A DNA stretch of 64,000 nucleotides from Actinoalloteichus hymeniacidonis (GTDB taxonomy: Bacteria; Actinomycetota; Actinomycetes; Mycobacteriales; Pseudonocardiaceae), in contig NZ_JACHIS010000001.1 of the NCBI RefSeq assembly GCF_014203365.1, positions 1,488,001-1,552,000 of the forward strand. The letters are read 5' to 3'. Positions 1-64,000 of the stretch are shown one piece after another (the first letter of the stretch is position 1; each line of letters opens with the position of its first letter). The position numbers and the translations under genes were made by a program. The notes under the pieces are model-generated. The model was not told where the DNA came from. It did no database searches and saw only the letters and a program-made list of their open reading frames with translations.

Positions 1-208
1 CGTACAACACCACCTCGGCATCCAAGCCGGGGCGAGTCCACGCGACGGCGGGATCCGCCCCACCGGCGACCACCGAGATCCAGGGACTGGCCAGTTGGTA
101 CCAGGCGGCGAAACCCGCGCTCACCGCAGGCTCGTCATGGACGATCACCACGGTGATGACAGCACTCTTGTTGACCACACTCTTGTTGACCACGGCAGTC
201 TCGGACAT
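1..208 (-). CDS. Response regulator receiver domain, 3' part beyond the window
   Basis: The gene is cut by the left edge; 69 codons from an ATG at 208 are visible, with GGGAGG a few bases upstream. After a short leader the protein reads ITVVIVHDEP, which looks like the first beta strand and acidic pocket of a CheY-like receiver (normally VLIVDDxP). The visible part stops just after VVLY, where the phospho-acceptor Asp would be expected next. Most likely a NarL/LuxR-type regulator, but no output domain can be seen. The leader contains a tandem duplication of five residues (VVNKS) caused by a repeated 15-bp unit at 164-193. The pocket has HDE instead of DDE, so phosphorylation may be altered. 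Confidence 0.55.
   Translation of the reverse strand, partial: MSETAVVNKSVVNKSAVITVVIVHDEPAVSAGFAAWYQLASPWISVVAGGADPAVAWTRPGLDAEVVLY
164..193. repeat. 15-bp tandem duplication in the leader of the response regulator
   Basis: The unit actcttgttgaccac occurs twice head to tail with no mismatch. It is in frame and adds five residues to the N-terminus, so it should be tolerated; slippage or a recent duplication explains it. Confidence 0.85.
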
Positions 209-388
209 GCACGCCTCCCAGCCCTAGCACCTCCAGGCCACCGCTTCCATGCGTCTCCCCCGAGGCGGTAGCCGAATCCGGCAGCGCACCGGATATGTCG
301 ACGATGCTAGGAAGCGACGGTTAATAAATGGCTGGTGCTGTGTGGTCGCGGGTACAGGACGAGTTCGGCTGCACCGCCGGAAATCGGT

Positions 389-1192
389 TCAGTCCTGCAC
401 GGTCACCGAGACCGAATGCCCGTCGAAGCTCAGGTGGCCCGCGACCGCACCGGCCTCGGGCAGCGGCTCCGGAATGCTCCAGGCGATGTCCTCGATGTTG
501 TCGATCCCCTCCGGGGTTCCCTTGAGGTGGTAGTACACCGAGGCGCCCTTGTACGGGCACCGCGACGTGGCATCCGAGGGCGTGAGCAGCTCGACGGCGA
601 CGTCGTCGACGGGCAGGTACCAGCGCACCGGCAAGCCGGTCTCGAAGAGCGCCACGGCATTCCGGCTGTCGCCGACCACCGTCCCATCGATCCGGACGAT
701 CACCCGCCTGCCGGAACGACGGGTGTCGACGCGGTGGAAGGGGTCACGCGGATGGCCCACCAGCCGCTCGTCCTCCTCGAACCAGGCATCCATCCGTTCC
801 TGATAGAACGCCACCAGCCCCCGGAGATCGGGGGAGCCCGGCAGCGGCTCCGGATACGACCAGGCGGCATCGTGGACCGTCCGACCATTGAGGCTCAGAT
901 GCCAGTACCGGGCGTCGCCCTTGTAGGGGCAATGCGTGCGGCTGTCGCTCTCGATGAGAACGCCGGGGCGGACATCGGCCAACGGCAGGTACCACTGCGG
1001 GAGCAACCGGGTCTCGTGCACCATCGTGGCGCGCACGGTGTCCACGATGATCTCGCCCGCGAACTCGCCGCGGATTCGGCGATCCAGGCCGTACAGGTAG
1101 ATCACGCTGGCGGGCGCGGCCGCAGCCAGATCGAAGTTCAAGGTGCCCGCGAGCGGCTTCGCGAATGGCCCGTTGCCCATGGTCAGTGACAT
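389..1192 (-). CDS. Double-DUF427 domain protein
   Basis: The protein has two copies of the DUF427 fold in tandem, roughly residues 30-110 and 175-260. Each copy has the family pattern of a WYLP...V strand, then CPYKG followed by a tyrosine-rich Y(W/Y)HL strand, and a closing W(S)xPEPLP. CPYKG occurs twice and gives confidence in the family. The biochemical role of DUF427 is not established. The frame is open back to an ATG at 1240, but that extension would run through a perfect palindrome; the ATG at 1192 (MSLTMGNGPF) matches the usual start of such proteins, giving 267 residues. It lies downstream of the peroxiredoxin gene on the same strand. Confidence 0.85.
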   Translation of the reverse strand: MSLTMGNGPFAKPLAGTLNFDLAAAAPASVIYLYGLDRRIRGEFAGEIIVDTVRATMVHETRLLPQWYLPLADVRPGVLIESDSRTHCPYKGDARYWHLSLNGRTVHDAAWSYPEPLPGSPDLRGLVAFYQERMDAWFEEDERLVGHPRDPFHRVDTRRSGRRVIVRIDGTVVGDSRNAVALFETGLPVRWYLPVDDVAVELLTPSDATSRCPYKGASVYYHLKGTPEGIDNIEDIAWSIPEPLPEAGAVAGHLSFDGHSVSVTVQD

Positions 1193-1216
1193 GGATCGAC
1201 GATAGTGTCCGGCCGG

Positions 1217-1238
1217 GGGTTTCGTCAGGACGAAACCC
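1217..1238. terminator. 22-bp near-perfect palindrome between peroxiredoxin and DUF427 genes
   Basis: Arms gggtttcgtc and gacgaaaccc match perfectly around a 2-base centre. It lies just past the peroxiredoxin stop and just before the preferred DUF427 start. It could be an intrinsic terminator without a U-tract or an operator for the DUF427 gene; the very short centre fits a protein-binding site better than a hairpin. Confidence 0.5.
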
Positions 1239-1251
1239 ATCGGGAATGCGC

Positions 1252-1728
1252 TCAGGTCTCGGTGGCCTCGGTATCGCGGTTGCGAGTCCGCAACGCCTCC
1301 AATGCCTTGTCGGCATGCACCGACATCCGAACCTCGCTCTTGATCACGGCGAGCACCCGTCGGTCCGTGTCGATGACGAAGGTATGCCGCTTGATGTCCA
1401 ACGGACCGAAGCGGCGGCGAACTCCGAAGAGCCGGGCGACCTCCCCGTCGGCATCCGACAGCAGCGGATAGTCGAAGGTGTGTTTGGCGGTGAACTCCTG
1501 TTGCCTGCTCACCGAGTCGCCGCTGATGCCGACCCGGACCGCGCCCTGCGCACCGAACTCCGCCGCGAGATCACGGAAGTGACAGGCCTCGGCGGTGCAG
1601 CCGACCGACATCGCGGCGGGGTAGAAGAACAGCACCACCGGGCCGGACTCCAGTAACCCCGTCAGACTCCGGGGATTGTCCTGCTCGTCGGGAAGAGTGA
1701 AATCGGGGACGACGTCTCCGGTCTGCAC
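1252..1728 (-). CDS. bcp: Peroxiredoxin, BCP/PrxQ type
   Basis: A 158-residue thiol peroxidase of the AhpC/TSA-redoxin superfamily that would reduce H2O2 and alkyl hydroperoxides in the cytoplasm. The N-terminus (GDVVPDFTLPD) and VVLFFYP strand are typical. The active site reads SVGCTAEACHFRD: Cys44 is the peroxidatic residue and Cys49 the resolving residue five positions on, as in atypical 2-Cys BCP enzymes. The usual TPGC is replaced by SVGC, so the Thr that helps activate the thiolate is a Ser; this is conservative. The start is a GTG. The gene is monocistronic, with a 326-bp spacer upstream and a palindrome downstream. Confidence 0.9.
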   Translation of the reverse strand: MQTGDVVPDFTLPDEQDNPRSLTGLLESGPVVLFFYPAAMSVGCTAEACHFRDLAAEFGAQGAVRVGISGDSVSRQQEFTAKHTFDYPLLSDADGEVARLFGVRRRFGPLDIKRHTFVIDTDRRVLAVIKSEVRMSVHADKALEALRTRNRDTEATET

Positions 1729-2054
1729 CAGCGCACTCGCTTCCGGTCGGTGGTGGCGGGCGGCGGACGTCGTCGGCGCCGATACGTTGCGTACCGACGG
1801 CGATCGCCGAGGCCCTCGCGGTGCAGGCTCGCCTGCAAATCACTCGCGCGATCTCATCGCGTTTCCCGCCTGCGGATCGGCGAACCTGCGCCCCGCATCG
1901 TAGACCGATCAAGGAACCATCGGTAGGGCACGCCCCAAATCGTCACCCGAATGGGAGTCCGACGCGAAGCGGAATCCGGAATGTCGATCGCGTGCCGTGA
2001 TGACCGAGACCGTCGGACGTCATCGCCCGACGCCCGACGGTCGTACCCGGTCTT
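1729..2054. other. 326-bp intergenic spacer
   Basis: It holds the promoter side of the peroxiredoxin gene and the 3' flank of the sugar isomerase gene. Apart from the inverted repeat at 2008-2042 I see no gene, RNA or recognisable regulator site. Confidence 0.5.
2008..2042 (-). terminator. Inverted repeat downstream of the isomerase operon
   Basis: Perfect 9-bp arms gaccgtcgg (2008-2016) and ccgacggtc (2034-2042) around a 17-base loop, 12 bases past the stop of the isomerase gene. A plausible GC-rich terminator; there is no U-tract. Confidence 0.4.
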
Positions 2055-2879
2055 TCAGTGGACATGCTCCAGATAACGCGCCGCGGTCAATTCCGCGATC
2101 TCGGCGGGATCGGTGTTCCAGATCGTCTCGTTGAAGATCTCGACCTCGATCGGCCCGGTGTACCCGGCGGCATCGACGGCCCGACGCATCCGACGAAGCT
2201 CGATGCAGCCGTCGCCCATCATTCCCCGGCCGAGCAACACGCCCTCGGGCAGCGGCGTGATCCAATCGCACACCTGGAATGCCGAGATCCGACCGGCGGC
2301 CCGCTCGATCGCGCGGTAGACATTCGGGTCCCACCAGATGTGATAGGTGTCCACGACGACCCCGACCTGCTCGGCGGGGAAGTGCATCGCAAGGTCGAGC
2401 GCCTGATCGAGAGTGGCGACGACGCACCGATCCGAGCAGAACATCGGATGCAGCGGTTCGATCGCCAAGCGGACGCCGCGCTCACCCGCATACGGCGCCA
2501 ATTCGGCCAGGGAGTCCAGCACCAGCGCGCGAGCGCCGTCGATGTCTTGGCTCCCGGCGGGCAGCCCGCCGGAGACCAGCACCAGCTCCGGGACACCGAG
2601 TTCGGCACATTCGTCGATCGCGGCCCGATTGTCGGCGAGATCCTTGATGCGTTGATCGGAATCGGGCGAGGTGAAGAATCCGCCTCGGCACATCGAGGTC
2701 GGGACCAGGTCGGTCTCGCGCAGCAACGCGGCCGTCTTGCGTAAACCGTATTCGGCCACCGGTTCGCGCCATAACCCGATACCGGGTATCTCCGCCCGCA
2801 GACAGGCCGCCACGGCACCGGGCAGATCCGCGTATTTGACGGTCGCCTGGTTGAGGCTCAATCGGCTCAGATCGCTCAC
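2055..2879 (-). CDS. Sugar phosphate isomerase/epimerase (xylose isomerase-like TIM barrel)
   Basis: A 274-residue AP-endonuclease-2/IolE-like TIM-barrel protein. The putative metal ligands fall in the expected strands: Glu141 (LAIEPLHP), Asp177 and His180 (VVDTYHIWWD), Asp205 and Glu247 (IEVEIFNE). Such enzymes isomerise or epimerise sugars, inositol derivatives or keto-acids; the substrate cannot be read from sequence. The GTG start overlaps the stop of the DUF993 gene upstream by four bases (GTGA), so the two are translationally coupled. Together with the divergent LacI regulator they look like a small sugar-catabolic operon. Confidence 0.85.
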   Translation of the reverse strand: MSDLSRLSLNQATVKYADLPGAVAACLRAEIPGIGLWREPVAEYGLRKTAALLRETDLVPTSMCRGGFFTSPDSDQRIKDLADNRAAIDECAELGVPELVLVSGGLPAGSQDIDGARALVLDSLAELAPYAGERGVRLAIEPLHPMFCSDRCVVATLDQALDLAMHFPAEQVGVVVDTYHIWWDPNVYRAIERAAGRISAFQVCDWITPLPEGVLLGRGMMGDGCIELRRMRRAVDAAGYTGPIEVEIFNETIWNTDPAEIAELTAARYLEHVH

Positions 2880-4033
2880 TGCGTCACCCCTGCCATCTCG
2901 AGGAACAGCCGCATTCGTTGCTCGGCCAACGCGGCATCGGGCAGCAGCCCCGCCTCATCGGCCAGCCGGTACAGCTGCGCCAGGTGCGCGACCGACCGTG
3001 CGCTCTCCAGGCCGCCCACCATCCGGAAGTGCTCCTGATGTCCGGACAGCCAGGCGAGGAAGACGATCCCGGTCTTGTAGTAGTAGGTGGGCGTGCCGAA
3101 GATGTGCCGGGCCAACGGCACCGTGGGCGCCAGAATCCGGTCGTAGGCGGCGGTGTCTCCGACGTCCAACGAGCGCACCGCGGCCGAAGCGGCCGGGGCG
3201 ATCGCATCGAAGATACCCAGCAGCGCGTCGCTGTGGCCCTGCTCGTCGCCCTTGATCAGCTCGGGATAGTGGAAATCGTCCCCGGTGTAGCACCGGACAC
3301 CGTCGGGAAGTCTGCGGCGCACCCCGATCTCGCGGTCGGCGTCCAACAGGGACATCTTGACGCCGTCGACCTTGTCGGCGTGATTCTTGATCACGTCGAG
3401 GAAGACCTCGGTGGCCAGATCCAGGTCCGTCGACCCCCAGTACCCGGTCAACGCCGGGTCGAACATCGGGCCGAGCCAATGCAGGATGGCGGGCGAATCG
3501 AGCTGCCCGAGCAGCGTCGAGTAGACCTGGTGATAGTCCTCGGGGCCCTTGGCGATGGCGGCCAGTCGTCGACTCGCCATCAGGATCACCGTGGCGCCCG
3601 CGTCCTGCACGACGGCGGCCTGCTCGGTGTAACCGGCGATGACCTCGTCGATGCTCGTGACGTCGTCGGCGAGCTGGTCGGTACCCGCTCCGCAGGCCAA
3701 CAGCCCGTCGACGGCCTTGGCCTCTGCTCCGCTGCGCCGAATCAGCTCGGCGGCGGTGGCCCAGTCCAGCCCCATGCCTCGCTGCGCGGTGTCCATCGCG
3801 TCGGCGACGCCCAGGCCGTGCGCCCACAGATGGCGCCGGAAGGCCATGGTGGCCTCCCAATCGGGTCGGGCGGGTTGGCCGGGTGTGTTGTCGGCGAGCG
3901 GGTCGGCCACCACGTGCGCGGCGGCATAGAGCACCCGACTCGTCGGGCTCGGACCCTTGGCATCGAGCGCGCCGCTCTCGCGGGGTCGGTAATCGAGGAA
4001 CTCGCCGGTCGAGGTGGGCAGCTTCAAAGTCAC
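2876..4033 (-). CDS. DUF993 protein (dihydrodipicolinate-synthase-like aldolase)
   Basis: About 385 residues and related to the DUF993 group of (beta/alpha)8 proteins in the DHDPS/N-acetylneuraminate lyase superfamily. Visible blocks include VILMASRRLA, AILHWLGPMFDP, DGVKMSLLD (where a lysine could be the Schiff-base residue), RCYTGDDFHYPELI and GTPTYYYKTGIVF. These genes commonly sit with a sugar isomerase and an oxidoreductase, which fits the coupled isomerase here. I chose the GTG at 4033 because GGAG lies eight bases upstream and the product begins VTLKLPT; the frame is open to 4087, but that extension runs into the promoter. First gene of the operon divergent from LacI. Confidence 0.85.
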   Translation of the reverse strand: MTLKLPTSTGEFLDYRPRESGALDAKGPSPTSRVLYAAAHVVADPLADNTPGQPARPDWEATMAFRRHLWAHGLGVADAMDTAQRGMGLDWATAAELIRRSGAEAKAVDGLLACGAGTDQLADDVTSIDEVIAGYTEQAAVVQDAGATVILMASRRLAAIAKGPEDYHQVYSTLLGQLDSPAILHWLGPMFDPALTGYWGSTDLDLATEVFLDVIKNHADKVDGVKMSLLDADREIGVRRRLPDGVRCYTGDDFHYPELIKGDEQGHSDALLGIFDAIAPAASAAVRSLDVGDTAAYDRILAPTVPLARHIFGTPTYYYKTGIVFLAWLSGHQEHFRMVGGLESARSVAHLAQLYRLADEAGLLPDAALAEQRMRLFLEMAGVTQ

Positions 4034-4108
4034 AGGGTCAGCTCCATGTCCACGTTCGCAAGGCGCCCGCTCGAGACCCTTGCGCAAGAAGGCCCGAGAC
4101 GAGACAGT

Positions 4109-4121
4109 AGAAAGCGCTTAC
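4109..4121. promoter_or_regulatory. LacI-family operator candidate between DUF993 and lacI genes
   Basis: The word agaaagcgcttac contains the AAGCGCTT core with central CG that LacI/GalR repressors favour. It sits in the divergent spacer upstream of both the DUF993 operon and the lacI gene. The identical 13 bases recur at 10016-10028 in front of the MalK-type ATPase gene. Confidence 0.6.
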
Positions 4122-4209
4122 TGTAACCGTAAACTAAGCGCGCCAGTACGCGCTGTCAATAGCCGTGCCCCGTGTGACGAGGGCACTGGTTCGTGATCGG
4201 AGGTCGAGC

Positions 4210-5274
4210 GTGGCGCCGACGTTGGTCGATGTCGCAGCCAGAGCCGGGGTGTCCACCGCCACGGTCTCCAGGGTGCTCAATGGCAACTACCCGGTCTCAC
4301 CGGCAACCAAGGCCAGGGTGCTCAGCGCACTCCAGGAACTCGACTATGTGGTCAACGGGCCTGCCAGAGCACTGGCGGCGGCGTCCTCCGACATGCTCGG
4401 CGTGATCGTCAACGACGTCTCCGACCCGTTCTTCGGCATCCTCTCCAGCGGAATCCAATGGGAGGCGGGCGGCGCCGAACTGCTCGCGGTGATCTGCAAT
4501 ACCGCGGGCTCACCCGCCGACGAGCTGAAGTACATGCAGTTGTTGTTGCGGCAGCGGGCCAGGGCCATCGTCCTGACGGGCGGTGGGCGGGAGGACCCGG
4601 TGCACGCCGAGCGGGTCGCGCAGCTCATCCGCCAGTGTCACGAACGCGGCGCCCGCGTCGTCTTCTGTGGACGGCAGGCGCCCCCGGACAGCGAGGCCGT
4701 CAGCATCCTGTTCGACAACCGGGGCGGTGCGCGTGCTCTGACCCGGCACCTGTTGGCCATGGGACATCGACGGATCGCCTACGTGGCCGGACCCGACGTG
4801 AACACGACGACCAGTTCTCGTGCTGCGGGCCACCAGGACGCGTTGTCCGCTGCCGGACTCGATCCGGCGGAGAGCGTGATCCTGCGCGGCGACTTCTCCA
4901 GGGCATCCGGATTCGCCGCAGGCATGGAGCTGGCCCGCCGCTCGGTGGACTGCACGGCCGTGGTCGCGGCCAACGACCTCACCGCGTTGGGTGTGATGGC
5001 CGCGCTGCGGGAACAGGGCGTTCGGGTCCCCGAGGACGTCTCGGTCGCGGGCTTCGACGATCTGCCCGCCGCGATCGACGCGGCGCCTGCACTGAGCACG
5101 GTGCGACTGCCGTTGCGGGAGGCGGCGGCGAGAGCGGGCCGCCTCGCCATCGGAGCGGAGGACATGCCGGGCCCCGATGGCCTGATCTGGTTGTCCTCGG
5201 AATTGATCGTCCGTGATTCGGTGGGCACACCGGGACGCGGACTGGTCTGGGCGTTGGCGAAGACGGGACGCTGA
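4210..5274 (+). CDS. LacI/GalR-family transcriptional regulator
   Basis: The N-terminal helix-turn-helix and hinge are clear: TLVDVAARAGVSTATVSRVL then ARALAAASSDMLGVIV, followed by a periplasmic-binding-protein-like sensor (VNDVSDPFF, GHRRIAYVAGP, VVAANDLTALGVMAAL, VAGFDDLPAA). The family represses catabolic or transport operons and is released by a sugar or sugar phosphate. The GTG at 4210 is preferred: ggagg at 4199-4203 has a seven-base gap to it and the product (VAPTLVDVA) starts where LacI proteins do. The reading frame continues back to 4165, which would add 15 unneeded residues. It is divergent from the DUF993/isomerase operon, its probable target. Confidence 0.9.
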   Translation: MAPTLVDVAARAGVSTATVSRVLNGNYPVSPATKARVLSALQELDYVVNGPARALAAASSDMLGVIVNDVSDPFFGILSSGIQWEAGGAELLAVICNTAGSPADELKYMQLLLRQRARAIVLTGGGREDPVHAERVAQLIRQCHERGARVVFCGRQAPPDSEAVSILFDNRGGARALTRHLLAMGHRRIAYVAGPDVNTTTSSRAAGHQDALSAAGLDPAESVILRGDFSRASGFAAGMELARRSVDCTAVVAANDLTALGVMAALREQGVRVPEDVSVAGFDDLPAAIDAAPALSTVRLPLREAAARAGRLAIGAEDMPGPDGLIWLSSELIVRDSVGTPGRGLVWALAKTGR

Positions 5275-6020
5275 GTCCGCGCCGTCGCTCCGATACCCGC
5301 CCCGGGACCGGTGGACTGTCCGCGACGCCGCCGCAGCGGCCCTGCGCGCCGTCCACCGTTCTCGGGTCCCATCGCACCGGGATCATCCGGCGAGGCGCTT
5401 GTGGGACGAATCAGCCCCGTTTACCCGTCGGGTTGCTTTGTCCGGCGACCGACTGCGTCGATAGTCGCCCGGATGCGGAGATTTCTCCGCTAGCGCGGTG
5501 TTGTGGCCGAGACCGCAGATGGCACGCAGGCCACAGTGGAATTGGAGTACGCATCGGCACAGTTGTGACCGACATCCGTTATGCGCCGTCTGTGAGAGAC
5601 CCAACTCGCTCCGTTGCAGTGCGAGTTCGCATCCGGCGGTACTGCTTCGACGGATCTCCTGTGCATGCTCATGTTCGTTTCAGTCATGAAGGCGGCCGGT
5701 TCGGTGGATCGGTTCCGATCAGAAGGACTTGTTCGGCACCGGGCAAACAACCGTCGGCCGGACGATATTCCCGAGGCTCGCACGGCGGGAGATCACGCCA
5801 AGCGCGTTGCGGATTTCACAATCACCATCGGCCACTGGCCATCGCGGTGGGTAGGCAATACGTACCCGATAGCGATCTCGCCTTGCCGACGAAACCGGGC
5901 TTGTGTGCTGAAGCACAAAGTCTGCCCGAGACAGTGAACCGGTCACGGAGTCCAGTTCTGAACTCGTGGGCGCCCGCCGCAATGAAGATCGGCTTTTCGC
6001 GTCTGCTTTGTGTCGCCGCA

Positions 6021-6067
6021 CCCGCCCGCCAATTGGTTACTCGTCTTGGAGTAACGATGCGGGCGGG
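6021..6067. repeat. Nested two-stem inverted repeat
   Basis: Outer arms cccgcccgc (6021-6029) and gcgggcggg (6059-6067) pair perfectly; an inner pair gttactc (6036-6042) and gagtaac (6049-6055) closes on the six-base loop gtcttg. The two stems are separated by an asymmetric internal loop of six and three bases. It is not next to a stop codon, so a simple terminator is not the obvious reading; a structured RNA or protein-binding site is possible. Confidence 0.7.
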
Positions 6068-6170
6068 CGTCAGGTCGCCCATTACCCATGACCAGGTGCA
6101 TCTAGCCGATGTCGGTTCGCCCGTTTGATCGGTACGCGATCTGTGTGGGGCCTTCGACATGGGTCTTACT

Positions 6171-6227
6171 CGCCCGCGTCCCGGCACTGGTGCTGGGGTG
6201 AGTGTCCTACTGGTGCCGGGACGGGCG
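6171..6227 (-). terminator. GC-rich hairpin downstream of lsr2
   Basis: Arms at 6171-6187 (ending gtcccggcac) and 6213-6227 (starting gtgccgggac) pair with one 2-base bulge around a loop of about 25 bases. It begins 17 bases past the lsr2 stop on the minus strand, so it is probably the lsr2 terminator. Confidence 0.6.
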
Positions 6228-6243
6228 ATGCTCGAATCTTGGT

Positions 6244-6585
6244 TCAGCTCTGCTTGTCGTATGCCTCGATGACCTCGGCCGGGATACGGCCGCGGTCGGA
6301 AACCTTGAGGCCCTGAGTCCTGGCCCACTCCCGAATGGCCTGGTTGCGCTCCCGGTCGGCCTGCCCGGAAGGGGCGCCTGCGACTCGGCCACGACCCGGA
6401 CGCTTACGGCCGCCAGTGCGCCGCGCGTTGTCCATGAACGGAGTCAAAGTTTCGCGGAGTTTGTCGGCGTTGGGGGTCGAGAGGTCGATCTCGAACTCCA
6501 TGCCGTCTAGTCCGAACTTAACCGTCTGCTCTGCGACGGTGCCGTCGATGTCATCGAGTAGTTGGACGGTGACCTTCTGCGCCAC
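6244..6585 (-). CDS. lsr2: Lsr2 nucleoid-associated xenogeneic silencer
   Basis: A 113-residue Lsr2. The N-terminal dimerisation domain ([12 protein letters not shown], then [15 protein letters not shown]) is followed by a basic linker and the DNA-binding domain [22 protein letters not shown]. The AT-hook-like Arg-Gly-Arg at residues 98-100, which inserts in the minor groove of AT-rich DNA, is intact, and the C-terminus ends [10 protein letters not shown] as in the family. Lsr2 oligomerises on and silences AT-rich, often acquired DNA, and is global in actinomycetes. The start is a GTG with GAGGAG six bases upstream. It is divergent from a second, altered Lsr2 gene. Confidence 0.95.
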
Positions 6586-6918
6586 GGGGGCTCCTCAATT
6601 TCTTCGTCTGACATTCGGATGCCTATGCGTTGACCGTGAGGTCCGCGCGCGTCAAGGTATCCCACTGGACGACAATCATAAACATGGTCGGGTGGCGATG
6701 TCGCTTCACCGCTTGTCTAAGCCGCTAACGGGGCCGCTATCGGGCGTGTGGTGCTTGACGCACGTCGTAGGTATAGGTCGTCGAGGTGGGCATAGTTGCG
6801 CTCGGCTCAGCGTGGCGACCGCGGTTTCGGTGGCCTCCGTCGATTAGGTTAGAATCAGGGACGTCGCCGCAGGTCGTAAGCGGCGGCTACGCGGTACCAC
6901 GGGAAAGACTAGGTGATC
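6586..6918. other. Divergent promoter region between the two lsr2 genes
   Basis: 333 bp with no gene. It must contain the promoters of both lsr2 genes. Facing the plus-strand paralogue there is a TAGAAT hexamer at 6850-6855 that would serve as a -10 box; I could not identify a matching -35 element, nor a confident promoter for the minus-strand gene. Short AT-rich patches could be Lsr2 sites, implying autoregulation. Confidence 0.4.
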
Positions 6919-7410
6919 ATGGCCGAGCGTGTCTGCGTCGAACTGGTTGACGACCTCGACGGAGAGCCTGCCCAGCACACGGTGCAGTTCGCCTTGGACG
7001 GGGTTAACTATGAAATCGACCTCTCCGATCGCAACGCTACTTCGCTGCGCGAACTGTTGGCTCCTTATATCACGCACGGTCGTCCGGTCTCGAAGGGTAT
7101 CGAGGAAGCGGACCCCGTTCACGAACGGGTGGAGCGCAAGAAGGCCACCGACCAGATCCGTGCGGTCGCCCAGCGTTCGAAGGAACAGCACCGTGCTCGT
7201 CTAGAGGCCGCTGCCGCCGCCAGGGAGGCCGAAGTGCGCCGGGTGGCCGAGGAGCGTGCCGCCGCTCGGGGTGAGATTCCGCTGGACGTCTCCGCATTGA
7301 ACCTCGAGGCCGCCCCGAAGGCCGACGAGCCGCAGGAGCAGAAGTCGAAGCCCGAGGAGACGGGCAAGCCTTCGGTGTCGCTCCCACACTTCAGCTCCGC
7401 CAATCATTAG
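6919..7410 (+). CDS. Lsr2 paralogue with altered AT-hook (RGE in place of RGR)
   Basis: The first 50 residues align without gaps to the neighbouring Lsr2 (MAERVCVELVDDLDGEP, VQFALDGVNYEIDLS, LRELLAPY), so it should form Lsr2-type dimers and could pair with Lsr2. After residue 60 it departs: a charged Ala/Glu/Arg-rich stretch (75-117) likely to be a long helix, then RGEIPLDVSAL, which matches the RGRIPAEV motif of Lsr2 except that the second Arg of the minor-groove hook is Glu119. A 35-residue acidic, Pro/Lys-containing tail follows. DNA binding by the normal mechanism should be lost or weak. A GTG two codons earlier (6913) is an alternative start. Role inferred: modulator or antagonist of Lsr2. 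Confidence 0.8.
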   Translation: MAERVCVELVDDLDGEPAQHTVQFALDGVNYEIDLSDRNATSLRELLAPYITHGRPVSKGIEEADPVHERVERKKATDQIRAVAQRSKEQHRARLEAAAAAREAEVRRVAEERAAARGEIPLDVSALNLEAAPKADEPQEQKSKPEETGKPSVSLPHFSSANH

Positions 7411-7667
7411 AAGGCAGCACTCGCGTCGGGGCCGCCTCGTTCGGCCCGACGCCGCCTGTGCGGTGGTTCGCCTATCGGTGGAATCGCCACGTCCGTGAGC
7501 GGCCTGCCGCGTGGCCATCGACCGCTCTTCCGTCGCCGCCGTTCTTCACACAGGCGCGCTGGCGGGCCGTCGGTATCCCGAACCGAACAGTTTTCGGTCG
7601 CAAGATTTATCGGGGCTCGCCCGCCAGTGGTGAGTTCTATCGTCGAATTCCCATCCTGCGAGATCGA

Positions 7668-8735
7668 TTAATCGTTGATCTTCGGCGAATGGGAGTTCTG
7701 CTTGGCCCTCGGCGTGCTGGCGCGGATGACGACCTCGCCACGCACCCTCCGGGTTCGTGGCTCGGCGGGATCCGGGTCGAGTACCAGACCCACCGCCATC
7801 GTTCCGAGTTCCTCCAGCGGCACTCGCACCGTGGTCAGGGCGGGCGTCACGTCGCGCAGCGTCGCGATGTCGTCGAATCCCGCCACCGCCATCTCCTGCG
7901 GTAGTTCGCGTCCGAGATCGCGCAGCGCCGCCATCGCGCCGACGGCCATGACATCGTTTACCGCGAACACGCATTCGATGTCGTCCCGGCGGGCGAGCAG
8001 TTCCCGCAGCGCGTGGTAGCCGCCGTCCCGGGTGAAGTCGCCGTGCACCACCAGTTGTTCCGGTAGTTCGCCGCCCCGGTCGGCCAGCCCGTCGCGGAAG
8101 CCCGCGAGGCGATCGCGGGCCGTCATCAGATTCTCCGGTCCCCCGAGTACGCCGAAGCGTCGGTAACCGCCGTCATACAGGGCCAGGGCGAGGGAACGCG
8201 CACCCTCACGGTTCTCCAGGGTGATCGTGTCGACCTCGATGTGGCGCTGGCTGATCATCGCGACCCGGCCACCCGCCGCTTGGAAGCGGGCCAACTCGTC
8301 GGCCAGCCGATCCGCCAGCGCCTGATCGGTGACCCGGCTGCCCGCCAGCACCACGGCCTGGGCACGCTGCGCTCGCAGCGCGGCGACGTACTCGACCTCG
8401 CGCTCCGGCCTGCGCAGCGTGCTGGCCATGGTGACGATCAGCCCGTTGTCCTCGGCATGACGCATCACACCCGCGGAGATCGAGGAGAAATAGGGATCGG
8501 CGATGTCGTGCACGACGAGACCGACCACATTGGTGTGACCCCGAGCCATTGCCTGCGCCTGCGCATTGGGCGCGTAGTTCAGCGCAGCAGCCGCAGTCAT
8601 CACGCGGACCCGCAGATCTTCCCTGACCTTGCGCGGGCTGCCGTTGAGCACCCGCGACGCGGTCGCCAGTGAGACGTCGGCGGCTCGTGCCACGTCGACC
8701 AGCGTTGCGATGCCGGTCGATGGCTGATCGAACAT
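7668..8735 (-). CDS. LacI/GalR-family transcriptional regulator
   Basis: About 355 residues. Helix-turn-helix at the N-terminus (TLVDVARAADVSLATASRVL), hinge (AQAMARGHTNVVGLVV) and a ligand-binding core with VHDIADPYFSS, ISQRHIEVD, YRRFGVLGGPE, VFAVNDVMAVGAMAAL and VAGFDDIATL. The ATG at 8735 is chosen because AGGAG lies five bases upstream; the frame is open 12 codons further. It lies downstream of and on the same strand as the MalK/UgpC ATPase gene with a 124-bp gap, so it may be the local sugar-transport regulator. The ligand is unknown. The recognition-helix region (SLATASRVL) differs from that of the other LacI here (STATVSRVL). Confidence 0.9.
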   Translation of the reverse strand: MFDQPSTGIATLVDVARAADVSLATASRVLNGSPRKVREDLRVRVMTAAAALNYAPNAQAQAMARGHTNVVGLVVHDIADPYFSSISAGVMRHAEDNGLIVTMASTLRRPEREVEYVAALRAQRAQAVVLAGSRVTDQALADRLADELARFQAAGGRVAMISQRHIEVDTITLENREGARSLALALYDGGYRRFGVLGGPENLMTARDRLAGFRDGLADRGGELPEQLVVHGDFTRDGGYHALRELLARRDDIECVFAVNDVMAVGAMAALRDLGRELPQEMAVAGFDDIATLRDVTPALTTVRVPLEELGTMAVGLVLDPDPAEPRTRRVRGEVVIRASTPRAKQNSHSPKIND

Positions 8736-8859
8736 CGAGACTCCTGCCGTGGCCGACCCAGCGCCGATCACCAGCCCTGTCCAGGCAGGGGTATGCGCTT
8801 TTCATTCGCAAGCCTAGGCATGCGTATCTGGATGGGTCAAGCCACGGCCAGCGCCCCAC

Positions 8860-9954
8860 TCAGTTGGTGGTGATGCGTTGTCCGGTTTCGGGGTGGAAGA
8901 GGTGGGTGTGGTGGGGGGTGGTGAGGGTGGCGGTGATGGTTTGGCCGATGGTGGGTGGGTTGTGGGCGTCGGCGCGGACGATGAAGCGTTCGGGGGTGTC
9001 GGTGTTGGTGGTGGTGGCGTAGACGTAGGCGTCGGCGCCGAGTTCTTCGACGAGGTCGACGGTGAGTCCGATGCCGGGTTGGTTGTTGGTGGTGAGGGTG
9101 AGGTTCTCGGGGCGGATGCCGAGGGTGATGGTGGTGGTGTTGAGGGTTTTCTGGGTTTCGGGGGTGAGGGGGATGGTGAGGCCGTCGAGTTGGGCGCCTT
9201 GGGGGGTGAGGGTGGCGGTTTTGAGGTTCATGGCGGGGGAGCCCATGAAGCCGGCGACGAAGGCGTTGGTGGGGGTGTCGTAGAGGGCGCGGGGGGTGTC
9301 GCATTGTTGGAGGAGTCCGTCTTTGAGGACGGCGACGCGGTGGCCCATGGTCATGGCCTCGACTTGGTCGTGGGTGACGTAGATGGTGGTGGTGTCGAGG
9401 CGTTGTTGGAGGGCGGCGATGTTGGCGCGGGTTTCGACGCGGAGTTTGGCGTCGAGGTTGGAGAGGGGTTCGTCCATGAGGAAGACGGAGGGTTCGCGGA
9501 CGATGGCGCGGCCCATGGCGACGCGTTGGCGTTGTCCGCCGGAGAGGGCTTTGGGTTTGCGGTCGAGGTAGTTGGTGAGGTCGAGCATGCGGGCGGCTTC
9601 GTCGACCTTGGTTTTGATCTGGTCTTTGGGGGTGCGGCGGAGTTTGAGGGCGAAGCCCATGTTCTCGGCGACGGTCATGTGGGGGTAGAGGGCGTAGGAC
9701 TGGAAGACCATGGCGATGTCGCGGCCCTTGGGTGGGGTGTGGGTGACGTCGCGGCCGCCGATGTGGATGGCGCCTTCGTCGATGTCCTCGAGTCCGGCGA
9801 GCATGCGTAGGGCGGTGGATTTCCCGGACCCGGAGGGGCCGACCAGGACGAGGAACTCGCCGTCGGCGACCTCGAGATCGAGTTGGTCCACGGCCTTGAC
9901 CGGTGGGGTTCCGGTGAACACCCGAGAAGCACCCCTGTAAGCCACATCGGCCAT
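8860..9954 (-). CDS. ugpC: Sugar ABC transporter ATPase, MalK/UgpC/MsmX type
   Basis: A 364-residue ATPase with Walker A GPSGSGKST, Q-loop FQSYALYPH, signature LSGGQRQR, Walker B VFLMDEPLSNLDAKLR and H-loop YVTHDQ. The C-terminal third is the TOBE/OB regulatory domain of the MalK group (IRPENL, ELGADAYVY, HLFHPETGQRI). No permease or binding protein is adjacent, so it is probably a shared ATPase energising several CUT1 sugar importers, as known for MsmX/MsiK. Codon use is striking: Leu is almost only CTC, Val GTC, Gln often CAA and Gly often GGA, whereas neighbours prefer CTG, GTG and CAG. The + strand therefore shows long G/T-rich runs. An operator-like word lies 62 bp upstream. Confidence 0.9.
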   Translation of the reverse strand: MADVAYRGASRVFTGTPPVKAVDQLDLEVADGEFLVLVGPSGSGKSTALRMLAGLEDIDEGAIHIGGRDVTHTPPKGRDIAMVFQSYALYPHMTVAENMGFALKLRRTPKDQIKTKVDEAARMLDLTNYLDRKPKALSGGQRQRVAMGRAIVREPSVFLMDEPLSNLDAKLRVETRANIAALQQRLDTTTIYVTHDQVEAMTMGHRVAVLKDGLLQQCDTPRALYDTPTNAFVAGFMGSPAMNLKTATLTPQGAQLDGLTIPLTPETQKTLNTTTITLGIRPENLTLTTNNQPGIGLTVDLVEELGADAYVYATTTNTDTPERFIVRADAHNPPTIGQTITATLTTPHHTHLFHPETGQRITTN

Positions 9955-10297
9955 CGCGATTCTCCTTAGTCGGCGAGTTGATCTTCCTGGAGCGCCCTGA
10001 TCATGACCTCGGGCCAGAAAGCGCTTACGACCGTAGGAGTGCCTTGCATCACTGTCAATGAAGGTTGGCCGAGGCTGGCCATCGGTGTTGGACCCGGCAA
10101 ATGGGAGGGCTCACCGCCACGGAGTCGGACCGGGCACACTCGCTGGTGATCTTCTGGGTTCGGTCCCCACCGCCGCGAGCTCAAAAACCATGAAAATTAC
10201 TCACTGTAGCGGAGAAGGGGAACTGTGGCTACCTTGGGTAGTCGACATGGAGGAGTGTGTTGACGACGATGTCCTATCCCCCCGATAACGGTGCGCG
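9955..10297. other. Divergent spacer between ugpC and ppx
   Basis: 343 bp without a gene. It holds the LacI-type operator candidate at 10016-10028 on the ugpC side. The ppx side shows no recognisable promoter to me. Confidence 0.5.
10016..10028. promoter_or_regulatory. LacI-family operator candidate in front of ugpC
   Basis: agaaagcgcttac, identical to the 13 bases at 4109-4121. The flanks are also partly alike (an accgta block follows in both). It is about 60 bp upstream of the ugpC start, a normal position for a repressor site. Confidence 0.6.
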
Positions 10298-11410
10298 ATG
10301 AAGATCGCCGTACTCGATGTCGGTTCGGTCGCCGCGAAGCTAGAGATGGTGGACTGCCGTCCCGGCGTGCCCCTCACGATGACCAGGGCGATCAGGGTCA
10401 GCACCCGCCTGGCTGAACACACCACCCGCAGCGGCGAGATCCTGCCGCCCGGCATCGAACGGGTCGCCGAAGCGGTGCGGCGGTGCGTGCTGGCCGCCGC
10501 CGAGGGTCGGGCGACCGCCTTGCTGGCGTACGCGACCTCGGCGGTGCGCGACGCGGTGAACCAAGAGGTCGCGATCGAGTCCATCCGGGCGCAGAGCGGC
10601 ATCGACCTGGCCTTCCTGCGCCCCGAGGACGAGGCGCGGCTCTCCTACTTCGCGGCCCGGCGTTGGTATGGCTGGTCATACGATCAATTGGCATTGATCG
10701 ACATCGGCGGCGGCACGATGGAGGTGGCCCTGGGCGTAGGTGAGGAACCGAGCCTCGCCGCCTCGCTGCCCCTGGGGGCGGCGCGACTGACCAGGGAGTT
10801 CCTCTCCGGTGCGCCCTCGTCGATACAACTGCAATCGTTGACCGCCCATGTGCGGGAGGCACTCGAGCGGGCACTGCGCGGCCCGCGCCGCAGGCTCGAC
10901 GGGCGTACCAGGTTCGTCGGCGGCTCCAAGATCCTCACCCAGCTGTACCGACTGGCGTCCGGCGCCGGGGGCGACGACACGCCTCGCCCGCTGCTGCGCT
11001 CCGACCTGCAACGCTGGATTCCGCCGCTCGCCCGACTGGAACCCCGACACCGGGCGGTGCTGCCCGGCGTCTCGTCCTCGCGATCGGCGCAGATCCTGGC
11101 GGGTGCGGTCGTCGCCGAGGCCGCGATGGAACTGTTGGGCAGCGAGGGCATCGACATCTGTCCGTGGGGCCTGCGAGACGCCATTTTGTTGCGGCTGGCC
11201 GATGCCTACCGACTGGTGCCCGACCTGCTGGAACAGTGGGTCGGCGACGACGAGCTGGTCCGGGTGCTCGGCGTGCACCTGCCCGTGGTTGCTCCGGCGG
11301 TCATCGGCGCTCCCCGCGAATCACTGGAGTCCGGCGCAACCATCTCGTCGATCTCTGCGCTTCCTGCGCCCGATCGGGACAGCCGTGTCTCGAAAGACCA
11401 GCGGTGGTGA
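10298..11410 (+). CDS. Ppx/GppA-family phosphatase
   Basis: A 370-residue actin-fold phosphatase of the exopolyphosphatase/guanosine pentaphosphatase family. The two phosphate loops are recognisable: VLDVGSVAAKLEMV at the N-terminus (normally DxGSNS) and LIDIGGGTMEVALG in the middle; ATSAVRDAVN and FVGGSKILTQL are further family blocks. Members hydrolyse polyphosphate or pppGpp. The first loop has Val-Ala-Ala where most active enzymes have Asn-Ser, so activity on the usual substrates is not certain. The ATG start has no strong Shine-Dalgarno sequence. It is monocistronic with a clear hairpin 60 bp downstream. Confidence 0.85.
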   Translation: MKIAVLDVGSVAAKLEMVDCRPGVPLTMTRAIRVSTRLAEHTTRSGEILPPGIERVAEAVRRCVLAAAEGRATALLAYATSAVRDAVNQEVAIESIRAQSGIDLAFLRPEDEARLSYFAARRWYGWSYDQLALIDIGGGTMEVALGVGEEPSLAASLPLGAARLTREFLSGAPSSIQLQSLTAHVREALERALRGPRRRLDGRTRFVGGSKILTQLYRLASGAGGDDTPRPLLRSDLQRWIPPLARLEPRHRAVLPGVSSSRSAQILAGAVVAEAAMELLGSEGIDICPWGLRDAILLRLADAYRLVPDLLEQWVGDDELVRVLGVHLPVVAPAVIGAPRESLESGATISSISALPAPDRDSRVSKDQRW

Positions 11411-11823
11411 TCGGGTGAGATCGGGCGACGGCATCGCCGGTCGGCCTACCGAAATCGAATATCGATAAACCGGCGTCCCGGCTATTGCCGGGACGCACCT
11501 CATGGTTCTGGCAATGTCCGCCGGAGCGGGCTCCCGCGAACATCGACAATCACCTACTTAGTCGATCCCTCGATAAACAGTGGGCGAGTCAGCTCGCTGG
11601 ATTTCGTCGTCATCGGTGGGGAAAGGGCTGTTTCCCTCCGAGATCGGCTCGCTGGTCGCCTCACGAACGCCGTTGCCCTCCTTGGCCCCGCGAGGCTGCG
11701 GGACTCCCTGTGAAGCATGTCCGAACATCGCTATCCCTTCCTGACACTCGCGACCTGCCTTGTCAGGGTCGTCAAGGTCAGTTGATCGCGATTGTTCGTC
11801 GTTGCCCGTCTCGTAGGAGATGG
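11411..11823. other. 413-bp spacer after ppx
   Basis: Contains the ppx hairpin at 11473-11496. A minus-strand frame across 11558-11827 has no independent support. I see nothing else. Confidence 0.5.
11473..11496 (+). terminator. Hairpin downstream of ppx
   Basis: Perfect 10-bp arms gcgtcccggc and gccgggacgc with the four-base loop tatt. No U-tract, as usual for GC-rich actinomycete terminators. Confidence 0.75.
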
Positions 11824-12075
11824 TCAACTACCTGGGGTGGCCAGTGCGCTCTCCACCTCGGCAAGGACCCTGGGCCCCAGAATGGTGGAAGCCCTCGAAC
11901 CCCGATATCCCAATTCGTGCAACGCCTGGAGAATGTCGGCCGAGCACAGTCCGAGTCGTTCCGCGACGCAGTAGACACGTTCCCCACCGGGTTGATGGGC
12001 ACACAGGTCTTCCGCGTGCTCTCGGTTCTCCGGCACGCTCTCGCGTGTCGGTTCTCCTGGCCGCCGATCGGTCAT
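11824..12075 (-). CDS. Small protein with an IF2_N-like helical domain
   Basis: An 83-residue protein. From residue 34 it reads RVYCVAERLGLCSADILQAL then HELGYRGSRASTILGP, which follows the pattern of the small helical domain found at the N-terminus of bacterial IF-2 and in some RNase E proteins (RVxxLAKELGVxSKDLLxxL, then SASSTLEP). Here the domain stands alone behind a charged 33-residue leader. The ATG at 12075 has AGGAG seven bases upstream, which is strong; the frame is open upstream but without a better start. No conserved neighbour suggests a role. An RNA- or ribosome-associated function is possible but is only inference from the domain. Confidence 0.7.
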   Translation of the reverse strand: MTDRRPGEPTRESVPENREHAEDLCAHQPGGERVYCVAERLGLCSADILQALHELGYRGSRASTILGPRVLAEVESALATPGS

Positions 12076-12605
12076 TGTGGTTCTCCTGACGCTGGTCTCG
12101 GCTCTTTCCAGACTGCAGCGACCGGGCGATCGCTTGCCACTGCCCGCCCGCTTCTCCACCGAACTGATGACGGTGTTCGTCGCTGGCGACACCCCGTGCG
12201 CGGGCGCGGGCCCCGGGCTGGCCCGGGTGGCCTAGCGATTCACTCCGTTGTCGTCCGCCGGACGTACCAGTCTCCTCGCGCTTCGCCGATGGCGCGCGTT
12301 GTGAATCGCGATCGGGCCGCCACCTGGGCCACTCGACCTGCGATTGCGCCCGACGACGCACGATCGAGGTCCCCGGCGGGGCGCTGCGCGCCGTGGTCGG
12401 GCCACCGGTCGTCGTGACACGGTGGTGGATCGGTCCCCTCGCGATCCGGGCGGCCCCCGTGCGGTCTCGCTGGTCGGCAGGGGCGTTGACCTGCATCTAT
12501 CTTCAGATGGTCCGGTCGTCTACCCGGCCCCGGTTGTCCTCCATTGGTGATTGCGCCCGCCACGACCGGGGTAGCCGAATGGGGAGCCAACGAAAGGCGG
12601 CGATC
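12076..12605. other. 530-bp divergent spacer
   Basis: Separates the IF2_N-like gene from the holin-like operon. Long open frames cross it on both strands but none has a ribosome-binding site or family resemblance. The promoter of the operon at 12606 must lie here. Confidence 0.5.
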
Positions 12606-13028
12606 ATGAGTCAAGATGCGAAGCCGAATTACGGGACCCGCCACGACGAGCGGTCGACGGCGGAACTGATGGGTGATCTCTCCGGCCAGCTCAAGCGGCT
12701 GGTGCGCGACGAGATGCAGTCCGCCGTGATCGAGCTGCGCAGCAAGGGCAAGAAAATGGGCACCGGCGCAGGCCTGTTCGGCGGTGCGGGGCTGCTCGCG
12801 TTCTTCGGCGCGGGCGTGCTTATCGCCACGCTGGTGATGTTGCTGGCCTTGGTGATGACGCCCTGGATCGCAGGGCTGGTCGTCGGCGCGGCACTGCTGC
12901 TGGCGGCCGGACTGTTCGCGATGGTCGGGCGGGACAAGACGCGCCGAGCGACCCCACCGGTGCCCGAACAGACGATGTCCAGCGTCCGTGACGACATCGG
13001 CACGATCAAGGGAGGTGCACATCGATGA
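12606..13028 (+). CDS. Phage_holin_3_6 family (Actinobacterial Holin-X) membrane protein
   Basis: A 140-residue protein with an amphipathic N-terminal segment (ELMGDLSGQLKRLVRDEMQSAV) and two adjacent transmembrane helices (about residues 50-75 and 80-103), then a short cytoplasmic tail. This is the layout of the small integral proteins annotated as holin-like but found in chromosomal operons with DUF3618; a lysis role is not implied. The start ATG at 12606 follows AAAGGCGG. The stop overlaps the DUF3618 start by four bases. First gene of a three-gene coupled operon. Confidence 0.85.
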   Translation: MSQDAKPNYGTRHDERSTAELMGDLSGQLKRLVRDEMQSAVIELRSKGKKMGTGAGLFGGAGLLAFFGAGVLIATLVMLLALVMTPWIAGLVVGAALLLAAGLFAMVGRDKTRRATPPVPEQTMSSVRDDIGTIKGGAHR

Positions 13029-13453
13029 GCGATCCACGACGACGTACGGGCGGTACCCCGTTGGATTCGCGGGCGTACGCGGCGCCGGAGCAGACCCCGC
13101 GATCCGGCGGTGGTCGACAGGGGATCACCGATCCCGACGAACTTCGACTCGATATCGACCTCACCCGCGACGAGCTGGGTGGCACCGTCGATGCCTTGGC
13201 GCAGAAGCTGAACGTCTCCGGACGGGTGTCCGACGAGTTCCACGACCGGACCCAACAGATGCGGGCCTCCGCCGCGCACCTGGGCGAGCATGCCGACGCC
13301 TTGGCCGGTCGGGTGTCCGAACGCCTGCCGGATTCGGCCGCACAGCGTTTCGACAAGGCGATCGCGACAATCAAGGCGAACCCCGGTCCCTCGGCGGCGG
13401 CTGCGCTGGTCGGCCTGGCGCTGTTGCGTAAGGCGGGGAGGCGACGTCGGTGA
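13025..13453 (+). CDS. DUF3618 protein
   Basis: 142 residues. The family signature is present at residues 36-66: DPDELRLDIDLTRDELGGTV followed by DALAQKLNV. The C-terminus holds one short hydrophobic segment (PSAAAALVGLALL) ending in a basic cluster, consistent with a single membrane anchor. The function is unknown; the family almost always accompanies the holin-like protein and DUF4235, as here. Its ATG overlaps the preceding stop and its own stop overlaps the next start (GTGA at 13450), so the three proteins are likely made in fixed ratio. Confidence 0.85.
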   Translation: MSDPRRRTGGTPLDSRAYAAPEQTPRSGGGRQGITDPDELRLDIDLTRDELGGTVDALAQKLNVSGRVSDEFHDRTQQMRASAAHLGEHADALAGRVSERLPDSAAQRFDKAIATIKANPGPSAAAALVGLALLRKAGRRRR

Positions 13454-13740
13454 TCGGCAGGTTGCTCTACCGGCCGCTGGGCACGCTGTTGGGCATGCTC
13501 GGCGGCCTTGCCGCCAGCTCGATCTTCCATCGGATCTGGAAGCGATCGACCGGCCGGGACGATACTCCGGACGCGTCGATGGAGGAGTACGGCTGGCGCG
13601 AGGTGTTGGCGGGTGCGGCGCTGCACGGAGCGGTGTTCGGCACCGTGAAGGCAGCGGTCGACCGAGCAGGTGCCGCGGGCTACCGCCGGGCCACCGGTGT
13701 CTGGCCCAGCAAGCCGCGTTCGCAGCACGCCAAGAACTGA
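13450..13740 (+). CDS. DUF4235 membrane protein
   Basis: A 96-residue protein beginning with a GTG that overlaps the DUF3618 stop. Residues 4-28 (LLYRPLGTLLGMLGGLAASS) and about 50-70 (EVLAGAALHGAVFGTVKAAVD) form two hydrophobic segments, with the family's FHRIWKR between them. Third gene of the holin-like/DUF3618/DUF4235 operon; envelope-related role inferred from context only. It converges with the AI-2E-type permease gene with 24 bp between stops. Confidence 0.85.
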   Translation: MIGRLLYRPLGTLLGMLGGLAASSIFHRIWKRSTGRDDTPDASMEEYGWREVLAGAALHGAVFGTVKAAVDRAGAAGYRRATGVWPSKPRSQHAKN

Positions 13741-13764
13741 TTGCCGAGGAACGCGCGGAAGCGA

Positions 13765-14976
13765 TCAGTCCGCGGGTGACTCCGATTCGTCCTCCGGTGG
13801 GATACCGCGTTTTCGCGGTTCGACCGCCGAGGCCCCTGTTCCCGTGGACTCGGTCGAAGGCCGGTCGCTCGACAGAGCGGCCGGCTTCTCCTCGTCCGGC
13901 TGCTCTCGCCACGAACTCACCATCGCGCGCAACGAGGTCAGCAGCGGTACCGCGAGCAGACCGCCGACGATGCCTGCCTGCGACAGACCGATGGTCAGGG
14001 TCAACGCGATGGCCAGGGGATGCAGCCGCATCGTCCGCCCCATGATCCAGGGATGCAGCACGTTGCCCTCGATCTGTTGCACCAGCAGCACGATCCCCAG
14101 CACGAGAAGCGCCGAGACCAGACCCTGCGAGGCCAACGCGACGAGGACGGCCGCGCCACCGGAGACCAGCGCGCCGATCAACGGGATGAACGCCCCGAAG
14201 AACACCAGCGCGGTCAGCGGTAGCGCCAACGGCACGCCGAGGATGAGCAGTCCGAGCCCGATGCCCACCGCGTCGATGACGGCCACCAGGGCGGTGGCCC
14301 TGATGTAGTCGGTCAGGGATTGGAAGGCGCTCTTACCCGCCCGATCGGCAAGCTCCCGCTGCCCGCGCGGCACGGCCTTGAGGATGAACGACCAGATCAG
14401 CGGGCCGTCGCGAAGCAGGAAGACCAGGATGAACACCACCAACACCAGGCCCGTCACCACGCCGCCCACCGTGGTGACGGTCGTGAGTGCCCCCGAGAAG
14501 AGCCGTTGTTGGTTGTTCTGCAACGCATTGCCGAGCTGGCCGATGGCGTCGCTGATCTGGGTGCTCTCCAGCCCCAGCGGGCCGTCGGTCAGCCAGACGC
14601 GGATCGATTCGAGCCCCTGTACGAGGCTCGTCTGGAGATCGGGAAGACCACCGACGAAGGTGGCCACGATGAGCGCGAGTGCCGATCCCAGCACCAGGAT
14701 GCTGCCGACGAGGACGATGGCGGTAGCCAGGCCGCGCGACACCCGGCGGCGTAGTAGGACGTCGACAGCGGGGTAGAGCAGCGCACTCACCAGCAGCGCG
14801 ATCGCCAGCGGGATCACCACGATGCTGATCCGGGTGAAGATCACCCCGAGTACGTAGGCCGCCGCGATCAGAACAAGCAGCCGCCAGCCTGCCGCCGAGC
14901 ACACCCGAAGCCACCAGGGGAGGGAACGCCGCACGTCTTCAGCGGTGTCCCTGCGTTGGTCAGCGATGATCATCAC
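13765..14976 (-). CDS. AI-2E family transporter (YdiK/TqsA-like permease)
   Basis: A 403-residue polytopic protein with about eight hydrophobic segments, the central soluble-looking region typical of the family (residues 110-160), and the family blocks VVFILVFLLRDG and PLALPLTALVFFGAFIPLIG, then VQQIEGNVLHPWIMG. Members export small molecules or ions (E. coli TqsA exports AI-2; others are Na+(Li+)/H+ antiporters), so the substrate is open. A 45-residue charged C-terminal tail is extra. The start is GTG (14976) or the ATG one codon later. Confidence 0.9.
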   Translation of the reverse strand: MMIIADQRRDTAEDVRRSLPWWLRVCSAAGWRLLVLIAAAYVLGVIFTRISIVVIPLAIALLVSALLYPAVDVLLRRRVSRGLATAIVLVGSILVLGSALALIVATFVGGLPDLQTSLVQGLESIRVWLTDGPLGLESTQISDAIGQLGNALQNNQQRLFSGALTTVTTVGGVVTGLVLVVFILVFLLRDGPLIWSFILKAVPRGQRELADRAGKSAFQSLTDYIRATALVAVIDAVGIGLGLLILGVPLALPLTALVFFGAFIPLIGALVSGGAAVLVALASQGLVSALLVLGIVLLVQQIEGNVLHPWIMGRTMRLHPLAIALTLTIGLSQAGIVGGLLAVPLLTSLRAMVSSWREQPDEEKPAALSSDRPSTESTGTGASAVEPRKRGIPPEDESESPAD

Positions 14977-15152
14977 CCTGCCAGAGGTTTACGCGCGGGC
15001 CGCGAATGAAACGTGGTGTCGCGATGCTTCGACTAGCGTTCCACCGGCCCGCCGGAGCGGCACGCTGTCATCCCCATGGTGCCGGTGGTGCGGCGTGTTC
15101 GCTCAGGGGCGCGTGAACCTCGGCGGCAGGATGATGTCTATCGGTGCGCTGA

Positions 15153-15725
15153 TCAGATTCCGACGTATTGCGAGTCGCGCTGTGCCTCGGCGAACTGCGA
15201 GACCAACATGGAGCAGAAGACGGGCAGGTCACCGGGTTTGCGGCTGGTGGTCAATCCCATGTCCACCACGACCTCTTCGTCCACCCAGTTCGCGCCGGCA
15301 TTGCGCAGGTCGGTCTGCAGACTCGGCCACGAGGTCAGGGTCCGTCCTCGGACCACGCCTGCCTCGATCAACGTCCAGGGCGCGTGGCAGATCGCCGCGA
15401 CCGGCTTGGCCTGGTCGAAGAAGGCCCGGGTGAAGGCGACCGCGGCCTCGTCGGTGCGTAGGAAATCGGGATTCGCCACTCCACCGGGCAATACCAGCGC
15501 GTCATACCGATCCGCGTGGACCTTTCCGACGACCTCGTCCACCGGGAATCGATCCGCCTTGTCCAGGTGGTTGAAGGCCTGTATCTCGCCCGGACCGGTC
15601 GAAACCAGTTCCGGGGTGCCGCCTGCCGCGCGGACGGCGGCCCAGGGCTCGGTGAACTCGACCTGCTCGACGCCTTCCGGTGCGACGAGGAAGGCCACCC
15701 GGTAGTTCGTGAGTAGCTCCGCCAT
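15153..15725 (-). CDS. DJ-1/PfpI family protein (type 1 glutamine amidotransferase fold)
   Basis: 190 residues. The nucleophile elbow AICHAPW contains the reactive Cys, followed by His as in PfpI-type proteins; the oxyanion/Glu strand VAFLVAPEGVEQVEF and the VLPGGVANPDFLR loop are also present. Bacterial members act as protein or methylglyoxal-adduct deglycases, chaperones or proteases in stress responses; which applies here is not determinable. Monocistronic, with about 290 bp upstream before the PfkB gene on the other strand. Confidence 0.9.
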   Translation of the reverse strand: MAELLTNYRVAFLVAPEGVEQVEFTEPWAAVRAAGGTPELVSTGPGEIQAFNHLDKADRFPVDEVVGKVHADRYDALVLPGGVANPDFLRTDEAAVAFTRAFFDQAKPVAAICHAPWTLIEAGVVRGRTLTSWPSLQTDLRNAGANWVDEEVVVDMGLTTSRKPGDLPVFCSMLVSQFAEAQRDSQYVGI

Positions 15726-16015
15726 TCGGTCCTCCGTTCCGATGCTCGTTCATCGCCACAGCGATGGGTGCCGTCTCTTGGCACTCTTCTCCAGGCGTAC
15801 CCGACGCGGGCGAATCTCATTCGACGTCGGGATTTCGAGGTGGGCGGTGCCGCACCGAGGGGTTTGTTTGATCATCACGATGGGTACCCGCCGAACGGCC
15901 ACTGCTATCGGTCCGTTCCGGGAGGCGACGTGTTGACGGAATCGACGACCACAGCGCCGCCCGTAGTCCCCTCGGCCGCTGTGCCTGCGGGACGGTACGC
16001 GGAGTCCGGCGCGCC

Positions 16016-16966
16016 GTGGTGACCGACAACGTGATGGTGTTCGCGCCCGCGCCCCAACTCACGGTCACCATCGAGGATCGGGGCAGCGAGGCGGACCTGC
16101 ATCTGCACGCGGGCGGCCAGGGCGTCTGGCAGGCCAGGATGATCGCTTCGCTCGGCGTCCCCGTGGTGTTGTGCGCGGCACTGGGCGGCGAGACCGGCGC
16201 CGTTCTGCAGCATTTGATCCTGGAGGACGGGCTGGATCTGCACGCGGTGTCGGTCGGCACCCGCAGCGGTGGTTACGTGCACGACCGCCGAGGCGGTGTC
16301 CGCCGGTCGATCGTGGAGGCACCGGGCGAACCGCTGGCCCGACACGAACTGGACGACCTCTACGAGTTGACCCTCGTGCACGGCCTCTCGGCACGCTTGT
16401 CCATCCTCAGCGGCCCCGCTCGGCTCGGCACCATCCCGGCGGACACGTATCGCAGGCTGGCCGCCGACGTGACCGGCAACGGCGGACTGGTACTCGTCGA
16501 CCTGGCGGGCGAGCAACTCGACGCCGCACTGGTCGGTGGGGTGTCGATCGTCAAGATCAGCCATGAGGAGCTGATCACGGACGGCCGCGCCACCGATGAC
16601 GACGAGCGGTCCCTGATCAAGGCCGCCACCGAGCTGCGGGCGGCGGGCCCGGAGGCCGTGCTGATCTCCCGGGCGGCCAAGCCGTCGGTGGTACTGCTCG
16701 ACGACGTCGTTTACGCGGTGCATCTTCCCGTGTTGCAGCCTGCGGAGAACCGGGGCGCAGGCGACTCGATGGCCGCCGGGGTGGCCGCCGCCCTGGTGCG
16801 GGGCGACTCGCTGCACGAGGCCGTTCGGTTGGGCGCGGCGGCTGGCGCGGTGAACGTCATCCGGCGCGGCCTGGGGACCGGCGGCGACGAGAGCATCGAG
16901 GCCTTGGCGGAGAAGGTGGAACTGCGGGAGATCGCCACGGTGACTCGCCCGGTCCTGGGCTCGTAG
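16016..16966 (+). CDS. PfkB-family carbohydrate kinase (phosphofructokinase-like)
   Basis: A 316-residue ribokinase-superfamily protein. The C-terminal PfkB signature NRGAGDSMAAG holds the catalytic Asp and the anion hole, and the N-terminal substrate region LHLHAGGQGVWQARMIASLG resembles the GGKGxNxA motif of 1-phosphofructokinase and tagatose-6-phosphate kinases. SIVKISHEEL matches the ADP/ATP-adjacent strand. It probably phosphorylates a sugar or sugar phosphate. The GTG at 16016 is the first in frame; a second GTG follows directly and an ATG is at 16031; none has a strong ribosome-binding site. SurE follows four bases after the stop, so the two are co-transcribed. Confidence 0.85.
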   Translation: MVTDNVMVFAPAPQLTVTIEDRGSEADLHLHAGGQGVWQARMIASLGVPVVLCAALGGETGAVLQHLILEDGLDLHAVSVGTRSGGYVHDRRGGVRRSIVEAPGEPLARHELDDLYELTLVHGLSARLSILSGPARLGTIPADTYRRLAADVTGNGGLVLVDLAGEQLDAALVGGVSIVKISHEELITDGRATDDDERSLIKAATELRAAGPEAVLISRAAKPSVVLLDDVVYAVHLPVLQPAENRGAGDSMAAGVAAALVRGDSLHEAVRLGAAAGAVNVIRRGLGTGGDESIEALAEKVELREIATVTRPVLGS

Positions 16967-16970
16967 GGGG

Positions 16971-17807
16971 ATGAGACAGGTGCGCGTGCTGATCACCAAC
17001 GATGACGGGATCGAGTCTCCGGGGCTGCATGCGCTGGCCTCGGCTGCGGTGCGTCAAGGCTGGAACGTGTTGGTCGCGGCACCCGCACACGAATCCAGTG
17101 GTAGCTCCGCCGCGATCACCTCGGTCCAGCACGACGACCATGTGGTGGCCGACGAACGGGCCGTGCCGGGACTACTGGGCGCGCAGTGCTTCGCCGTGCA
17201 GGCGGCTCCCGCGTTCATCGCCCTCGCTGCCGCGCGGGGTGCATTCGGCGCGGCCCCCGAACTGGTGCTCTCCGGCATCAACCTCGGACAGAACGTGGGG
17301 CGATCGGTACTGCACTCGGGGACCTTGGGCGCGGCATTGACCGGCGGCCTGCATGGGGCCCGCGCGATGGCGGTGTCCTTGGACACGGCCAGTCCCAAGG
17401 TGTCCACCACCGCGTGGGAGGCGGCGGCCAGCGGCGCCTGGTTGGCGGTGTCGCGGCTGTTGGCCGCCGATGCCGGGACCGTGTTCAACGTCAATCTGCC
17501 GGTGGTCGAGGATCCGGTCGATGTGTTGCACAAGGCCTCGCTGGCCAGGTTCGGTGCGGTGCAGGGCCATGTCGACGCCCTGACCGACGGTCGGCTGCGG
17601 GTGACCACGACACGGCTGGACGTCGAGCCGGACGAGGGCACGGATGCGGCACTGTTGGCGACCGGGCTGGCCACCATCACCGAGGTCACCTCGGTGTGCG
17701 AGTCCAACCGAGCCCGGCTGCCCACCCGCCTGGATGTCGAGGCGGGTGGCGGCACGCCCGTCGGGACGGGCTCCGACGCGGTACGGCGTGGTGCGGGCCG
17801 GGGCTGA
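16971..17807 (+). CDS. surE: SurE 5'/3'-nucleotidase
   Basis: A 278-residue survival protein E. The metal site is intact: VLITNDDGIESPG with the paired Asp residues, the Ser of HESSGSS and the Asn of LSGINLGQN. SurE dephosphorylates nucleoside 5' and 3' monophosphates and short polyphosphate. GGGGG directly abuts the ATG at 16971, so the GTG at 16980 (giving VRVLITNDDG) with a nine-base gap may be the true start. It follows the PfkB kinase by four bases. The C-terminal 25 residues are Gly/Arg-rich and likely disordered. Confidence 0.9.
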   Translation: MRQVRVLITNDDGIESPGLHALASAAVRQGWNVLVAAPAHESSGSSAAITSVQHDDHVVADERAVPGLLGAQCFAVQAAPAFIALAAARGAFGAAPELVLSGINLGQNVGRSVLHSGTLGAALTGGLHGARAMAVSLDTASPKVSTTAWEAAASGAWLAVSRLLAADAGTVFNVNLPVVEDPVDVLHKASLARFGAVQGHVDALTDGRLRVTTTRLDVEPDEGTDAALLATGLATITEVTSVCESNRARLPTRLDVEAGGGTPVGTGSDAVRRGAGRG

Positions 17808-17832
17808 TCGCAGCTGCGTCGATCAGGGAGCC

Positions 17833-18453
17833 TCAGTTGCCGGGGCGATACCGGGGGTCCGTGAACGGGGGAGTCGGACCCAAGGGGGTGCCGGGTGTTC
17901 CCGGCATGGCCTCGGCGGGACTCTCGATCCTCGGCAGCGCGTGCTCCGCAGGCCGCGCGGTGGGCACGTCGTTCTCGGTCGGCCAGACCGGTTCCGGTTC
18001 GCCACCGCTGTGCCGGTCGATCGAACCACCCGCCGCCTGCTCGGCGAGTCTGCGGGCGGACTCCGCCAGCGCGGCCTGGGCCCAGTGATCGACGATGCCG
18101 AGAAACCTGGTGACGTGCTCGGGCGTCGAACGCGGTCGCCACACCGCGCGGACCCGGAGCACACAGCGCTCCTCATCGATCGGTTCGAAGGTCACGATGC
18201 CCGCGTGCTCCGGCTCGCCCGCCACGGACTGCCATCGCAGCTCACGCGCGGGATGCCTGCTGTGCACCCGGATATCCCACGTCGCCTGATCCGCCGCACC
18301 GAACGAGACCTGCCAGCGGCTCCGATCGGCGTCGAGGGAGACTGCCTCGTCGACTTCCGGCAGGAGCTTCGCCAGTCGCTCCGGCGCTGCCCACCAGCGA
18401 TATGCGGTCGCGGCGGGCACCGGGACGTTCACCGACCTGTCGATGATGGCCAC
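17833..18453 (-). CDS. SRPBCC-family (START/polyketide cyclase-like) protein
   Basis: Residues 1-145 form an SRPBCC helix-grip domain: VAIIDRSVNVPVPAATAYRW, WWAAPERLAKLLPEV, then the beta strands WDIRVHSRHPARELRW and GIVTFEPIDEERCVLRV, closing with the long C-terminal helix FLGIVDHWAQAALAESARRL. Actinomycete members of this coenzyme-Q-binding/cyclase group are often of unknown ligand. The last 55 residues are Pro/Glu-rich and probably disordered. The GTG at 18453 is preferred since GGAGAGGAGC lies just upstream; the frame is open to 18618 but that extension is low in hydrophobic residues. A SigF-type promoter candidate lies about 100 bp upstream. Confidence 0.85.
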   Translation of the reverse strand: MAIIDRSVNVPVPAATAYRWWAAPERLAKLLPEVDEAVSLDADRSRWQVSFGAADQATWDIRVHSRHPARELRWQSVAGEPEHAGIVTFEPIDEERCVLRVRAVWRPRSTPEHVTRFLGIVDHWAQAALAESARRLAEQAAGGSIDRHSGGEPEPVWPTENDVPTARPAEHALPRIESPAEAMPGTPGTPLGPTPPFTDPRYRPGN

Positions 18454-18549
18454 TGCTGCTCCTCTCCCTCGATGGGTGAGACTCCTGCGAGGACCGGTCC
18501 TGGTTCGGGTGCGGCGGCCCTGGCACGAGTCACCTGCTTGCGCTCGGTG

Positions 18550-18574
18550 ATACCCGAGATCATCTCGTGATAAC
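18550..18574 (-). promoter_or_regulatory. SigF/SigB-type promoter candidate for the SRPBCC gene
   Basis: Read on the minus strand: GTTA (18574-18571), a 15-base spacer, then GGGTAT (18555-18550). The actinobacterial SigF/SigB consensus is GTTT, 15-17 bases, GGGTAT; one base differs. A SigF gene is 5 kb away in this window. Confidence 0.4.
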
Positions 18575-18621
18575 ACCATTGTCCGACCCCGTCCCGGATC
18601 ACCCAACGCCGGTCGCATGGA

Positions 18622-19032
18622 TCAGGAGCGGGCCCTGGCCGTCTGGCGTCGATTGGCGCGCTCGATGGCGGACACCAGCTCTGGCTTGGTCATGGTCGAC
18701 CGGCCGGGGATATCGAGCTTGCGGGCGACCTGGTAGAGGTGCTCGCGGCTGGCCTTGGCATCGACGCCCTGCGCGCTGCCCCGGGATCCGCCTCGCTTAC
18801 CGGGTCGGGGCGAGCGGGCCGCCCGTGCGTCCGATGGCCCCTTGCTCGGCTTGGGCTCCCAGTGGTCGCCGACCTTCTCGTAGGAGTGCTTCACCGCTGC
18901 GATGGCGGTCTGCTGGGCTCGTCTGCCCTCGCCGTAGGTCTTCAGGGCGGAATCATGGGCCTTCACCCAGGTGCGCCGAGCCTTGGGCTCCGAGCGGCGC
19001 AACGTGCTGGGCAGACTCTTCTCTCCTGGCAT
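18622..19032 (-). CDS. ChaB-like protein with C-terminal Rho_N/SAP-like domain
   Basis: 136 residues from the ATG at 19032. The N-terminal half (LPSTLRRSEPKARRTWVKAH, YGEGRRAQQTAIAAVKHSYEK, WEPK) is a ChaB domain, a small helical unit first described beside the ChaA cation antiporter. A basic Gly/Ser/Pro linker (about 60-90) leads to a C-terminal helical motif YQVARKLDIPGRSTMTKPEL, which resembles the Rho N-terminal/SAP-like nucleic-acid-binding fold. Such ChaB-Rho_N proteins are common in actinomycetes and of unknown role; stress or DNA protection is inferred by others. GAAGGTG precedes the chosen ATG; an ATG at 19056 is the alternative. Confidence 0.85.
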   Translation of the reverse strand: MPGEKSLPSTLRRSEPKARRTWVKAHDSALKTYGEGRRAQQTAIAAVKHSYEKVGDHWEPKPSKGPSDARAARSPRPGKRGGSRGSAQGVDAKASREHLYQVARKLDIPGRSTMTKPELVSAIERANRRQTARARS

Positions 19033-19250
19033 CGGTTTCACCTTCCTCGGGTTCATGGGCTACCTGGCAGGGTTTCCGAGCCGGGGATCACTCAAACGTG
19101 GCGGCGCGCCGAACTTGATCAAGGATTCGGGATGGCGCTCGCGAGCAGGTACGGGCCGGGTGGACGGCGCCACCACCGGGGTGGGCCGCCGCGCTCAGGT
19201 GTACCGCGCCTGCCATCGGGTATTCGGGGATCTCGATCGCAGGAGGCGTA

Positions 19251-20774
19251 ATGCTCGGGATGCCCGGCTCAGTGATCACCACAACCCGACCGGTGCTGCT
19301 CGAACAGGCGGCGCGTGAGCATCTGAGAGTCCACAGCCCGATCGACGGTGCGCTGGTCGGGTTGATCCGGATCAGCGATGAGACGGAGATCATCGACGCC
19401 GTGCGCACGGCGCGAGCGACGCTGCCTGCATGGTCGGGCACTTCGGCGACGGACCGCGGGCGGCGGATCCGGGCGGCCGCCTCGGCAGTGCGCGGCGTGA
19501 TCGACGAACTCGCCGCATTGCAGCACGCCGAGACCGGACGTCCGGTGACTTACGCCAGGGCCGGGGTGCTCGCCGGGGTGGAGATCCTGGAGCGCTATGC
19601 CGAGCTGGGGCCGGTCCATCGGGGACGCAGCGTGCTGGGGAAGCAGGCTGCGGTGGATCTGACGGTTCCGGAGCCGCTCGGTGTGGTGGCCGTGTTGACC
19701 TCGTGGAACGACCCGGTCGCGGTGTCCTGCGGGCTGCTCGGCGCGGCCCTGGCCACCGGCAACACCGTGGTCTTCAAACCGAGTGAGCGCACCGCGCACC
19801 TGGGCCTGCGACTGGCTGAGGTGGTGGCCTCGGCACTGCCGACCGGGGTGCTGGGCGTGTTGTCCGGCGATGGACGCACCGGCGCCCGGTTGACCGCCGA
19901 GCCCGGTATCGACCTGATCGCCCATGTCGGCTCGGCCGAGACCGGCCGCGACATCGCCGAGGTGGCTGCCAGGGCCGGAACCGCCGTGCTGCTGGAGAAC
20001 GGCGGCAACGACGCGCTGATCGTCGACGAGGGAGTCGACATCGGCTGGGCCGCCGAGCAGACGGCCCGCGCCGCCTTCGCGGAGACCGGCCAACGCCGAG
20101 CCTCCGTGGAACGTGTCTACGTCCACCGTGCGGTGGCGGCGGTCTTCCAACACCGGCTGGCCGCCGAGGCCGACCGGCTGGCCGCCGGTTCGGGCCGATT
20201 CGCCGAGACCTGGCCCAGCGATGACGAGCTGGGCCCGCTCGTCGATCGGCACAGTCGCGAACGGGTGCACGACCAGGTCAGCGAGGCGGTCGCACAGGGC
20301 GCCTGGGCACTCGCGGGCGGCCGGATTCCCCGCGGCCCCGGCGCCTACTACCCGGCGACGGTGTTGGCGGACTGCACCCCGCAGATGCGGGTGATGCGCG
20401 AGGAGACCTGCGGGCCGGTCGCGGCGCTGCGGGTCGTCGAGGACTTCGACCAGGCGTTGACCGAGGCGGCCCAGGATCGACACGGTCGGGCGGCCACGGT
20501 GCTCACCGCCTCGATGAGCCGGGCACAGCGGGCCTGGCGGGAGCTTCCGGTGGGGACGGTGCGGGTCAACTCGGTCGCCGGAGCGGGGCCGGGAAGCGAC
20601 GTCCGACCCCGGCGTGGTTTCGGTACCGGCCTGAGCTTCGCCTTCGGTCCGGAACTACTGGATGAGATGACGGCGATGAAGGTGGTGCATCTAGGGCTGG
20701 CAGTGCCAGGAGAGCGTCCGATCAAGCGGGTTGTGACGGCGATGTACGGCGGCGAGGAGGAGCACGATGCATGA
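19251..20774 (+). CDS. Aldehyde-dehydrogenase-family protein lacking the catalytic Cys
   Basis: A 507-residue ALDH-superfamily protein with recognisable Rossmann and catalytic domains: SWNDPVAVS (Asn153 of the oxyanion site), VVFKPSERT (NAD-adenosine Lys), GSAETGRDIAE, and LLENGGNDALIV (general-base Glu249). At the active-site loop the family has GQ-x-Cys, but here the sequence is ETGQRRASVERVYV: the Cys position is Arg283 (codon cga). Ordinary dehydrogenase chemistry through a thiohemiacetal is therefore not expected. The rest is full length and intact, so this is not a decaying gene. Start ATG 19251 has AGGAGG four bases upstream. It overlaps the next gene by eight bases. Confidence 0.85.
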   Translation: MLGMPGSVITTTRPVLLEQAAREHLRVHSPIDGALVGLIRISDETEIIDAVRTARATLPAWSGTSATDRGRRIRAAASAVRGVIDELAALQHAETGRPVTYARAGVLAGVEILERYAELGPVHRGRSVLGKQAAVDLTVPEPLGVVAVLTSWNDPVAVSCGLLGAALATGNTVVFKPSERTAHLGLRLAEVVASALPTGVLGVLSGDGRTGARLTAEPGIDLIAHVGSAETGRDIAEVAARAGTAVLLENGGNDALIVDEGVDIGWAAEQTARAAFAETGQRRASVERVYVHRAVAAVFQHRLAAEADRLAAGSGRFAETWPSDDELGPLVDRHSRERVHDQVSEAVAQGAWALAGGRIPRGPGAYYPATVLADCTPQMRVMREETCGPVAALRVVEDFDQALTEAAQDRHGRAATVLTASMSRAQRAWRELPVGTVRVNSVAGAGPGSDVRPRRGFGTGLSFAFGPELLDEMTAMKVVHLGLAVPGERPIKRVVTAMYGGEEEHDA

Positions 20775-21429
20775 CTTTGGGAGCGAGACCGTTCGGTCCG
20801 GTGGCCCGCTCGTCGTCGAGCACGGCCCGCCCGGAGGTCCTGCGGTGCTGGTGCTCGATCCTGCGGGGGAGGCCAGTCACGGCGGTCTGCCGGGCACCTG
20901 GCGGTCCCTGGCCGAGCGGGTGCGGGTGATGTGGTGCAGGCTGCCCGCGACCGAGGCCGGGGTGGAGTCCAATGCCGAACTGCTCGACGAGCTGGCGGAG
21001 TTCGGCATGCCCGCCTACCTGGTCGCCAGCGGTACCGCCACCCAGGACGCCCTGCTCCTCGGTGCCGTCAAATGGCAGTTGGTGCGTGCCGTTCTGCTGA
21101 TCGAACCGGACCAGGAGGCCGCCGACGTCGATTCCCCGGTACCGGAGGGCGCCACCGACCGCCTGGTCCGGGAGCTGTCGGCTCGAGGGGTGCCGACCAG
21201 GATCATCCGGCGTGACCCCGCCCTGGCCAAGGAGATGACCGGGGTGCCGTTGCCCCTTGGCCATCCCGAAGTCGTCGATCAGATCATCGCGACCATGGCA
21301 GAGCTGGAATCGGCCGCGGGTTCGCTGGGCGGCCCCGGCGACCGGCCCGCACTCACCCCGCAGGACTGGACGCGAATCCGCACCAGCCTCAACGAAGAGC
21401 TGCGCCGGGTCCGGCGTCGACGGCGTTGA
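20767..21429 (+). CDS. Alpha/beta-hydrolase-like protein of unknown function
   Basis: 220 residues. Its order of strands (LVVEHGPPGGPAVLVLDP, VMWCRLP, PAYLVASGTATQDALLLG, VRAVLLIEP) resembles an alpha/beta hydrolase, but at the nucleophile elbow, where GxSxG is expected, the sequence reads GTATQ with no Ser, Cys or Asp nucleophile. A C-terminal helical region ends in a very basic tail. I do not recognise a named family. Its ATG overlaps the stop of the Cys-less ALDH gene by eight bases and its stop touches the DUF488 start, so three unusual proteins are co-translated. A binding or scaffold role is possible. Confidence 0.65.
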   Translation: MHDFGSETVRSGGPLVVEHGPPGGPAVLVLDPAGEASHGGLPGTWRSLAERVRVMWCRLPATEAGVESNAELLDELAEFGMPAYLVASGTATQDALLLGAVKWQLVRAVLLIEPDQEAADVDSPVPEGATDRLVRELSARGVPTRIIRRDPALAKEMTGVPLPLGHPEVVDQIIATMAELESAAGSLGGPGDRPALTPQDWTRIRTSLNEELRRVRRRRR

Positions 21430-21434
21430 GCCCG

Positions 21435-22052
21435 ATGAACGAACAGTCGGCGGCCGAGGCATCGCCGGTACCCGAACTCGATCAGGTCGGTCTGATCACG
21501 GTCGGACACGGAACGCTCGACCGTGCGGAGTTGGCGAACCTGTTGAAGGGCGCCGACGTGCGCGCGCTGGTCGATGTCCGCACCGTGCCCGGCAGTCGAC
21601 GCAACCCCGACACGGCTCGAGAGGTGCTCGCGCAGTGGCTGCCCGCCGAGGGGATCTCCTACCGCTGGGACGAACGACTCGGCGGATTTCGCAGGTTGCC
21701 GGAGCACTCGCCGGACATCTTCTGGCGCAACAAGAGCTTCCGGGCCTACGCCGGATACACCCGGACCCCGGCGTTCCTCGCCGGGATGGCCGAGCTGCTG
21801 GCCGAGATCGACGAGCACAGCGCGAACGGCAAGGCAACGGATGGACGGGTCGCGGTGCTCTGCGGCGAGACGGTGTGGTGGCGGTGCCACCGACGAATCA
21901 TCGCCGACTACGCGACGCTCGTCGGCGGCATTCCCGCCTGGCACCTGATGCACGATGGTCGACTGGTCGATCACCCGACGACCGCCGGGGTACGCGTGCA
22001 GTCCGACGACCTGCTGGTCTACGACGTCGATCCGGCCAAGGCCACGAACTGA
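21435..22052 (+). CDS. DUF488 protein
   Basis: 205 residues. The DUF488 pattern is clear: ITVGHGTLDRAELANLL, VDVRTVPGSRRNP, the YRWDERLGGFRR block, and WWRCHRRIIAD near residue 150, where a conserved Cys-His pair and the preceding Glu form the presumed active or metal site. The role of DUF488 is not established. ATG at 21435 is used; a TTG at 21426 overlapping the previous stop is possible. Last gene of the operon, followed three bases later by a strong hairpin. Confidence 0.85.
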   Translation: MNEQSAAEASPVPELDQVGLITVGHGTLDRAELANLLKGADVRALVDVRTVPGSRRNPDTAREVLAQWLPAEGISYRWDERLGGFRRLPEHSPDIFWRNKSFRAYAGYTRTPAFLAGMAELLAEIDEHSANGKATDGRVAVLCGETVWWRCHRRIIADYATLVGGIPAWHLMHDGRLVDHPTTAGVRVQSDDLLVYDVDPAKATN

Positions 22053-22055
22053 AAG

Positions 22056-22081
22056 ACCCGCCGCGCCGGGACGCGGCGGGT
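22056..22081. terminator. Bidirectional hairpin between DUF488 and HATPase genes
   Basis: Perfect 10-bp arms acccgccgcg and cgcggcgggt around a six-base loop, three bases after the DUF488 stop and 15 bases from the stop of the convergent ATPase-domain gene. It can serve both transcripts. Confidence 0.8.
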
Positions 22082-22096
22082 GGGACGAGATCCGAC

Positions 22097-22531
22097 TCAG
22101 CCGCCCGCCGCGCCCGCCTCGGCGCCGGGCGTGCTGCCTGCCTGTTTCGGCACACCGAACTCCGCCCAGACCCATTTTCCCGCGTCCTCGGTGGCGAACC
22201 CCCAGTTCTTGCTGATCGCGGCGACGATCAACAGACCCCGGCTGCGTTCACCCAGCGGGTCCGAGAAGGACAGTTCCGGTGATTCCAGGCTGTGGTCGTG
22301 TACCCGCAGCGTGATCCGAGCCGGGGTGTGCTCCAACTCCAGTCGAATCGGCGCCGAGCCGTGTTCGACGGCGTTGGTGACCAACTCGGAGGTCGCCAGC
22401 AGCACGTCGTCGACGAACTCGCCGGTCAGACCCCAGTCGCTCAGTGCGGCACCCACCGTGCGCCGCGCCTCGCCCGCCGCCTGGGCGCCGCCCGGCGACT
22501 CCATCCGCACCAGTGCACGCGTGTCCATCAT
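22097..22531 (-). CDS. HATPase_c domain protein (anti-sigma/SpoIIAB-like regulator)
   Basis: 144 residues from an ATG-ATG pair at 22531/22528. The GHKL N-box ELVTNAVEHGSAPI is intact and the G-box region appears as FSDPLGERSRGLLIVAAISKNWGF, so ATP should bind; there is no His-kinase dimerisation domain. Stand-alone proteins of this type are abundant in actinomycetes and work as serine kinases/anti-sigma switches on STAS partners. A STAS protein gene lies 400 bp upstream on the same strand and the SigF/RsbW pair is 2 kb away, making a role in the same partner-switching network likely. Confidence 0.85.
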   Translation of the reverse strand: MMDTRALVRMESPGGAQAAGEARRTVGAALSDWGLTGEFVDDVLLATSELVTNAVEHGSAPIRLELEHTPARITLRVHDHSLESPELSFSDPLGERSRGLLIVAAISKNWGFATEDAGKWVWAEFGVPKQAGSTPGAEAGAAGG

Positions 22532-22908
22532 CAGTCGCCCGCCTGCTCTCGTGTTCTCACTGCCTCCCCCAGACCGTCGCCGTGAGCGGACCGATTGCGA
22601 GCCGGGCGTCGGCCCGAACGCCTCAGGTGCTCCGGTGACGAATACCGCCATCATCCTCTACCCGTCGGACAACAGCGGAGTCCAGCATCCCTGACCAGCG
22701 GTGACCGGATGAGGCCGCCCGGCCCGCCTGCCGCGATCGTGTGCTGTCGAGCCGAAGCCCTCGGGTATCGAGCAAGAGCTGCCCGGTCCAGCGCTGTGTC
22801 AACCGCGTGGATGCCTTGCGGCGGACCGGGTTCGAACGTAGCCGCGTCGTGGTGACTCACAACGGCTGGTTTACCCATCGGCCGGTGGGATCAACCATCG
22901 CCGGATGA

Positions 22909-23229
22909 TCACGCCGTCGCGGGACCGTTCAGCCCGAGCACCTCCGAGAGCCCGGTGATCTCGATGATCTTGCGGAGTTGGGACTGCGGATTCACCACGG
23001 TCAGTCGGACTCCGCGCTCGTCTGCGAGTCGCAGCGCGCCGACTAGCACCCGAAGTCCGGCCGAGTCCATGAACGAGACCCCGGCGACATCGGTGACGAC
23101 CTCTTCGGTGCCTGCTGCCCCGATCGCCTTGCCGAGTTCGGCTTCCAGCTCCCCAGCAGTGCTGAGATCCACCTCGCCCGAGACGCTCAGGGTCGTCGAG
23201 GGATGTCCCTCGGAGGTGATGTGCAACAT
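22909..23229 (-). CDS. STAS-domain anti-sigma factor antagonist
   Basis: 106 residues forming a single STAS domain. The phosphorylatable site is Ser56 in VSFMDSAGLRVL; LSVSGEVDLSTAGELEAEL is the first strand-helix unit. In the RsbV/SpoIIAA model the unphosphorylated protein sequesters the kinase/anti-sigma factor and frees the sigma factor. The start is a GTG/ATG pair (23232/23229) behind AGGAGAGG. Near RsbW-SigF and a second HATPase, with which it probably interacts. Confidence 0.9.
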   Translation of the reverse strand: MLHITSEGHPSTTLSVSGEVDLSTAGELEAELGKAIGAAGTEEVVTDVAGVSFMDSAGLRVLVGALRLADERGVRLTVVNPQSQLRKIIEITGLSEVLGLNGPATA

Positions 23230-23610
23230 CACGGTCCTCTCCTCATACCTGGCTCGTCATACCCGACGACGAGATCGACGTGTTGCGAGCAAAGCCCGCC
23301 GCGAACATACCGGGATTGAAACGGTCGACCTGTTCGCAGCGTGTGTGATGCGCACCGGCGAGCAGGCCAGGTGCCGTGGTGCGCGCCTACCGCGACCTCG
23401 CCGATCGCTCGCCGCGCGATCGATCCCTTGCGGCGCCCAGGGATCGCGTCTAGCGACGTGTACTAGATCACTTTCCGAGACCGTTTCGCCTTCGAGGAGA
23501 CGGGTACCTAGCCCAGCGTCGGCGGTGATCGAACCACGGAGACCTCTAAGCCCTCTCCGGGTTCGCACCGATTCTCGGCATACCGTGCTGGAACTACTTC
23601 GGGAGTCTTC
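23230..23610. other. Spacer between STAS and whiB genes
   Basis: 381 bp with no gene. It carries the SigF-type promoter candidate at 23483-23507 for whiB. I found no equivalent on the STAS side. Confidence 0.5.
23483..23507 (+). promoter_or_regulatory. SigF/SigB-type promoter candidate upstream of whiB
   Basis: GTTT at 23483-23486, a 15-base spacer, then GGGTAC at 23502-23507. The consensus is GTTT, 15-17 bases, GGGTAT; only the last base differs. A start point near 23514 would leave a leader of about 95 bases. Confidence 0.55.
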
Positions 23611-23910
23611 ATGGCTGAGACGAGGCGCCTGCCCACGCCGGTGACGGAGTACTGGGACTGGCAGCTCCACGGCGCCTGCCGGGGCGCCAACAGCAGACTG
23701 TTCTTCCACCCCGAAGCCGAGCGCGGGCATGCCAGAGAGAAGCGAGAGAACCGGGCCAAGGCGATCTGCGACTCGTGTCCGGTGCTGACCCAGTGCCGCG
23801 ACTACGCCCTGACCAGCCAGGAGACCTATGGAGTCTGGGGTGGCATGGGCGAGGGCGAGCGTCGCGAGCTCCTCAAGAGCAGGCGGCGGGAACTGCGCAT
23901 GGTGAGCTGA
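23611..23910 (+). CDS. WhiB-family iron-sulfur regulator (WhiD/WhiB3-like)
   Basis: 99 residues. The four cluster ligands are Cys23, Cys53, Cys56 and Cys62 (GACRG, CDSCPVLTQC), followed by the G(V/I)WGG turn (GVWGGM) and a basic C-terminal tail (KSRRREL) that contacts DNA. The N-terminus (LPTPVTEYWDWQLHGACRG, then FFHPEAERG) resembles WhiD of Streptomyces and WhiB3 of mycobacteria more than the WhiB1, WhiB2 or WhiB7 groups; exact assignment would need a tree. These proteins bind primary sigma factor and sense redox/NO. A SigF-type promoter lies upstream, linking it to the stress module. Confidence 0.9.
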   Translation: MAETRRLPTPVTEYWDWQLHGACRGANSRLFFHPEAERGHAREKRENRAKAICDSCPVLTQCRDYALTSQETYGVWGGMGEGERRELLKSRRRELRMVS

Positions 23911-23953
23911 GACCCGACCGGTCCGGCGGACCGCAGGCAGCGATTCGTGGCCG

Positions 23954-24733
23954 TCAATGGGGATGCTCGCTCCCGATGCTGGTGCGCAGCTTCTCCAGGA
24001 TCGCGGCGAGCAACCGGGAGACCTGCATCTGCGACACACCGACGCGGCGAGCGATGTCGGCCTGACTCATGCCACCGAAGAAGCGCAGCACGACGATCTT
24101 GCGATCGCGCTCGGTGAGTTCGTTCAACAACGGGTGCAACAGCCTGCGGTTGTCGACCTCGGTCATCTCGGGATCCTCCGCACCGAACTCGGTGTTCGGG
24201 GAATCCTCCAGCAGGCGGTCCAGCGAGGTGCCCTGCCTGCCTCCGCTGGCGACCAGCGCCTCGAAGACCTCTTCGCGGCTGATGTCCAGGTGATCGGCGA
24301 TCTCACTGGGCTTCGGGGTTCGACCGAGTCGTTGGGTCAGCTCCGCCCTCGCTCCGATGACCGAGGAACTGAGTTCCTTGAGCCGTCGGGGAACGCGGAC
24401 CGACCACGCGGAATCGCGGAAGTGCCTGCGCAACTCGCCCATGATGGTCGGCACCGCGAAGGAGAGGAAGTCGAAGCCCTTGGCGGGGTCGAAGCGGTCG
24501 ACGGCGTTGATCAGCCCGACCGTGGCGACCTGCACCAGGTCCTCCAGCGGCTCGCCGCGTCGGTCGAACTTGCGGGCCAGGTTCGTGGCCAGCTGCAGAT
24601 GCCTGGCCACCAGGGCGTCTCTGACCGGCTTGCGGCGCTCGTCCTCGGCGTCGTGTTCGGCGAGTTCGAGGAACAGCTCCTCGATGCTCGTCTCGCCTGC
24701 GTCGGGGGCGGACACGGCCCGATCCGTCGTCAT
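23954..24733 (-). CDS. sigF: SigF/SigB-type stress sigma factor
   Basis: 259 residues with sigma-70 regions 2, 3 and 4 and no region 1. Region 2: NLARKFDRRGEPLEDLVQVA then GLINAVDRFDPAKGFDFLSF, typical of the SigB/SigF group; region 3: RLKELSSSVIGARAELTQRL; region 4: LNELTERDRKIVVLRFFGGM and SQADIARRVGVSQMQVSRLL. It directs RNA polymerase to GTTT/GGGTAT promoters in stress or development. Its ATG overlaps the stop of the rsbW-like gene by four bases, the classic usfX-sigF arrangement, so activity is set by the co-translated anti-sigma factor. Confidence 0.95.
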   Translation of the reverse strand: MTTDRAVSAPDAGETSIEELFLELAEHDAEDERRKPVRDALVARHLQLATNLARKFDRRGEPLEDLVQVATVGLINAVDRFDPAKGFDFLSFAVPTIMGELRRHFRDSAWSVRVPRRLKELSSSVIGARAELTQRLGRTPKPSEIADHLDISREEVFEALVASGGRQGTSLDRLLEDSPNTEFGAEDPEMTEVDNRRLLHPLLNELTERDRKIVVLRFFGGMSQADIARRVGVSQMQVSRLLAAILEKLRTSIGSEHPH

Positions 24734-25158
24734 CGGGTGGCCTGCCCGGCCGCCCGACGACGGACGAGTTCGATCCGGACCACCCGATCCTCGCCCTCGG
24801 ACTCCACGCGGTCGGTCACGGAGTCGGCCAGCGCTGAGAGGACCTGCCAGCTCAGGGAACTACGGAAGTCGATGTCGTCCTGCCGGGAGCGGACCGTCGC
24901 GGTGATGGTGATCCCGTCCTCCGCAGGCAGGAAGGAACACATCAACCGCGCTCCGGGCGCGGCGATCGCCACCAGCAGGGAACCCGCCTCGTCCACGGCC
25001 ATTCGCAGATCGTCGATCGCATCCAGATCCAGGTCTTCGCGCATCGCGATGTCGGCCGCGACGGTGCGCAGGATCGGCACCTGGGTGGCCACCGCACCGA
25101 TCTCGATCTCGACCAGAGCGGCGGACACGGTTCCTGCCACGGTCTCGGGCTCTGCCAC
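24730..25158 (-). CDS. rsbW: RsbW/UsfX-like anti-sigma F factor
   Basis: 142 residues with a GHKL-type fold: VPILRTVAADIAMREDLDLD then AIDDLRMAVDEAGSLLVAIA, the position of the N-box. The usual Asn of the N-box (DEACTN) is not present (DEAGSLL), as in many actinobacterial UsfX proteins, so Mg-ATP binding and kinase activity may be weak and binding of SigF the main function. Overlap with the sigF start couples the two. No SigF-type promoter with a good spacing was found in front of this gene. Confidence 0.85.
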   Translation of the reverse strand: MAEPETVAGTVSAALVEIEIGAVATQVPILRTVAADIAMREDLDLDAIDDLRMAVDEAGSLLVAIAAPGARLMCSFLPAEDGITITATVRSRQDDIDFRSSLSWQVLSALADSVTDRVESEGEDRVVRIELVRRRAAGQATR

Positions 25159-25325
25159 GGTTCATCTCCTCAGTCGCCTGGCGACGTCGCCGGTCGCCCA
25201 TCCCTGCGATGGTCTCCTTGCGAGGAACCTAGTCGCAATGGGTTCGCCCTCGCCGTCGGCGCCCACTCCGCACATAGACGCTCGCCGTTCCCGGGGACCA
25301 CCGCCCGACCAGGCGCCTGCTGTGA

Positions 25326-26672
25326 TCAGATCCGATAGGCGGCGACATAGCGGGCCCGATCGGCGGCGAGGTCGCCCTCCCACCGGTCTAGGGTCTGCTC
25401 GGCGAAGGTTCGACCGCTGTCGACGACGGCTTGGATGGGATCGAGATAACCGAGCACCGCCGGGCGTTCCAGGCCGTCCCGCACCCTGGCCGCCAAACCC
25501 GTTCTGGCCAACCGAAGCAGCTCGGCGCCCAGTTCGCGGACGGAGTCACCGGCCAACGTCGTGGAGAGACCGTGCTTGGGTAGGTCCTCGGTCGCGTTGC
25601 GCAGCTCGGCCAATTTGTACGGCCTCAGCAGTTCCCCGGCGGCCTTCAGCGTGGGGCGGTGGTAGGTCAACCCGGTCCACAACGCCGGGATCGCGGCCGT
25701 ATCGGGATAGGCGGGGCCGTCGGCCGCGCGCAGTTCGAGCGTCTCGCGCAGCCGGACATCCGTCCAGACCTGGGAGAGGTGTGCGCGCCAATCCGCCGTC
25801 GTCGGCAGTGCGCCGGTGGCGAATCCGGTGGCCAGCAGCTCCCGGAAGCTCTGCCCGGACCCCAACCGGTAGTCGTCCCCGGCAACGTGGTGGTACATCA
25901 TCGGCAGGTCCGCCGCCCACTCGACGAAGTCGTCGATTCGCATCTCCGGATTGGTGGCGGGCGGCAGAACACCGCAACGGGCCGCGTCGGTCTTCTGCCA
26001 GCACTGACGGCGGCGGGACAGCACACCGGCGGGTCGGCCGCCTGCCAGCGGTGAGTTCACGAACATCGCCGCGACCACCGGGGAGGCCGCGGTCTGCATT
26101 CGGATCTTGTCGCGCAGATCGTCCTCATCGAGATAGTCGAGGGTGACCTGGGTGGACAGCGCCAGACTCATCACCGTCGGCCCCCATCGGCCGGGTTCGC
26201 CGAGCGAGTCGAAGAACTGCCGCATCAGATCCCCGCGCACCTTGGGTACCCGTCGGACGTCCTCGACCCGGTCGAAGGGGAGGTTCCCGCCCGGCATGAT
26301 CGCCATGTCCAGTCCTCGGGCCACGTCGGCGACGCGCTCCAGGGTCTGGCGCATCGCCTCGACGACCGTGACCACGTCGGCGCCGGGGACCGAGGAGTAC
26401 TCCAGGGCGCCGCCGTGTTCCAGGGTGATGGATAACCCGGAGTCCTGGGTGAAGCCGGTCAGATGTCCTCGATCGTGGATGGGGGCGCCGCCGAACTCGG
26501 CGAGGATCGCGTGCATCAGCGTCTCGACACCGTTGTCACCGAGGAAGGGGACGGCCAGTCCGGTCGCCGGATCGACGACGGCGGTCTCGATCTCCACGCC
26601 GATGAGCCGGGGAGCCTCGGCGGGCCTCCGGAACAGCGCCTGTAGGTCCGACTCGGTCAGCTGCTCGGACAT
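25326..26672 (-). CDS. egtA: Glutamate-cysteine ligase, EgtA-like
   Basis: 448 residues of the GCS2/plant-type glutamate-cysteine ligase family: IGVEIETAVVDP near the N-terminus, LEHGGALEYSS (Glu/Arg substrate region), ARGLDMAIMPGGNLPF and MSLALSTQVTLDYLDEDDL. In actinomycetes such enzymes make gamma-glutamylcysteine for ergothioneine (EgtA), with mycothiol replacing glutathione. The rest of egtBCDE is not in this window; the gene stands alone. The ATG at 26672 is used; an in-frame TTG at 26678 is slightly closer to AGGAGAGGTG. Confidence 0.8.
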   Translation of the reverse strand: MSEQLTESDLQALFRRPAEAPRLIGVEIETAVVDPATGLAVPFLGDNGVETLMHAILAEFGGAPIHDRGHLTGFTQDSGLSITLEHGGALEYSSVPGADVVTVVEAMRQTLERVADVARGLDMAIMPGGNLPFDRVEDVRRVPKVRGDLMRQFFDSLGEPGRWGPTVMSLALSTQVTLDYLDEDDLRDKIRMQTAASPVVAAMFVNSPLAGGRPAGVLSRRRQCWQKTDAARCGVLPPATNPEMRIDDFVEWAADLPMMYHHVAGDDYRLGSGQSFRELLATGFATGALPTTADWRAHLSQVWTDVRLRETLELRAADGPAYPDTAAIPALWTGLTYHRPTLKAAGELLRPYKLAELRNATEDLPKHGLSTTLAGDSVRELGAELLRLARTGLAARVRDGLERPAVLGYLDPIQAVVDSGRTFAEQTLDRWEGDLAADRARYVAAYRI

Positions 26673-26910
26673 CGCCAACGCTTAAGCACCTCTCCTCACG
26701 TTCGAGTCCGGCCAGCGGAGTCCGCCTACGCCCGGGGTGGATTTCGCCTGCGTCCAGTCGTCGTGTCACTTTCTTGGGCAAGTCGTCGTCCCTCCGCCGA
26801 GTGAAGAACGCGGAGGTTTTCCCACTGACAGTAGTCGCTTGACTCCGTGTCGCCTATGTGGAGAGCCCGCCGGCCACACTCGCCCAGTGCGTGAGACCGG
26901 CCAGCCCGGC

Positions 26911-26942
26911 CGGTGCCGCCGGTGGACGCACCGGCGGCACCG
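26911..26942 (-). terminator. Strong hairpin downstream of the GH16-like gene
   Basis: 14-bp perfect arms (left cggtgccgccggtg, right its complement) with the four-base loop gacg, beginning six bases past the stop at 26948. Confidence 0.85.
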
Positions 26943-26947
26943 ATCGA

Positions 26948-27895
26948 TCAGGGAGCGGGAACCGTGTCCACGTGCTCCACGCCGGAGGCCCGGTAACCGG
27001 CGATCTCGTCGCCGACCTGGGCCGGCGTCAGGATCTCGTCCTTGGCATGGAACACCCAGTCCACCTGCTGTTCCCAGGTCCGCGACTCCGAGCTGTCGAG
27101 GAACCCGGTCTCGATGAACCACTGGTTGAAGTGGATCGCCATCGGGGTGCTCGGGTAGTTCGCGCCACCGTGCTCGGCGACCAGCTCGCCGTCGACGAAG
27201 TACCGCAGCGTGCTGCCATCGGCCTGGACGACCAGGTCATGCCAGCCATCGTGGCTGCCCGGCACCGCCGTCGACTCGTTGAGCGACTCGGGCGGGTCGA
27301 CGCTGTAGGTCTCCCAGGTGGTCAGGAACATCGCGGAGTCCTGCTGACCCCAACCACCGTTGGACAGGTACTCGAAGTCGAGCTCGCCGTACTCGGGGTC
27401 GTACCCGAAGCGCAGCGGGGTGATCGTGAAGAACGCCTGCACGAGTTCGTCGCCGTCCGGCCCGCTCACCGGGGTGTCGGAGAACCGGACTCGGGCGGCG
27501 TAGGTGCCGTGGTGGAACTTCCGTTGTTGGAGGATCTCCGCCTGCGCGGTGCCCTCGACGGTGCCGTCGGTGGTCGACTCCAGCCGCAGCACCCGGCCGC
27601 CCTGTCCGTCGGTGAAGCTGACGTTCTCCGGCTCCCAGGTGTCGCCGCCAAGGCCGGGGCCGCCGCCGTAGGAGCGGACCGTCCACCCTCGGTCGGTCAG
27701 GTTGGAGTCGGTGCGCGAGGAGTAGTTGAAGTCGTCGAACAGCACCGGCGTCTGCGCTGCGGTTCCGACGCCGCCGTTGCCGTCCGGGGTGGCGGCCGGA
27801 CCCGCGTGCGCCACGCCTAAGGGAACGAGTCCGGCGACGGCGACGGCGACGATGCAGCGCTGTGCTCCTCGGCGCCAGGTCACGGGTTTGATCAT
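26948..27895 (-). CDS. Secreted GH16-like glycoside hydrolase/lectin
   Basis: 315 residues from the ATG at 27895 (AGGAGAGG eight bases upstream). A signal peptide is clear: basic n-region, hydrophobic core VAVAVAGLVPLG and AHA cleavage near residue 31. The mature part has a concanavalin-type beta-sandwich layout (VLFDDFNY, WTVRSYGG, RVLRLES, YAARVRFS) and the GH16 catalytic pattern E-L-D-F-E in EYGELDFEYLS, the two outer Glu being nucleophile and acid/base. Substrate could be a beta-glucan or galactan; Cys-free mature chain. Monocistronic with a strong terminator. Low similarity to well-known laminarinases is apparent, so specificity is uncertain. Confidence 0.75.
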   Translation of the reverse strand: MIKPVTWRRGAQRCIVAVAVAGLVPLGVAHAGPAATPDGNGGVGTAAQTPVLFDDFNYSSRTDSNLTDRGWTVRSYGGGPGLGGDTWEPENVSFTDGQGGRVLRLESTTDGTVEGTAQAEILQQRKFHHGTYAARVRFSDTPVSGPDGDELVQAFFTITPLRFGYDPEYGELDFEYLSNGGWGQQDSAMFLTTWETYSVDPPESLNESTAVPGSHDGWHDLVVQADGSTLRYFVDGELVAEHGGANYPSTPMAIHFNQWFIETGFLDSSESRTWEQQVDWVFHAKDEILTPAQVGDEIAGYRASGVEHVDTVPAP

Positions 27896-28518
27896 GATCA
27901 GGTCCTCTCCTGGCCTGGCCGCCATCGGGCCTTCTCGCCCTGCGGGGGAGGCCGATCGATAGACGCCGAGAACGGCAGGCGATTCGCTTGTCGTCGAATA
28001 CTCGAATCGTCGGATGAGTCCACATTCGACGGTTGCGGAAACGATGACCGCGAGGCGACCCTAGAGCATCTGATCTTCACCGAGCAATGGACATCATCAC
28101 ACCACCGGATGCTCGATTCGACGCAATAGATGCGGTACCCGATGCGTCGAACCCGGCCTGCGCTGCGCGAATGATTCCGTGACCATGTCGACCGACACTC
28201 TTCGATAGTGCAGGCCAATCCGAGCGGACGAGCCGAGTAGTCGGGAACCGGTTGCGATAGTGCGCCGAATCGGCTGTGATCCGCCGTTCGGCCCAACTTC
28301 GGCGGCGATCGGGGAAATCGTCCCTAATGGGTGTGGCCCGCGAATTCGAGGGCGCCGACACGTGATCGACGACGGCATCGACCCGTAACGAGATCAGGCT
28401 GTGATCGACCGACTACGGGTGCGACGGGGAATCAATGGAATAGAGCCGGACCGGCAGGAAGTACGAGCACCATTGGCCGATCAGCCATCGCTCGTACCGC
28501 CTGCCGGTCGAGGAGCGC
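27896..28518. other. 623-bp spacer between GH16-like and HelD genes
   Basis: Contains the promoter side of the GH16-like gene and the HelD terminator at 28451-28507. No convincing gene; several short open frames lack support. GC is visibly lower around 27960-28450. Confidence 0.5.
28451..28507 (-). terminator. Two-step hairpin downstream of helD
   Basis: Outer arms ccggcagg/cctgccgg (28451-28458, 28500-28507) and inner arms tacgagc/gctcgta (28462-28468, 28490-28496), separated by a symmetric 3x3 internal loop. It starts 12 bases past the HelD stop. Confidence 0.8.
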
Positions 28519-30879
28519 TCATTCCGTGCCGTTGGCGGACACGTCGGTACGGACCCGCAGACCCGACAGCTCGTCGGGCAGCTCGTCGGTGTGCACGACC
28601 CCGAGCCTGCGGGTCGTCCTGGTCAGAGCCACGTAGAGATCGTTGAGACCCCTCGGCGATTCGGCGACGATCTGCTGCGGCTCCACGACCAACACCGAGT
28701 CGAACTCGAGCCCCTTGGCCTGGCCCACGGTGAGCACCGTGGTCTGCGAGTCCAGATCGCCCGTCGGTCCCGGTGCCGAGACGGTCCCGGCGATCTCCTC
28801 GGTCGCCTCCTCGGCCTCCGAGGCCAGCGCCTGACCGACCTGTCCGAGCAGGGCACCGGGGACCAGGACCGCGATGCGACCGTCGTCCACCTCGGCGATC
28901 TCCTCGGCGACGAGTTTGGCCAGGGTCTCGGTGGTGGCGGCCGGGTCGATCCGTAGCGACCACGGCGGCACGCCGGTCTCGCGAACCGATTGGGGAGCGC
29001 GCAGATCGGGGTCGATCGCGGTCGCCACCTGCGCGGCGATCGACATGATCTCGGCGGGCGTCCGGTAGTTCACCGTCAGCTCCTCCAACCGCCAGCGCTC
29101 GGCGACGTAGGGCCGCAGGATCTGCGACCAGGAGTCGGCACCGCCCTCGGCGCCGGTCTGCGCGACATCGCCCACCAGGGTCATCGACTTGCTGGGGCAG
29201 CGCCGCATCAGGATCCGCCACGCCATAGCCGACAGTTCCTGCGCCTCGTCCACCACGACGTGGCCGTAGGTCCAGGTCCGGTCGCCCGCGGCCCGCTCGG
29301 CCGTGGTCTCGTAGCGCCGCTCCTCCTGCCGCGAGGCCAACTGATCGGCGTCGACGATGTCCACCGCGCGCAGCAGCTCTGGATCCAGGTCCTCCTCCAG
29401 ATCCAGGATGTCCAGCACGCCCTGCGCGTAGATGATCTCGGCGCGGCGCGCCTGCTCCTCGCGTTTGCGGGCGGCCCTGGTGTCCTCGCCGAGCAGCTCG
29501 TCGGCCTCGTCGAGCAGCGGGATGTCGGCCGCCGACCAACCGTCGCCCTCGGTGCGCAGCATCGCCGCGCATTCCTCCTGGGTGTAGAGCCTGCGTGCCG
29601 CGGTGGCCAGCCGCTTCGGCGAGCTGAACAGTTCCCGCAGCAGCCGTTGCGGGGACAGCGTCGGCCACAGCTCGTCGAGCGTGCTGCGTACCGCGTCATC
29701 GGAGGACAGCTCCTCCTTGATGTCGTCGAGATCGGCCCGGTCCAGCAGGTGCCTGCCGAGTCGATCGGCGACCTGCAGGGTCATCGAGGACAGCATCTCG
29801 CGGAGGAAGATCTCCTTGGCCTCGTTGTGCGGCTTGCGGGACCGTCGAGCGCGGCCTCGGGCATCGGTGACCATCGAACGATCGATCGTCACGGTCTCCC
29901 GGTCGACCTGCAGCTCGATCGGTTGGCGCGGCACCAATTGGCGATCCTTCACCGCCGCCGACATGAGCTTGATCATCTTTGCGTCGCCCTTGAGCGCCGC
30001 CACCGACGGCGATTCCTGGCGGGTCGCGGTGACACCCGGGTACAGCTCGGCGATGGTCGACAACACCACCCCCGTCTCGCCCAGTGAGGGCAGCACCTGG
30101 CTGATGTAGTGCAGGAAGGTCGGGTTCGGGCCGATGATCAGGGTGCCGCGCTTGGCGAGCTGATCCCGATGGGTGTAGAGCAGGTACGCGGTGCGGTGCA
30201 GCGCGACGGCGGTCTTACCGGTGCCGGGTCCGCCCTGCACCACCAGCACGCCGCTGCGTGGCGAACGGATGATGCGGTCCTGCTCCTGCTGGATGGTGGC
30301 GACGATGTCGGTCATCCGGCCGGTCCGGCTGCGACTCATCGCCGCCAGCAACGCGGCTTCGCCGGTGAGTGAATCCGAGCCGGCCTCCGAGGCGGTCGAC
30401 AGATCGAGCACCTCGTCGTCGATCGCCATGACCGTGCGGCCCCGGGTGCGGACGTGGCGTCGCATCCGCACGTCCTCGGGGGAGGCGGCCGTGGCGGTGT
30501 AGAAGGGGCGCGCGGCGGGAGCCCGCCAGTCCATCAGCAGCGCCTCGTACTCGTTCTCGTCGTCGAAGAGTCCGAGCCTGCCGATATGGCGCTGTTCGCC
30601 GCCTTCCAGGTCCAGCCTGCCGAAGTAGAGCCCTTCCTCGACGTCGCGGAGCCGGGTCAACTCCTCGGCGTACATCGCGGCGGCGATATCGCGTTCCAGC
30701 CATGCCTGTGGAGTCCCCGCGTGTTCCTGGCCGAGTACGGCGGCGTGGCGGGCGCTGGTCTCCTTGCGCAGCACATCGAGCCTGGCGTAGAGCATCGAGA
30801 CGTAGTCCTGTTCAAGGCGGATGTCTTCGCAGTGCGAGTCATCGTGCGGCCGATGCGAAGATTTTGACAACGGGCCCAT
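28519..30879 (-). CDS. helD: HelD-like RNA polymerase recycling factor (superfamily 1 helicase)
   Basis: 786 residues. An N-terminal coiled-coil arm (LEQDYVSMLYARLDVLRKET onward) precedes the first ATPase lobe with Walker A VQGGPGTGKTAVALHRTAYL; Walker B is VVVDEAQELSAMAWRIL, and motif VI-like residues are DLYVALTRTTRRLGVVH. This matches the class II HelD proteins of actinobacteria, which insert into the RNA polymerase primary and secondary channels and release stalled complexes; some confer rifamycin tolerance. The first ATG (30879) has no spacing to AAAGGG; the TTG at 30870 with a nine-base gap is a credible alternative. Monocistronic; I did not see a rifamycin-associated element upstream. 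Confidence 0.9.
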   Translation of the reverse strand: MGPLSKSSHRPHDDSHCEDIRLEQDYVSMLYARLDVLRKETSARHAAVLGQEHAGTPQAWLERDIAAAMYAEELTRLRDVEEGLYFGRLDLEGGEQRHIGRLGLFDDENEYEALLMDWRAPAARPFYTATAASPEDVRMRRHVRTRGRTVMAIDDEVLDLSTASEAGSDSLTGEAALLAAMSRSRTGRMTDIVATIQQEQDRIIRSPRSGVLVVQGGPGTGKTAVALHRTAYLLYTHRDQLAKRGTLIIGPNPTFLHYISQVLPSLGETGVVLSTIAELYPGVTATRQESPSVAALKGDAKMIKLMSAAVKDRQLVPRQPIELQVDRETVTIDRSMVTDARGRARRSRKPHNEAKEIFLREMLSSMTLQVADRLGRHLLDRADLDDIKEELSSDDAVRSTLDELWPTLSPQRLLRELFSSPKRLATAARRLYTQEECAAMLRTEGDGWSAADIPLLDEADELLGEDTRAARKREEQARRAEIIYAQGVLDILDLEEDLDPELLRAVDIVDADQLASRQEERRYETTAERAAGDRTWTYGHVVVDEAQELSAMAWRILMRRCPSKSMTLVGDVAQTGAEGGADSWSQILRPYVAERWRLEELTVNYRTPAEIMSIAAQVATAIDPDLRAPQSVRETGVPPWSLRIDPAATTETLAKLVAEEIAEVDDGRIAVLVPGALLGQVGQALASEAEEATEEIAGTVSAPGPTGDLDSQTTVLTVGQAKGLEFDSVLVVEPQQIVAESPRGLNDLYVALTRTTRRLGVVHTDELPDELSGLRVRTDVSANGTE

Positions 30880-31145
30880 CCCTTTGCTAGAGTCGAATTA
30901 CTCTTCGAGTTCATGTGCGCCTCTGCGCCTTGACAAGGAAAAGATTTTAGCAGTCCAACGCATTTTTCGGTGCATGGATCATCGGAGCCGACCGTAATGC
31001 GTACCGCAGAGCTGGGCTGATGAGTGTCGATCTCGCCCTGTGCTCGTCTTCTTGTTCTCGACCCGCAAGCGATACCCGTCGGAAAGCGAGCCGACCGAGG
31101 TGGAGCGGGCACCTGATCCGGTCCACCCCGGTCGCTCGGCGGTGT

Positions 31146-33416
31146 CTACGCCTGCTCGGTGTTCCCCTCCCCACCGGCGAAGCGCCGCAGTCGCAGACTG
31201 TGGGCTACGACCAGCAGCGAGGACAGCGACATGGCCGCACCCGCGATCAATGGATTGAGCAGGCCGAACGCCGCCAACGGGATGGCAGCGAGGTTGTAGG
31301 CGAAAGCCCAGCCGAGGTTGCCGTGGATCGTGCGCAACGTCTGATGTGCGAGCAGGACCGCGTCGGGGACCACCCTGAGGTCGTCGCGCACCAGGATGAT
31401 GTCGGCGCTACGCAGCGCGATATCGGTGCCGCGTGCCATTGCGAGTCCGAGATCGGCCGTGGCCAGCGCCGGTGCGTCGTTGACGCCGTCGCCCACCATG
31501 GCGACCCGGCGGCCCGCAGCCTGCAACTCGGCGATGGCGGCCGCCTTCTCCGCGGGCAGGACTCCGGCCGATACCTCGGTGATCCCGATCCGTGCGGCGA
31601 CCGCGTTCGCCGTGACCTCGTTGTCCCCGCTCAACAACATGGTGCGCAGCCCGATCCGGTGCAGCTGATCGACGGCCTCGCGCGCTCCGCTCTTGATCAC
31701 ATCCGTGATCACCAACAACCCTGCCACGGCGTTGCCGACGGCCACGACGACGACGGTCGCGCCGGTGTGCTGTGCCTCGACGATCCGCTCGGACGTCGTG
31801 GTGTCGATCATGATCCCGTTGTCGGAAAGCAGGGTGGCTCGACCGACCACGACTTCGCGGCCATCGACCTCGCCGCGTGCACCGAGCCCGGGAAGCGCGG
31901 TGAAGTGCTCCACCTCGGGCAGCGTGGTGAACTCGGCATCGGCCCGCGCCACCACGGCCGCCGCGATCGGATGTTCCGAAGCGCTCTCCACCGCGGCTGC
32001 GAATCGAAGCAGCTGTCCGGAGTCGAAACCGGCGACGGGGATGATCTCGGTGACCGTCATTCGTCCGGTGGTGACCGTCCCGGTCTTGTCCAGCACGACC
32101 GTGTCGATCCCTCGGCTGGTCTCCAACGCCTCCGGGCCCTTGATGAGGATGCCGAGTTGAGCGCCTCGACCGACGCCGACCATCAACGCGGTCGGTGTCG
32201 CGAGTCCGAGTGCGCAGGGGCAGGCGATGATCAGCACGGCGATCGCGGCTCGGAAGGCCTCGGTCGTGGCATGGCCGGTGACCAGCCAGCTCACGAAGGT
32301 GATGGCGGTGATCACCAGCACGACCGGGACGAAGATCGCACAGATCCGGTCGGCCAGCCGTTGGATCCGGGCTTTGCCCGCTTGCGCCCGTTCCGCCAGG
32401 GCACTCATCTGCGCCAGTTGCGACCGGGCGCCGACTGCGGTGGCGACAACGACGAGCCTCCCGCTGAGATTGATGGTCCCGCCGACCACCGTCATCTCCG
32501 GGCCGACCTCGGCGGGCATCGATTCGCCGGTGATCGCGCTGGTGTCCACCGTGGACAGCCCACGGTCCACCCGGCCGTCTGCCGCGATCTTCTCGCCGGG
32601 GCGGACGACGAACAGTTCGCCGGGGGCGAGGCGGCCGATGGGGATGACTGTTTCCACGCCCGCCCGCAGAACTCGGACGTCTTTGGCCGCCAGCCCGTCC
32701 AACGCGGTCAGCAGGTCCACCGCGCTATGCCGGGACCGCATCTCGAAGTACCGACCGGCCAGTAGGAAGGTCGTCACACCGGCTGCGACCTCCAGGTACA
32801 CCGCGTCGGCACCGCCTGCGGTGGCGCCGAAGCCGAGCCAGTAGCCGGGTTCGGCGGACCCACCCAGTAGGAGGGAGAACACCGACCAGCCGTAGGACGC
32901 GAGCACCCCGAGAGACACCAGGGTGTCCATCGTCGAGGAGCCGTGTCGCAGTGCCCGGAGTGCGGCGCGGTGGAATGGCGCTGCGGACCAGAAGACGACG
33001 GGCGTGGCGAGCACCAGGCACAACAGCTCCCAATAGGGAAACCGCAGCGCGGGAACCAGGGCGAGGGTGATCGAGATGTTGCCCAGCGGCACGGCGAGCA
33101 ACGCCGCCACCGCGAGCCGCAGGCGGAGCTCTCTGACCTGCGCGAACCGGGACTCTCGTTGTTCGGCATCGCCCGGGGCCCGGCGCACCGTTGCCTGGTA
33201 GCCGGCCCGCTGGACCGCATCGAGCAGCTGATCCTGCGTCACCGATGGCTCATGGTGAACGACCGCCCGTTCGGTCGCGAAGTTCACCGAGGCGCGGGCG
33301 CCGTCGACCTTGTTCAGCGCACGTTCCACCCGTGCGGCGCATGCTGCACAGGTCATCCCGGTGAGGACCAGCTCGACGCGCTCCTCGGTGGTGTCCGGGG
33401 ATGTGGTGGGGGACAT
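31146..33416 (-). CDS. copA: Copper-exporting P1B-type ATPase
   Basis: 756 residues with, in order: one N-terminal heavy-metal-binding domain (GMTCAACAARVERAL), membrane helices, the actuator TGES loop (ITGESMPAEV), the intramembrane metal site ACPCALGLATP, phosphorylation motif DKTGTVTTG, the His-Pro of the nucleotide domain (SEHPIAAAV), and hinge GDGVNDAPAL. CPC and the two final-helix residues (NLAAIPLAAFG and MSLSSLLV) define a Cu(I) P1B-1 pump. It exports excess Cu(I) or loads cuproenzymes. It lies 122 bp downstream of the CopD-CtaG gene on the same strand, so both may be co-transcribed in response to copper. No CsoR gene is in view. Confidence 0.95.
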   Translation of the reverse strand: MSPTTSPDTTEERVELVLTGMTCAACAARVERALNKVDGARASVNFATERAVVHHEPSVTQDQLLDAVQRAGYQATVRRAPGDAEQRESRFAQVRELRLRLAVAALLAVPLGNISITLALVPALRFPYWELLCLVLATPVVFWSAAPFHRAALRALRHGSSTMDTLVSLGVLASYGWSVFSLLLGGSAEPGYWLGFGATAGGADAVYLEVAAGVTTFLLAGRYFEMRSRHSAVDLLTALDGLAAKDVRVLRAGVETVIPIGRLAPGELFVVRPGEKIAADGRVDRGLSTVDTSAITGESMPAEVGPEMTVVGGTINLSGRLVVVATAVGARSQLAQMSALAERAQAGKARIQRLADRICAIFVPVVLVITAITFVSWLVTGHATTEAFRAAIAVLIIACPCALGLATPTALMVGVGRGAQLGILIKGPEALETSRGIDTVVLDKTGTVTTGRMTVTEIIPVAGFDSGQLLRFAAAVESASEHPIAAAVVARADAEFTTLPEVEHFTALPGLGARGEVDGREVVVGRATLLSDNGIMIDTTTSERIVEAQHTGATVVVVAVGNAVAGLLVITDVIKSGAREAVDQLHRIGLRTMLLSGDNEVTANAVAARIGITEVSAGVLPAEKAAAIAELQAAGRRVAMVGDGVNDAPALATADLGLAMARGTDIALRSADIILVRDDLRVVPDAVLLAHQTLRTIHGNLGWAFAYNLAAIPLAAFGLLNPLIAGAAMSLSSLLVVAHSLRLRRFAGGEGNTEQA

Positions 33417-33538
33417 GGTTCTCCGTCATTCTCGGTGGTAGGGCGCGAACCGATGGGTTTCGCAGTGCCGACTGTCTTGCGCTCGGGGTCCGGGCGGCGC
33501 GGGCGAGCGCCCGGCGGGATACGGCGTCGTGCTTCTGA

Positions 33539-35728
33539 TCAATCTCGTCGTTCGGACAGCGCAGCCAACATCGCGTTGTACGAGTCGAGGTCGGGGCTCG
33601 CACCGGGTGTTGCGTTCGTCCGGCGATCGTGACGACGGGCGTCTCTGTCGTCCTGCCGGGACCACTGGACGAGCAGTGCGATCAGTACGAACACCATCGG
33701 AATCTCACCGGCCACCCAGGCGATCCCGCCGCCCATCTGTTGGTCGGCGAGGAGATCGGGTACCCACCACAGATCGAGCGAGCCGTAATACATCTCCCCG
33801 ATCAGCGTCGGCCGGGTCATCAACAGCACCCCGAAGAACGCGTGGAAGGGCATGGCGGCGAACAGCATCCCCAGCCTCGCCAGATGTGGCAGCGGCCGAG
33901 GCGTTCGGTCGACGCCGATGATCAACCAGTAGAAGAGGTAACCGGACACCAGGAAGTGGATGGTCATCAACTGATGAGCCCAATGTTCCGGCATCGCCTG
34001 ATCGAAGAGACCGGTGAAATAAAGCCCGTACAGCGAGCCGATGAAGATCACGGAGGCGGTGACGGGGTGCAGGAACAGTCGCGCGGCTCCGGAATGGGAC
34101 AGCGACACCAGCCATTCCCGTGGCCCCGGCGGCAGCCCGTTCCCCGCAGTGGGCAGCGCGCGTAACGCCAGCGTGATCGGTCCGCCGAGCACCAACAGCA
34201 GCGGGGCCAGCATGTTCAACGTCATGTGGGTCGCCATGTGGATGCTGAAGGCACCGGAGGCGAAACGGCCCAGCCCGGATGACGTCGTGACCAGGACGAT
34301 CAGGCAACCCGCCAACCAAGCCGAGGTGCGTTGGATCGGCCAGCGATCGCCGCGTTGCCGCAACCTGCGCACGCCGAGGAGATAGAGCACCAGACCCGCC
34401 AATGCACCGACCCCGACCACGAGATTCAGTCGCCAACCCAGCACCATGCCCGCGAGGTCGGGGGCCGAGGGCAGCTCGTAGCCGATCATCGTCTCCAGGA
34501 TCGACGCGGGATCGGACAGGAACGATGGCAGCACGAGCCGACCCAACGCCGCCGACACACCGGCTGCCAGCCCGAACACGATGACCTCGACCACCAGCAG
34601 GCGCGTCACCGGTCGACGTCCTTCGACGCCGGATCGTGGCAGCGAGTTTCGGCGCAGAGCCACGACGATCGCCACCAACGCGAGCAGAATCAGAACCTTG
34701 ACGAGGAGCAGCAGTCCATACCCGGTCCCGATGAGACCTGCGGGGCGGGCCGCGACCAATCCGCCGATCACCCCGGAGACGCCCAGCACGGCGAGGCAGC
34801 CGAGCGAGAGACGGTGATAACGCCGGAGGGCCTGCTCGTGGTCGGTGCCGCCGCGTCGCAGGTGAAGCAACAACGCGACCAGCGTGCCCAACCAGGACGC
34901 CGCCGCCACCGCATGCCACAGCATCGCGTTGGTCGCCACATCGTGCCAAGCGCCGACAGCGGCGTGACCGACGACCACGGGCGCCAGCACCCCGAACACC
35001 GCGATCACCAGCAGCAACACGATCGGACGCCAGGACAGCGTCCACCGTGCCCCCACCGCGACGGCGACGGCGCAGCCCAGCACGAACAGCCAGGCCTTCG
35101 GCTCTTCGAGTGCGTCGACGAGTCCCCACACCGCGCCGGGGTCGCCGAGCACCGACGCCACCGGCGAACCGGCGGTATCGCCCGCGCTGAAGGGGATCAG
35201 TAACACCGCCGTTCCCGCCCAACAGACCGCGGCACGCCCCGCCGTCCGCAGCGCCGCATAGCCATCGGCGGTGACGGTGCCCGTCGGTGCGGACGGGGTG
35301 CAGAAGGCGGCGAACAACAACGAGCCCAGGCAGACCGCGCTGGCGATCCGGGCGAACAGTCGAAGCAGCGTTGCCCCCAGGGAGGTGACCGGGCCGGGGT
35401 CCGTGTCGCCGAGCGGCGCGTGGACATCACCGGCGAGAGCCACGGTCAGGGCGACGACCACCACGGCGATCGTCACCGAGATCGTCAATCCACCGCGAAC
35501 CATGCGTTCGATACCGAAATCGGGCTTGCCACGTCTGCGCACTTCCCAGGGGTCGGCTGAACCGACATGTTGGTTCCCGGCCTGCCTGCGGGCCGGCCTC
35601 GACGTCTCGTCCTCCCGGTCGGCCGTGCCGGCTCGCCCGCAGGTCAGACGTGCGGGACGGCGGATTTCCGGCTCGGGTATCGCGGCGGGGAGATCCCCGT
35701 CACGCCTCGAGTTCTCGGTGTGCCGCAA
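33539..35728 (-). CDS. CopD-CtaG fusion membrane protein
   Basis: 729 residues, a fusion of a CopD-like copper-resistance/import domain (about residues 85-380, eight helices with VGHAAVGAWHDVATNAMLWH and AASWLGTLVALLLHLR holding conserved His/Trp) and a caa3_CtaG-type cytochrome oxidase assembly domain (about 430-690: FSIHMATHMTLNMLAPLLL, HFLVSGYLFYWLIIGVD, LGMLFAAMPFHAFFGVLL, WVAGEIPMVFVLI). The pair is common in actinomycetes and is thought to move copper toward the Cu centre of cytochrome oxidase. The start is doubtful: the TTG used here gives an 80-residue hydrophilic leader; ATG 35503 starts just before the first helix. Confidence 0.8.
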   Translation of the reverse strand: MRHTENSRRDGDLPAAIPEPEIRRPARLTCGRAGTADREDETSRPARRQAGNQHVGSADPWEVRRRGKPDFGIERMVRGGLTISVTIAVVVVALTVALAGDVHAPLGDTDPGPVTSLGATLLRLFARIASAVCLGSLLFAAFCTPSAPTGTVTADGYAALRTAGRAAVCWAGTAVLLIPFSAGDTAGSPVASVLGDPGAVWGLVDALEEPKAWLFVLGCAVAVAVGARWTLSWRPIVLLLVIAVFGVLAPVVVGHAAVGAWHDVATNAMLWHAVAAASWLGTLVALLLHLRRGGTDHEQALRRYHRLSLGCLAVLGVSGVIGGLVAARPAGLIGTGYGLLLLVKVLILLALVAIVVALRRNSLPRSGVEGRRPVTRLLVVEVIVFGLAAGVSAALGRLVLPSFLSDPASILETMIGYELPSAPDLAGMVLGWRLNLVVGVGALAGLVLYLLGVRRLRQRGDRWPIQRTSAWLAGCLIVLVTTSSGLGRFASGAFSIHMATHMTLNMLAPLLLVLGGPITLALRALPTAGNGLPPGPREWLVSLSHSGAARLFLHPVTASVIFIGSLYGLYFTGLFDQAMPEHWAHQLMTIHFLVSGYLFYWLIIGVDRTPRPLPHLARLGMLFAAMPFHAFFGVLLMTRPTLIGEMYYGSLDLWWVPDLLADQQMGGGIAWVAGEIPMVFVLIALLVQWSRQDDRDARRHDRRTNATPGASPDLDSYNAMLAALSERRD

Positions 35729-35871
35729 CGCCTTCCGCGCTTTGTCCTAACGGGGCTTCCATAGGAAGGGAGCGCCGCCTTGATCGGGTTTCCGGGAACT
35801 TTGCCCCGGGCGGCTCCGACCGATGAGAGGACATCTCGGACCCCGTCGAGATGGCGCGATGACGAGGAGCG

Positions 35872-36915
35872 ATGACTGTGGTGGCTCGGCGACTCCGGAT
35901 TCCGATCACGGCAGCGGTCCTACTGGCCTCGACGGGCTGCTCGAACGCCACACCAGAGACCGCCTCCGCTGACGGCGACCCGGTGAGTAGCCCGGCGGGG
36001 TACCCGGTGGTCATCGAGAATTGCGGGGAGGAGTTCACCTTCCTCGCTCCTCCGGAACGCACCGTCGTGATGAATGGCGGTTCGGTCGCAGAGGTCTCCA
36101 CGATGCTGGCACTCGGATTGGGCGACCGGATCGTCGCCAATGCCCAGAACTACGGCATATCCGAGGTCGAGGGGAGACAGGCGGAGATCGATGCCCTTCC
36201 CACCGGTGATCTCGACCTGAACGATGCGGGAGACATTCCGCGCGAGGCGATGCTCTCGCTGCGACCGGATTTCGTGGTCTCCACCTACGACGGCGGATTC
36301 GCCGCCGATCTCGGGCATGCCACCAGGGACGAACTGCGACAACTGGGCGCGAACAGTTACGCCCCGGCGCACAGCTGCGCGGGAGACGTCGCCGAAGGCA
36401 CCCCTAGCATCGAGGACAGCTATGAATTGATCACCGATCTCGCCACGATCTTCGGCGTCGAGGATCGTGCCGAGGAGATCATCCAGACCTCCCGCGCCGA
36501 GATCGACGCCGTCGAAGCCCTCGTGGCGGACGCGGAGGAACCCCAGGTGCTCGTCCTGTTCGTCGGCATGAGCATGGGTTCGGGTGGGCTCGGCGACGTC
36601 GGAGCCACCGGTATCTGGAACGACATACTGGCCCGGGCGGGAGCCACGAACGCCTTCGCTAGCGCCTCGGCGGGGATGTTCGCCGATGTGAGCCTCGAAC
36701 AGGCCGCCGACGCCTCGATCGACGGCGTGGTCATCGTGAGTTATCAGCACCCGGATCCCGAATCGGAAGCGCACCGGCTGTTCGAGGAGTTCCCACAATG
36801 GGCGGCGTCGCGCAACGAGGACTTCGTGGTGTTGTCGGACTCGATCTATCTCGGGCCGAGCAATGCGGCGGCCGTCGAGGCGATCGCGCGCATGTCGCAT
36901 CCCGAGAGGTTCTGA
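35872..36915 (+). CDS. FecB/BtuF-type ABC transporter substrate-binding lipoprotein
   Basis: 347 residues with a lipoprotein signal: basic start, hydrophobic ITAAVLLAS and lipobox-like STGC with Cys23 as the lipid anchor. The mature part is a class III binding protein with two lobes: VVIENCGEEFTFLAPPERTV, LALGLGDRIVANA and IPREAMLSLRPDFVVSTYDG in the first, AGATNAFASA and SLEQAADASIDGVVIVSYQ in the second. Ligand could be a ferric siderophore, haem, cobalamin or a related metal chelate; sequence does not decide. ATG follows gaggagcg. The permease starts four bases after the stop; operon with permease and ATPase. Confidence 0.85.
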   Translation: MTVVARRLRIPITAAVLLASTGCSNATPETASADGDPVSSPAGYPVVIENCGEEFTFLAPPERTVVMNGGSVAEVSTMLALGLGDRIVANAQNYGISEVEGRQAEIDALPTGDLDLNDAGDIPREAMLSLRPDFVVSTYDGGFAADLGHATRDELRQLGANSYAPAHSCAGDVAEGTPSIEDSYELITDLATIFGVEDRAEEIIQTSRAEIDAVEALVADAEEPQVLVLFVGMSMGSGGLGDVGATGIWNDILARAGATNAFASASAGMFADVSLEQAADASIDGVVIVSYQHPDPESEAHRLFEEFPQWAASRNEDFVVLSDSIYLGPSNAAAVEAIARMSHPERF

Positions 36916-36918
36916 GTC

Positions 36919-37980
36919 GTGGCCCAACGGCAACGGGCGACGGCGCTGTTCAACCGGGTGCCGTTGATTCCGCTGATGACCGGTCTGTCGGTCCTCCTCG
37001 TATTGACGATGCTGCTTGCGGTCGGAGTGGGCTCGGTCCAGATCGGGTTGTCGGACAGTTGGCGGGTGGTCGTCGACCGATTGACCGGGACACCACCCGC
37101 CGACGTGGTCCAAGATCAGATCCTGTGGACCTATCGGGTTCCCAGGGTGTTGTTGGCGGCGCTCTGTGGCGCAGGCCTGTCGATCGCGGGCGTCGTGCTG
37201 CAGGCCGTCGTCGCCAATCCGCTGGCCGATCCCTACATCCTGGGTATCTCCTCCGGTGCCTCGGTGGGCGCGGTCGTCGTGATGACGGCGGGCTCCGGGG
37301 TTCTCGCCGGACTGACCGGACTCGGGGTCACCGGTGCCGCCTTCCTCGGTGCGCTGCTGGCAGTGGTACTGGTCTTCGCGCTGGGCCAACGCAGCGGCAG
37401 GCTGGTGCCGACCCGATTGGTGCTCTCCGGGGTGGCGATCGGCTATGTGCTGGCCGCCGTCACCAGCTACCTCCAGTTGCAGGCGAACCCGAACGAGCTG
37501 CGCAGGGTGATGTTCTGGATGCTCGGCAGCGTCGCGGGGGCGCAATGGGAGCAGTTGCCTCTCACCGCGACCGTGGTCCTGATCAGTACCGGGCTCCTCG
37601 TGCTCTACGGCAGGCGGCTCAACGCACTGGTCACCGGTGACGAATCGGCCACCGCACTGGGCGTGGACGTGTGGCGGCTGCGCATCGGCCTGCTGGTCAC
37701 CGCCTCGCTGCTCACTGCCTCCCTCATCTCGGTCGCGGGCGGCATCGGTTTCGTCGGACTGATGATCCCGCACCTGGTTCGGCTGACATTCGGCATCGAC
37801 CATCGGCGGTTGTTGCCGTTGGCGGCGTTGATCGGCGCGTCGTACCTCGTGCTGGTCGATCTGCTCTCCCGACTCGTCGACCCACCCAACGAGCTGCCAC
37901 TGGGCATCTTCACCGCAGTGTTCGGCGCGCCGTTCTTCATCTGGCTGATCAGGCGCGGCCGAGGATTGGATGCCACATGA
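36919..37980 (+). CDS. FecCD-family ABC transporter permease
   Basis: 353 residues with about ten membrane helices. The family blocks RVPRVLLAALCGAGLSIAGV, LQAVVANPLADPYILGISSG, LVLSGVAIGYVLAAVTSY and the cytoplasmic coupling loop GGIGFVGLMIPHLVR are present, with the closing ELPLGIFTAVFGAPFFIWLI. It forms the homodimeric channel for the metal-chelate importer. GTG start at 36919, three bases after the binding-protein stop; its own stop overlaps the ATPase start (ATGA). Confidence 0.9.
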   Translation: MAQRQRATALFNRVPLIPLMTGLSVLLVLTMLLAVGVGSVQIGLSDSWRVVVDRLTGTPPADVVQDQILWTYRVPRVLLAALCGAGLSIAGVVLQAVVANPLADPYILGISSGASVGAVVVMTAGSGVLAGLTGLGVTGAAFLGALLAVVLVFALGQRSGRLVPTRLVLSGVAIGYVLAAVTSYLQLQANPNELRRVMFWMLGSVAGAQWEQLPLTATVVLISTGLLVLYGRRLNALVTGDESATALGVDVWRLRIGLLVTASLLTASLISVAGGIGFVGLMIPHLVRLTFGIDHRRLLPLAALIGASYLVLVDLLSRLVDPPNELPLGIFTAVFGAPFFIWLIRRGRGLDAT

Positions 37981-38768
37981 GACTCCTGCTATCCGACGTC
38001 GACCTATCACTCGGCGATCGGCGGATCGTCCACCGTGCCTCGCTAGAGGTGCCACCGGGTTCCTTCGTGGGACTGGTCGGCCCCAATGGCAGTGGCAAGA
38101 CCACGCTGCTGCGTTCCGTCTATCGCTCGTTGCGGCCCGATGCCGGTGTCGTCCGCGTCGGTGACCGCGAGGTGTGGCGGATGAGCTCGCGGGACGCGGC
38201 GCAGCGCACGGCCGCCGTGTTGCAGAGCGACTCCTCGTCGGCCGGTCTGACGGTCGAGGAGGTCGTCGCACTCGGTCGGACTCCGCACCATGGATTGGTG
38301 GGGCGGTGGCGCCAGCGTGATCGAGAGATCGTCGAGGACGCCTTGGCCAGGACCGCGACGGCTGCCTTCGCCGACCGGGCATTCGGGACCTTGTCCGGTG
38401 GTGAGCGGCAACGGGTTCTGGTCGCCAGGGCACTCGCCCAGCAACCCCGGCTGTTGATCCTCGATGAGCCGACCAATCATCTGGATATCCGGGCCCGCTT
38501 CGAGCTACTGGCCCTGGTACGTGCCACGGGTGTGACCACCCTGGCCGTACTGCACGAACTGGAGATGGCGGCGCGGACCTGCGACGAACTGGTGGTACTC
38601 GACGGCGGCCGGATCGTCGCGGCAGGCCCGGTCCTCGAAGTGCTCACGCCAGGCCTGCTTCGCGAGGTCTTCGGCGTCAACGCCGAGGCACAATGCCATT
38701 CCGACGGCGTGGTGCGGCTCCATTACGCCGCCGATCCACTGGCGCCCACACACCATGGACTCGACTAG
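37977..38768 (+). CDS. Metal-chelate ABC transporter ATP-binding protein (FecE-like)
   Basis: 263 residues. Walker A LVGPNGSGKTTLLRSV, Q-loop region VLQSDSSSAGLTVEEVVALG, signature LSGGERQRVLVARALAQQP, Walker B RLLILDEPTNHLDI and H-loop VLHELEMA (the usual LHDL is LHEL). These mark the FecE/FhuC/BtuD group. The ATG at 37977 overlaps the permease stop. The frame is open about 300 bases upstream inside the permease gene, but this start gives the normal family length. Completes a three-gene importer next to copper genes. Confidence 0.9.
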   Translation: MRLLLSDVDLSLGDRRIVHRASLEVPPGSFVGLVGPNGSGKTTLLRSVYRSLRPDAGVVRVGDREVWRMSSRDAAQRTAAVLQSDSSSAGLTVEEVVALGRTPHHGLVGRWRQRDREIVEDALARTATAAFADRAFGTLSGGERQRVLVARALAQQPRLLILDEPTNHLDIRARFELLALVRATGVTTLAVLHELEMAARTCDELVVLDGGRIVAAGPVLEVLTPGLLREVFGVNAEAQCHSDGVVRLHYAADPLAPTHHGLD

Positions 38769-38809
38769 CCGCGTTCCCCTCGCGGGGCCGGTGGGAAGCG
38801 GAAGCGACG

Positions 38810-39367
38810 TCAGCCGGTGTCCTGTGCCCGTTCCCGCGCTCGGAGCAGATCTTCGCGGGCCCGTGCCACCCGGGAGCGAATCGTGCCGATCTCGCATTCG
38901 CAGACGTCGGCGGCCTCGGCATAGGACAGCCCGAGGATCTGGGTGAGCACGATCGCGGAACGGCGTGATTCGTCGAGGGCGTCCAAGAGCATGTTGAGCT
39001 CCACGATGTCCTCGAAGCCCGCCGCCTTCTGGTGTCGGCGCGCTGCATCGGCTTCGGCCGCCTGCTGCCAGTCGACCTCGCGTGCGAGGCGCGGGCGCGC
39101 CGTCTGCGAACGAATCTTGTCCACGACCACTCGACGGGCGATCGAGATGAGCCAGGTCCGAGCCGAGGATCGAGCGGCGAACCTGGGTAACGAGGAGAAC
39201 GCCCGCAGATACGTCTCCTGCGTCAGGTCGTCGGCACTGCCGGGATCGGCCAGGTGCGCGAGGAACCGCCAGACGTCCCGTTGGGTCGCGCGAACCCAGG
39301 CCTCCAGGGCGGCTCGGTCTCCACGACCCGCAGCGAGCGCGAGCGCCGTGACCTGCTCCTCGGTCAT
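38810..39367 (-). CDS. sigC: ECF sigma factor, SigC-like
   Basis: 185 residues from an ATG at 39367 ([20 protein letters not shown]). Region 2 reads [20 protein letters not shown] then [20 protein letters not shown]; region 4 reads [20 protein letters not shown] then [14 protein letters not shown]. The wording is very close to mycobacterial SigC, including the QRDVWRF and [13 protein letters not shown] blocks. Mycobacterial SigC has been linked to copper acquisition. It is divergent, with 83 bp between starts, from a membrane protein with an anti-sigma zinc finger, and lies beside a copper/chelate transport block. Confidence 0.9.
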
Positions 39368-39450
39368 CCGATCACTTTCGCGCGCCACGACGATCACAGT
39401 AGTGCAGATGCGCGGGAACCCAACCCCCTGCGGCGACGACAATCAGGGGC

Positions 39451-40194
39451 ATGGACTGTGAGCGTTACCGGGAGGCATTGTCGGCACGCATCGACGGAGA
39501 AGCCAGTGTCCTGCCCGAGTCGGAGATCAACCGACATGTCCAGGGCTGTTCGGAATGCCACGCCTGGGAGGGCGCGGTCACGGACATGCGACGCTCGATG
39601 CACGTCCGGTCCGCCCCAGCGGTACCCGACCTCACCGACCGAATCATGGCGATGCCCGCCCCGGCGAAACCCAGAAGGCAGCGGCGTCGCATCCTCCTCG
39701 GCATCGTGGCGGTCACCCAGATCCTTCTCGGGGTCGGTCAGCTCCTCGGCGGCGGACACCATGTGCATGGTGCATCCGGGGGCCTCACCGCAGGACACCT
39801 GATCAACGAGAGCGCGGCGTGGAATCTCGCGTTGGGAGTCGGCCTGCTGTGGGCTGCGGTGCGCACGCGCGCGGCGGCCGGTCAACTGCCGATGCTCGGC
39901 GGCTTCGCCGTGGTCCTGGGGTTGGTGTCGATCGGTGATCTCGTCGGCGGACTGGTCACCGCAGAACGAGTTCTCTCGCACAGCCTCGTCTTCATCGGGG
40001 TGATCCTGTTGATGACCGTGGCGCGCGGACACCGTGAGGAGGGGCTGCCCGGACCAGCCACGACCGGTAACTCGGGGTCGGCCGAGTCACCGGTGATCAC
40101 GCCGAACGCGCTCGCTCTGATAACCGGTGCCAAGAATCCTCCGGGGGCGCAGGCCCGGGCACAGTCGAGAAGCGATCTGGACCGAGCCGCCTGA
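39451..40194 (+). CDS. Membrane protein with zf-HC2 zinc finger (anti-sigma-like)
   Basis: 247 residues. The N-terminus MDCERYREALSARIDGEASV and HVQGCSECHAW is a zf-HC2/anti-sigma zinc-binding domain with His-x3-Cys-x2-Cys. Residues about 75-190 hold four hydrophobic segments (ILLGIVAVTQILLGVGQLL, AAWNLALGVGLLWAAV, MLGGFAVVLGLVSIGDLV, HSLVFIGVILLMTV) with several His near GGGHHVHG, a possible metal-sensing loop between helices. A 50-residue polar tail follows. It is divergent from the sigC-like gene, so it is the probable cognate membrane anti-sigma factor. The HHxH loop suggests response to copper or another metal; inferred. Confidence 0.8.
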   Translation: MDCERYREALSARIDGEASVLPESEINRHVQGCSECHAWEGAVTDMRRSMHVRSAPAVPDLTDRIMAMPAPAKPRRQRRRILLGIVAVTQILLGVGQLLGGGHHVHGASGGLTAGHLINESAAWNLALGVGLLWAAVRTRAAAGQLPMLGGFAVVLGLVSIGDLVGGLVTAERVLSHSLVFIGVILLMTVARGHREEGLPGPATTGNSGSAESPVITPNALALITGAKNPPGAQARAQSRSDLDRAA

Positions 40195-40322
40195 ATCAGC
40201 GTGACCCGCGTCGTCGGGCGAGCCGCTGCGACCGAGGCACGGAACACGTTTGTCCCACGGTGGCGGTGGGCTCGCGATGCTGTCACCGAGCTGACGGAAA
40301 CTGCGCTGCGGGCCCGCCGCTG

Positions 40323-41537
40323 CTACTCGGTTCGCGGACGAAGCCGAAGCACCGGCAGGCCGATCGCGGGGCGGGGGAGTCCGCCGCTCTCCTCGGCGCT
40401 CCCGCCCGTGGCGGGAACCGGGCGATCGGCGCCCGCGTGCCCGTCCGGGACGATGTCGAGGTCGGCACGTCGGCGTCGTGCGGTATCGGGGAGCGCGCGA
40501 TCCGGCAGGCCGACCGGGCCTGCGGCGGGCGTGCCAGCTCTCCGGCGTCGAGACGTGCCGGTGCGCCGTGGCAGTGCCCGCACCTCGGCCGCCGGGGGCC
40601 CCTGCTGCGGCGGATCCGCGAGCACGACCAGTCCGACGTCCGCAGGCAGCGCGTCGAGCAATGCAGGCAGCGGTTCGCTCGCCGCACCGATGCCGGGCGG
40701 ATGCAGGAAGAGGAACTCGGGCTGTTCCTGCCATTCGGCCTGTTCGGCCGCCGTCTCGATCGGTCCGGGCTGCCTGCTGGCCGCTGCACCGGCGGGGCCC
40801 CGCGCTGTGGCCTTGCCCCCGAGCTCGCGGCGAGGCCGGATCGCGGGCGGTGGCAGTTCCGATTCGGTGCCACGGAGCGAAAGCCAGAGCGTCCGTCCCG
40901 TCGTGCGAAGCCCGGCGTAGACGGCGAGCAGGTCGCAATCCGGCGCCGAGCCGGTGAACTCGGCATCCCGGCCCGCGGCGAGTCGGGCCACCGTCCAGTC
41001 CGTCTCCAGCGGCAGGGTCGGCTCGGCCAACAGGCCCATGGCCTCCCGTCGGGTGGCGGCCCGCTGTGTTCCCCGGCGCAGCGGCCAGTGCGGGAAGACC
41101 GGGCGCGGCCAGAAGTACGGCAGCCCGTCGGGCACCTCGGGGAACACCGGCCGATAGTGCTCGGGGTCCTTGGCGACCAACGCGCAGCGATGTGAATTGT
41201 GCAGGTCCGCCAGCCCCAGCCATGGCGGAAGCAAACCCGACTCGTCCAGTTGCTCCTGCGTGTCACGGACGCCGCCGGTGAACATCAACAGCTGTGGCAA
41301 CACGGTGTCTCGGCCGCCGAGTGCCCGCCAGTCCTCACAGATCGCGACGCCGTAGCAGACCAATGCCCTGGTGAAACCGCGCCACATCGCGACCGCGGGA
41401 TGGTTCTTCCAGCCGTAGTCCGGCCAGACCAGAGCTCGGAGGATCTGCAGCACCTCGACCCGCTGTTTGCCCAGCCGCCGGGCATCCAGGACGGCGGCGC
41501 AGTCGTCGAAGTCGACGCAGGGCAGGAAGGTCTGCAC
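40323..41537 (-). CDS. MSMEG_6728-family protein with long low-complexity C-terminus
   Basis: 404 residues from the GTG at 41537. The N-terminal 170 residues match the family: VQTFLPCVDFDDCAAVLDAR, RLGKQRVEVLQILRAL, YGWKNHPAVAMWRGFTRALV and NSHRCALVAKDPEHY. Related short proteins are annotated as pyrimidine-dimer DNA glycosylase/DUF1722-like, and Arg/Lys near the N-terminus resemble that fold, but activity here is not shown. Beyond residue 200 the chain is Pro/Arg/Ala-rich, includes one hydrophobic strand (DVGLVVLADPPQ), and has shadow-like composition, so the C-terminal part should be treated with caution. A GTG at 41570 is the alternative start. Confidence 0.65.
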   Translation of the reverse strand: MQTFLPCVDFDDCAAVLDARRLGKQRVEVLQILRALVWPDYGWKNHPAVAMWRGFTRALVCYGVAICEDWRALGGRDTVLPQLLMFTGGVRDTQEQLDESGLLPPWLGLADLHNSHRCALVAKDPEHYRPVFPEVPDGLPYFWPRPVFPHWPLRRGTQRAATRREAMGLLAEPTLPLETDWTVARLAAGRDAEFTGSAPDCDLLAVYAGLRTTGRTLWLSLRGTESELPPPAIRPRRELGGKATARGPAGAAASRQPGPIETAAEQAEWQEQPEFLFLHPPGIGAASEPLPALLDALPADVGLVVLADPPQQGPPAAEVRALPRRTGTSRRRRAGTPAAGPVGLPDRALPDTARRRRADLDIVPDGHAGADRPVPATGGSAEESGGLPRPAIGLPVLRLRPRTE

Positions 41538-41789
41538 CGGGAGGGAGTGCCCGACGACGTGCTGTTCCACGCGCCCCGGCGTCGGCCTCGGGGACTCCGC
41601 CGGCCGGACGTCGGCCTGGGTCTGGTCGACGCCGTGCCTCGCTGTCTCCGATGCCACCACGGCCGCACGCACCCCAGGAGCAACAGGTGGCTCCATTCCT
41701 CGACGGACCGGCAGGCATCGGGTGCTGGAACCAGGTTTAGTTACCGCATCGGATGACGATCCTTCGGGGTACACCCGTGGGAGGTGCCC

Positions 41790-43067
41790 ATGCCAGCGGC
41801 CAACATCTTCGTCGTAGGGCTCGACGAACCGAACCGAGAAGTCATGCGGTCCATGCCGAACGCCGACCGGTATCGGCTGCATCAGCTGTTGAGCATCGAG
41901 GAGCTGCAACACGGCACGATCCCCATCGTCGAGCTGATCGCCGAGGCCGAGCAACGTTTGACCGCCTTCGACGGCCCCATCGATGGGATCGTCGGGTTCT
42001 GGGACTTCCCCGTCAGCACGATGGTGCCGATCCTGTGCAGCCGCTTCGGCACCAGAGGGGCGGACCTGACCTCGGTGCTGAAATGCGAGCACAAGTACTG
42101 GAGCAGGCTTGAACAGCAGAAGGTCATCGACGAGCACCCCCGCTTCGGCTTGGTCGAGCCGGGGGATCAGCGGCCGCCCGCCGATCTGCGCTATCCGTTG
42201 TGGCTCAAGCCCGTGAAGTCGTTCTCCTCCGACCTGGCGTTCAAAGTGGACGACGACACGGAGTTCCGGCAGGCGGTCGAGCGGATCGTCGAGGGCATCG
42301 GGCGGATCGGCGAGCCCTTCGACCACATCCTCGGCCATGTGCGACTGCCACCCGAGATCGAGACGGCGGGCGGTCAGGCCATCCTCGCCGAGGAGGCGTT
42401 GTCCGGTGTGCAGGTCGCGGTCGAGGGCTACGCACTGGCAGGACAGGTCGAGATCTACGGCACGCTGGATTCGGTCGACTACCCCGACAGCCCGTGCTTC
42501 CTGCGCCACCAGTACCCGTCGTTGCTGCCGAGCGCGGTGCGCGACCGCCTGGTGGACATCTCCACCCGGGTCATCGCACACATCGGCCTGACGAACGCGA
42601 CCTTCAGCATCGAGTACTTCTACGATCCGGAGACCGACGACATCGGACTGTTGGAGATCAACACCCGGCACTCGCAATCGCACGCCGCGCTGTTCCAACA
42701 GGTGGATGGCTTTCCCAACCACCACTGCATGCTCGCCCTGGCGACCGGTGAGGATCCGACGCTGCCGCGCGGCGGTGGCGAGCACGGCATCGCGGCCCGC
42801 TGCTACCACCGCAGGTTCTCCGACGGCGTGCTGCGTCGCGGACCGACGCAGGCCGAACTGGACCGCATCCACCAGCAGCTTCCCGGCGTCCGGGTGTACC
42901 CGGTGGCCAAGGAGGGCGAGCGACTCTCCTCGTTGGAGGCACAGGACAGCTACAGCTTCACGTTGGCCGAGATCGCCGTCGGCGCCGAGGACGAGGCGGA
43001 TCTGATCGACAAGTACGAGCGCTGCGTCGCCGCGCTCACCTACGAGTTCGTCGACGAGGAAGGATGA
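41790..43067 (+). CDS. ATP-grasp ligase of unknown substrate
   Basis: 425 residues. After an N-terminal alpha/beta region (NIFVVGLDEPNREVM, GIVGFWDFPVSTMVPIL) the ATP-grasp core follows: LWLKPVKSFSSDLAFKVDD (ATP-lysine strand), ILAEEALSGVQVAVEGYALA (ATP-Glu and base contacts), FSIEYFYDPETDDIGLLEIN then TRHSQSHA with the Glu/Asn Mg ligands. It resembles carboxylate-amine ligases rather than carboxylases. The ATG at 41790 has GGGAGG five bases upstream. Six bases after its stop begins a CocE-type hydrolase gene; the pair suggests a compound ligated by one and hydrolysed by the other, but no product is predictable. Confidence 0.8.
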   Translation: MPAANIFVVGLDEPNREVMRSMPNADRYRLHQLLSIEELQHGTIPIVELIAEAEQRLTAFDGPIDGIVGFWDFPVSTMVPILCSRFGTRGADLTSVLKCEHKYWSRLEQQKVIDEHPRFGLVEPGDQRPPADLRYPLWLKPVKSFSSDLAFKVDDDTEFRQAVERIVEGIGRIGEPFDHILGHVRLPPEIETAGGQAILAEEALSGVQVAVEGYALAGQVEIYGTLDSVDYPDSPCFLRHQYPSLLPSAVRDRLVDISTRVIAHIGLTNATFSIEYFYDPETDDIGLLEINTRHSQSHAALFQQVDGFPNHHCMLALATGEDPTLPRGGGEHGIAARCYHRRFSDGVLRRGPTQAELDRIHQQLPGVRVYPVAKEGERLSSLEAQDSYSFTLAEIAVGAEDEADLIDKYERCVAALTYEFVDEEG

Positions 43068-43073
43068 TCGCCG

Positions 43074-45119
43074 ATGCGGACGGTGGCCTCGCTGCCCTAT
43101 ACGATCACGTCGGAGGAGAACGTCTGGATTCCGATGTCCGACGGTACCCGGCTGTCCGGCCGAATCTGGCGACCGACCTCCGCCGACGCGCAGCCGGTGC
43201 CCGCAATCCTGGAGTACATCCCCTATCGACATCGGGACCTGACCTCGCTGCGGGACTCGATCAACCACCCCTATATGGCCGGTCACGGCTACGCCTGTGT
43301 TCGCGTCGACATCAGGGGTACCGGCAATTCCGACGGTGTGCTGACCGACGAGTACCTGGAGCAGGAACAACAGGACGCCGAAGAGGTATTGGCCTGGTTG
43401 GCCGAACAGCCGTGGTGTGACGGACAGACCGGGATGATGGGCATCTCCTGGGGCGCGTTCGCCGCGCTCCAGGTGGCGGCCCGCCGCCCGCCGAGCCTGC
43501 GGGCGATCGTGATCGCGAGTTTCACCGACGACCGATACGGCGACGACATGCATTACATGGGCGGCTGCATGTTGTCCGACAACCTTGCCGAGTCCTCGAC
43601 GATGTTCGCCTACGCCACCTGTCCGCCCGACCCGGCCGTGGTGGGGGACCGATGGCGGGACATGTGGTTCGAACGGTTGGAGAGCGGCGGGCCCTGGGTC
43701 GCGGAATGGCTGCAACACCAACGACGGGACGACTATTGGCGGCACGCCTCGATCAGCGGCGACTACGACGCCGTGCAATGCCCGGTGTTCGCGGTGTGCG
43801 GTTGGGCGGATGGCTACTCGAACGCGGTCTTCCGGTTGTTGGAGAACCTCAACGTCCCGCGAAAGGGACTCATCGGCCCGTGGTCCCACAAATATCCGCA
43901 CGTGGGAGAGCCGGGTCCGGCGATCGGCTTCCTTCAGGAGGTGGTGTGCTGGTGGGACTACTGGATGAAGGACGAATCGGAACGCGAGTTCGACGACTTC
44001 ATCTGCCTGCCGGGCGAACCGATGCTGCGTACCTGGATGCAGGACAGCGTCCCGCCGTCGACGGCCTACCAGGAACGGCCAGGACGGTGGGTCGGCGAGC
44101 CGTCGTGGCCCTCGCCACACATCCGCTCGATGTCGTACCGACTGGCGCCCTATCGAATCGTCGATGAGGACACCGAGGCCGAGGAACGCGAGATGACGGT
44201 CCAGTCGCCGTTGTCGGTCGGCCAGTTCGCCGGGAAGTGGTGCTCCTACAACGCCCCGCCGGACCTGCCGTACGACCAGCGGGAGGAGGACGGCGGCTCA
44301 CTGACCTTCGACAGCGACATTCTTACTGAGCAGCGCGAGATCCTGGGTGCGCCGCGGGTGGAACTGGACGTCACGGTGACACAGCCGGTGGCGATGATCG
44401 CGGCCCGACTATCCGATGTGTCCCCCGACGGCCGCGCCACCAGGATCACCTACGGGCTGCTGAATCTCACCCACCGCGACAGCCATGAGGACCCGACACC
44501 GATGGAACCGGGGAAACGCTGCCGGGTGTCGTTGTCGCTCAACGGTGTCGCGCAGGCTTTCCCACCCGGACATCGCATCCGCCTCTCGCTGTCGACCTCC
44601 TATTGGCCGCTGGCCTGGCCGCCGCCGCATCCGGGCCTGCTCAGCGTGCACACCGGCACGAGTTCGCTGATCCTGCCGGTACGTCCGATCGCGGAACCGG
44701 ACGGCGTCGCAAGCCAGCCCTTCGGACAACCGGAGGGCGCGCCGCCGATCGAGACCTCGCACCTGCGGCCCCCCGAGGAGGGCTGGACGGTATCCAGGGA
44801 CCTCATCGGCTACCGCTCCGCGTTGGAGGTGCTCAAGGACATCGGGGTGGTTCGCTTCGAGGACATCGACCTCGAGGTCGGCAGGCGTGCCTTCGAGCGA
44901 TACGGCTGGGTTGCCGACGACTTCTCCTCGGTTCGGGGCGAGACGGAGTGGACGATGGAGTTCGCCAGGGGAGACTGGCGGGTCTCGATCACCACCAACA
45001 CGACGCTGACCTGCACACCGGAGAACTTCGTGCTGCACGCCCGGTTGGATGCCTATGAGGGACCGGACCGGGTCTTCTCGCAGAACTGGCACCACGTCGT
45101 CCCGCGCGATCTGGTGTGA
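43074..45119 (+). CDS. CocE/NonD-family (peptidase S15-like) hydrolase
   Basis: 681 residues. The alpha/beta-hydrolase core has the nucleophile Ser125 in MGISWGAFAALQVA, the acid Asp in VCGWADGYSNAVF and the His in LIGPWSHKYPHVG. The preceding cap includes YGDDMHYMGGC. The C-terminal half is the galactose-binding-like X-Pro dipeptidyl-peptidase domain (LDVTVTQPVAMIAARLSDVS, GHRIRLSLSTSYWPLAWPPP). The family hydrolyses acyl esters (CocE), amides or X-Pro peptides. No signal peptide, so cytoplasmic. ATG follows GAGGAAGG; co-transcribed with the ATP-grasp gene. Confidence 0.85.
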   Translation: MRTVASLPYTITSEENVWIPMSDGTRLSGRIWRPTSADAQPVPAILEYIPYRHRDLTSLRDSINHPYMAGHGYACVRVDIRGTGNSDGVLTDEYLEQEQQDAEEVLAWLAEQPWCDGQTGMMGISWGAFAALQVAARRPPSLRAIVIASFTDDRYGDDMHYMGGCMLSDNLAESSTMFAYATCPPDPAVVGDRWRDMWFERLESGGPWVAEWLQHQRRDDYWRHASISGDYDAVQCPVFAVCGWADGYSNAVFRLLENLNVPRKGLIGPWSHKYPHVGEPGPAIGFLQEVVCWWDYWMKDESEREFDDFICLPGEPMLRTWMQDSVPPSTAYQERPGRWVGEPSWPSPHIRSMSYRLAPYRIVDEDTEAEEREMTVQSPLSVGQFAGKWCSYNAPPDLPYDQREEDGGSLTFDSDILTEQREILGAPRVELDVTVTQPVAMIAARLSDVSPDGRATRITYGLLNLTHRDSHEDPTPMEPGKRCRVSLSLNGVAQAFPPGHRIRLSLSTSYWPLAWPPPHPGLLSVHTGTSSLILPVRPIAEPDGVASQPFGQPEGAPPIETSHLRPPEEGWTVSRDLIGYRSALEVLKDIGVVRFEDIDLEVGRRAFERYGWVADDFSSVRGETEWTMEFARGDWRVSITTNTTLTCTPENFVLHARLDAYEGPDRVFSQNWHHVVPRDLV

Positions 45120-45457
45120 GGGGTCCGCGTCGATCCTCGGAAGGTGTTCCCGAAGCATCGCGCCGGATGCGCTCGCCGCGGACCGGGATCGGTGGTTCGC
45201 CGCCGCATCCGGATACCGGCGAGCACCGGCGCGACCAGTGCGCCCACCGATGCGAACGTCAGGGGGAGGAACCGACGCAACTGAAGATCGGCCGGAATGC
45301 CCTCGACGAGACGGTGGATCAGGTCGAGAACCTGTGCCGACACCAGACCGCCGAAGAAGCCGAGGAACAGCCCGATCATGATCGCCAGCGCGGTCCGCAC
45401 GAGCCGCGGCTCCTCTCGGCTCTCGCGACGGCCATCCTGTCGATCAGCGGACGACAT
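45053..45457 (-). CDS. Small two-helix membrane protein (DUF5957-like)
   Basis: 134 residues. Two hydrophobic segments are visible: VRTALAIMIGLFLGFFGGLV and LPLTFASVGALVAPVLAGI, separated by an amphipathic region; the resemblance to small DUF5957-type proteins is moderate. Its ATG at 45457 lies within the cydC 3' end (14-base overlap), making it the last gene of the cyd transcript. The 3' end overlaps the convergent CocE gene by 67 bases, so the C-terminal 25 residues are antisense to that gene; an earlier natural stop is absent. Real gene likely, exact product uncertain. Confidence 0.55.
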   Translation of the reverse strand: MSSADRQDGRRESREEPRLVRTALAIMIGLFLGFFGGLVSAQVLDLIHRLVEGIPADLQLRRFLPLTFASVGALVAPVLAGIRMRRRTTDPGPRRAHPARCFGNTFRGSTRTPHTRSRGTTWCQFCEKTRSGPS

Positions 45458-47075
45458 CCACCGTGAACACCTCTCGGTAGGTCGGATCGTCTCGACGCAG
45501 CACCGCATCCGAGCCGATCGCCGCGATGCGACCGGCATCGAGCAGCACCACCGTGTCGAACAGCGACAGAGATTCGGCGCGATGCGTGACCACGACGGTG
45601 GTTCGTCCCCGCCGACTCGCCAACACCTCGGCGAGAACGGCGTCGGCTGCCTCGGGAGCCAGCCCCTCGGTCGGCTCGTCGAGCAGCAGCACGGCCGGTC
45701 GGGCCAGTAATGCCCGGGCCAGCAGTAACCGCTGGCGTTGCCCGCCGGACAGTCGGTGGCCGCCCTCGCCGACGACGGTGTTCACACCCTGCGGCAACAG
45801 CTCGATCACCTCGGTCAACCCGGCCATGGCCACCGCCTCGTGCAGCGTCCGCTCATCGGCATCGGGCCTGGCCAACAGGAGGTTGGCGCGCACCGAGGTA
45901 CCGAAGACATGGGCGTCCTGGGTCATCGATCGGATTTCCGGGACGGCGATGTGTCCCGCGCTCGGCTCGATCAGCCCCGTCATCGCCGCCAGCAAGGTGC
46001 TCTTGCCCGCGCCCGAGGCGCCGACCACGGCCACGGCGCTTCCCGGAGGTATCCGCAGATCGACCCCACTCAACGCGGGCGTCGCGGCCTGCGGGTAGCG
46101 GATCTCGACCTCGGTCAGAGTGATGCCCGCCTCGGCGGCCACGGGTTCACGCGGGGGCGCTCCGGGCGGAGTGCGGAGCAACGCCGCGATGCGACGTGCG
46201 GACGGCCGTAGCTCCACGAACCGGTGCGCCACGTCGACCGACGGCAGGATCCCCTCGAATGCGGCGAGAACGGCCAGGGTCACGACGGCGGTCAGCGTCT
46301 CGTCGGCGCCGGAGCGCAGAGCGACCAAGGCCACCGACAGGGTCGTGGCGCCCTGAAGGAACAACCCGACAGCGGTGGCCGTCGAGGTCACCGCCGCTGC
46401 CCGCCGGTCGATCGCGGCCAGCCGGGCCAACAGCAGATCGCCCTGCGCCCTGACTCGATCCATGGCACCGAAGGCCAGCAGTTCGCGGTCACCGTCGACC
46501 ATGTCCAGCGCGTGCTCCGCCAACTCCGCGCGGGCCCGGGCCAGCGCCGCACCGGTCCGACGCAACGCCACCGCCACCCACAGCGGGAGGGCGACACCGA
46601 CGAGCAGCAGGCCGATGCCGGCCGGGATGGCCGAGGCGGGCAGCAGCGAAACACAGAGCAACAGCACTCCGGAGCCGACCGCCCCGGCCGAGACCATCGG
46701 CAACAGCACACGCAACACGAGGTCCTGCACGCTGTCGACGTCGGCGACCATGGTCGACAACGCGTCGCCGTCGCGGTTGCCCGCCCCGCGCACCATCGCC
46801 GCGTACACCCGGGACCGCAGTCCGGCGACGGCACGCAACGCCACCTCGTGTCCCGCGAGCCGCTCGACGTAGCGGAGACCACCCCGGAAGACCGCGAAGG
46901 CCCGGACAGCCACGATCGCGGTACCCAGGGCGGCCAACGGCGGCTGACCGGCGGCGGTGGTGATCAACCAACCGGCCGTGGCGGTCAACGCCACGGCACA
47001 CAGTTCGGCGAGGACACCGGCGATGGCGGCGAGCGACAGCCGGTAGAGCCCCGAGGCACGCAACAGGGCGATCAT
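45444..47075 (-). CDS. cydC: CydC subunit of the cysteine/glutathione-type ABC exporter
   Basis: 543 residues, six membrane helices in the first 290 residues (GWLITTAAGQPPLAALG onward, with YVERLAGHEVALR of the family), then an ATPase domain: Walker A VVGASGAGKSTLLAAMTGL, signature HRLSGGQRQRLLLARALL, Walker B AVLLLDEPTEGLAP, H-loop VVTHRAESL. CydDC exports thiols to the extracytoplasmic side and is needed to assemble cytochrome bd. Start ATG (47075) overlaps the cydD stop by four bases. Confidence 0.95.
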   Translation of the reverse strand: MIALLRASGLYRLSLAAIAGVLAELCAVALTATAGWLITTAAGQPPLAALGTAIVAVRAFAVFRGGLRYVERLAGHEVALRAVAGLRSRVYAAMVRGAGNRDGDALSTMVADVDSVQDLVLRVLLPMVSAGAVGSGVLLLCVSLLPASAIPAGIGLLLVGVALPLWVAVALRRTGAALARARAELAEHALDMVDGDRELLAFGAMDRVRAQGDLLLARLAAIDRRAAAVTSTATAVGLFLQGATTLSVALVALRSGADETLTAVVTLAVLAAFEGILPSVDVAHRFVELRPSARRIAALLRTPPGAPPREPVAAEAGITLTEVEIRYPQAATPALSGVDLRIPPGSAVAVVGASGAGKSTLLAAMTGLIEPSAGHIAVPEIRSMTQDAHVFGTSVRANLLLARPDADERTLHEAVAMAGLTEVIELLPQGVNTVVGEGGHRLSGGQRQRLLLARALLARPAVLLLDEPTEGLAPEAADAVLAEVLASRRGRTTVVVTHRAESLSLFDTVVLLDAGRIAAIGSDAVLRRDDPTYREVFTVDVVR

Positions 47076-48817
47076 GCGAGCACCCGCGGTCGAGCCGGCC
47101 CGGCCGCAGGCGACTCGCCGTCCACCACGCGACCCTCGACCAACCGGACGCTGCGATCAGCCATGGCCACGAACGCGGGACGGTGTGCGACGACCAGCGC
47201 GGTGCGGCCCGCCAGGAGGCCGACTGCGGAATCGACCACGGCCGACTCGCTGTGCAGGTCCAGCCGAGCGGTCGGCTCGTCGAGCAACACCACCGGGGTG
47301 TCGCGCAGGAACGCCCTGGCCAGGGCGATGCGCTGTCGTTGACCCGCCGAGACGCCTGAGCTTCGTTCGCCGATGGGCGTGGCGTAACCGTGGGGGAGTG
47401 CGTCGATGAACTCGGCCGCGTCGGCAGCGGAGGCCGCCGCCCGGACCCGGGACAAATCGGCCTCCGGTCGGCCGAGTCGGATGTTGTCCAGCACGGTGGT
47501 CGCGAACAGTCGGGGCTGCTGGGGAATCCACGAGATCGCGGCCGACCACCGTGCCCAGGCGAGTTCGTCCGTGCCCGGCTCGACGCCGTCGATCAACACC
47601 CGGCCCTCGTCGGGGGCGACGAAGCCGAGCAGTACATGCAGCAGGGTCGACTTGCCCGCACCGCTGGGTCCGGTGATCGCCACCCGTTCGCCGGGAGCCA
47701 CCGTCAGCGAGACACGGTCCAGCGCGGGTCTGTCGCGGCCGGGGTAGCGCACCGTGACGTCGACCAGCGTGATCTCGACCGGACGTCCGCGATCGGCGAC
47801 GTCGAGCGGTTCGGATCCGGACACCGCCCGACCCGGCGGGATGCGCTCGACGACAACTCTCTGCCGGGCTGCGGAATCCGGTCCGCCTGCTGCGGCCTCG
47901 GCGGCTGCGGGCCCGTCAGCCGAGGGCTCGGCGAGGATGTCCCGCACCCGGCCCGCCACCGCCAAGCCCTCCGCGCCCGCGTGGAAGCGGGTGCCCATCG
48001 CGCGCAGCGGCAGCAACGCCTCCGGTGCCAGCAGCAGGACGACCAGCGCCGGGGCCAGGGCGAGGTCGCCTGCGATGAGCCGCAACCCGATCGGCACGGC
48101 GACCAACGCGACGGTGAGCGAGCACACCAACTCCAGGACCAGCGCCGAGAGGAACGCCACCCGAAGGGCGCTCATCGTCGCCCTGCGGTGACTCGTCGCC
48201 ATCTCGCGCACCACCCGCGCCTGATGCCCGGTGCGGCCGAAGACCCGCAACGTCGACAAACCGGCCAGGACGTCGCGAAAGTGCCCGCCCAACCGTTGCA
48301 GTTCCGCCCAGCGATGCTCGGTGACCTCGCGGGTACGCAGCCCGATCAGGATCCCGAAGACCGGGATGAGCGGCAGCGCGGCGAGGATGATCAGCACCGA
48401 GATCCAGTCGGCGACCCCCACTCGAATCAGGACCAGCGGCGGCACGATCACCGAGATGACCAACTGCGGCAGGTAGCCGGTGAGGTAGGGATCCAGGGCG
48501 GCCAGACCCGGACCGAGCAGGGTGCCGAACTCCCCGCCCCGCCGTCGGGAATCGGCGTGACGCAGCAACCGGGAACCGAGGTCCTGGCGGATCGCGATGC
48601 CTGCGCGTCGTGTCGTCCCGGCGAACAGTCGGGCGACGCAGGCCCGCACGACGATGACCGCGGCCAACCAGCCCAACCAGCTCGTCTCGAGTCCGGCGAT
48701 GGTGCGGGCCAACAACTCCGCCTGCGCGATGATCAGTCCGCCCTGCACCGCCGCGAAGACCGCCCAGGACACGAACATCGGACGGGGCACCAGATCCCCT
48801 GGCCGGATGGCGCTCAT
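47072..48817 (-). CDS. cydD: CydD subunit of the thiol ABC exporter
   Basis: 581 residues from the ATG at 48817 (MSAIRPGDLV), which overlaps the cydB stop; the frame is open a further 14 codons. Exporter transmembrane domain (residues 20-290), then an extended linker rich in Ala/Gly (about 310-345) and the ATPase: Walker A ITGPSGAGKSTLLHVLLG, Q-loop WIPQQPRLF, signature SGVSAGQRQRIALARAFL, Walker B VVLLDEPTARLD. The signature is SAGQ rather than SGGQ, usual for CydD. Confidence 0.95.
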   Translation of the reverse strand: MSAIRPGDLVPRPMFVSWAVFAAVQGGLIIAQAELLARTIAGLETSWLGWLAAVIVVRACVARLFAGTTRRAGIAIRQDLGSRLLRHADSRRRGGEFGTLLGPGLAALDPYLTGYLPQLVISVIVPPLVLIRVGVADWISVLIILAALPLIPVFGILIGLRTREVTEHRWAELQRLGGHFRDVLAGLSTLRVFGRTGHQARVVREMATSHRRATMSALRVAFLSALVLELVCSLTVALVAVPIGLRLIAGDLALAPALVVLLLAPEALLPLRAMGTRFHAGAEGLAVAGRVRDILAEPSADGPAAAEAAAGGPDSAARQRVVVERIPPGRAVSGSEPLDVADRGRPVEITLVDVTVRYPGRDRPALDRVSLTVAPGERVAITGPSGAGKSTLLHVLLGFVAPDEGRVLIDGVEPGTDELAWARWSAAISWIPQQPRLFATTVLDNIRLGRPEADLSRVRAAASAADAAEFIDALPHGYATPIGERSSGVSAGQRQRIALARAFLRDTPVVLLDEPTARLDLHSESAVVDSAVGLLAGRTALVVAHRPAFVAMADRSVRLVEGRVVDGESPAAGPARPRVLA

Positions 48818-49590
48818 AGGTAGGACGGCCCCGTCACCCGATGCCGGAACAGCCACCACACCCCGCCCTGGATGGCGGCCAGTATCGGGATCAACAGCAG
48901 CAGCACCGGCGCCAGCACCGCGAGCGTCGCGCCGTCGGCCGCAGAATCCGACAGCGGCAGTCGCAGGCCCGCGGTGATGGTGATGGCCGCCAGCACGGCG
49001 GAGGTCAGCAGGAACGTGCGGGCCTCACCGGCCTCGCCGGACAACCGCCGGGCCCTGCTGCGCAGGATGCCGGTGCACCGCAACGCGGCGAAGGCCAGCC
49101 CGTGTACGGCGAAGACCACGGTGATCCCCAGCGTCACCAACACCGCCCCCGCACCGACGGCGAATCGGTCGAGTGTCCCGGTGAACACACCAGCGAACAG
49201 CCACCCCCAGCTCGCGGCGACCGCCCAGCTGCCCAGCACGATCGCGCCGTCGCACAACGCCCACCAGACCCGGTTGTTCTCGCGGCCACGCAGCCACAGA
49301 CCCATATCGCGGGTGACCCATCCGGCGATCAACAGCACGATCACCGGGAGCATCCCGGTCAGCAGCACGCCATCGAGGATGGGGAAGCCCCCGATCAACA
49401 CCCCCACCGTCGCGATGAGCCACACCTCGTTGCCGAGGAAGAACGGTGCGATCGACGCGATGACCACCCGACGCTCGGCGTGGTCGCGCCCCAGGAAGGG
49501 CAACAGCATTCCCACCCCGATGTCCGCACCGCCGAGCACCAGATAGCCGGTGGCGAAGAAACCGAGGGCGGCGATGACGATCATCTCCAT
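48814..49590 (-). CDS. cydB: Cytochrome bd oxidase subunit II, short form
   Basis: 258 residues against 330-380 for standard CydB. The N-terminal signature LVLGGADIGVGMLLPFLGRD and IASIAPFFLGNEVWLIATVG is intact, and seven hydrophobic stretches can be counted. The normal EFR block after the third helix is replaced by TRDMGLWLRGRENN, and about 80 residues of the usual C-terminal helices are absent, although the stop overlaps cydD cleanly and nothing looks disrupted. It pairs with cydA 10 bases upstream. Probably a lineage-specific compact CydB. Confidence 0.85.
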   Translation of the reverse strand: MEMIVIAALGFFATGYLVLGGADIGVGMLLPFLGRDHAERRVVIASIAPFFLGNEVWLIATVGVLIGGFPILDGVLLTGMLPVIVLLIAGWVTRDMGLWLRGRENNRVWWALCDGAIVLGSWAVAASWGWLFAGVFTGTLDRFAVGAGAVLVTLGITVVFAVHGLAFAALRCTGILRSRARRLSGEAGEARTFLLTSAVLAAITITAGLRLPLSDSAADGATLAVLAPVLLLLIPILAAIQGGVWWLFRHRVTGPSYL

Positions 49591-49600
49591 GATCGGCTCC

Positions 49601-50914
49601 TTAGAAGGTCGCTGGCGGAAGGGGATTGCGGCGGGTCTCCGCCGGGACGCTGCCCAACGTCACCGCGTCCGGGCCCCGGGCCGCTTGGCGGGCCAGCAAC
49701 CAGTAGTTGACGAGGACCAGCAGTCCGAACAGGACGGAGAAGACGATCAGCGAACCGCGCATCGCCCCGGACGAGATCGGCGATACCGCCTCCTCGACCC
49801 GAAGCAGCCCGTACACCACCCACGGCTGCCTGCCCACCTCGCGGAATACCCAGCCCGCGAGCATCGCGACGAAGGGCATCGGAATCGCCGCGATCAGCAG
49901 CACGTGCCAGAGCCGGAATCGCAGCACCACCGGGCGGAACCACATCAGCAGTGCACTGCCGAAGGAGAGCATCAGCATCAGACCGAAGCTCGCCAGCATC
50001 AAGGTGGCGCTGGTCTGCACCCATTCCTGTGGTGGCAGGTGCTCACCCGGGCCGAACTGTCCGATCAGCTCCCCCTCCAACCGGTCCAACTCCTGCTGAT
50101 CACCGACGTAGCTCGCGAGTTTCGCAGGCTGAGACTCGCCCATCGGCGCGAACTGCATGCCGCCGAAGGACGCCGTGAAGATCAACGCGGGTAGACCGAC
50201 GGCGACGCCGATCCGCAGCGAACGCACGAAGAACTCCTGCTCGGTGGTGCGCCGTAACAGGTGGAACGCACTCACCCCGGCCATCACGAACGCCCCGGTG
50301 ACCAGGGCACCGCACAGGATGTGGAAGAACGGCAGGATTGCCGAATGGTTGGTCAACAGGGCGTTCAGATCGGCCAACACCAGACTTCCGTCCTCCACGC
50401 GGTAGCCGACCGGGTTCTGGAGGAATCCGTTGGTGACCAGGATCCAGTAGGCCGATGCGTAGGCGGTGAGCGTGATCCCCCAGATCAACGCCAGGTGCAC
50501 CCACCGGTTCAGTCGATGCCAGCCGAAGATCCACAGACCGAGGAAGGTGGATTCGAGGAAGAACGCCACCAGCGTCTCCATCGCCAGCCCCGCGCCGAAG
50601 ACGTTGCCCGCGAAATGGCCGAGGCCGCTCCAGTTCATCCCGAACTGGAACTCCATCACGATCCCGGTGACGATGCCGACGGCGTAGTTGATGACGTAGA
50701 GCTGCCCCCAGAACCGGGTCATCCGCCAGTGGATCGGGCTGTGCGTGAGGGTCGCCCTGGTCTGCAGGCAGGCGACGATGGTCACCAGGCCCAGGGTCAG
50801 CGCGACGAACAGGAAGTGCGCGCCTGCGGTGATCGCGAACTGCAGCCGCGCGAGATCGAGCGTTTCGGAACTCACCGGACGAGCATCTGCCGACGGTATC
50901 GCCCGAGTCGTCAT
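49601..50914 (-). CDS. cydA: Cytochrome bd oxidase subunit I
   Basis: 437 residues from the ATG at 50914. Haem and quinol residues are in place: LQFAITAGAHFLFVALTLG (haem b595 His), ETLVAFFLESTFLGLWIFGW (conserved Glu of the proton path), FHILCGALVTGAFVMAGVSA (His of b558), and AGWVFREVGRQPWVVYGLLR (Q-loop-proximal GRQPW). The short Q-loop type common in actinobacteria. Transfers electrons from menaquinol to O2 at low oxygen. First structural gene of cydABDC; preceded by a two-component system on the same strand. Confidence 0.95.
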   Translation of the reverse strand: MTTRAIPSADARPVSSETLDLARLQFAITAGAHFLFVALTLGLVTIVACLQTRATLTHSPIHWRMTRFWGQLYVINYAVGIVTGIVMEFQFGMNWSGLGHFAGNVFGAGLAMETLVAFFLESTFLGLWIFGWHRLNRWVHLALIWGITLTAYASAYWILVTNGFLQNPVGYRVEDGSLVLADLNALLTNHSAILPFFHILCGALVTGAFVMAGVSAFHLLRRTTEQEFFVRSLRIGVAVGLPALIFTASFGGMQFAPMGESQPAKLASYVGDQQELDRLEGELIGQFGPGEHLPPQEWVQTSATLMLASFGLMLMLSFGSALLMWFRPVVLRFRLWHVLLIAAIPMPFVAMLAGWVFREVGRQPWVVYGLLRVEEAVSPISSGAMRGSLIVFSVLFGLLVLVNYWLLARQAARGPDAVTLGSVPAETRRNPLPPATF

Positions 50915-51086
50915 CCGAGAGCGGTCTCTCGGTGTACCCCAGCGGGAGTACGTCCCGGAGAACCCCGACGCCTCGGGAGAGCGGATCACCTAGGGGTCGG
51001 CCGCAGCGGTCCCCGAGCACGAACCTATGAGCACGCCGCGATCCACCGGCGTTCGGCGACCACGGCGAGCACCGCCCGCCCTGTCC

Positions 51087-51752
51087 TCAGCTCAACCAGC
51101 GGGGCGTGATCACCCCGGACTCGTAGGCCAGCACCACGAGCTGCGCCCGGTCCCTGGCGTGCAGTTTCGTCATGATGCGGCTGACGTGGGTCTTGGCCGT
51201 GGCGGGGCTGAGCACCAGCCGGGTGGCGATCTCGTCGTTGGACAACCCCTCACCGACCAGCACCAGCACCTCGCGTTCCCGCTCGGTGAGCCTGTCCAGC
51301 AGTGGCGGCGGGGCAGGCGCTCGACGACGCCCCGCGATCTCGGCGATCAACCGACGGGTCGTCGAGGGCGCGATGAGCGCGTCACCTCGGGCGACCACCC
51401 GCACGGCGTGGATCAACTCCATCGGCTCGGTGTCCTTCACCAGGAAACCGGCGGCGCCCGCGCGCAGGGCGTCGTAGACGTAGTCGTCCAGATCGAAGGT
51501 GGTGAGGATGACGACCCTGGTGGCGCTCAGCCGTGGATCCTCGGCGAGCCGCCGGGTCGCCGCCAGTCCGTCCAGCTCGGGCATCCGGACATCCATCAAC
51601 ACCACGTCCGGCCGATGCTCGGCCGCCAGCCGCAGCGCCCCGTGCCCGTCGGCGGCCTCGGCCACCACCTCGATATCGGGCTCGCCGTCCAGGATGGAGC
51701 GGAAGCCCGCGCGCACCAGGTGTTGGTCGTCCACCAACAGCACTCGGATCAT
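51087..51752 (-). CDS. NarL/FixJ-type response regulator
   Basis: 221 residues. Receiver domain with acidic pair VLLVDDQHLVR, phospho-acceptor Asp54 in VVLMDVRMPE, Thr in VVILTTFDLDDY and Lys in GFLVKDTEP. The C-terminal LuxR helix-turn-helix is LTEREREVLVLVGEGLSNDE, LVLSPATAKTHVSRIMTKL. Its start overlaps the stop of the sensor kinase gene (ATGA). The next gene downstream on the strand is cydA, 172 bases away, so control of the cyd genes in response to redox or oxygen is likely. Confidence 0.9.
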   Translation of the reverse strand: MIRVLLVDDQHLVRAGFRSILDGEPDIEVVAEAADGHGALRLAAEHRPDVVLMDVRMPELDGLAATRRLAEDPRLSATRVVILTTFDLDDYVYDALRAGAAGFLVKDTEPMELIHAVRVVARGDALIAPSTTRRLIAEIAGRRRAPAPPPLLDRLTEREREVLVLVGEGLSNDEIATRLVLSPATAKTHVSRIMTKLHARDRAQLVVLAYESGVITPRWLS

Positions 51753-52912
51753 CCGGCTGTCCCGGTGGGCAGGAGCGCCGTCACGCGAAAGCCGCCGTCA
51801 CGTCGGGCACCGATGGTGAGCTCGCCGCCCAGGGCCCGAGCACGTTCCGCCATCCCACGCAGACCGTTGCCCGGCACCGGATCCCCGCCGCGTCCGTCGT
51901 CGTCGATCGTCACCCGGACATCCTCGTCTCCATAGACGACCTCCACGCGTGCGGTGTCGGCGGCCGCATGCCTGCCCACGTTGGTCAGCGCCTCCTGGAC
52001 GATGCGGTAGGCGGCCAGATCGACCTCGTCGGGCAACGGCCTGCGGGTACCGATCACCACCTCCGTCACCTCCAGCCCGGTGGACCGGGCCTGTTCGATG
52101 AGTTCGGGCACCCGATCCACGTTCGGGGCCGTCGGTGCGGCCTCGGCGTCGGCCCGCCGCAGGATGCCCAGGGTGTCGCGCAGTTCCCGCAACGCGGTCC
52201 GGCTGGTCTGCTTGACCGCGTCGAGGGCGGCCCTGGCCTGTTCGGGGTCCTCGTCGAAACGGTGCAGTGCCGCGCCCGCCTGCACGTTGATCAGGGAGAT
52301 GTTGTGCCCGAGCGCGTCATGCAGCTCCCTGGCGATCCGCAGTCGTTCCTCGCTGGCGAGTCTGCGGTTCTCCTCCAGCCTGCCGCGTTCGGCGATGGCC
52401 GCTCGCCTGCGCGTCTCGTGCAGCAGCGCGAGCCGGTTGTGCTGGACGGTTCCGATCGCGATGACGGCCACCAGCCACCCGGCGAGCAGGAAGATCGCGG
52501 CGTCGTCCAGGTTGCGGTACTGGACGCCCGCCTCCAGGTAACCGACGGTCAGCATCGCGCAGATCGCCAGGATGATCGCCACCGCCAGTCGCCCGGTCGA
52601 GGACACCGTGTAGAGCGCCACCGCGAAGGTCAGCAGCAGCGGCCCGTCCACGGTGAACAGCGGGTAGTACACGTTGCACAGTGCGAGGGTGAGCACCGCG
52701 ACCGACAGCGGGAATCTGCGCCGGACGAGCAGGGCCGCACAGGCCAGCACGACGATCGACCATCCGGGGAGGCCCAGCGCCGACTCGGCATCGACGGATC
52801 GGTGCCCCAACAGGGTGCCACCGACGACGATCACGGCCACACCGACCGCGACCAGCACGTCGCCGTGGCGACGGAACAGCCGCAGGAGCCCGCCGCGACC
52901 ACCGTCCGTCAT
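51749..52912 (-). CDS. NarL-partner sensor histidine kinase (HisKA_3)
   Basis: 387 residues from an ATG at 52912. About five membrane helices occupy residues 15-150 (VAVGVAVIVVGGTLLG, WSIVVLACAALLV, VAVLTLALC, AVAIILAICAML, AIFLLAGWLVAVIAIGTV). A coiled linker follows, then HisKA_3 with the phospho-His in RIARELHDALGHNISLINVQ, N-box AYRIVQEALTNVGRHA, and G-box IDDDGRGGDPVPGNGLRGM. There is no periplasmic sensing domain, so the signal is membrane-related or internal. TACACT ends eight bases before the ATG, so the mRNA may be leaderless. Confidence 0.9.
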   Translation of the reverse strand: MTDGGRGGLLRLFRRHGDVLVAVGVAVIVVGGTLLGHRSVDAESALGLPGWSIVVLACAALLVRRRFPLSVAVLTLALCNVYYPLFTVDGPLLLTFAVALYTVSSTGRLAVAIILAICAMLTVGYLEAGVQYRNLDDAAIFLLAGWLVAVIAIGTVQHNRLALLHETRRRAAIAERGRLEENRRLASEERLRIARELHDALGHNISLINVQAGAALHRFDEDPEQARAALDAVKQTSRTALRELRDTLGILRRADAEAAPTAPNVDRVPELIEQARSTGLEVTEVVIGTRRPLPDEVDLAAYRIVQEALTNVGRHAAADTARVEVVYGDEDVRVTIDDDGRGGDPVPGNGLRGMAERARALGGELTIGARRDGGFRVTALLPTGTAG

Positions 52913-52919
52913 AACGCGC

Positions 52920-52925
52920 AGTGTA
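52920..52925 (-). promoter_or_regulatory. Candidate -10 box for a leaderless sensor-kinase transcript
   Basis: On the minus strand TACACT is followed by seven bases and then the ATG at 52912. That spacing puts the start point on or next to the ATG, and no Shine-Dalgarno sequence is present. No clear -35 element is seen. Confidence 0.35.
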
Positions 52926-53159
52926 GGGCGGCTGATCGATTGCCGGGCCGGTTCCGGTGGTGGCCATCGAACGAGGCGGTCGGCTGCCACGCCGGACGAG
53001 TGAAAGTGGATCGACGGCTGCGTACGGTGCGCCCGCCCGGGGCACTCGCACCGAGCGGCGCGGCACGCTGGAGGCGGCGGAGTCCTGAGGTGTGGGCGCC
53101 TGTCCCGGGATGAGATCGCCCAAGACCCGACTGCGGGGCTTGCGAGGAGGGGAGGGCCG

Positions 53160-53837
53160 ATGTCCGGTCGCCGCGACCACCCACCCAACATCGACCGCCC
53201 GGACGCCGGTACGGCGTTGATGGGACGCTGGTACGTCGACAGCCCCGAGCATCAGGCGGGCGCGGCGGACGCGCTGCTCGCGGAGCGATCCGGCTGGGGC
53301 TGGTTGCGGGGGCTCATCTCGATCAGCTGCTTCGCCTCGACCGATGGCAAGAGCGTGCTCACCTACTCCCAATGGGTGGATGAGGCCTCGCTGAAGCACT
53401 TCATCGCCGTCGAGCGCCCCTCGATGCTGCGGTTCGTCGACGAACGTGTTCCCGGCCGCGTCGAGCGACACGGCACCATCCCTTATCAGGTGTACGCCAG
53501 CACCATCCTGCGCGAGACGCGGCCCGCCTTCGACCGGGTCGGCATCACCGTGTACGAGACCGCAGGTCACGATGCGCAGCGTGCGTTCTGCGACATGGTG
53601 ATCTCGGTGCTGGAGGAGGGCCGTCCGCCCGGTCTGATCGCCGCGCACCTGCATGTCAGCCTGGACGGGAATCGGGTCCTGGAATACCTCGAATGGGTCG
53701 ACCAGGGTGCCCAGGACGAGTTCACCATGACCAGCGCGAGCCGGGAGAAGCTGCGCATGCTGGCGAGGAGCCCCGGCGTCTGGCTGATCGAGGTAGGCCA
53801 GTTCCGCTTCCTGAGCGGAGTGGAGACGGTCAGCTGA
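53160..53837 (+). CDS. Dimeric alpha-beta-barrel (antibiotic biosynthesis monooxygenase-like) protein
   Basis: 225 residues holding two ABM-type ferredoxin-like repeats, roughly 20-110 and 120-220. In each a first strand (ALMGRWYVDS and FDRVGITVYE) is followed by a long helix and a W-containing hairpin (SVLTYSQWVDEASLKHF and RVLEYLEWVDQGAQDEF). The repeats share the W-V-D-[EQ] turn, so the protein arose by duplication. Such domains act as cofactor-free oxygenases, haem-degrading enzymes or scaffolds; function here is unknown. ATG has a strong gaggaggggaggg upstream. Monocistronic. Confidence 0.75.
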   Translation: MSGRRDHPPNIDRPDAGTALMGRWYVDSPEHQAGAADALLAERSGWGWLRGLISISCFASTDGKSVLTYSQWVDEASLKHFIAVERPSMLRFVDERVPGRVERHGTIPYQVYASTILRETRPAFDRVGITVYETAGHDAQRAFCDMVISVLEEGRPPGLIAAHLHVSLDGNRVLEYLEWVDQGAQDEFTMTSASREKLRMLARSPGVWLIEVGQFRFLSGVETVS

Positions 53838-53978
53838 CCGCGCCGAGAACCTGATCGGCGGCCACCGCAGGCCCGATCGCGGATGCGGATCTTCCCCTTA
53901 GGTTCGGTCACTCGAACGTGATCTACTCGCCGCCAGGTGCCGCCCGATCCCGGCGGCCGGGCGGAGGGACCGACGGCG

Positions 53979-54950
53979 ATGACCGACATCAGACTGATCG
54001 TGGACACCGATCCCGGAGTCGACGACGCGATGGCCCTGCTCTACCTCGCGGCACAGCGCGAACGGGTGGAGCTCGTCTCGGTCGGCAGCGTGCACGGCAA
54101 CCTGGGAGCGCGACCGGGCGCCGAGAACGCCCTGCGCATCCTGGAGGTAGCCGGGCTGGGTTCGGTGCCCGTCGCGGTCGGCGCCGATCGGCCGTTGGAT
54201 TTCTCGTACCTCCCCTCGGGGCAGTTCGTCCACGGTGCGGATGGGCTCTCGGGCGCGGCCGGACCCGCCGCCTCGGCCCGTCCTGTCGCCGAGAACGCCG
54301 CAGTCCGGCTGGTCCGGTTATGCCGCGAGAATCCGGGCGAACTGACGGTGCTGGCCCTCGGCCCGCTTACGAACCTTGCCCTGGCGCTGCACCTGGAACC
54401 CGAACTGCCGAACCTGGTGCGGTCGGTGGTCTGGATGGGCGGCGCCATCGACGCACCCGGCAACATCACCGCCCACGCGGAGGCCAACGCGGCCCACGAC
54501 CCGCTGGCCGCAGACCAGGTGCTGGGCGCGGGTTTCCCGCTGACGGTCGTCCCCCTGGACGTGACCCGCCGGGTATGGGCCGACGCCGACTGGTGGGCGT
54601 CGATCGCCGCCGCCACGGGCGCACGAGCCAAGGCCATGACGGCCTGGTCCCGCCAGTATCTGCGGGCAAACAGCGAGTTCGAGAAGCATCGCGGCGGGCC
54701 GGGAACGCTGTGCCACGACCCGGTGGCCGCGATCCTGTTGCTCGAACCCGAGCTGGCGGAGTACGAGAGGCACCCGGTTCTCGTCGAATTCGCGGGCGGT
54801 CAGACCAGGGGGGCCACACTGGTGGACCGACGGGGTTACATCACGCCTGCCGACGCCTCCGCAGGCCGACCCTCGGTGCGCATCGCCACCGATATCGACG
54901 TCCGACCCTGCCTGGGCCGGTTGCAGGCAGCATTGTCGGCCGAGGACTAG
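53979..54950 (+). CDS. Inosine/uridine-preferring nucleoside hydrolase
   Basis: 323 residues from the ATG at 53979 (ggaggg upstream). The Ca-binding signature LIVDTDPGVDDAMALLYLAA gives the four Asp ligands; the rest of the site is PLTNLALALHL, WMGGAIDAPGNITAHAEANA and AHDPLAADQVL with a final CHDPVAAILLL. It hydrolyses the N-glycosidic bond of ribonucleosides for salvage. The signature is complete. Next to tex on the same strand, separated by about 190 bp. Confidence 0.9.
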   Translation: MTDIRLIVDTDPGVDDAMALLYLAAQRERVELVSVGSVHGNLGARPGAENALRILEVAGLGSVPVAVGADRPLDFSYLPSGQFVHGADGLSGAAGPAASARPVAENAAVRLVRLCRENPGELTVLALGPLTNLALALHLEPELPNLVRSVVWMGGAIDAPGNITAHAEANAAHDPLAADQVLGAGFPLTVVPLDVTRRVWADADWWASIAAATGARAKAMTAWSRQYLRANSEFEKHRGGPGTLCHDPVAAILLLEPELAEYERHPVLVEFAGGQTRGATLVDRRGYITPADASAGRPSVRIATDIDVRPCLGRLQAALSAED

Positions 54951-55138
54951 CGACCACCGCGTCGCAACGAAGCCCGGCCGATCGCCCGGCGCGGCATGCG
55001 GTGCTTCGAGGTGCCACGCCTGGTCAGCGTCGTGATGGACGATCGGCGGGACGCGCCGACTGCGGCCAGCGCACCCGCGATGGGGCCGGGACCGGCAGAA
55101 TGCACGGCGACCGGAAGCTCTGGAGGCGGGCCGAAACT

Positions 55139-57577
55139 GTGACGACGTCCATTCATCAGAAGATCGCCGACGAGCTGGGTGTGCAGACCACCCAGGTGCG
55201 TTCGGCGGTCGAGCTGCTCGACGGTGGGGCGACGGTGCCCTTCATCGCGCGATACCGCAAGGAGGTGACCGGCACCCTCGACGATGCGCAGCTCCGCAGC
55301 CTGGAGGAGCGACTTCGCTACCTGCGTGAACTGGAGGAACGCCGGACCGCGATCCTCGAGTCGGTCCGATCTCAGGGCAAGCTCGACGACGCTCTCGAAG
55401 CCAGCATCATGGCCGCCGACTCCAAGGCGCGGCTGGAAGACGTCTATCTCCCGTTCAAACCCAAGCGGCGCACCAAGGCACAGATCGCTCGCGAGGCGGG
55501 CCTGGAGCCGCTCGCGGAGAAGCTGCTCGGCGATCCCACCCAGGATCCGCAGGCCTCGGCCGCCGAGTTCGTCGACGCGGAGCAGGGCGTGGCCGACAAC
55601 CAGGCCGCCCTGGACGGCGCGCGTTCCATTCTGGTGGAGCGGTTCGCGGAGGACGCCGACCTGATCGGTGAGCTGCGTGAACACCTGTGGACGCAGGGCC
55701 GGCTCGCCGCCAAGGTCCGCGAGGGCAAGGAGGAGGCCGGGGCGAAGTTCTCCGACTACTTCGAGTTCGCCGAGCCGCTGACCCGGTTGCCCTCACACCG
55801 GATCCTGGCGATGTTCCGGGGCGAGAAGGAGGAGATCCTGGACCTGGTCATCGATCCGGCCACCGAGAACGCGGCCGCCGACGAGGAGGCCGCCGCAGGC
55901 GTGCGGCCCGGCCCGACCGAGTACGAGACGCGCATCGCGGCCCGGTTCGGCATCGCCGATCGCGGCAGGCCCGCCGACCGCTGGCTCGGTGACGCGGTGC
56001 GCTGGGCGTGGCGGACGCGGATCCTGACCCACCTGGGCATCGACCTGCGGACCCGGCTGCGGCAGGTCGCCGAGGACGAGGCGGTGCGGGTGTTCGCGGC
56101 GAATCTGCGCAACCTGCTGCTCGCGGCGCCTGCGGGCAGCCGCGCGACGATGGGACTGGACCCCGGTTTCCGAACCGGTGTCAAGGTCGCGGTCGTCGAC
56201 GGCACCGGCAAGGTCGTCGCCACCGACACCATCTATCCGCATGTGCCCGCGCGGAAATGGGACCAGTCGCTGGCCACCCTGGCCAGGCTGGCCAAGGAGC
56301 ACCGGGTCGATCTGATCGCGATCGGCAACGGCACGGCATCGCGGGAGACCGACAAGCTCGCCGCGGACCTGATCGCGAAGAACCCCGAACTGTCGTTGAC
56401 CAAGGCGATGGTCTCGGAGGCGGGCGCCTCGGTGTACTCGGCCTCGGCCTACGCCTCGCGGGAACTGCCCGGAATGGACGTCTCGTTGCGCGGCGCGGTC
56501 TCCATCGCCCGGCGGCTCCAGGACCCGTTGGCCGAGCTGGTCAAGATCGATCCGAAGTCGATCGGGGTCGGTCAGTACCAGCACGACCTCTCGGAGGTGC
56601 GCCTGTCGCGGTCGCTGGACGCGGTGGTCGAGGACTGTGTGAACGCCGTCGGTGTCGACGTCAACACCGCATCGGCGCCGCTGCTGACCAGGGTGTCGGG
56701 CATCGGGGAGACGCTCGCGGTGAACATCGTCGCGCACCGCGACGGCAACGGGCCGTTCCGAACCCGTAAGGACCTCAAGGACGTCGCACGTCTCGGGCCG
56801 AAGGCCTTCGAGCAGTGCGCGGGCTTCCTGCGTATCCCCGGCGGCGACGACCCGCTGGACACCACCAGCGTCCACCCCGAGTCCTATCCGCTGGTCCGTC
56901 GCATCCTCGATGCGGGTCAGACCGAGATCGGCTCGGTACTGGGCAACGAACGCGCGCTGGCGGCGTTCTCGCCGAAGCAGTTCGTCGACGACACCTATGG
57001 TCTGCCCACCGTCACCGACGTGTTGAAGGAGTTGGAGAAGCCCGGACGCGACCCGCGACCGGCGTTCGCCACCGCGACCTTCAAGGAGGGCGTCGACAAG
57101 ATCGGCGACCTCGAACCGGGGATGCTGTTGGAGGGCGTGGTCACCAACGTGGCAGGCTTCGGCGCCTTCATCGACATCGGGGTGCACCAGGACGGACTCG
57201 TGCATGTCTCGGCCATGTCGGAGAACTTCGTCAGCGACCCGCACGAGGTGGTCAAGTCCGGCGATGTGGTGCGGGTGAAGGTCCTCTCGGTGGACGTGCC
57301 CCGGCAGCGGATCTCGCTGACCCTGCGGTTGCGGGACGAGGCACAGCCGCGCGGCAACCGGGACGCCGGTAATGGTGCGGAGAGCCGTGGCGGCCGTCGC
57401 AACGGCGGGCGACAGAACGGCTCCGGCGGCGGGCACGGCGGTGCGCGCGGCGGCAAGGGCGGCTCCGGGTCCAGGGGCGGCAACGGCCGGGATCGGGACC
57501 GTGCGGGCTCCGGCGGCGGCGCGATGGCCGACGCCCTGCGGCGGGCAGGCTTGGACAAGGGACTCGGCGGCCGCTGA
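55139..57577 (+). CDS. tex: Tex RNA-binding transcription accessory protein
   Basis: 812 residues from the GTG at 55139. Modules in order: helical Tex N-terminal (SIHQKIADELGVQTTQVRSA, LLDGGATVPFIARYRKEVTG), YqgF/RNase-H-like domain (MGLDPGFRTGVKVAVVDGTG, LIAIGNGTASRETDKL, EAGASVYSASAYA), helix-hairpin-helix pairs (VGVDVNTASAPLLTRVSGIG, LAVNIVAHRD) and an S1 domain (EGVVTNVAGFGAFIDIGVHQ, DGLVHVSAMS). A 70-residue Gly/Arg/Asn-rich tail (RGG-like repeats) follows and probably binds RNA. Conserved nearly everywhere; affects transcription and mRNA. ATG at 55100 is an upstream option. Confidence 0.95.
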   Translation: MTTSIHQKIADELGVQTTQVRSAVELLDGGATVPFIARYRKEVTGTLDDAQLRSLEERLRYLRELEERRTAILESVRSQGKLDDALEASIMAADSKARLEDVYLPFKPKRRTKAQIAREAGLEPLAEKLLGDPTQDPQASAAEFVDAEQGVADNQAALDGARSILVERFAEDADLIGELREHLWTQGRLAAKVREGKEEAGAKFSDYFEFAEPLTRLPSHRILAMFRGEKEEILDLVIDPATENAAADEEAAAGVRPGPTEYETRIAARFGIADRGRPADRWLGDAVRWAWRTRILTHLGIDLRTRLRQVAEDEAVRVFAANLRNLLLAAPAGSRATMGLDPGFRTGVKVAVVDGTGKVVATDTIYPHVPARKWDQSLATLARLAKEHRVDLIAIGNGTASRETDKLAADLIAKNPELSLTKAMVSEAGASVYSASAYASRELPGMDVSLRGAVSIARRLQDPLAELVKIDPKSIGVGQYQHDLSEVRLSRSLDAVVEDCVNAVGVDVNTASAPLLTRVSGIGETLAVNIVAHRDGNGPFRTRKDLKDVARLGPKAFEQCAGFLRIPGGDDPLDTTSVHPESYPLVRRILDAGQTEIGSVLGNERALAAFSPKQFVDDTYGLPTVTDVLKELEKPGRDPRPAFATATFKEGVDKIGDLEPGMLLEGVVTNVAGFGAFIDIGVHQDGLVHVSAMSENFVSDPHEVVKSGDVVRVKVLSVDVPRQRISLTLRLRDEAQPRGNRDAGNGAESRGGRRNGGRQNGSGGGHGGARGGKGGSGSRGGNGRDRDRAGSGGGAMADALRRAGLDKGLGGR

Positions 57578-57881
57578 GTTCGATGCTCTCGGCGGACGGC
57601 CTCGGTACCGCGCGGTACCGAGGCCGTCCGTTCGGTGGGCTCGGTATGGCCGGCCGGCCGCGCGGGCTGGATACCCGAGACGGAATCGCAAGCTTGTCCC
57701 ACTAAAGAGTGAATATCGGTCCATATCGTGGACGTAGTGGATCGGATGCTGAGAGCGACCTAGCCTCGGCCGCATGGCGGCATCGACGCACCCAGACGGC
57801 GTCACTCCCACGTCGCCCGATCACGCTCGCCGAACCACAGTCCACCGTGGCCGGTCCCCACTCTCGCAGTAGGAGTCATCG
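57578..57881. other. Spacer with tex terminator and metY leader
   Basis: 304 bp. Holds the perfect palindrome at 57593-57630 and then a 250-base leader ahead of metY. I looked for a SAM riboswitch because the next operon makes homocysteine, and found no recognisable SAM-I, SAM-II or SAM-IV core. Confidence 0.5.
57593..57630 (+). terminator. Perfect 38-bp palindrome after tex
   Basis: Left arm cggacggcctcggtaccg (57593-57610), two-base centre cg, then its exact complement to 57630. It lies 15 bases beyond the tex stop and is followed by ttcgg. As RNA it would fold with a tight loop and probably terminates tex. Confidence 0.75.
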
Positions 57882-59228
57882 ATGACCGTCGAGGCACCCG
57901 ACACCACTCCCGTTCCCGAGCCGACCGCCCCGGACACGGCAGGCTGGTCCTTCGAGACCAAACAGGTGCACGCGGGCGCGGCACCCGACCCGGCCACGGG
58001 CGCCCGGGCCACGCCGATCTACCAGACGACGTCGTTCGTCTTCCGCGACACCCAGCACGGCGCCGATCTGTTCAGCCTGGCCGAACCGGGCAACATCTAC
58101 TCGCGGATCATGAACCCCACCCAGGACGTCCTGGAACAGCGGATCGCGGCGCTGGAGGGCGGCGTGGCCGCGGTGGCCTTCGCATCGGGTTCGGCGGCGA
58201 CGACCGCGGCCATCCTCAACCTCGCCAGTGCGGGCGACCACCTGGTGGCCAGCCCCGCCCTCTACGGCGGCACCTACAACCTGCTGCACTACACGCTGCC
58301 CAAGCTCGGCATCGAGGTCAGCTTCGTCGACGACCAGGACGACCTGGACTCCTGGCGGGCGGCCGCCAAGCCGAACACCAAGCTGTTCTTCGCCGAGACC
58401 CTGGCCAACCCGGGCAGCAACGTGCTCGACATCAGGGCGGTGGCGGACCTCGCGCACGAGGTCGGCGTGCCGCTGGTGGTGGACAACACCGTGCCGACGC
58501 CGTATCTCCTGCGCCCCATCGAGCACGGCGCGGACATCGTGGTGCACTCGGCGACCAAGTACCTCGGTGGCCACGGGACCACCATCGCCGGTCTGGTCGT
58601 CGACGCGGGCACCTTCGACTTCGGCGCGGGGGACCGCTTCCCCGGCTTCGTCGAGCCGGACCCCAGCTACCACGGCTTGAAGTACTGGGAGGCGCTCGGC
58701 CCGGGTGCCTTCGCCGCGAAACTGCGTGTCCAGCTGCTTCGAGACACCGGCGGCGCGATCGCCCCACTCAACGCCTTCCTGATCCTGCAGGGCATCGAGA
58801 CCCTGTCGCTGCGGCTGGAACGCCACGTCGCGAATGCGCAGGCGCTCGCCGAATGGTTGGAGGCCAGGGACGAGGTCGAGAAGGTCTACTACGCGGGTCT
58901 GCCGTCGAGCCCCTTCCATGCCGCAGCGCAGAAGTATCTGCCGCGCGGCGCGGGGGCGGTCGTGTCCTTCGATCTGAAGGGTGGCGTGACTGCGGGCCGC
59001 GCGTTCGTCGATGGCACCGAGCTGTTCAGTCAGCTCGTCAACATCGGCGATGTTCGCAGCCTGATCGTCCACCCGGCCAGCACCACGCACAGCCAGCTCG
59101 CCGAGGCCGAACAGCTCGCGAGCGGCGTCACCCCCGGTCTGGTGCGGCTGGCCGTCGGACTGGAGGGCATCGAGGACCTCAAAGCGGACCTCGAAGCAGG
59201 TTTCCGGGCCGCCAAGGGACACCGATGA
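57882..59228 (+). CDS. metY: O-acetylhomoserine sulfhydrylase (homocysteine synthase)
   Basis: 448 residues of the Cys/Met-metabolism PLP family. The PLP lysine is Lys226 in DIVVHSATKYLGGHGTTIAG; other PLP contacts are SGSAATTAAI, LYGGTYNLLHYTL, FAETLANPGS and VVDNTVPTPYLLRP. The length and the inserted FPGFVEPDPSYHGL segment are typical of MetY rather than MetB. It joins sulfide to O-acetylhomoserine, giving homocysteine. The start ATG has taggag upstream. The stop overlaps metX (ATGA), its usual partner that makes the substrate. Confidence 0.95.
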   Translation: MTVEAPDTTPVPEPTAPDTAGWSFETKQVHAGAAPDPATGARATPIYQTTSFVFRDTQHGADLFSLAEPGNIYSRIMNPTQDVLEQRIAALEGGVAAVAFASGSAATTAAILNLASAGDHLVASPALYGGTYNLLHYTLPKLGIEVSFVDDQDDLDSWRAAAKPNTKLFFAETLANPGSNVLDIRAVADLAHEVGVPLVVDNTVPTPYLLRPIEHGADIVVHSATKYLGGHGTTIAGLVVDAGTFDFGAGDRFPGFVEPDPSYHGLKYWEALGPGAFAAKLRVQLLRDTGGAIAPLNAFLILQGIETLSLRLERHVANAQALAEWLEARDEVEKVYYAGLPSSPFHAAAQKYLPRGAGAVVSFDLKGGVTAGRAFVDGTELFSQLVNIGDVRSLIVHPASTTHSQLAEAEQLASGVTPGLVRLAVGLEGIEDLKADLEAGFRAAKGHR

Positions 59229-60364
59229 CGCCTGCCTCCAGTGGGCCGCCCACCGAGGACGGCCGGTTCTGGCGGGACGGCGACGATCCCGGCGACCGGC
59301 GGTGGGCGGCCCTCGGCCCCGTCCTGGGCCTGGAGTCGGGCGCGCAGCTGCCCGGCGCCCGGCTCGCCTACGAGACCTGGGGCACGCTTGCGGCCGATCG
59401 CTCCAACGCGGTGCTGGTGCTGCATGCGCTCACCGGAGACAGTCACGTCGTCGGGCCAACCGGACCGGGGCACCGCACCGCAGGCTGGTGGGAGGGCCTG
59501 ATCGGCCCCGGCCTGCCGCTGGACACCGACCGGTTCTACATCGTCGCGCCCAACGTCCTCGGCGGCTGCCAGGGCAGCACCGGTCCCGCCAGCCTCGCCC
59601 CGGACGGCCGATTCTGGGGCTCGCGATTCCCGGCGATCACCGTGCGGGATCAGGTCGCCGCCGAGGCTCGATTGGCCGATGCCCTGGGCATCGATGCCTG
59701 GGCGGCGGTCATCGGCGGGTCGATGGGTGGGATGCGCGCGCTGGAATGGGCGGTGGGCCTGCCGGATCGGGTGGGCGCGCTGCTGGTGTTGGCCGCCCCG
59801 GCCGCGACCTCCGCCCAACAGATCGCCTGGACCTCCGCGCAACTCCACGCCATCCGGTCCGATCCGCATTGGCATGGCGGTGACTATTACCGGTATGGCA
59901 CCAGCCCGGACGCCGGATTGGGCCTCGCACGCCGCATCGCGCACATCACCTACCGCGCCGAGCTCGAATTGGCCGACCGATTCGGCCGTCAACCGCAGAC
60001 CGGTGAGGACCTCACCGAGGGCGGCCGGTTCGCGGTCGAGTCCTATCTGGACTATCACGCGGCGAAGCTGGTGGGCCGTTTCGACGCGGGCAGTTACCTG
60101 GTGCTGGCGAGGTCGATGAACTCCCACGACGTCGGCCGAGGCCGAGGGGGAGTCGAGGCCGCCCTACGCCGCATCACCGCTAGGGCCCTCATCGCCGGGG
60201 TGGACACCGACGAGCTGTATCCCCTGCACCAGCAGCGCACTCTGGCGGCGGGCATCGGAGCGGAGCTGCGGGTGATCCGTTCGCCCTATGGGCACGATGC
60301 CTTCCTCATCGAGGTCGAGCAGGTCGGTGCGATGGCACGGGAGCTGCTCGCCGGGTCGCGCTGA
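59225..60364 (+). CDS. metX: Homoserine O-acetyltransferase
   Basis: 379 residues of the alpha/beta-hydrolase MetX family. Active-site Ser166 in VIGGSMGGMRALEWA, Asp in GVDTDELYPLHQQ, and His in SPYGHDAFLIE form the triad. Family motifs NAVLVLHALTGDSHV, NVLGGCQGSTGPAS and YLDYHAAKLVGRFDA are present. Acetylation versus succinylation cannot be decided with certainty by eye, but the metY partner and actinomycete context favour acetyl. ATG at 59225 overlaps the metY stop by four bases. Confidence 0.95.
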   Translation: MTPASSGPPTEDGRFWRDGDDPGDRRWAALGPVLGLESGAQLPGARLAYETWGTLAADRSNAVLVLHALTGDSHVVGPTGPGHRTAGWWEGLIGPGLPLDTDRFYIVAPNVLGGCQGSTGPASLAPDGRFWGSRFPAITVRDQVAAEARLADALGIDAWAAVIGGSMGGMRALEWAVGLPDRVGALLVLAAPAATSAQQIAWTSAQLHAIRSDPHWHGGDYYRYGTSPDAGLGLARRIAHITYRAELELADRFGRQPQTGEDLTEGGRFAVESYLDYHAAKLVGRFDAGSYLVLARSMNSHDVGRGRGGVEAALRRITARALIAGVDTDELYPLHQQRTLAAGIGAELRVIRSPYGHDAFLIEVEQVGAMARELLAGSR

Positions 60365-60687
60365 GACATTGATCGACGTTGTACTCCCTCGAACGCGCGT
60401 CCCGGTGCCCCCGTCCCGGACGGAATTCGGCGGATTCGCGGAATTGATGCGCGAGCAAACAACTCCAGTCGATCTTCGTTCGATTTTCAACGACCTTTGT
60501 CCGGTGTCGTATTTCCCCGCGCGCCGGAGTGCACTTCGGCGATGATGATCGATTGCCGTCGGAACCACACGGTGGGACGGCATGATCCGGGCGGGTGATC
60601 TGCTTGGCCTATCACCTTGCTCCGAAATGCACATTGCGAACGTGCTTCGGATACGTTGAGCGCGGGGAGCGGGTATAGGGGGGCGGC
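60365..60687. other. Spacer between metX and the XRE regulator gene
   Basis: 323 bp with no gene. It contains a 31-bp interrupted palindrome at 60621-60651 close to the regulator start. The downstream part shows GGGTAT at 60673-60678 without a convincing partner box. Confidence 0.5.
60621..60651. promoter_or_regulatory. Interrupted palindrome upstream of the XRE-type regulator (operator candidate)
   Basis: Arms tccgaa and ttcgga, with inner gcac and gtgc in register apart from two extra bases on the left, around a nine-base centre. It lies 37 bp upstream of the regulator's ATG, a normal place for autoregulation. Confidence 0.45.
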
Positions 60688-62040
60688 ATGAACACAGCCG
60701 GCGACAGTCCGAAGGCACCCGTTGATCCGGCGGTGTGGCGAGAACCGGAGATGCGCGCCGCACTGGCCGTGCGAGATATCGGCGCGGTCTATCGCCAGTT
60801 GAAGCGACGTGGTGTCTCGCAGCGCAGGATCGCGGGCCTCACCGGCCAAGCACAGCCGGAGATCTCCGAGATCATGAACGGCCGCCAGGTGATGGCTTAT
60901 GACGTTCTGTCTCGTATCGCCGATGGTCTCGGCGTGCCGCGCGGATTGATGGGTCTGGCATATGACGGTGCCCCGGTCCTCGATCCTGGTGAACAGACGG
61001 AAGGAGACAGCGAGATGGAGCGTCGGGGCTTTCTCGGCCTGGTGGCCAAGGCCGCCGTAGTCGGATTGAGCGCGAGCGAACTGGCCGATATTCGGGTCCT
61101 GCCGGAATCCGGACCCAGCCCCCATCGGGTCGGCATGCAGGACGTGGCAAATCTCGAAGCGACGATCACGTTCTTCCGCGCCCAGGACGACCGCTATGGC
61201 GGCGGTTCCGTGCGCTCGGCGGTCACCGCGCATCTGGATTGGGCGAGCGGAATGCTCGATGCCACCGCGACCGACGCGGTGCGCACCCGGCTGCAGCAGA
61301 CACTGGCCGACCTGCACTCGTTGGCTGGCTGGGTGTCCTTCGACCTCGGATCCACCCGGCACGCGGTCCGGCATTTCGCCAATGCCCTGGTGCTCGCCAA
61401 GGAGAGTCGGGAACACGCATTGGCCGCGAAAGTCCTGTTCCAGATGGGCCGGGTCTACCTGCACGACGGCGAACCGGACAACGCGCTGAAGGTCTTCCAA
61501 CTGGGGCAGATGTCGGCGCAGGACGCGAATTCGCCCCGAGCGGTGGCACTGCTACATTTGAACGAGGCATGGGCTTATGCGGAACTGGGCAATGCCGGTC
61601 AGACCAGGGTTCAACTCACCAGAGCCGCCGAGGAACTCGCCAGAGACTCCGATCGCGACGTGCCATCCTGGTTGACCTTCATGAGCGAGGCGGAGATCGA
61701 GGGCATCGCCGGGATGGCATACACCGCCCTCTCCGCGCGCGATCGTTCGTTTGCCACGATCGGACTGGAACACGCCACCCGATCCTTCGATATGCGCGCC
61801 GAGGCCGACGCCCGGTCCCGCACTTCGGATCTGATCGCCATCGCGGTCAACCGTTTACGCGCCGGGGAACTCGCGGGCGGAATCCGAGCGGGCGCCGAAG
61901 TCCTGTCCAGGATGGAGGGCGTCAGATCCTCGCGGCTCTTGGATCGCCTGGGCTGGGTCCAACAGGCTGCCGAATTACATGCGGGGCATAGCGATGCCCG
62001 CGATCTCGCCGAGCAGGTCTCGATTCTTCGATCCGTCTGA
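60688..62040 (+). CDS. XRE-type helix-turn-helix regulator with TPR-like sensor domain
   Basis: 450 residues. The N-terminal DNA-binding domain (about 28-80) reads RQLKRRGVSQRRIAGLTGQA, QPEISEIMNGRQV, RIADGLGVPRGLMGLAY, a Cro/C1 helix-turn-helix. A hydrophobic stretch (FLGLVAKAAVVGLSAS, about 113-130) follows MERRG. Residues 150-440 are all-helical with repeat-like blocks ALVLAKESREHALAAKVLFQ, MGRVYLHDGEPDNALKVFQL, LLHLNEAWAYAELGNAGQTR, which look like tetratricopeptide repeats. Such regulators commonly sense a peptide or small molecule in actinomycetes. Three small genes follow on the same strand. Confidence 0.85.
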   Translation: MNTAGDSPKAPVDPAVWREPEMRAALAVRDIGAVYRQLKRRGVSQRRIAGLTGQAQPEISEIMNGRQVMAYDVLSRIADGLGVPRGLMGLAYDGAPVLDPGEQTEGDSEMERRGFLGLVAKAAVVGLSASELADIRVLPESGPSPHRVGMQDVANLEATITFFRAQDDRYGGGSVRSAVTAHLDWASGMLDATATDAVRTRLQQTLADLHSLAGWVSFDLGSTRHAVRHFANALVLAKESREHALAAKVLFQMGRVYLHDGEPDNALKVFQLGQMSAQDANSPRAVALLHLNEAWAYAELGNAGQTRVQLTRAAEELARDSDRDVPSWLTFMSEAEIEGIAGMAYTALSARDRSFATIGLEHATRSFDMRAEADARSRTSDLIAIAVNRLRAGELAGGIRAGAEVLSRMEGVRSSRLLDRLGWVQQAAELHAGHSDARDLAEQVSILRSV

Positions 62041-62166
62041 GCGCTCCGCGATCTGCCGCCCTACTCGACAGAACTATTGGGTCGGGACTATCGGCTTCAC
62101 TCGTCACATGTTCGTCGACTGCCCGGCCATGCTGGCAGGAGTCCCCGAGCAATGGGAGTGATCGTG

Positions 62167-62388
62167 ATGCCCTCGTTCCAGCATCCGCCAATCCCGATCC
62201 CTACGACGAACCCGGCGATCCGACCGATACCGATCGCGAGCGATCCGTGGCGGCCGGAGCGGAATTCGCCCGAGGTGTTCCACCGTGCCGAGGTCCGATC
62301 CGACCGGCCAGGCGCCGCCGTGCGACCGGCGGGGATCGCGGAGCTCGCTGCGCTCCGGGACAACGGTTGGACCTGGGGTTCGGCGTGA
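62167..62388 (+). CDS. Small hypothetical protein (Pro-rich start)
   Basis: 73 residues from the ATG at 62167, where GGGAG sits eight bases upstream. The first 25 residues are Pro/Ile-rich (HPPIPIPTTNPAIRPIPIAS), with no signal peptide; the remainder is polar and ends DNGWTWGSA. I do not recognise it. Its stop overlaps the next GTG start by four bases (GTGA at 62385), which argues that both are translated. A longer form from 62152 is possible. Second gene of the XRE cassette. Confidence 0.5.
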   Translation: MPSFQHPPIPIPTTNPAIRPIPIASDPWRPERNSPEVFHRAEVRSDRPGAAVRPAGIAELAALRDNGWTWGSA

Positions 62389-62786
62389 ATCCCAGCATGG
62401 GCCCCGGAGCGGGACCCACCACCGAGTCCCGCTGGATCGGGCTGTTCCGCAATCTGGAGCACCGCCTCGATGGGACGTACCAATCAGTCACCGTATCGGT
62501 GTGTGGCGCGGTGGTCCGACCTGCCGATGCGGCCATCGCCATGCCGTCCTGCCCGCTGTGCTTCCCGATCGTCGTCAGGCGACCGGCCGAGCCGCCCGGA
62601 CCGCCCGCCCGGCCCGCACCTCACACGATCAAGCGTGATCAGTCGGGGCGATCGCCGGGAGCCGAGGGGGAACGGCCACCCGCCGTCGAGGGGATCGCGT
62701 TCCGGACACCCGACTCGCAGACTGCCGTCGGTCGGCGTCCGCCATCCCGGCGGCCGGAACGCATTCGGACCTGCGCCACTGAGTAG
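62385..62786 (+). CDS. Small hypothetical protein with a CPLC motif
   Basis: 133 residues from the GTG at 62385 overlapping the previous stop; an ATG at 62397 is possible. A plausible strand-helix start (WIGLFRNLEHRLDGTYQSVT) leads to MPSCPLCFPIVV at about residue 58, a Cys-x2-Cys that could bind a metal with a partner protein. The last 65 residues are Arg/Pro-rich and disordered-looking. Not assigned to a family. Twelve bases separate it from the next gene. Confidence 0.5.
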   Translation: MNPSMGPGAGPTTESRWIGLFRNLEHRLDGTYQSVTVSVCGAVVRPADAAIAMPSCPLCFPIVVRRPAEPPGPPARPAPHTIKRDQSGRSPGAEGERPPAVEGIAFRTPDSQTAVGRRPPSRRPERIRTCATE

Positions 62787-62797
62787 AAGGAGACGAC

Positions 62798-63373
62798 GTG
62801 TTGTCCATTGGGGGGAATCGTTGGTCGCCGGAACCGATTCGGTCCACCGGACCGGGCCGATTCGGCGTGCCGATGCCGAACGAGTGCTACTACCAGGACG
62901 CCGTGCCATCGGCCGGGCTGATCTTGGACCGACATGTGGTGCTCGGACGCAGACCGCCGCCGGGGGGCGAGGCGACTGCGTTATGCGGTCGGGTCCTGGT
63001 GATCGGCCCAGGACCATTCGAGGCGGAGCCAGGGGTGCCCGCCCTGGGACACCGGAACTGCTGGGACTGCCAGGACGTGATCCTCGGTGTCACACCGGAA
63101 CCACCCGAGCGGCAGGCGGAGCCGGTGCGCCTGGTTCGGACGGCCCCACGGGCGGGCAGCGTGGTCGGTGCGACCCGGCGGGTGGTGCACGTCTGTTCAG
63201 CCGACACACCGGTCGATGCGCCGTTGCTGACTCGCTGCGGTACCCGGCTGTCGGAAGCCGAGGTGGAGACGGTCGCCCCCGGCGTCGGCATGCCGTGCTC
63301 CGCGTGCCTGCTCGCCGGTGACCCGCCGCCGCAGGCCTATCCGCTGCCCGACATCGGCCGGGCGGCCAGCTGA
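62798..63373 (+). CDS. Cysteine-rich protein with two zinc-ribbon-like units
   Basis: 191 residues from the GTG at 62798 (AAGGAG six bases upstream). Two halves each hold a single Cys followed by a Cys-x2-Cys: ATALCGRVL with RNCWDCQDV, and LLTRCGTRL with PCSACLLAG, plus one extra Cys in VVHVC. The pattern of a CG turn plus CxxC is typical of small zinc-binding units and looks like an internal duplication. Function unknown. Last gene of the XRE cassette; convergent with the metalloprotease gene 38 bp away. Confidence 0.65.
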   Translation: MLSIGGNRWSPEPIRSTGPGRFGVPMPNECYYQDAVPSAGLILDRHVVLGRRPPPGGEATALCGRVLVIGPGPFEAEPGVPALGHRNCWDCQDVILGVTPEPPERQAEPVRLVRTAPRAGSVVGATRRVVHVCSADTPVDAPLLTRCGTRLSEAEVETVAPGVGMPCSACLLAGDPPPQAYPLPDIGRAAS

Positions 63374-63410
63374 GGCGGGGGAGGCGACCGCCACGCTGGG
63401 ATCCGCCCGG

Positions 63411-64000
63411 TCAGAGGCCGTATCGATCGCGCAGATGCCGCCAGAAGTCCTTGAACATCCAGGCGTCGAACTCGGTGACCTCCGAGGCACTGCCCGCCTT
63501 CATCAGGAAGCCGCCGACTCCGCTGGGAGTCCAGTCGTAGAAGTCGTCGAGTCCGAAGGTGTGCCCGATCTCGTGCAGCAGGATGTGGATGTTGTCCTGG
63601 CCGAGCGAGCCGACCATGTACTCGCTGCCGATCCGTTGACCCCAGTCGCCACCGGCGCCGCCGCCCATGCCCGAGGTCAGCCACAGTGACTGGTCGTAGT
63701 GCCGATCGGCGCCGCCGGGACAGCGCGAGTAGTCGCCGTCCTGGTTGAAGAACCGGCCGCACGGCTCGGCGCACTGGGGCGCGTTCTCCCGGATGTCGTT
63801 GACGTAGATGTCCACGGAGTCGTCGTTCCATTGCAGCGTCGAGCGATCGCGTACCGCCCAACCGACGACCTTCACCTCGACGTGGTCGTACGGCCAGCCC
63901 AGTTCCCCCGGTTGGAAGACGTCCATCCACTTCGATACCTGGCGTTGCAGGGCGACGTGGATCTCGTCGCGTAACTGTGCCGACACCGGTGCGGCCGAAT
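63411..64000 (-). CDS. Zinc metalloprotease, N-terminus beyond the right edge
   Basis: About 196 residues are visible. The catalytic motif HEIGHTFGLDDFYDW fits the metzincin HExxHxxGxxD form with a Met-turn-like GFLMKAGS following, and conserved strands precede (VEVKVVGWAVRDRSTLQWND, DIYVNDIRENAPQCAEPCGR). Two Cys lie close together in CAEPC, with a third at YSRCPGG, suggesting a disulfide in a secreted protein. The frame stays open at the edge, so the signal and prodomain are presumably outside. The substrate is unknown. Confidence 0.8.
   Translation of the reverse strand, partial: SAAPVSAQLRDEIHVALQRQVSKWMDVFQPGELGWPYDHVEVKVVGWAVRDRSTLQWNDDSVDIYVNDIRENAPQCAEPCGRFFNQDGDYSRCPGGADRHYDQSLWLTSGMGGGAGGDWGQRIGSEYMVGSLGQDNIHILLHEIGHTFGLDDFYDWTPSGVGGFLMKAGSASEVTEFDAWMFKDFWRHLRDRYGL

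Follow-up and report, generated by a model that had tools for sequence, protein, structure and literature searches.

The closest described counterparts of the protein analysed here are H-NST and a truncated form of CgpS. H-NST, found in enteropathogenic and uropathogenic Escherichia coli, consists of a silencer dimerisation part without the DNA-binding domain (PMC7074111, PMC6936261); it antagonises H-NS and has been reported to bind DNA itself (PMC7074111). The N-terminal part of CgpS, the Lsr2-like silencer of the CGP3 prophage, can act as a dominant-negative (PMC7074111, PMC12239563). Among chromosomal Lsr2 paralogues, LsrL of Streptomyces (PMC6584129) and MSMEG_1060 of Mycobacterium smegmatis (PMC8125055) have been described, and Lsr2 represses its paralogue genes in both hosts; MSMEG_1060 has no Q/RGR, yet it binds DNA (PMC8125055). 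A review of 2019 calls truncated Lsr2 derivatives "unidentified" and Lsr2 heteromers only "predicted" (PMC6936261). As for Lsr2 of M. tuberculosis, ten core residues of the dimer and an Asp28-Arg45 salt bridge have been named by Summers et al., and the dimers link into chains via the N-terminal strand, in which Lys4 makes key contacts (PMC3374832).

The locus under study lies in a stretch of 64 kb (hereafter the window) that is part of a single 6.3 Mb contig of Actinoalloteichus hymeniacidonis. The 163-aa open reading frame proposed by a sequence-only reading, back to back with an lsr2 gene that keeps an intact SDRGRIP, was confirmed together with the 333 bp that separate the two:

6244..6585, minus strand: lsr2 partner gene, divergent; 113 aa, GTG start, with PF11774, PF23359 and the intact SDRGRIP
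6586..6918, no strand: intergenic region common to the divergent pair; 333 bp, GC 0.60
6919..7410, plus strand: Lsr2 paralogue without the Lsr2 DNA-binding domain; 163 aa, ATG start, stop included

With a mean GC of 0.60 vs. about 0.66, the DNA between the two genes shows no more than a slight enrichment in AT. A third Lsr2 is encoded elsewhere in the genome, at 5,963,800; it is probably the housekeeping copy because the adjoining frame reads as what we take to be a lysyl-tRNA synthetase. On either side of the lsr2 pair lie genes presumed, from their translations, to encode LacI-type regulators (window 4165-5274, plus strand, and 7668-8771, minus strand). The gene of an ABC-transporter ATPase (window 8860-9954, minus strand) has an unusually Thr/Asn-rich coding and an extreme strand skew in its far half, with a GC skew of 0.51 at 9001-9500. 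Among the loci compared, the nearest named relatives are Actinoalloteichus caeruleus (L060) and A. spitiensis (L059), with an identity of 49-50% for the paralogue and 85-86% for the partner.

The group to which the paralogue belongs was defined from 36 proteins, namely the window protein, those of 31 related loci and those of L005, L006, L145 and L149; the other 48 of the 79 loci returned by the related-locus search match at most residues 1-124, mostly about 1-58, and were left out, L087 being the one among them that was opened. Members of the group have a common plan, made up of a dimerisation domain, a charged helix, a variable linker and a C-terminal peptide, which in the window protein, on the plus strand throughout, are placed as follows:

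6919..7089, plus strand: Lsr2 dimerisation domain, residues 1-57; PF11774 at E 1.3e-26, best PDB match 4e1p
6925..6942, plus strand: strand that links Lsr2 dimers into chains, residues 3-8; positions 3, 4, 6 and 8 diagnostic
7114..7269, plus strand: long charged helix (predicted), residues 66-117; AlphaFold2 pLDDT 83-87 over 71-110 and 67 over 111-120
7147..7176, plus strand: helix motif T77-x-x-I80-R81-x-x-A84-x-R86; invariant columns in a 32-protein alignment
7267..7275, plus strand: RGE tripeptide (residues 117-119), where the predicted helix ends; present in 3/36 relatives and so not conserved
7276..7368, plus strand: variable linker, predicted disordered, residues 120-150; pLDDT below 50 over residues 121-146
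7369..7407, plus strand: conserved C-terminal peptide PSVSLPHFSSANH, residues 151-163; PxFS in 36/36

The dimerisation domain is matched by PF11774 in all 32 paralogues scanned, and 4e1p is the best structural relative (profile E 1.6e-18, fold E 2e-3); beyond it the fold search gave no match at E 0.001. The AlphaFold models are single chains of moderate confidence, with a mean pLDDT of 66 and 63. The charged helix that had been noted ahead of the RGE is indeed predicted, over residues 66-117; its IRxxAxR motif is present in 36/36 paralogues, and Arg70, Arg81 and Arg86 are invariant in the 32-protein alignment. Of eight relatives, the window protein counted in, six carry a charge of +7 to +9 in the helix region and the other two +2 and +3. 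The whole part after the dimerisation domain has a mean charge of -3.9 in the window's class as against +5.7 in partner Lsr2. Searches of Pfam, PHROGs and the PDB found no known DNA-binding domain in the window paralogue, the helix region of which is basic.

Between the helix motif and the C-terminal motif, the 36 paralogues have 43-80 residues of non-conserved sequence. The PxFS that follows is at most eight residues from the end in 36/36, and the longer form V-x-[LM]-P-x-F-S-S-A is found in 33/36. A pattern search of the window's genome gave two matches, i.e. the paralogue gene and one antisense to another gene, with no second occurrence on a sense strand. A profile of the tail alone, run on 21 genomes, recovered the paralogue gene in four and gave one weak match in a further genome (G003, E 0.0098). 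A possible likeness of the peptide to the FtsZ C-terminal peptide was considered.

Set against the described systems, the paralogue resembles H-NST in having the dimerisation part of a silencer without a DNA-binding domain; it differs from it in homology (to Lsr2 instead of H-NS), in that H-NST lies on genomic islands, and in having a conserved helix and C-terminal peptide, neither of which is described for H-NST in the excerpts consulted. Furthermore, the antagonism of H-NST was shown by experiment and the paralogue is known here from its sequence. The truncated CgpS has the Lsr2-type dimerisation domain and no DNA-binding domain, as does the paralogue, but it is a laboratory-made product without an added helix or C-terminal peptide (PMC7074111, PMC12239563). 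LsrL and MSMEG_1060 are, like the paralogue, chromosomal Lsr2 paralogues (PMC6584129, PMC8125055); MSMEG_1060 is a DNA-binding protein with a basic tail, the window protein has an acidic tail and is missing the Lsr2 DNA-binding domain, and no divergent coupling with lsr2 is mentioned for LsrL or MSMEG_1060 in the excerpts consulted. Compared with Lsr2 of M. tuberculosis and its actinobacterial relatives, finally, the paralogue has the dimerisation domain seen in 4e1p and differs by the lack of PF23359 and of the RGR hook, by altered residues 3-8 and by the extra helix, linker and C-terminal peptide. A search of the open-licence PMC literature, by title or start of abstract, returned no paper on the window paralogue.

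According to the sequence-only reading, the protein would be an Lsr2 in which Glu119 has replaced the second Arg of the AT-hook. An RGE does occupy residues 117-119, and a global alignment sets it under the RGR of Lsr2, but its interpretation as an altered hook did not hold. The N-terminal halves of the paralogue and the partner Lsr2 align with a score of 154, the best of 2000 shuffles reaching 52, and a profile-profile comparison of the dimerisation domains of paralogue and Lsr2 gives E 5.6e-28; the identity of 28/52 or 29/58 is thus far above chance, though short of the "almost residue for residue" agreement that had been claimed. When the paralogue tail is aligned with the C-terminal half of Lsr2, 824 of 2000 shuffles score equally high, so that homology is not significant, and profile-profile comparison of the two tails gives E 0.77 with a probability of 0.06% (best pairing IRGAAQ/IREWAR), the IRxxA present in both being the sole hint of tail homology. 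PF23359, the Lsr2 DNA-binding domain, was found by Pfam scan in 0/32 paralogues vs. 23/23 partner Lsr2s (that of the window plus 22 of the 30 from named loci). RGRIP occurs in 0/36 paralogues, and a single RGR, in L060, sits inside the helix.

The RGE itself is no conserved feature. Whether RGE with an acidic tail defines a clade had been put forward as a check; of the 36 distinct relatives, three have the tripeptide, and these belong without exception to the window's genus. Neither is it a singleton in an otherwise RGR clade, since the clade is without any hook (RGR hook in 0/36). The columns of R117 and G118 are gaps in most relatives; that of E119 holds Glu in at least 90% of rows in one alignment and not in the other, lies in a gappy acidic linker and was given no weight. 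When the tail is shuffled, 29% of the resulting sequences contain RG and 4.7% contain RGE. A mutated hook was therefore rejected, on the tail alignment at shuffle level, the lack of PF23359, the 3/36 occurrence and the helix predicted to residue 117. By these comparisons the Lsr2 DNA-binding domain is absent altogether from the paralogue rather than point-mutated; the argument from one Arg-to-Glu change falls with it, and what the sequence bears out is a relative of Lsr2 that is competent to dimerise, has lost the minor-groove domain and is encoded back to back with Lsr2. What the group conserves is the loss of the entire domain, the helix motif and a C-terminal peptide that the sequence-only reading had not noticed.

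The dimer core is well preserved. By alignment to 4e1p, nine of the twelve residues named in the excerpted account of the M. tuberculosis structure are identical in 36/36 paralogues; of the others, the core Trp is Tyr in 36/36, the salt-bridge Asp (D27 in paralogue numbering) is D in 35 and E in one, and L47 is L, F or I. At six positions (3, 4, 6, 8, 19 and 23) 32 paralogues and 32 Lsr2s have no residue in common, the Lsr2 rows being 23 partner and nine housekeeping sequences with the diverged L149 copy left out; this copy carries Lys4 and Glu19, and on its inclusion only positions 3, 6, 8 and 23 still separate the two sets. Four of the six diagnostic positions fall in residues 3-8, the strand through which Lsr2 dimers are linked (P about 5e-4, for a count chosen after seeing the data). 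This hints at a paralogue that would be able to dimerise and altered in chain growth, which is the best indication of mechanism that the sequence offers.

The paralogue was found in 37/37 sampled genomes belonging to nine of the 46 genera sampled from the host family and in 0/163 others (200 genomes in total), the latter figure resting on the family listing, on 18 long matches opened from other genera and on the order-wide profile search. In G128 only residues 1-93 were matched in the family listing and the full length in the profile search, and in G160 and G173 the matches end at residue 130, yet the C-terminal motif is present when the loci are read (L024, L028). Across the order (397 genomes), matches of full length reach at least 177 bits and the next, besides extra copies in Saccharopolyspora spinosa, 104, with a diverged full-length S. 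spinosa copy at 140 bits; no full-length match lies outside the host family. When 396 genomes of the phylum were searched at E 1e-24, the window's own was the one genome to match. The genera named among the carriers are Saccharopolyspora, Actinopolyspora, Actinoalloteichus, Halopolyspora and Halosaccharopolyspora. On a tree of the dimerisation domain (57 columns, too few for finer branching) the paralogues form one group with a support of 99/97, or 95/97 with more classes included. The partner-type Lsr2 is not separable by score from other Lsr2 (window partner 189.2 bits, G017 188.8). In none of the 325 phage and 219 plasmid records with a match did it cover at least 80% of the query, and three proteins taken from such records all have the DNA-binding domain; given the short PHROG 6509 (70 positions), Lsr2s of small size may be encoded by phages. 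A contig recorded as Vibrio cholerae strain 35D (WNZI01000003.1, L087) contains an Lsr2 relative with 52% identity over residues 1-85, and is probably an actinomycete contamination of that assembly.

A divergent lsr2 accompanies the paralogue at 30/30 loci read, 281-408 bp apart (30 of the 37 carrier genomes), and at 30/31 named loci, many from the same genomes; at the exception, the second S. spinosa copy L080, no lsr2 was found beside it by sequence pattern. The paralogue is open and of full length in 30/30 loci read. S. spinosa also has a second, diverged divergent pair of Lsr2 and paralogue (L149, 2288-2743, minus strand, and 2851-3321, plus strand), which keeps the same anatomy, and, close to the intact paralogue, further copies that are incomplete or broken (L148, 3237-5394). 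Distances among paralogues and among partners are correlated (r 0.89, 0/2000 permutations), a value that shared species descent would also give, and the co-inheritance with the divergent lsr2 would likewise follow from descent. In each of the three species sets compared, identity drops sharply directly downstream of the paralogue, and the fall past lsr2 is less steep; L007 and L008, a close pair, remain similar in the upstream flank. Facing the lsr2 side in Saccharopolyspora and Actinopolyspora are what we take, from the translations, to be genes of polyamine metabolism (a speD-like gene, a spermidine synthase-like gene and a decarboxylase gene). The speD-like and decarboxylase gene groups are common to 26 and 25 of 29 loci compared (L061-L094, about 3.9-6 kb on the lsr2 side); the flanks in the Actinoalloteichus group differ from these, with neither gene in the window.

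The 18 long matches from other genera comprised 12 paralogues with a basic tail and no Lsr2 DNA-binding domain, as judged by a model built here from Lsr2 sequences, five Lsr2s with the domain and one of a third, short type with a different end (L211, from G017). The idea that the window's class is the only Lsr2 relative of the family without a DNA-binding domain was rejected by those 12. The second class was thereafter represented by the following set:

L197-L205, L209, L210, L214-L248, L250 and L251: basic-tail Lsr2 paralogues, in nine other genera of the same family

Thirty-six of these paralogues were opened, from 36 genomes of nine genera, and six further genomes, left unopened, score alike; a profile of the first 75 residues, run on the 200 genomes and on 249 genomes of the order, found such paralogues in the host family only. 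In the sample the nine genera of this class and the nine of the window's class do not overlap, and on the dimerisation-domain tree the two are separate groups (support 95/97 for the window's class and 99/99 for the basic-tail class). Both have the Lsr2 dimerisation domain, lack the Lsr2 DNA-binding domain and have related ends of the P-x-V-x-F-S kind; the basic-tail class differs in the absence of the helix motif, in being unpaired, in the genera that carry it and, in nearly all members, in a long, positive, histone-H1-like Ala/Lys-rich tail, with charges from +8 to about +62, by which it probably binds DNA. P-x-V-x-F-S-[AS] is present in 36/36 basic-tail paralogues, at most eight residues from the end in 35 (the end of L251 being longer). 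In the window's class P-x-V-x(1-4)-F-S-[AS] is found in 28/32 strictly and in 31/32 with Ser allowed for Pro, and FS[SA] near the end is found in 0/23 partner Lsr2s. The end of L226, VPAVPPVRFSAADD, has exactly the spacing of the window's class (VPAVSLPQFSSAVD in L020 and others). At 30/30 loci the basic-tail paralogue has no lsr2 in the surrounding 1.5 kb or so, and the peptide is thus independent of pairing; as read from these sequences, it tracks loss of the DNA-binding domain, not tail charge or the neighbouring lsr2.

Rates of substitution point to purifying selection on the paralogue. In the window's genus, comparison of the three species gives the paralogue a dN/dS of 0.14-0.18 (0.21-0.43 in its looser last third) and the partner one of 0.00-0.012; in other groups the whole-gene value for the paralogue ranges from 0.12 to 0.40, and that for the last third reaches 0.66 in Actinopolyspora pairs. 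Moreover, the start of the gene is conserved at the nucleotide level:

6873..6963, plus strand: leader and first 15 codons, matching a stretch conserved at the nucleotide level in relatives
6911-6918, plus strand: Shine-Dalgarno-like AGGTGATC, in the leader

This conservation was seen in L059-L094, around 5955-6045. In the Saccharopolyspora-Actinopolyspora set the leader directly upstream of the paralogue is nearly invariant, and synonymous identity over paralogue codons 2-9 is 0.967 vs. 0.55-0.80 further on (29 sequences); the same codons of the partner gene reach 0.66 (28 sequences). Within the window's genus, codons 1-58 of the paralogue have a dS of 0.05-0.07 and codons 59-118 one of 0.38-1.40. 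An RNA element was considered and rejected: six leader segments from five sources folded no better than shuffles (z 0.37 to 1.48), and no Rfam family exceeded its threshold in window 5200-8800. Without structure above shuffles, a DNA operator or a translation-start element is the more likely cause of the conservation. The start region AGGTGATCATGG contains GATCAT, fitting the Gbn consensus GATC(A/T)T as stated in an abstract (PMC9239103), and this hexamer may equally be just the Shine-Dalgarno sequence and start codon.

The anatomy, the conservation and the pairing of the paralogue are established by the comparisons above. As for its role, we put at about even the chance that it is a naturally occurring partner of Lsr2, devoid of the latter's DNA-binding domain, that docks on the silencer, modulates it and displays a peptide. 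In favour of this are the conserved dimer core, the missing domain, the altered chain strand, the pairing with lsr2, the single well-supported group, the purifying selection, the end peptide of both classes, the two truncated precedents and the repression of paralogue genes by Lsr2 in M. smegmatis and Streptomyces. Through the common dimerisation domain the paralogue would enter Lsr2 assemblies, in which mixed dimers would carry one DNA-binding arm, not two; because the chain-forming N-terminal strand is altered, it could cap or re-space Lsr2 filaments, and the C-terminal peptide might recruit a further protein to DNA coated with Lsr2. Silencing would most likely be tuned or relieved on balance. 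The precedents of H-NST and truncated CgpS make an anti-silencer a reasonable reading, and anti-silencing by the paralogue is plausible; an H-NST-like way of working would involve hetero-association with the silencer and relief of silencing. The main weight is placed on docking, tuning and the peptide and less on relief, in view of the DNA binding of MSMEG_1060 and of the conserved end peptide. In fact, a simple dominant-negative would need no conserved C-terminal peptide, least of all one common to the basic-tail class, and the lack of Q/RGR alone does not prove a lack of DNA binding, as MSMEG_1060 binds DNA without it (PMC8125055). The DNA binding reported for H-NST itself, the basic helix region, the only slight AT-richness between the two genes and the L080 copy, with no lsr2 found beside it, also weigh against the reading.

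Other explanations place the protein differently with respect to Lsr2. It could be an adaptor or co-silencer that docks on Lsr2 filaments and recruits another protein by its peptide, silencing being left intact or strengthened. Hha, which works with H-NS, offers an analogy. The PxFS held in 36/36 behind a linker that is not conserved and is predicted disordered, the related end peptide in all 36 opened basic-tail paralogues and the uniqueness of the motif on the sense strand of the window's genome speak for such a protein; the dimer with Lsr2 is as conjectural here as in the docking and tuning reading. We consider an adaptor possible yet on the unlikely side, an estimate raised slightly because the end peptide is common to the basic-tail class. 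A good deal less probable is a separate nucleoid protein, whose homodimers would bind DNA by the charged helix, with no AT-hook and not via Lsr2. MSMEG_1060, binding DNA with a basic tail and no Q/RGR (PMC8125055), is a precedent for it, the basic-tail class probably binds DNA by its tails (+8 to about +62), and the helix segment is net positive with its three invariant Arg; on the other hand the residues that follow the dimerisation domain have a negative mean net charge (-3.9 vs. +5.7 in partner Lsr2), the Pfam, PHROGs and PDB searches yielded no DNA-binding domain, and the fixed position beside lsr2 would be left unexplained.

An Lsr2 whose AT-hook was disabled by the single Arg-to-Glu change is very improbable, for although RGE stands under RGR in the global alignment, with a Glu column of 90% in one alignment, it is found in 3/36, the tail alignment does not rise above shuffles, there is no DNA-binding domain around it and the helix is predicted to run to residue 117. 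Equally hard to credit, and if anything more so, is a decaying, functionless lsr2 duplicate: the rapid evolution of the last third (dN/dS as high as 0.66 in Actinopolyspora pairs) and the broken copies of S. spinosa speak for it, but the gene is open and of full length in 30/30 loci, its dN/dS in the window's genus is 0.14-0.18, and the N-terminal domain, the helix motif and the C-terminal peptide are all conserved.

To return to a partner that docks on Lsr2 and tunes it, a wider proposal, which we hold tentatively and think somewhat less likely than not, is a dedicated family of Lsr2 co-factors. Its members would ride on the filaments by the common dimerisation domain, change filament growth by an altered first strand and recruit one specific cellular machine to silenced DNA by the P-x-V...F-S-[SA] peptide. 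Its two forms, one basic-tailed and unpaired, the other acidic, helix-bearing and tied to a divergent lsr2, do not overlap among the genera sampled, and the family would provide a built-in switch of xenogeneic silencing in antibiotic producers. The paralogue is a concrete candidate both for the truncated Lsr2 derivative and for the Lsr2 heteromer partner. Actinomycetes that are named and can be cultured, Saccharopolyspora spinosa for one, have it fixed next to lsr2, and the second class extends the candidate to other genera. If the paralogue loosens or redirects Lsr2, the existence and role of Lsr2 hetero-oligomers would become directly testable, and these organisms would possess a native handle on their silent gene clusters.
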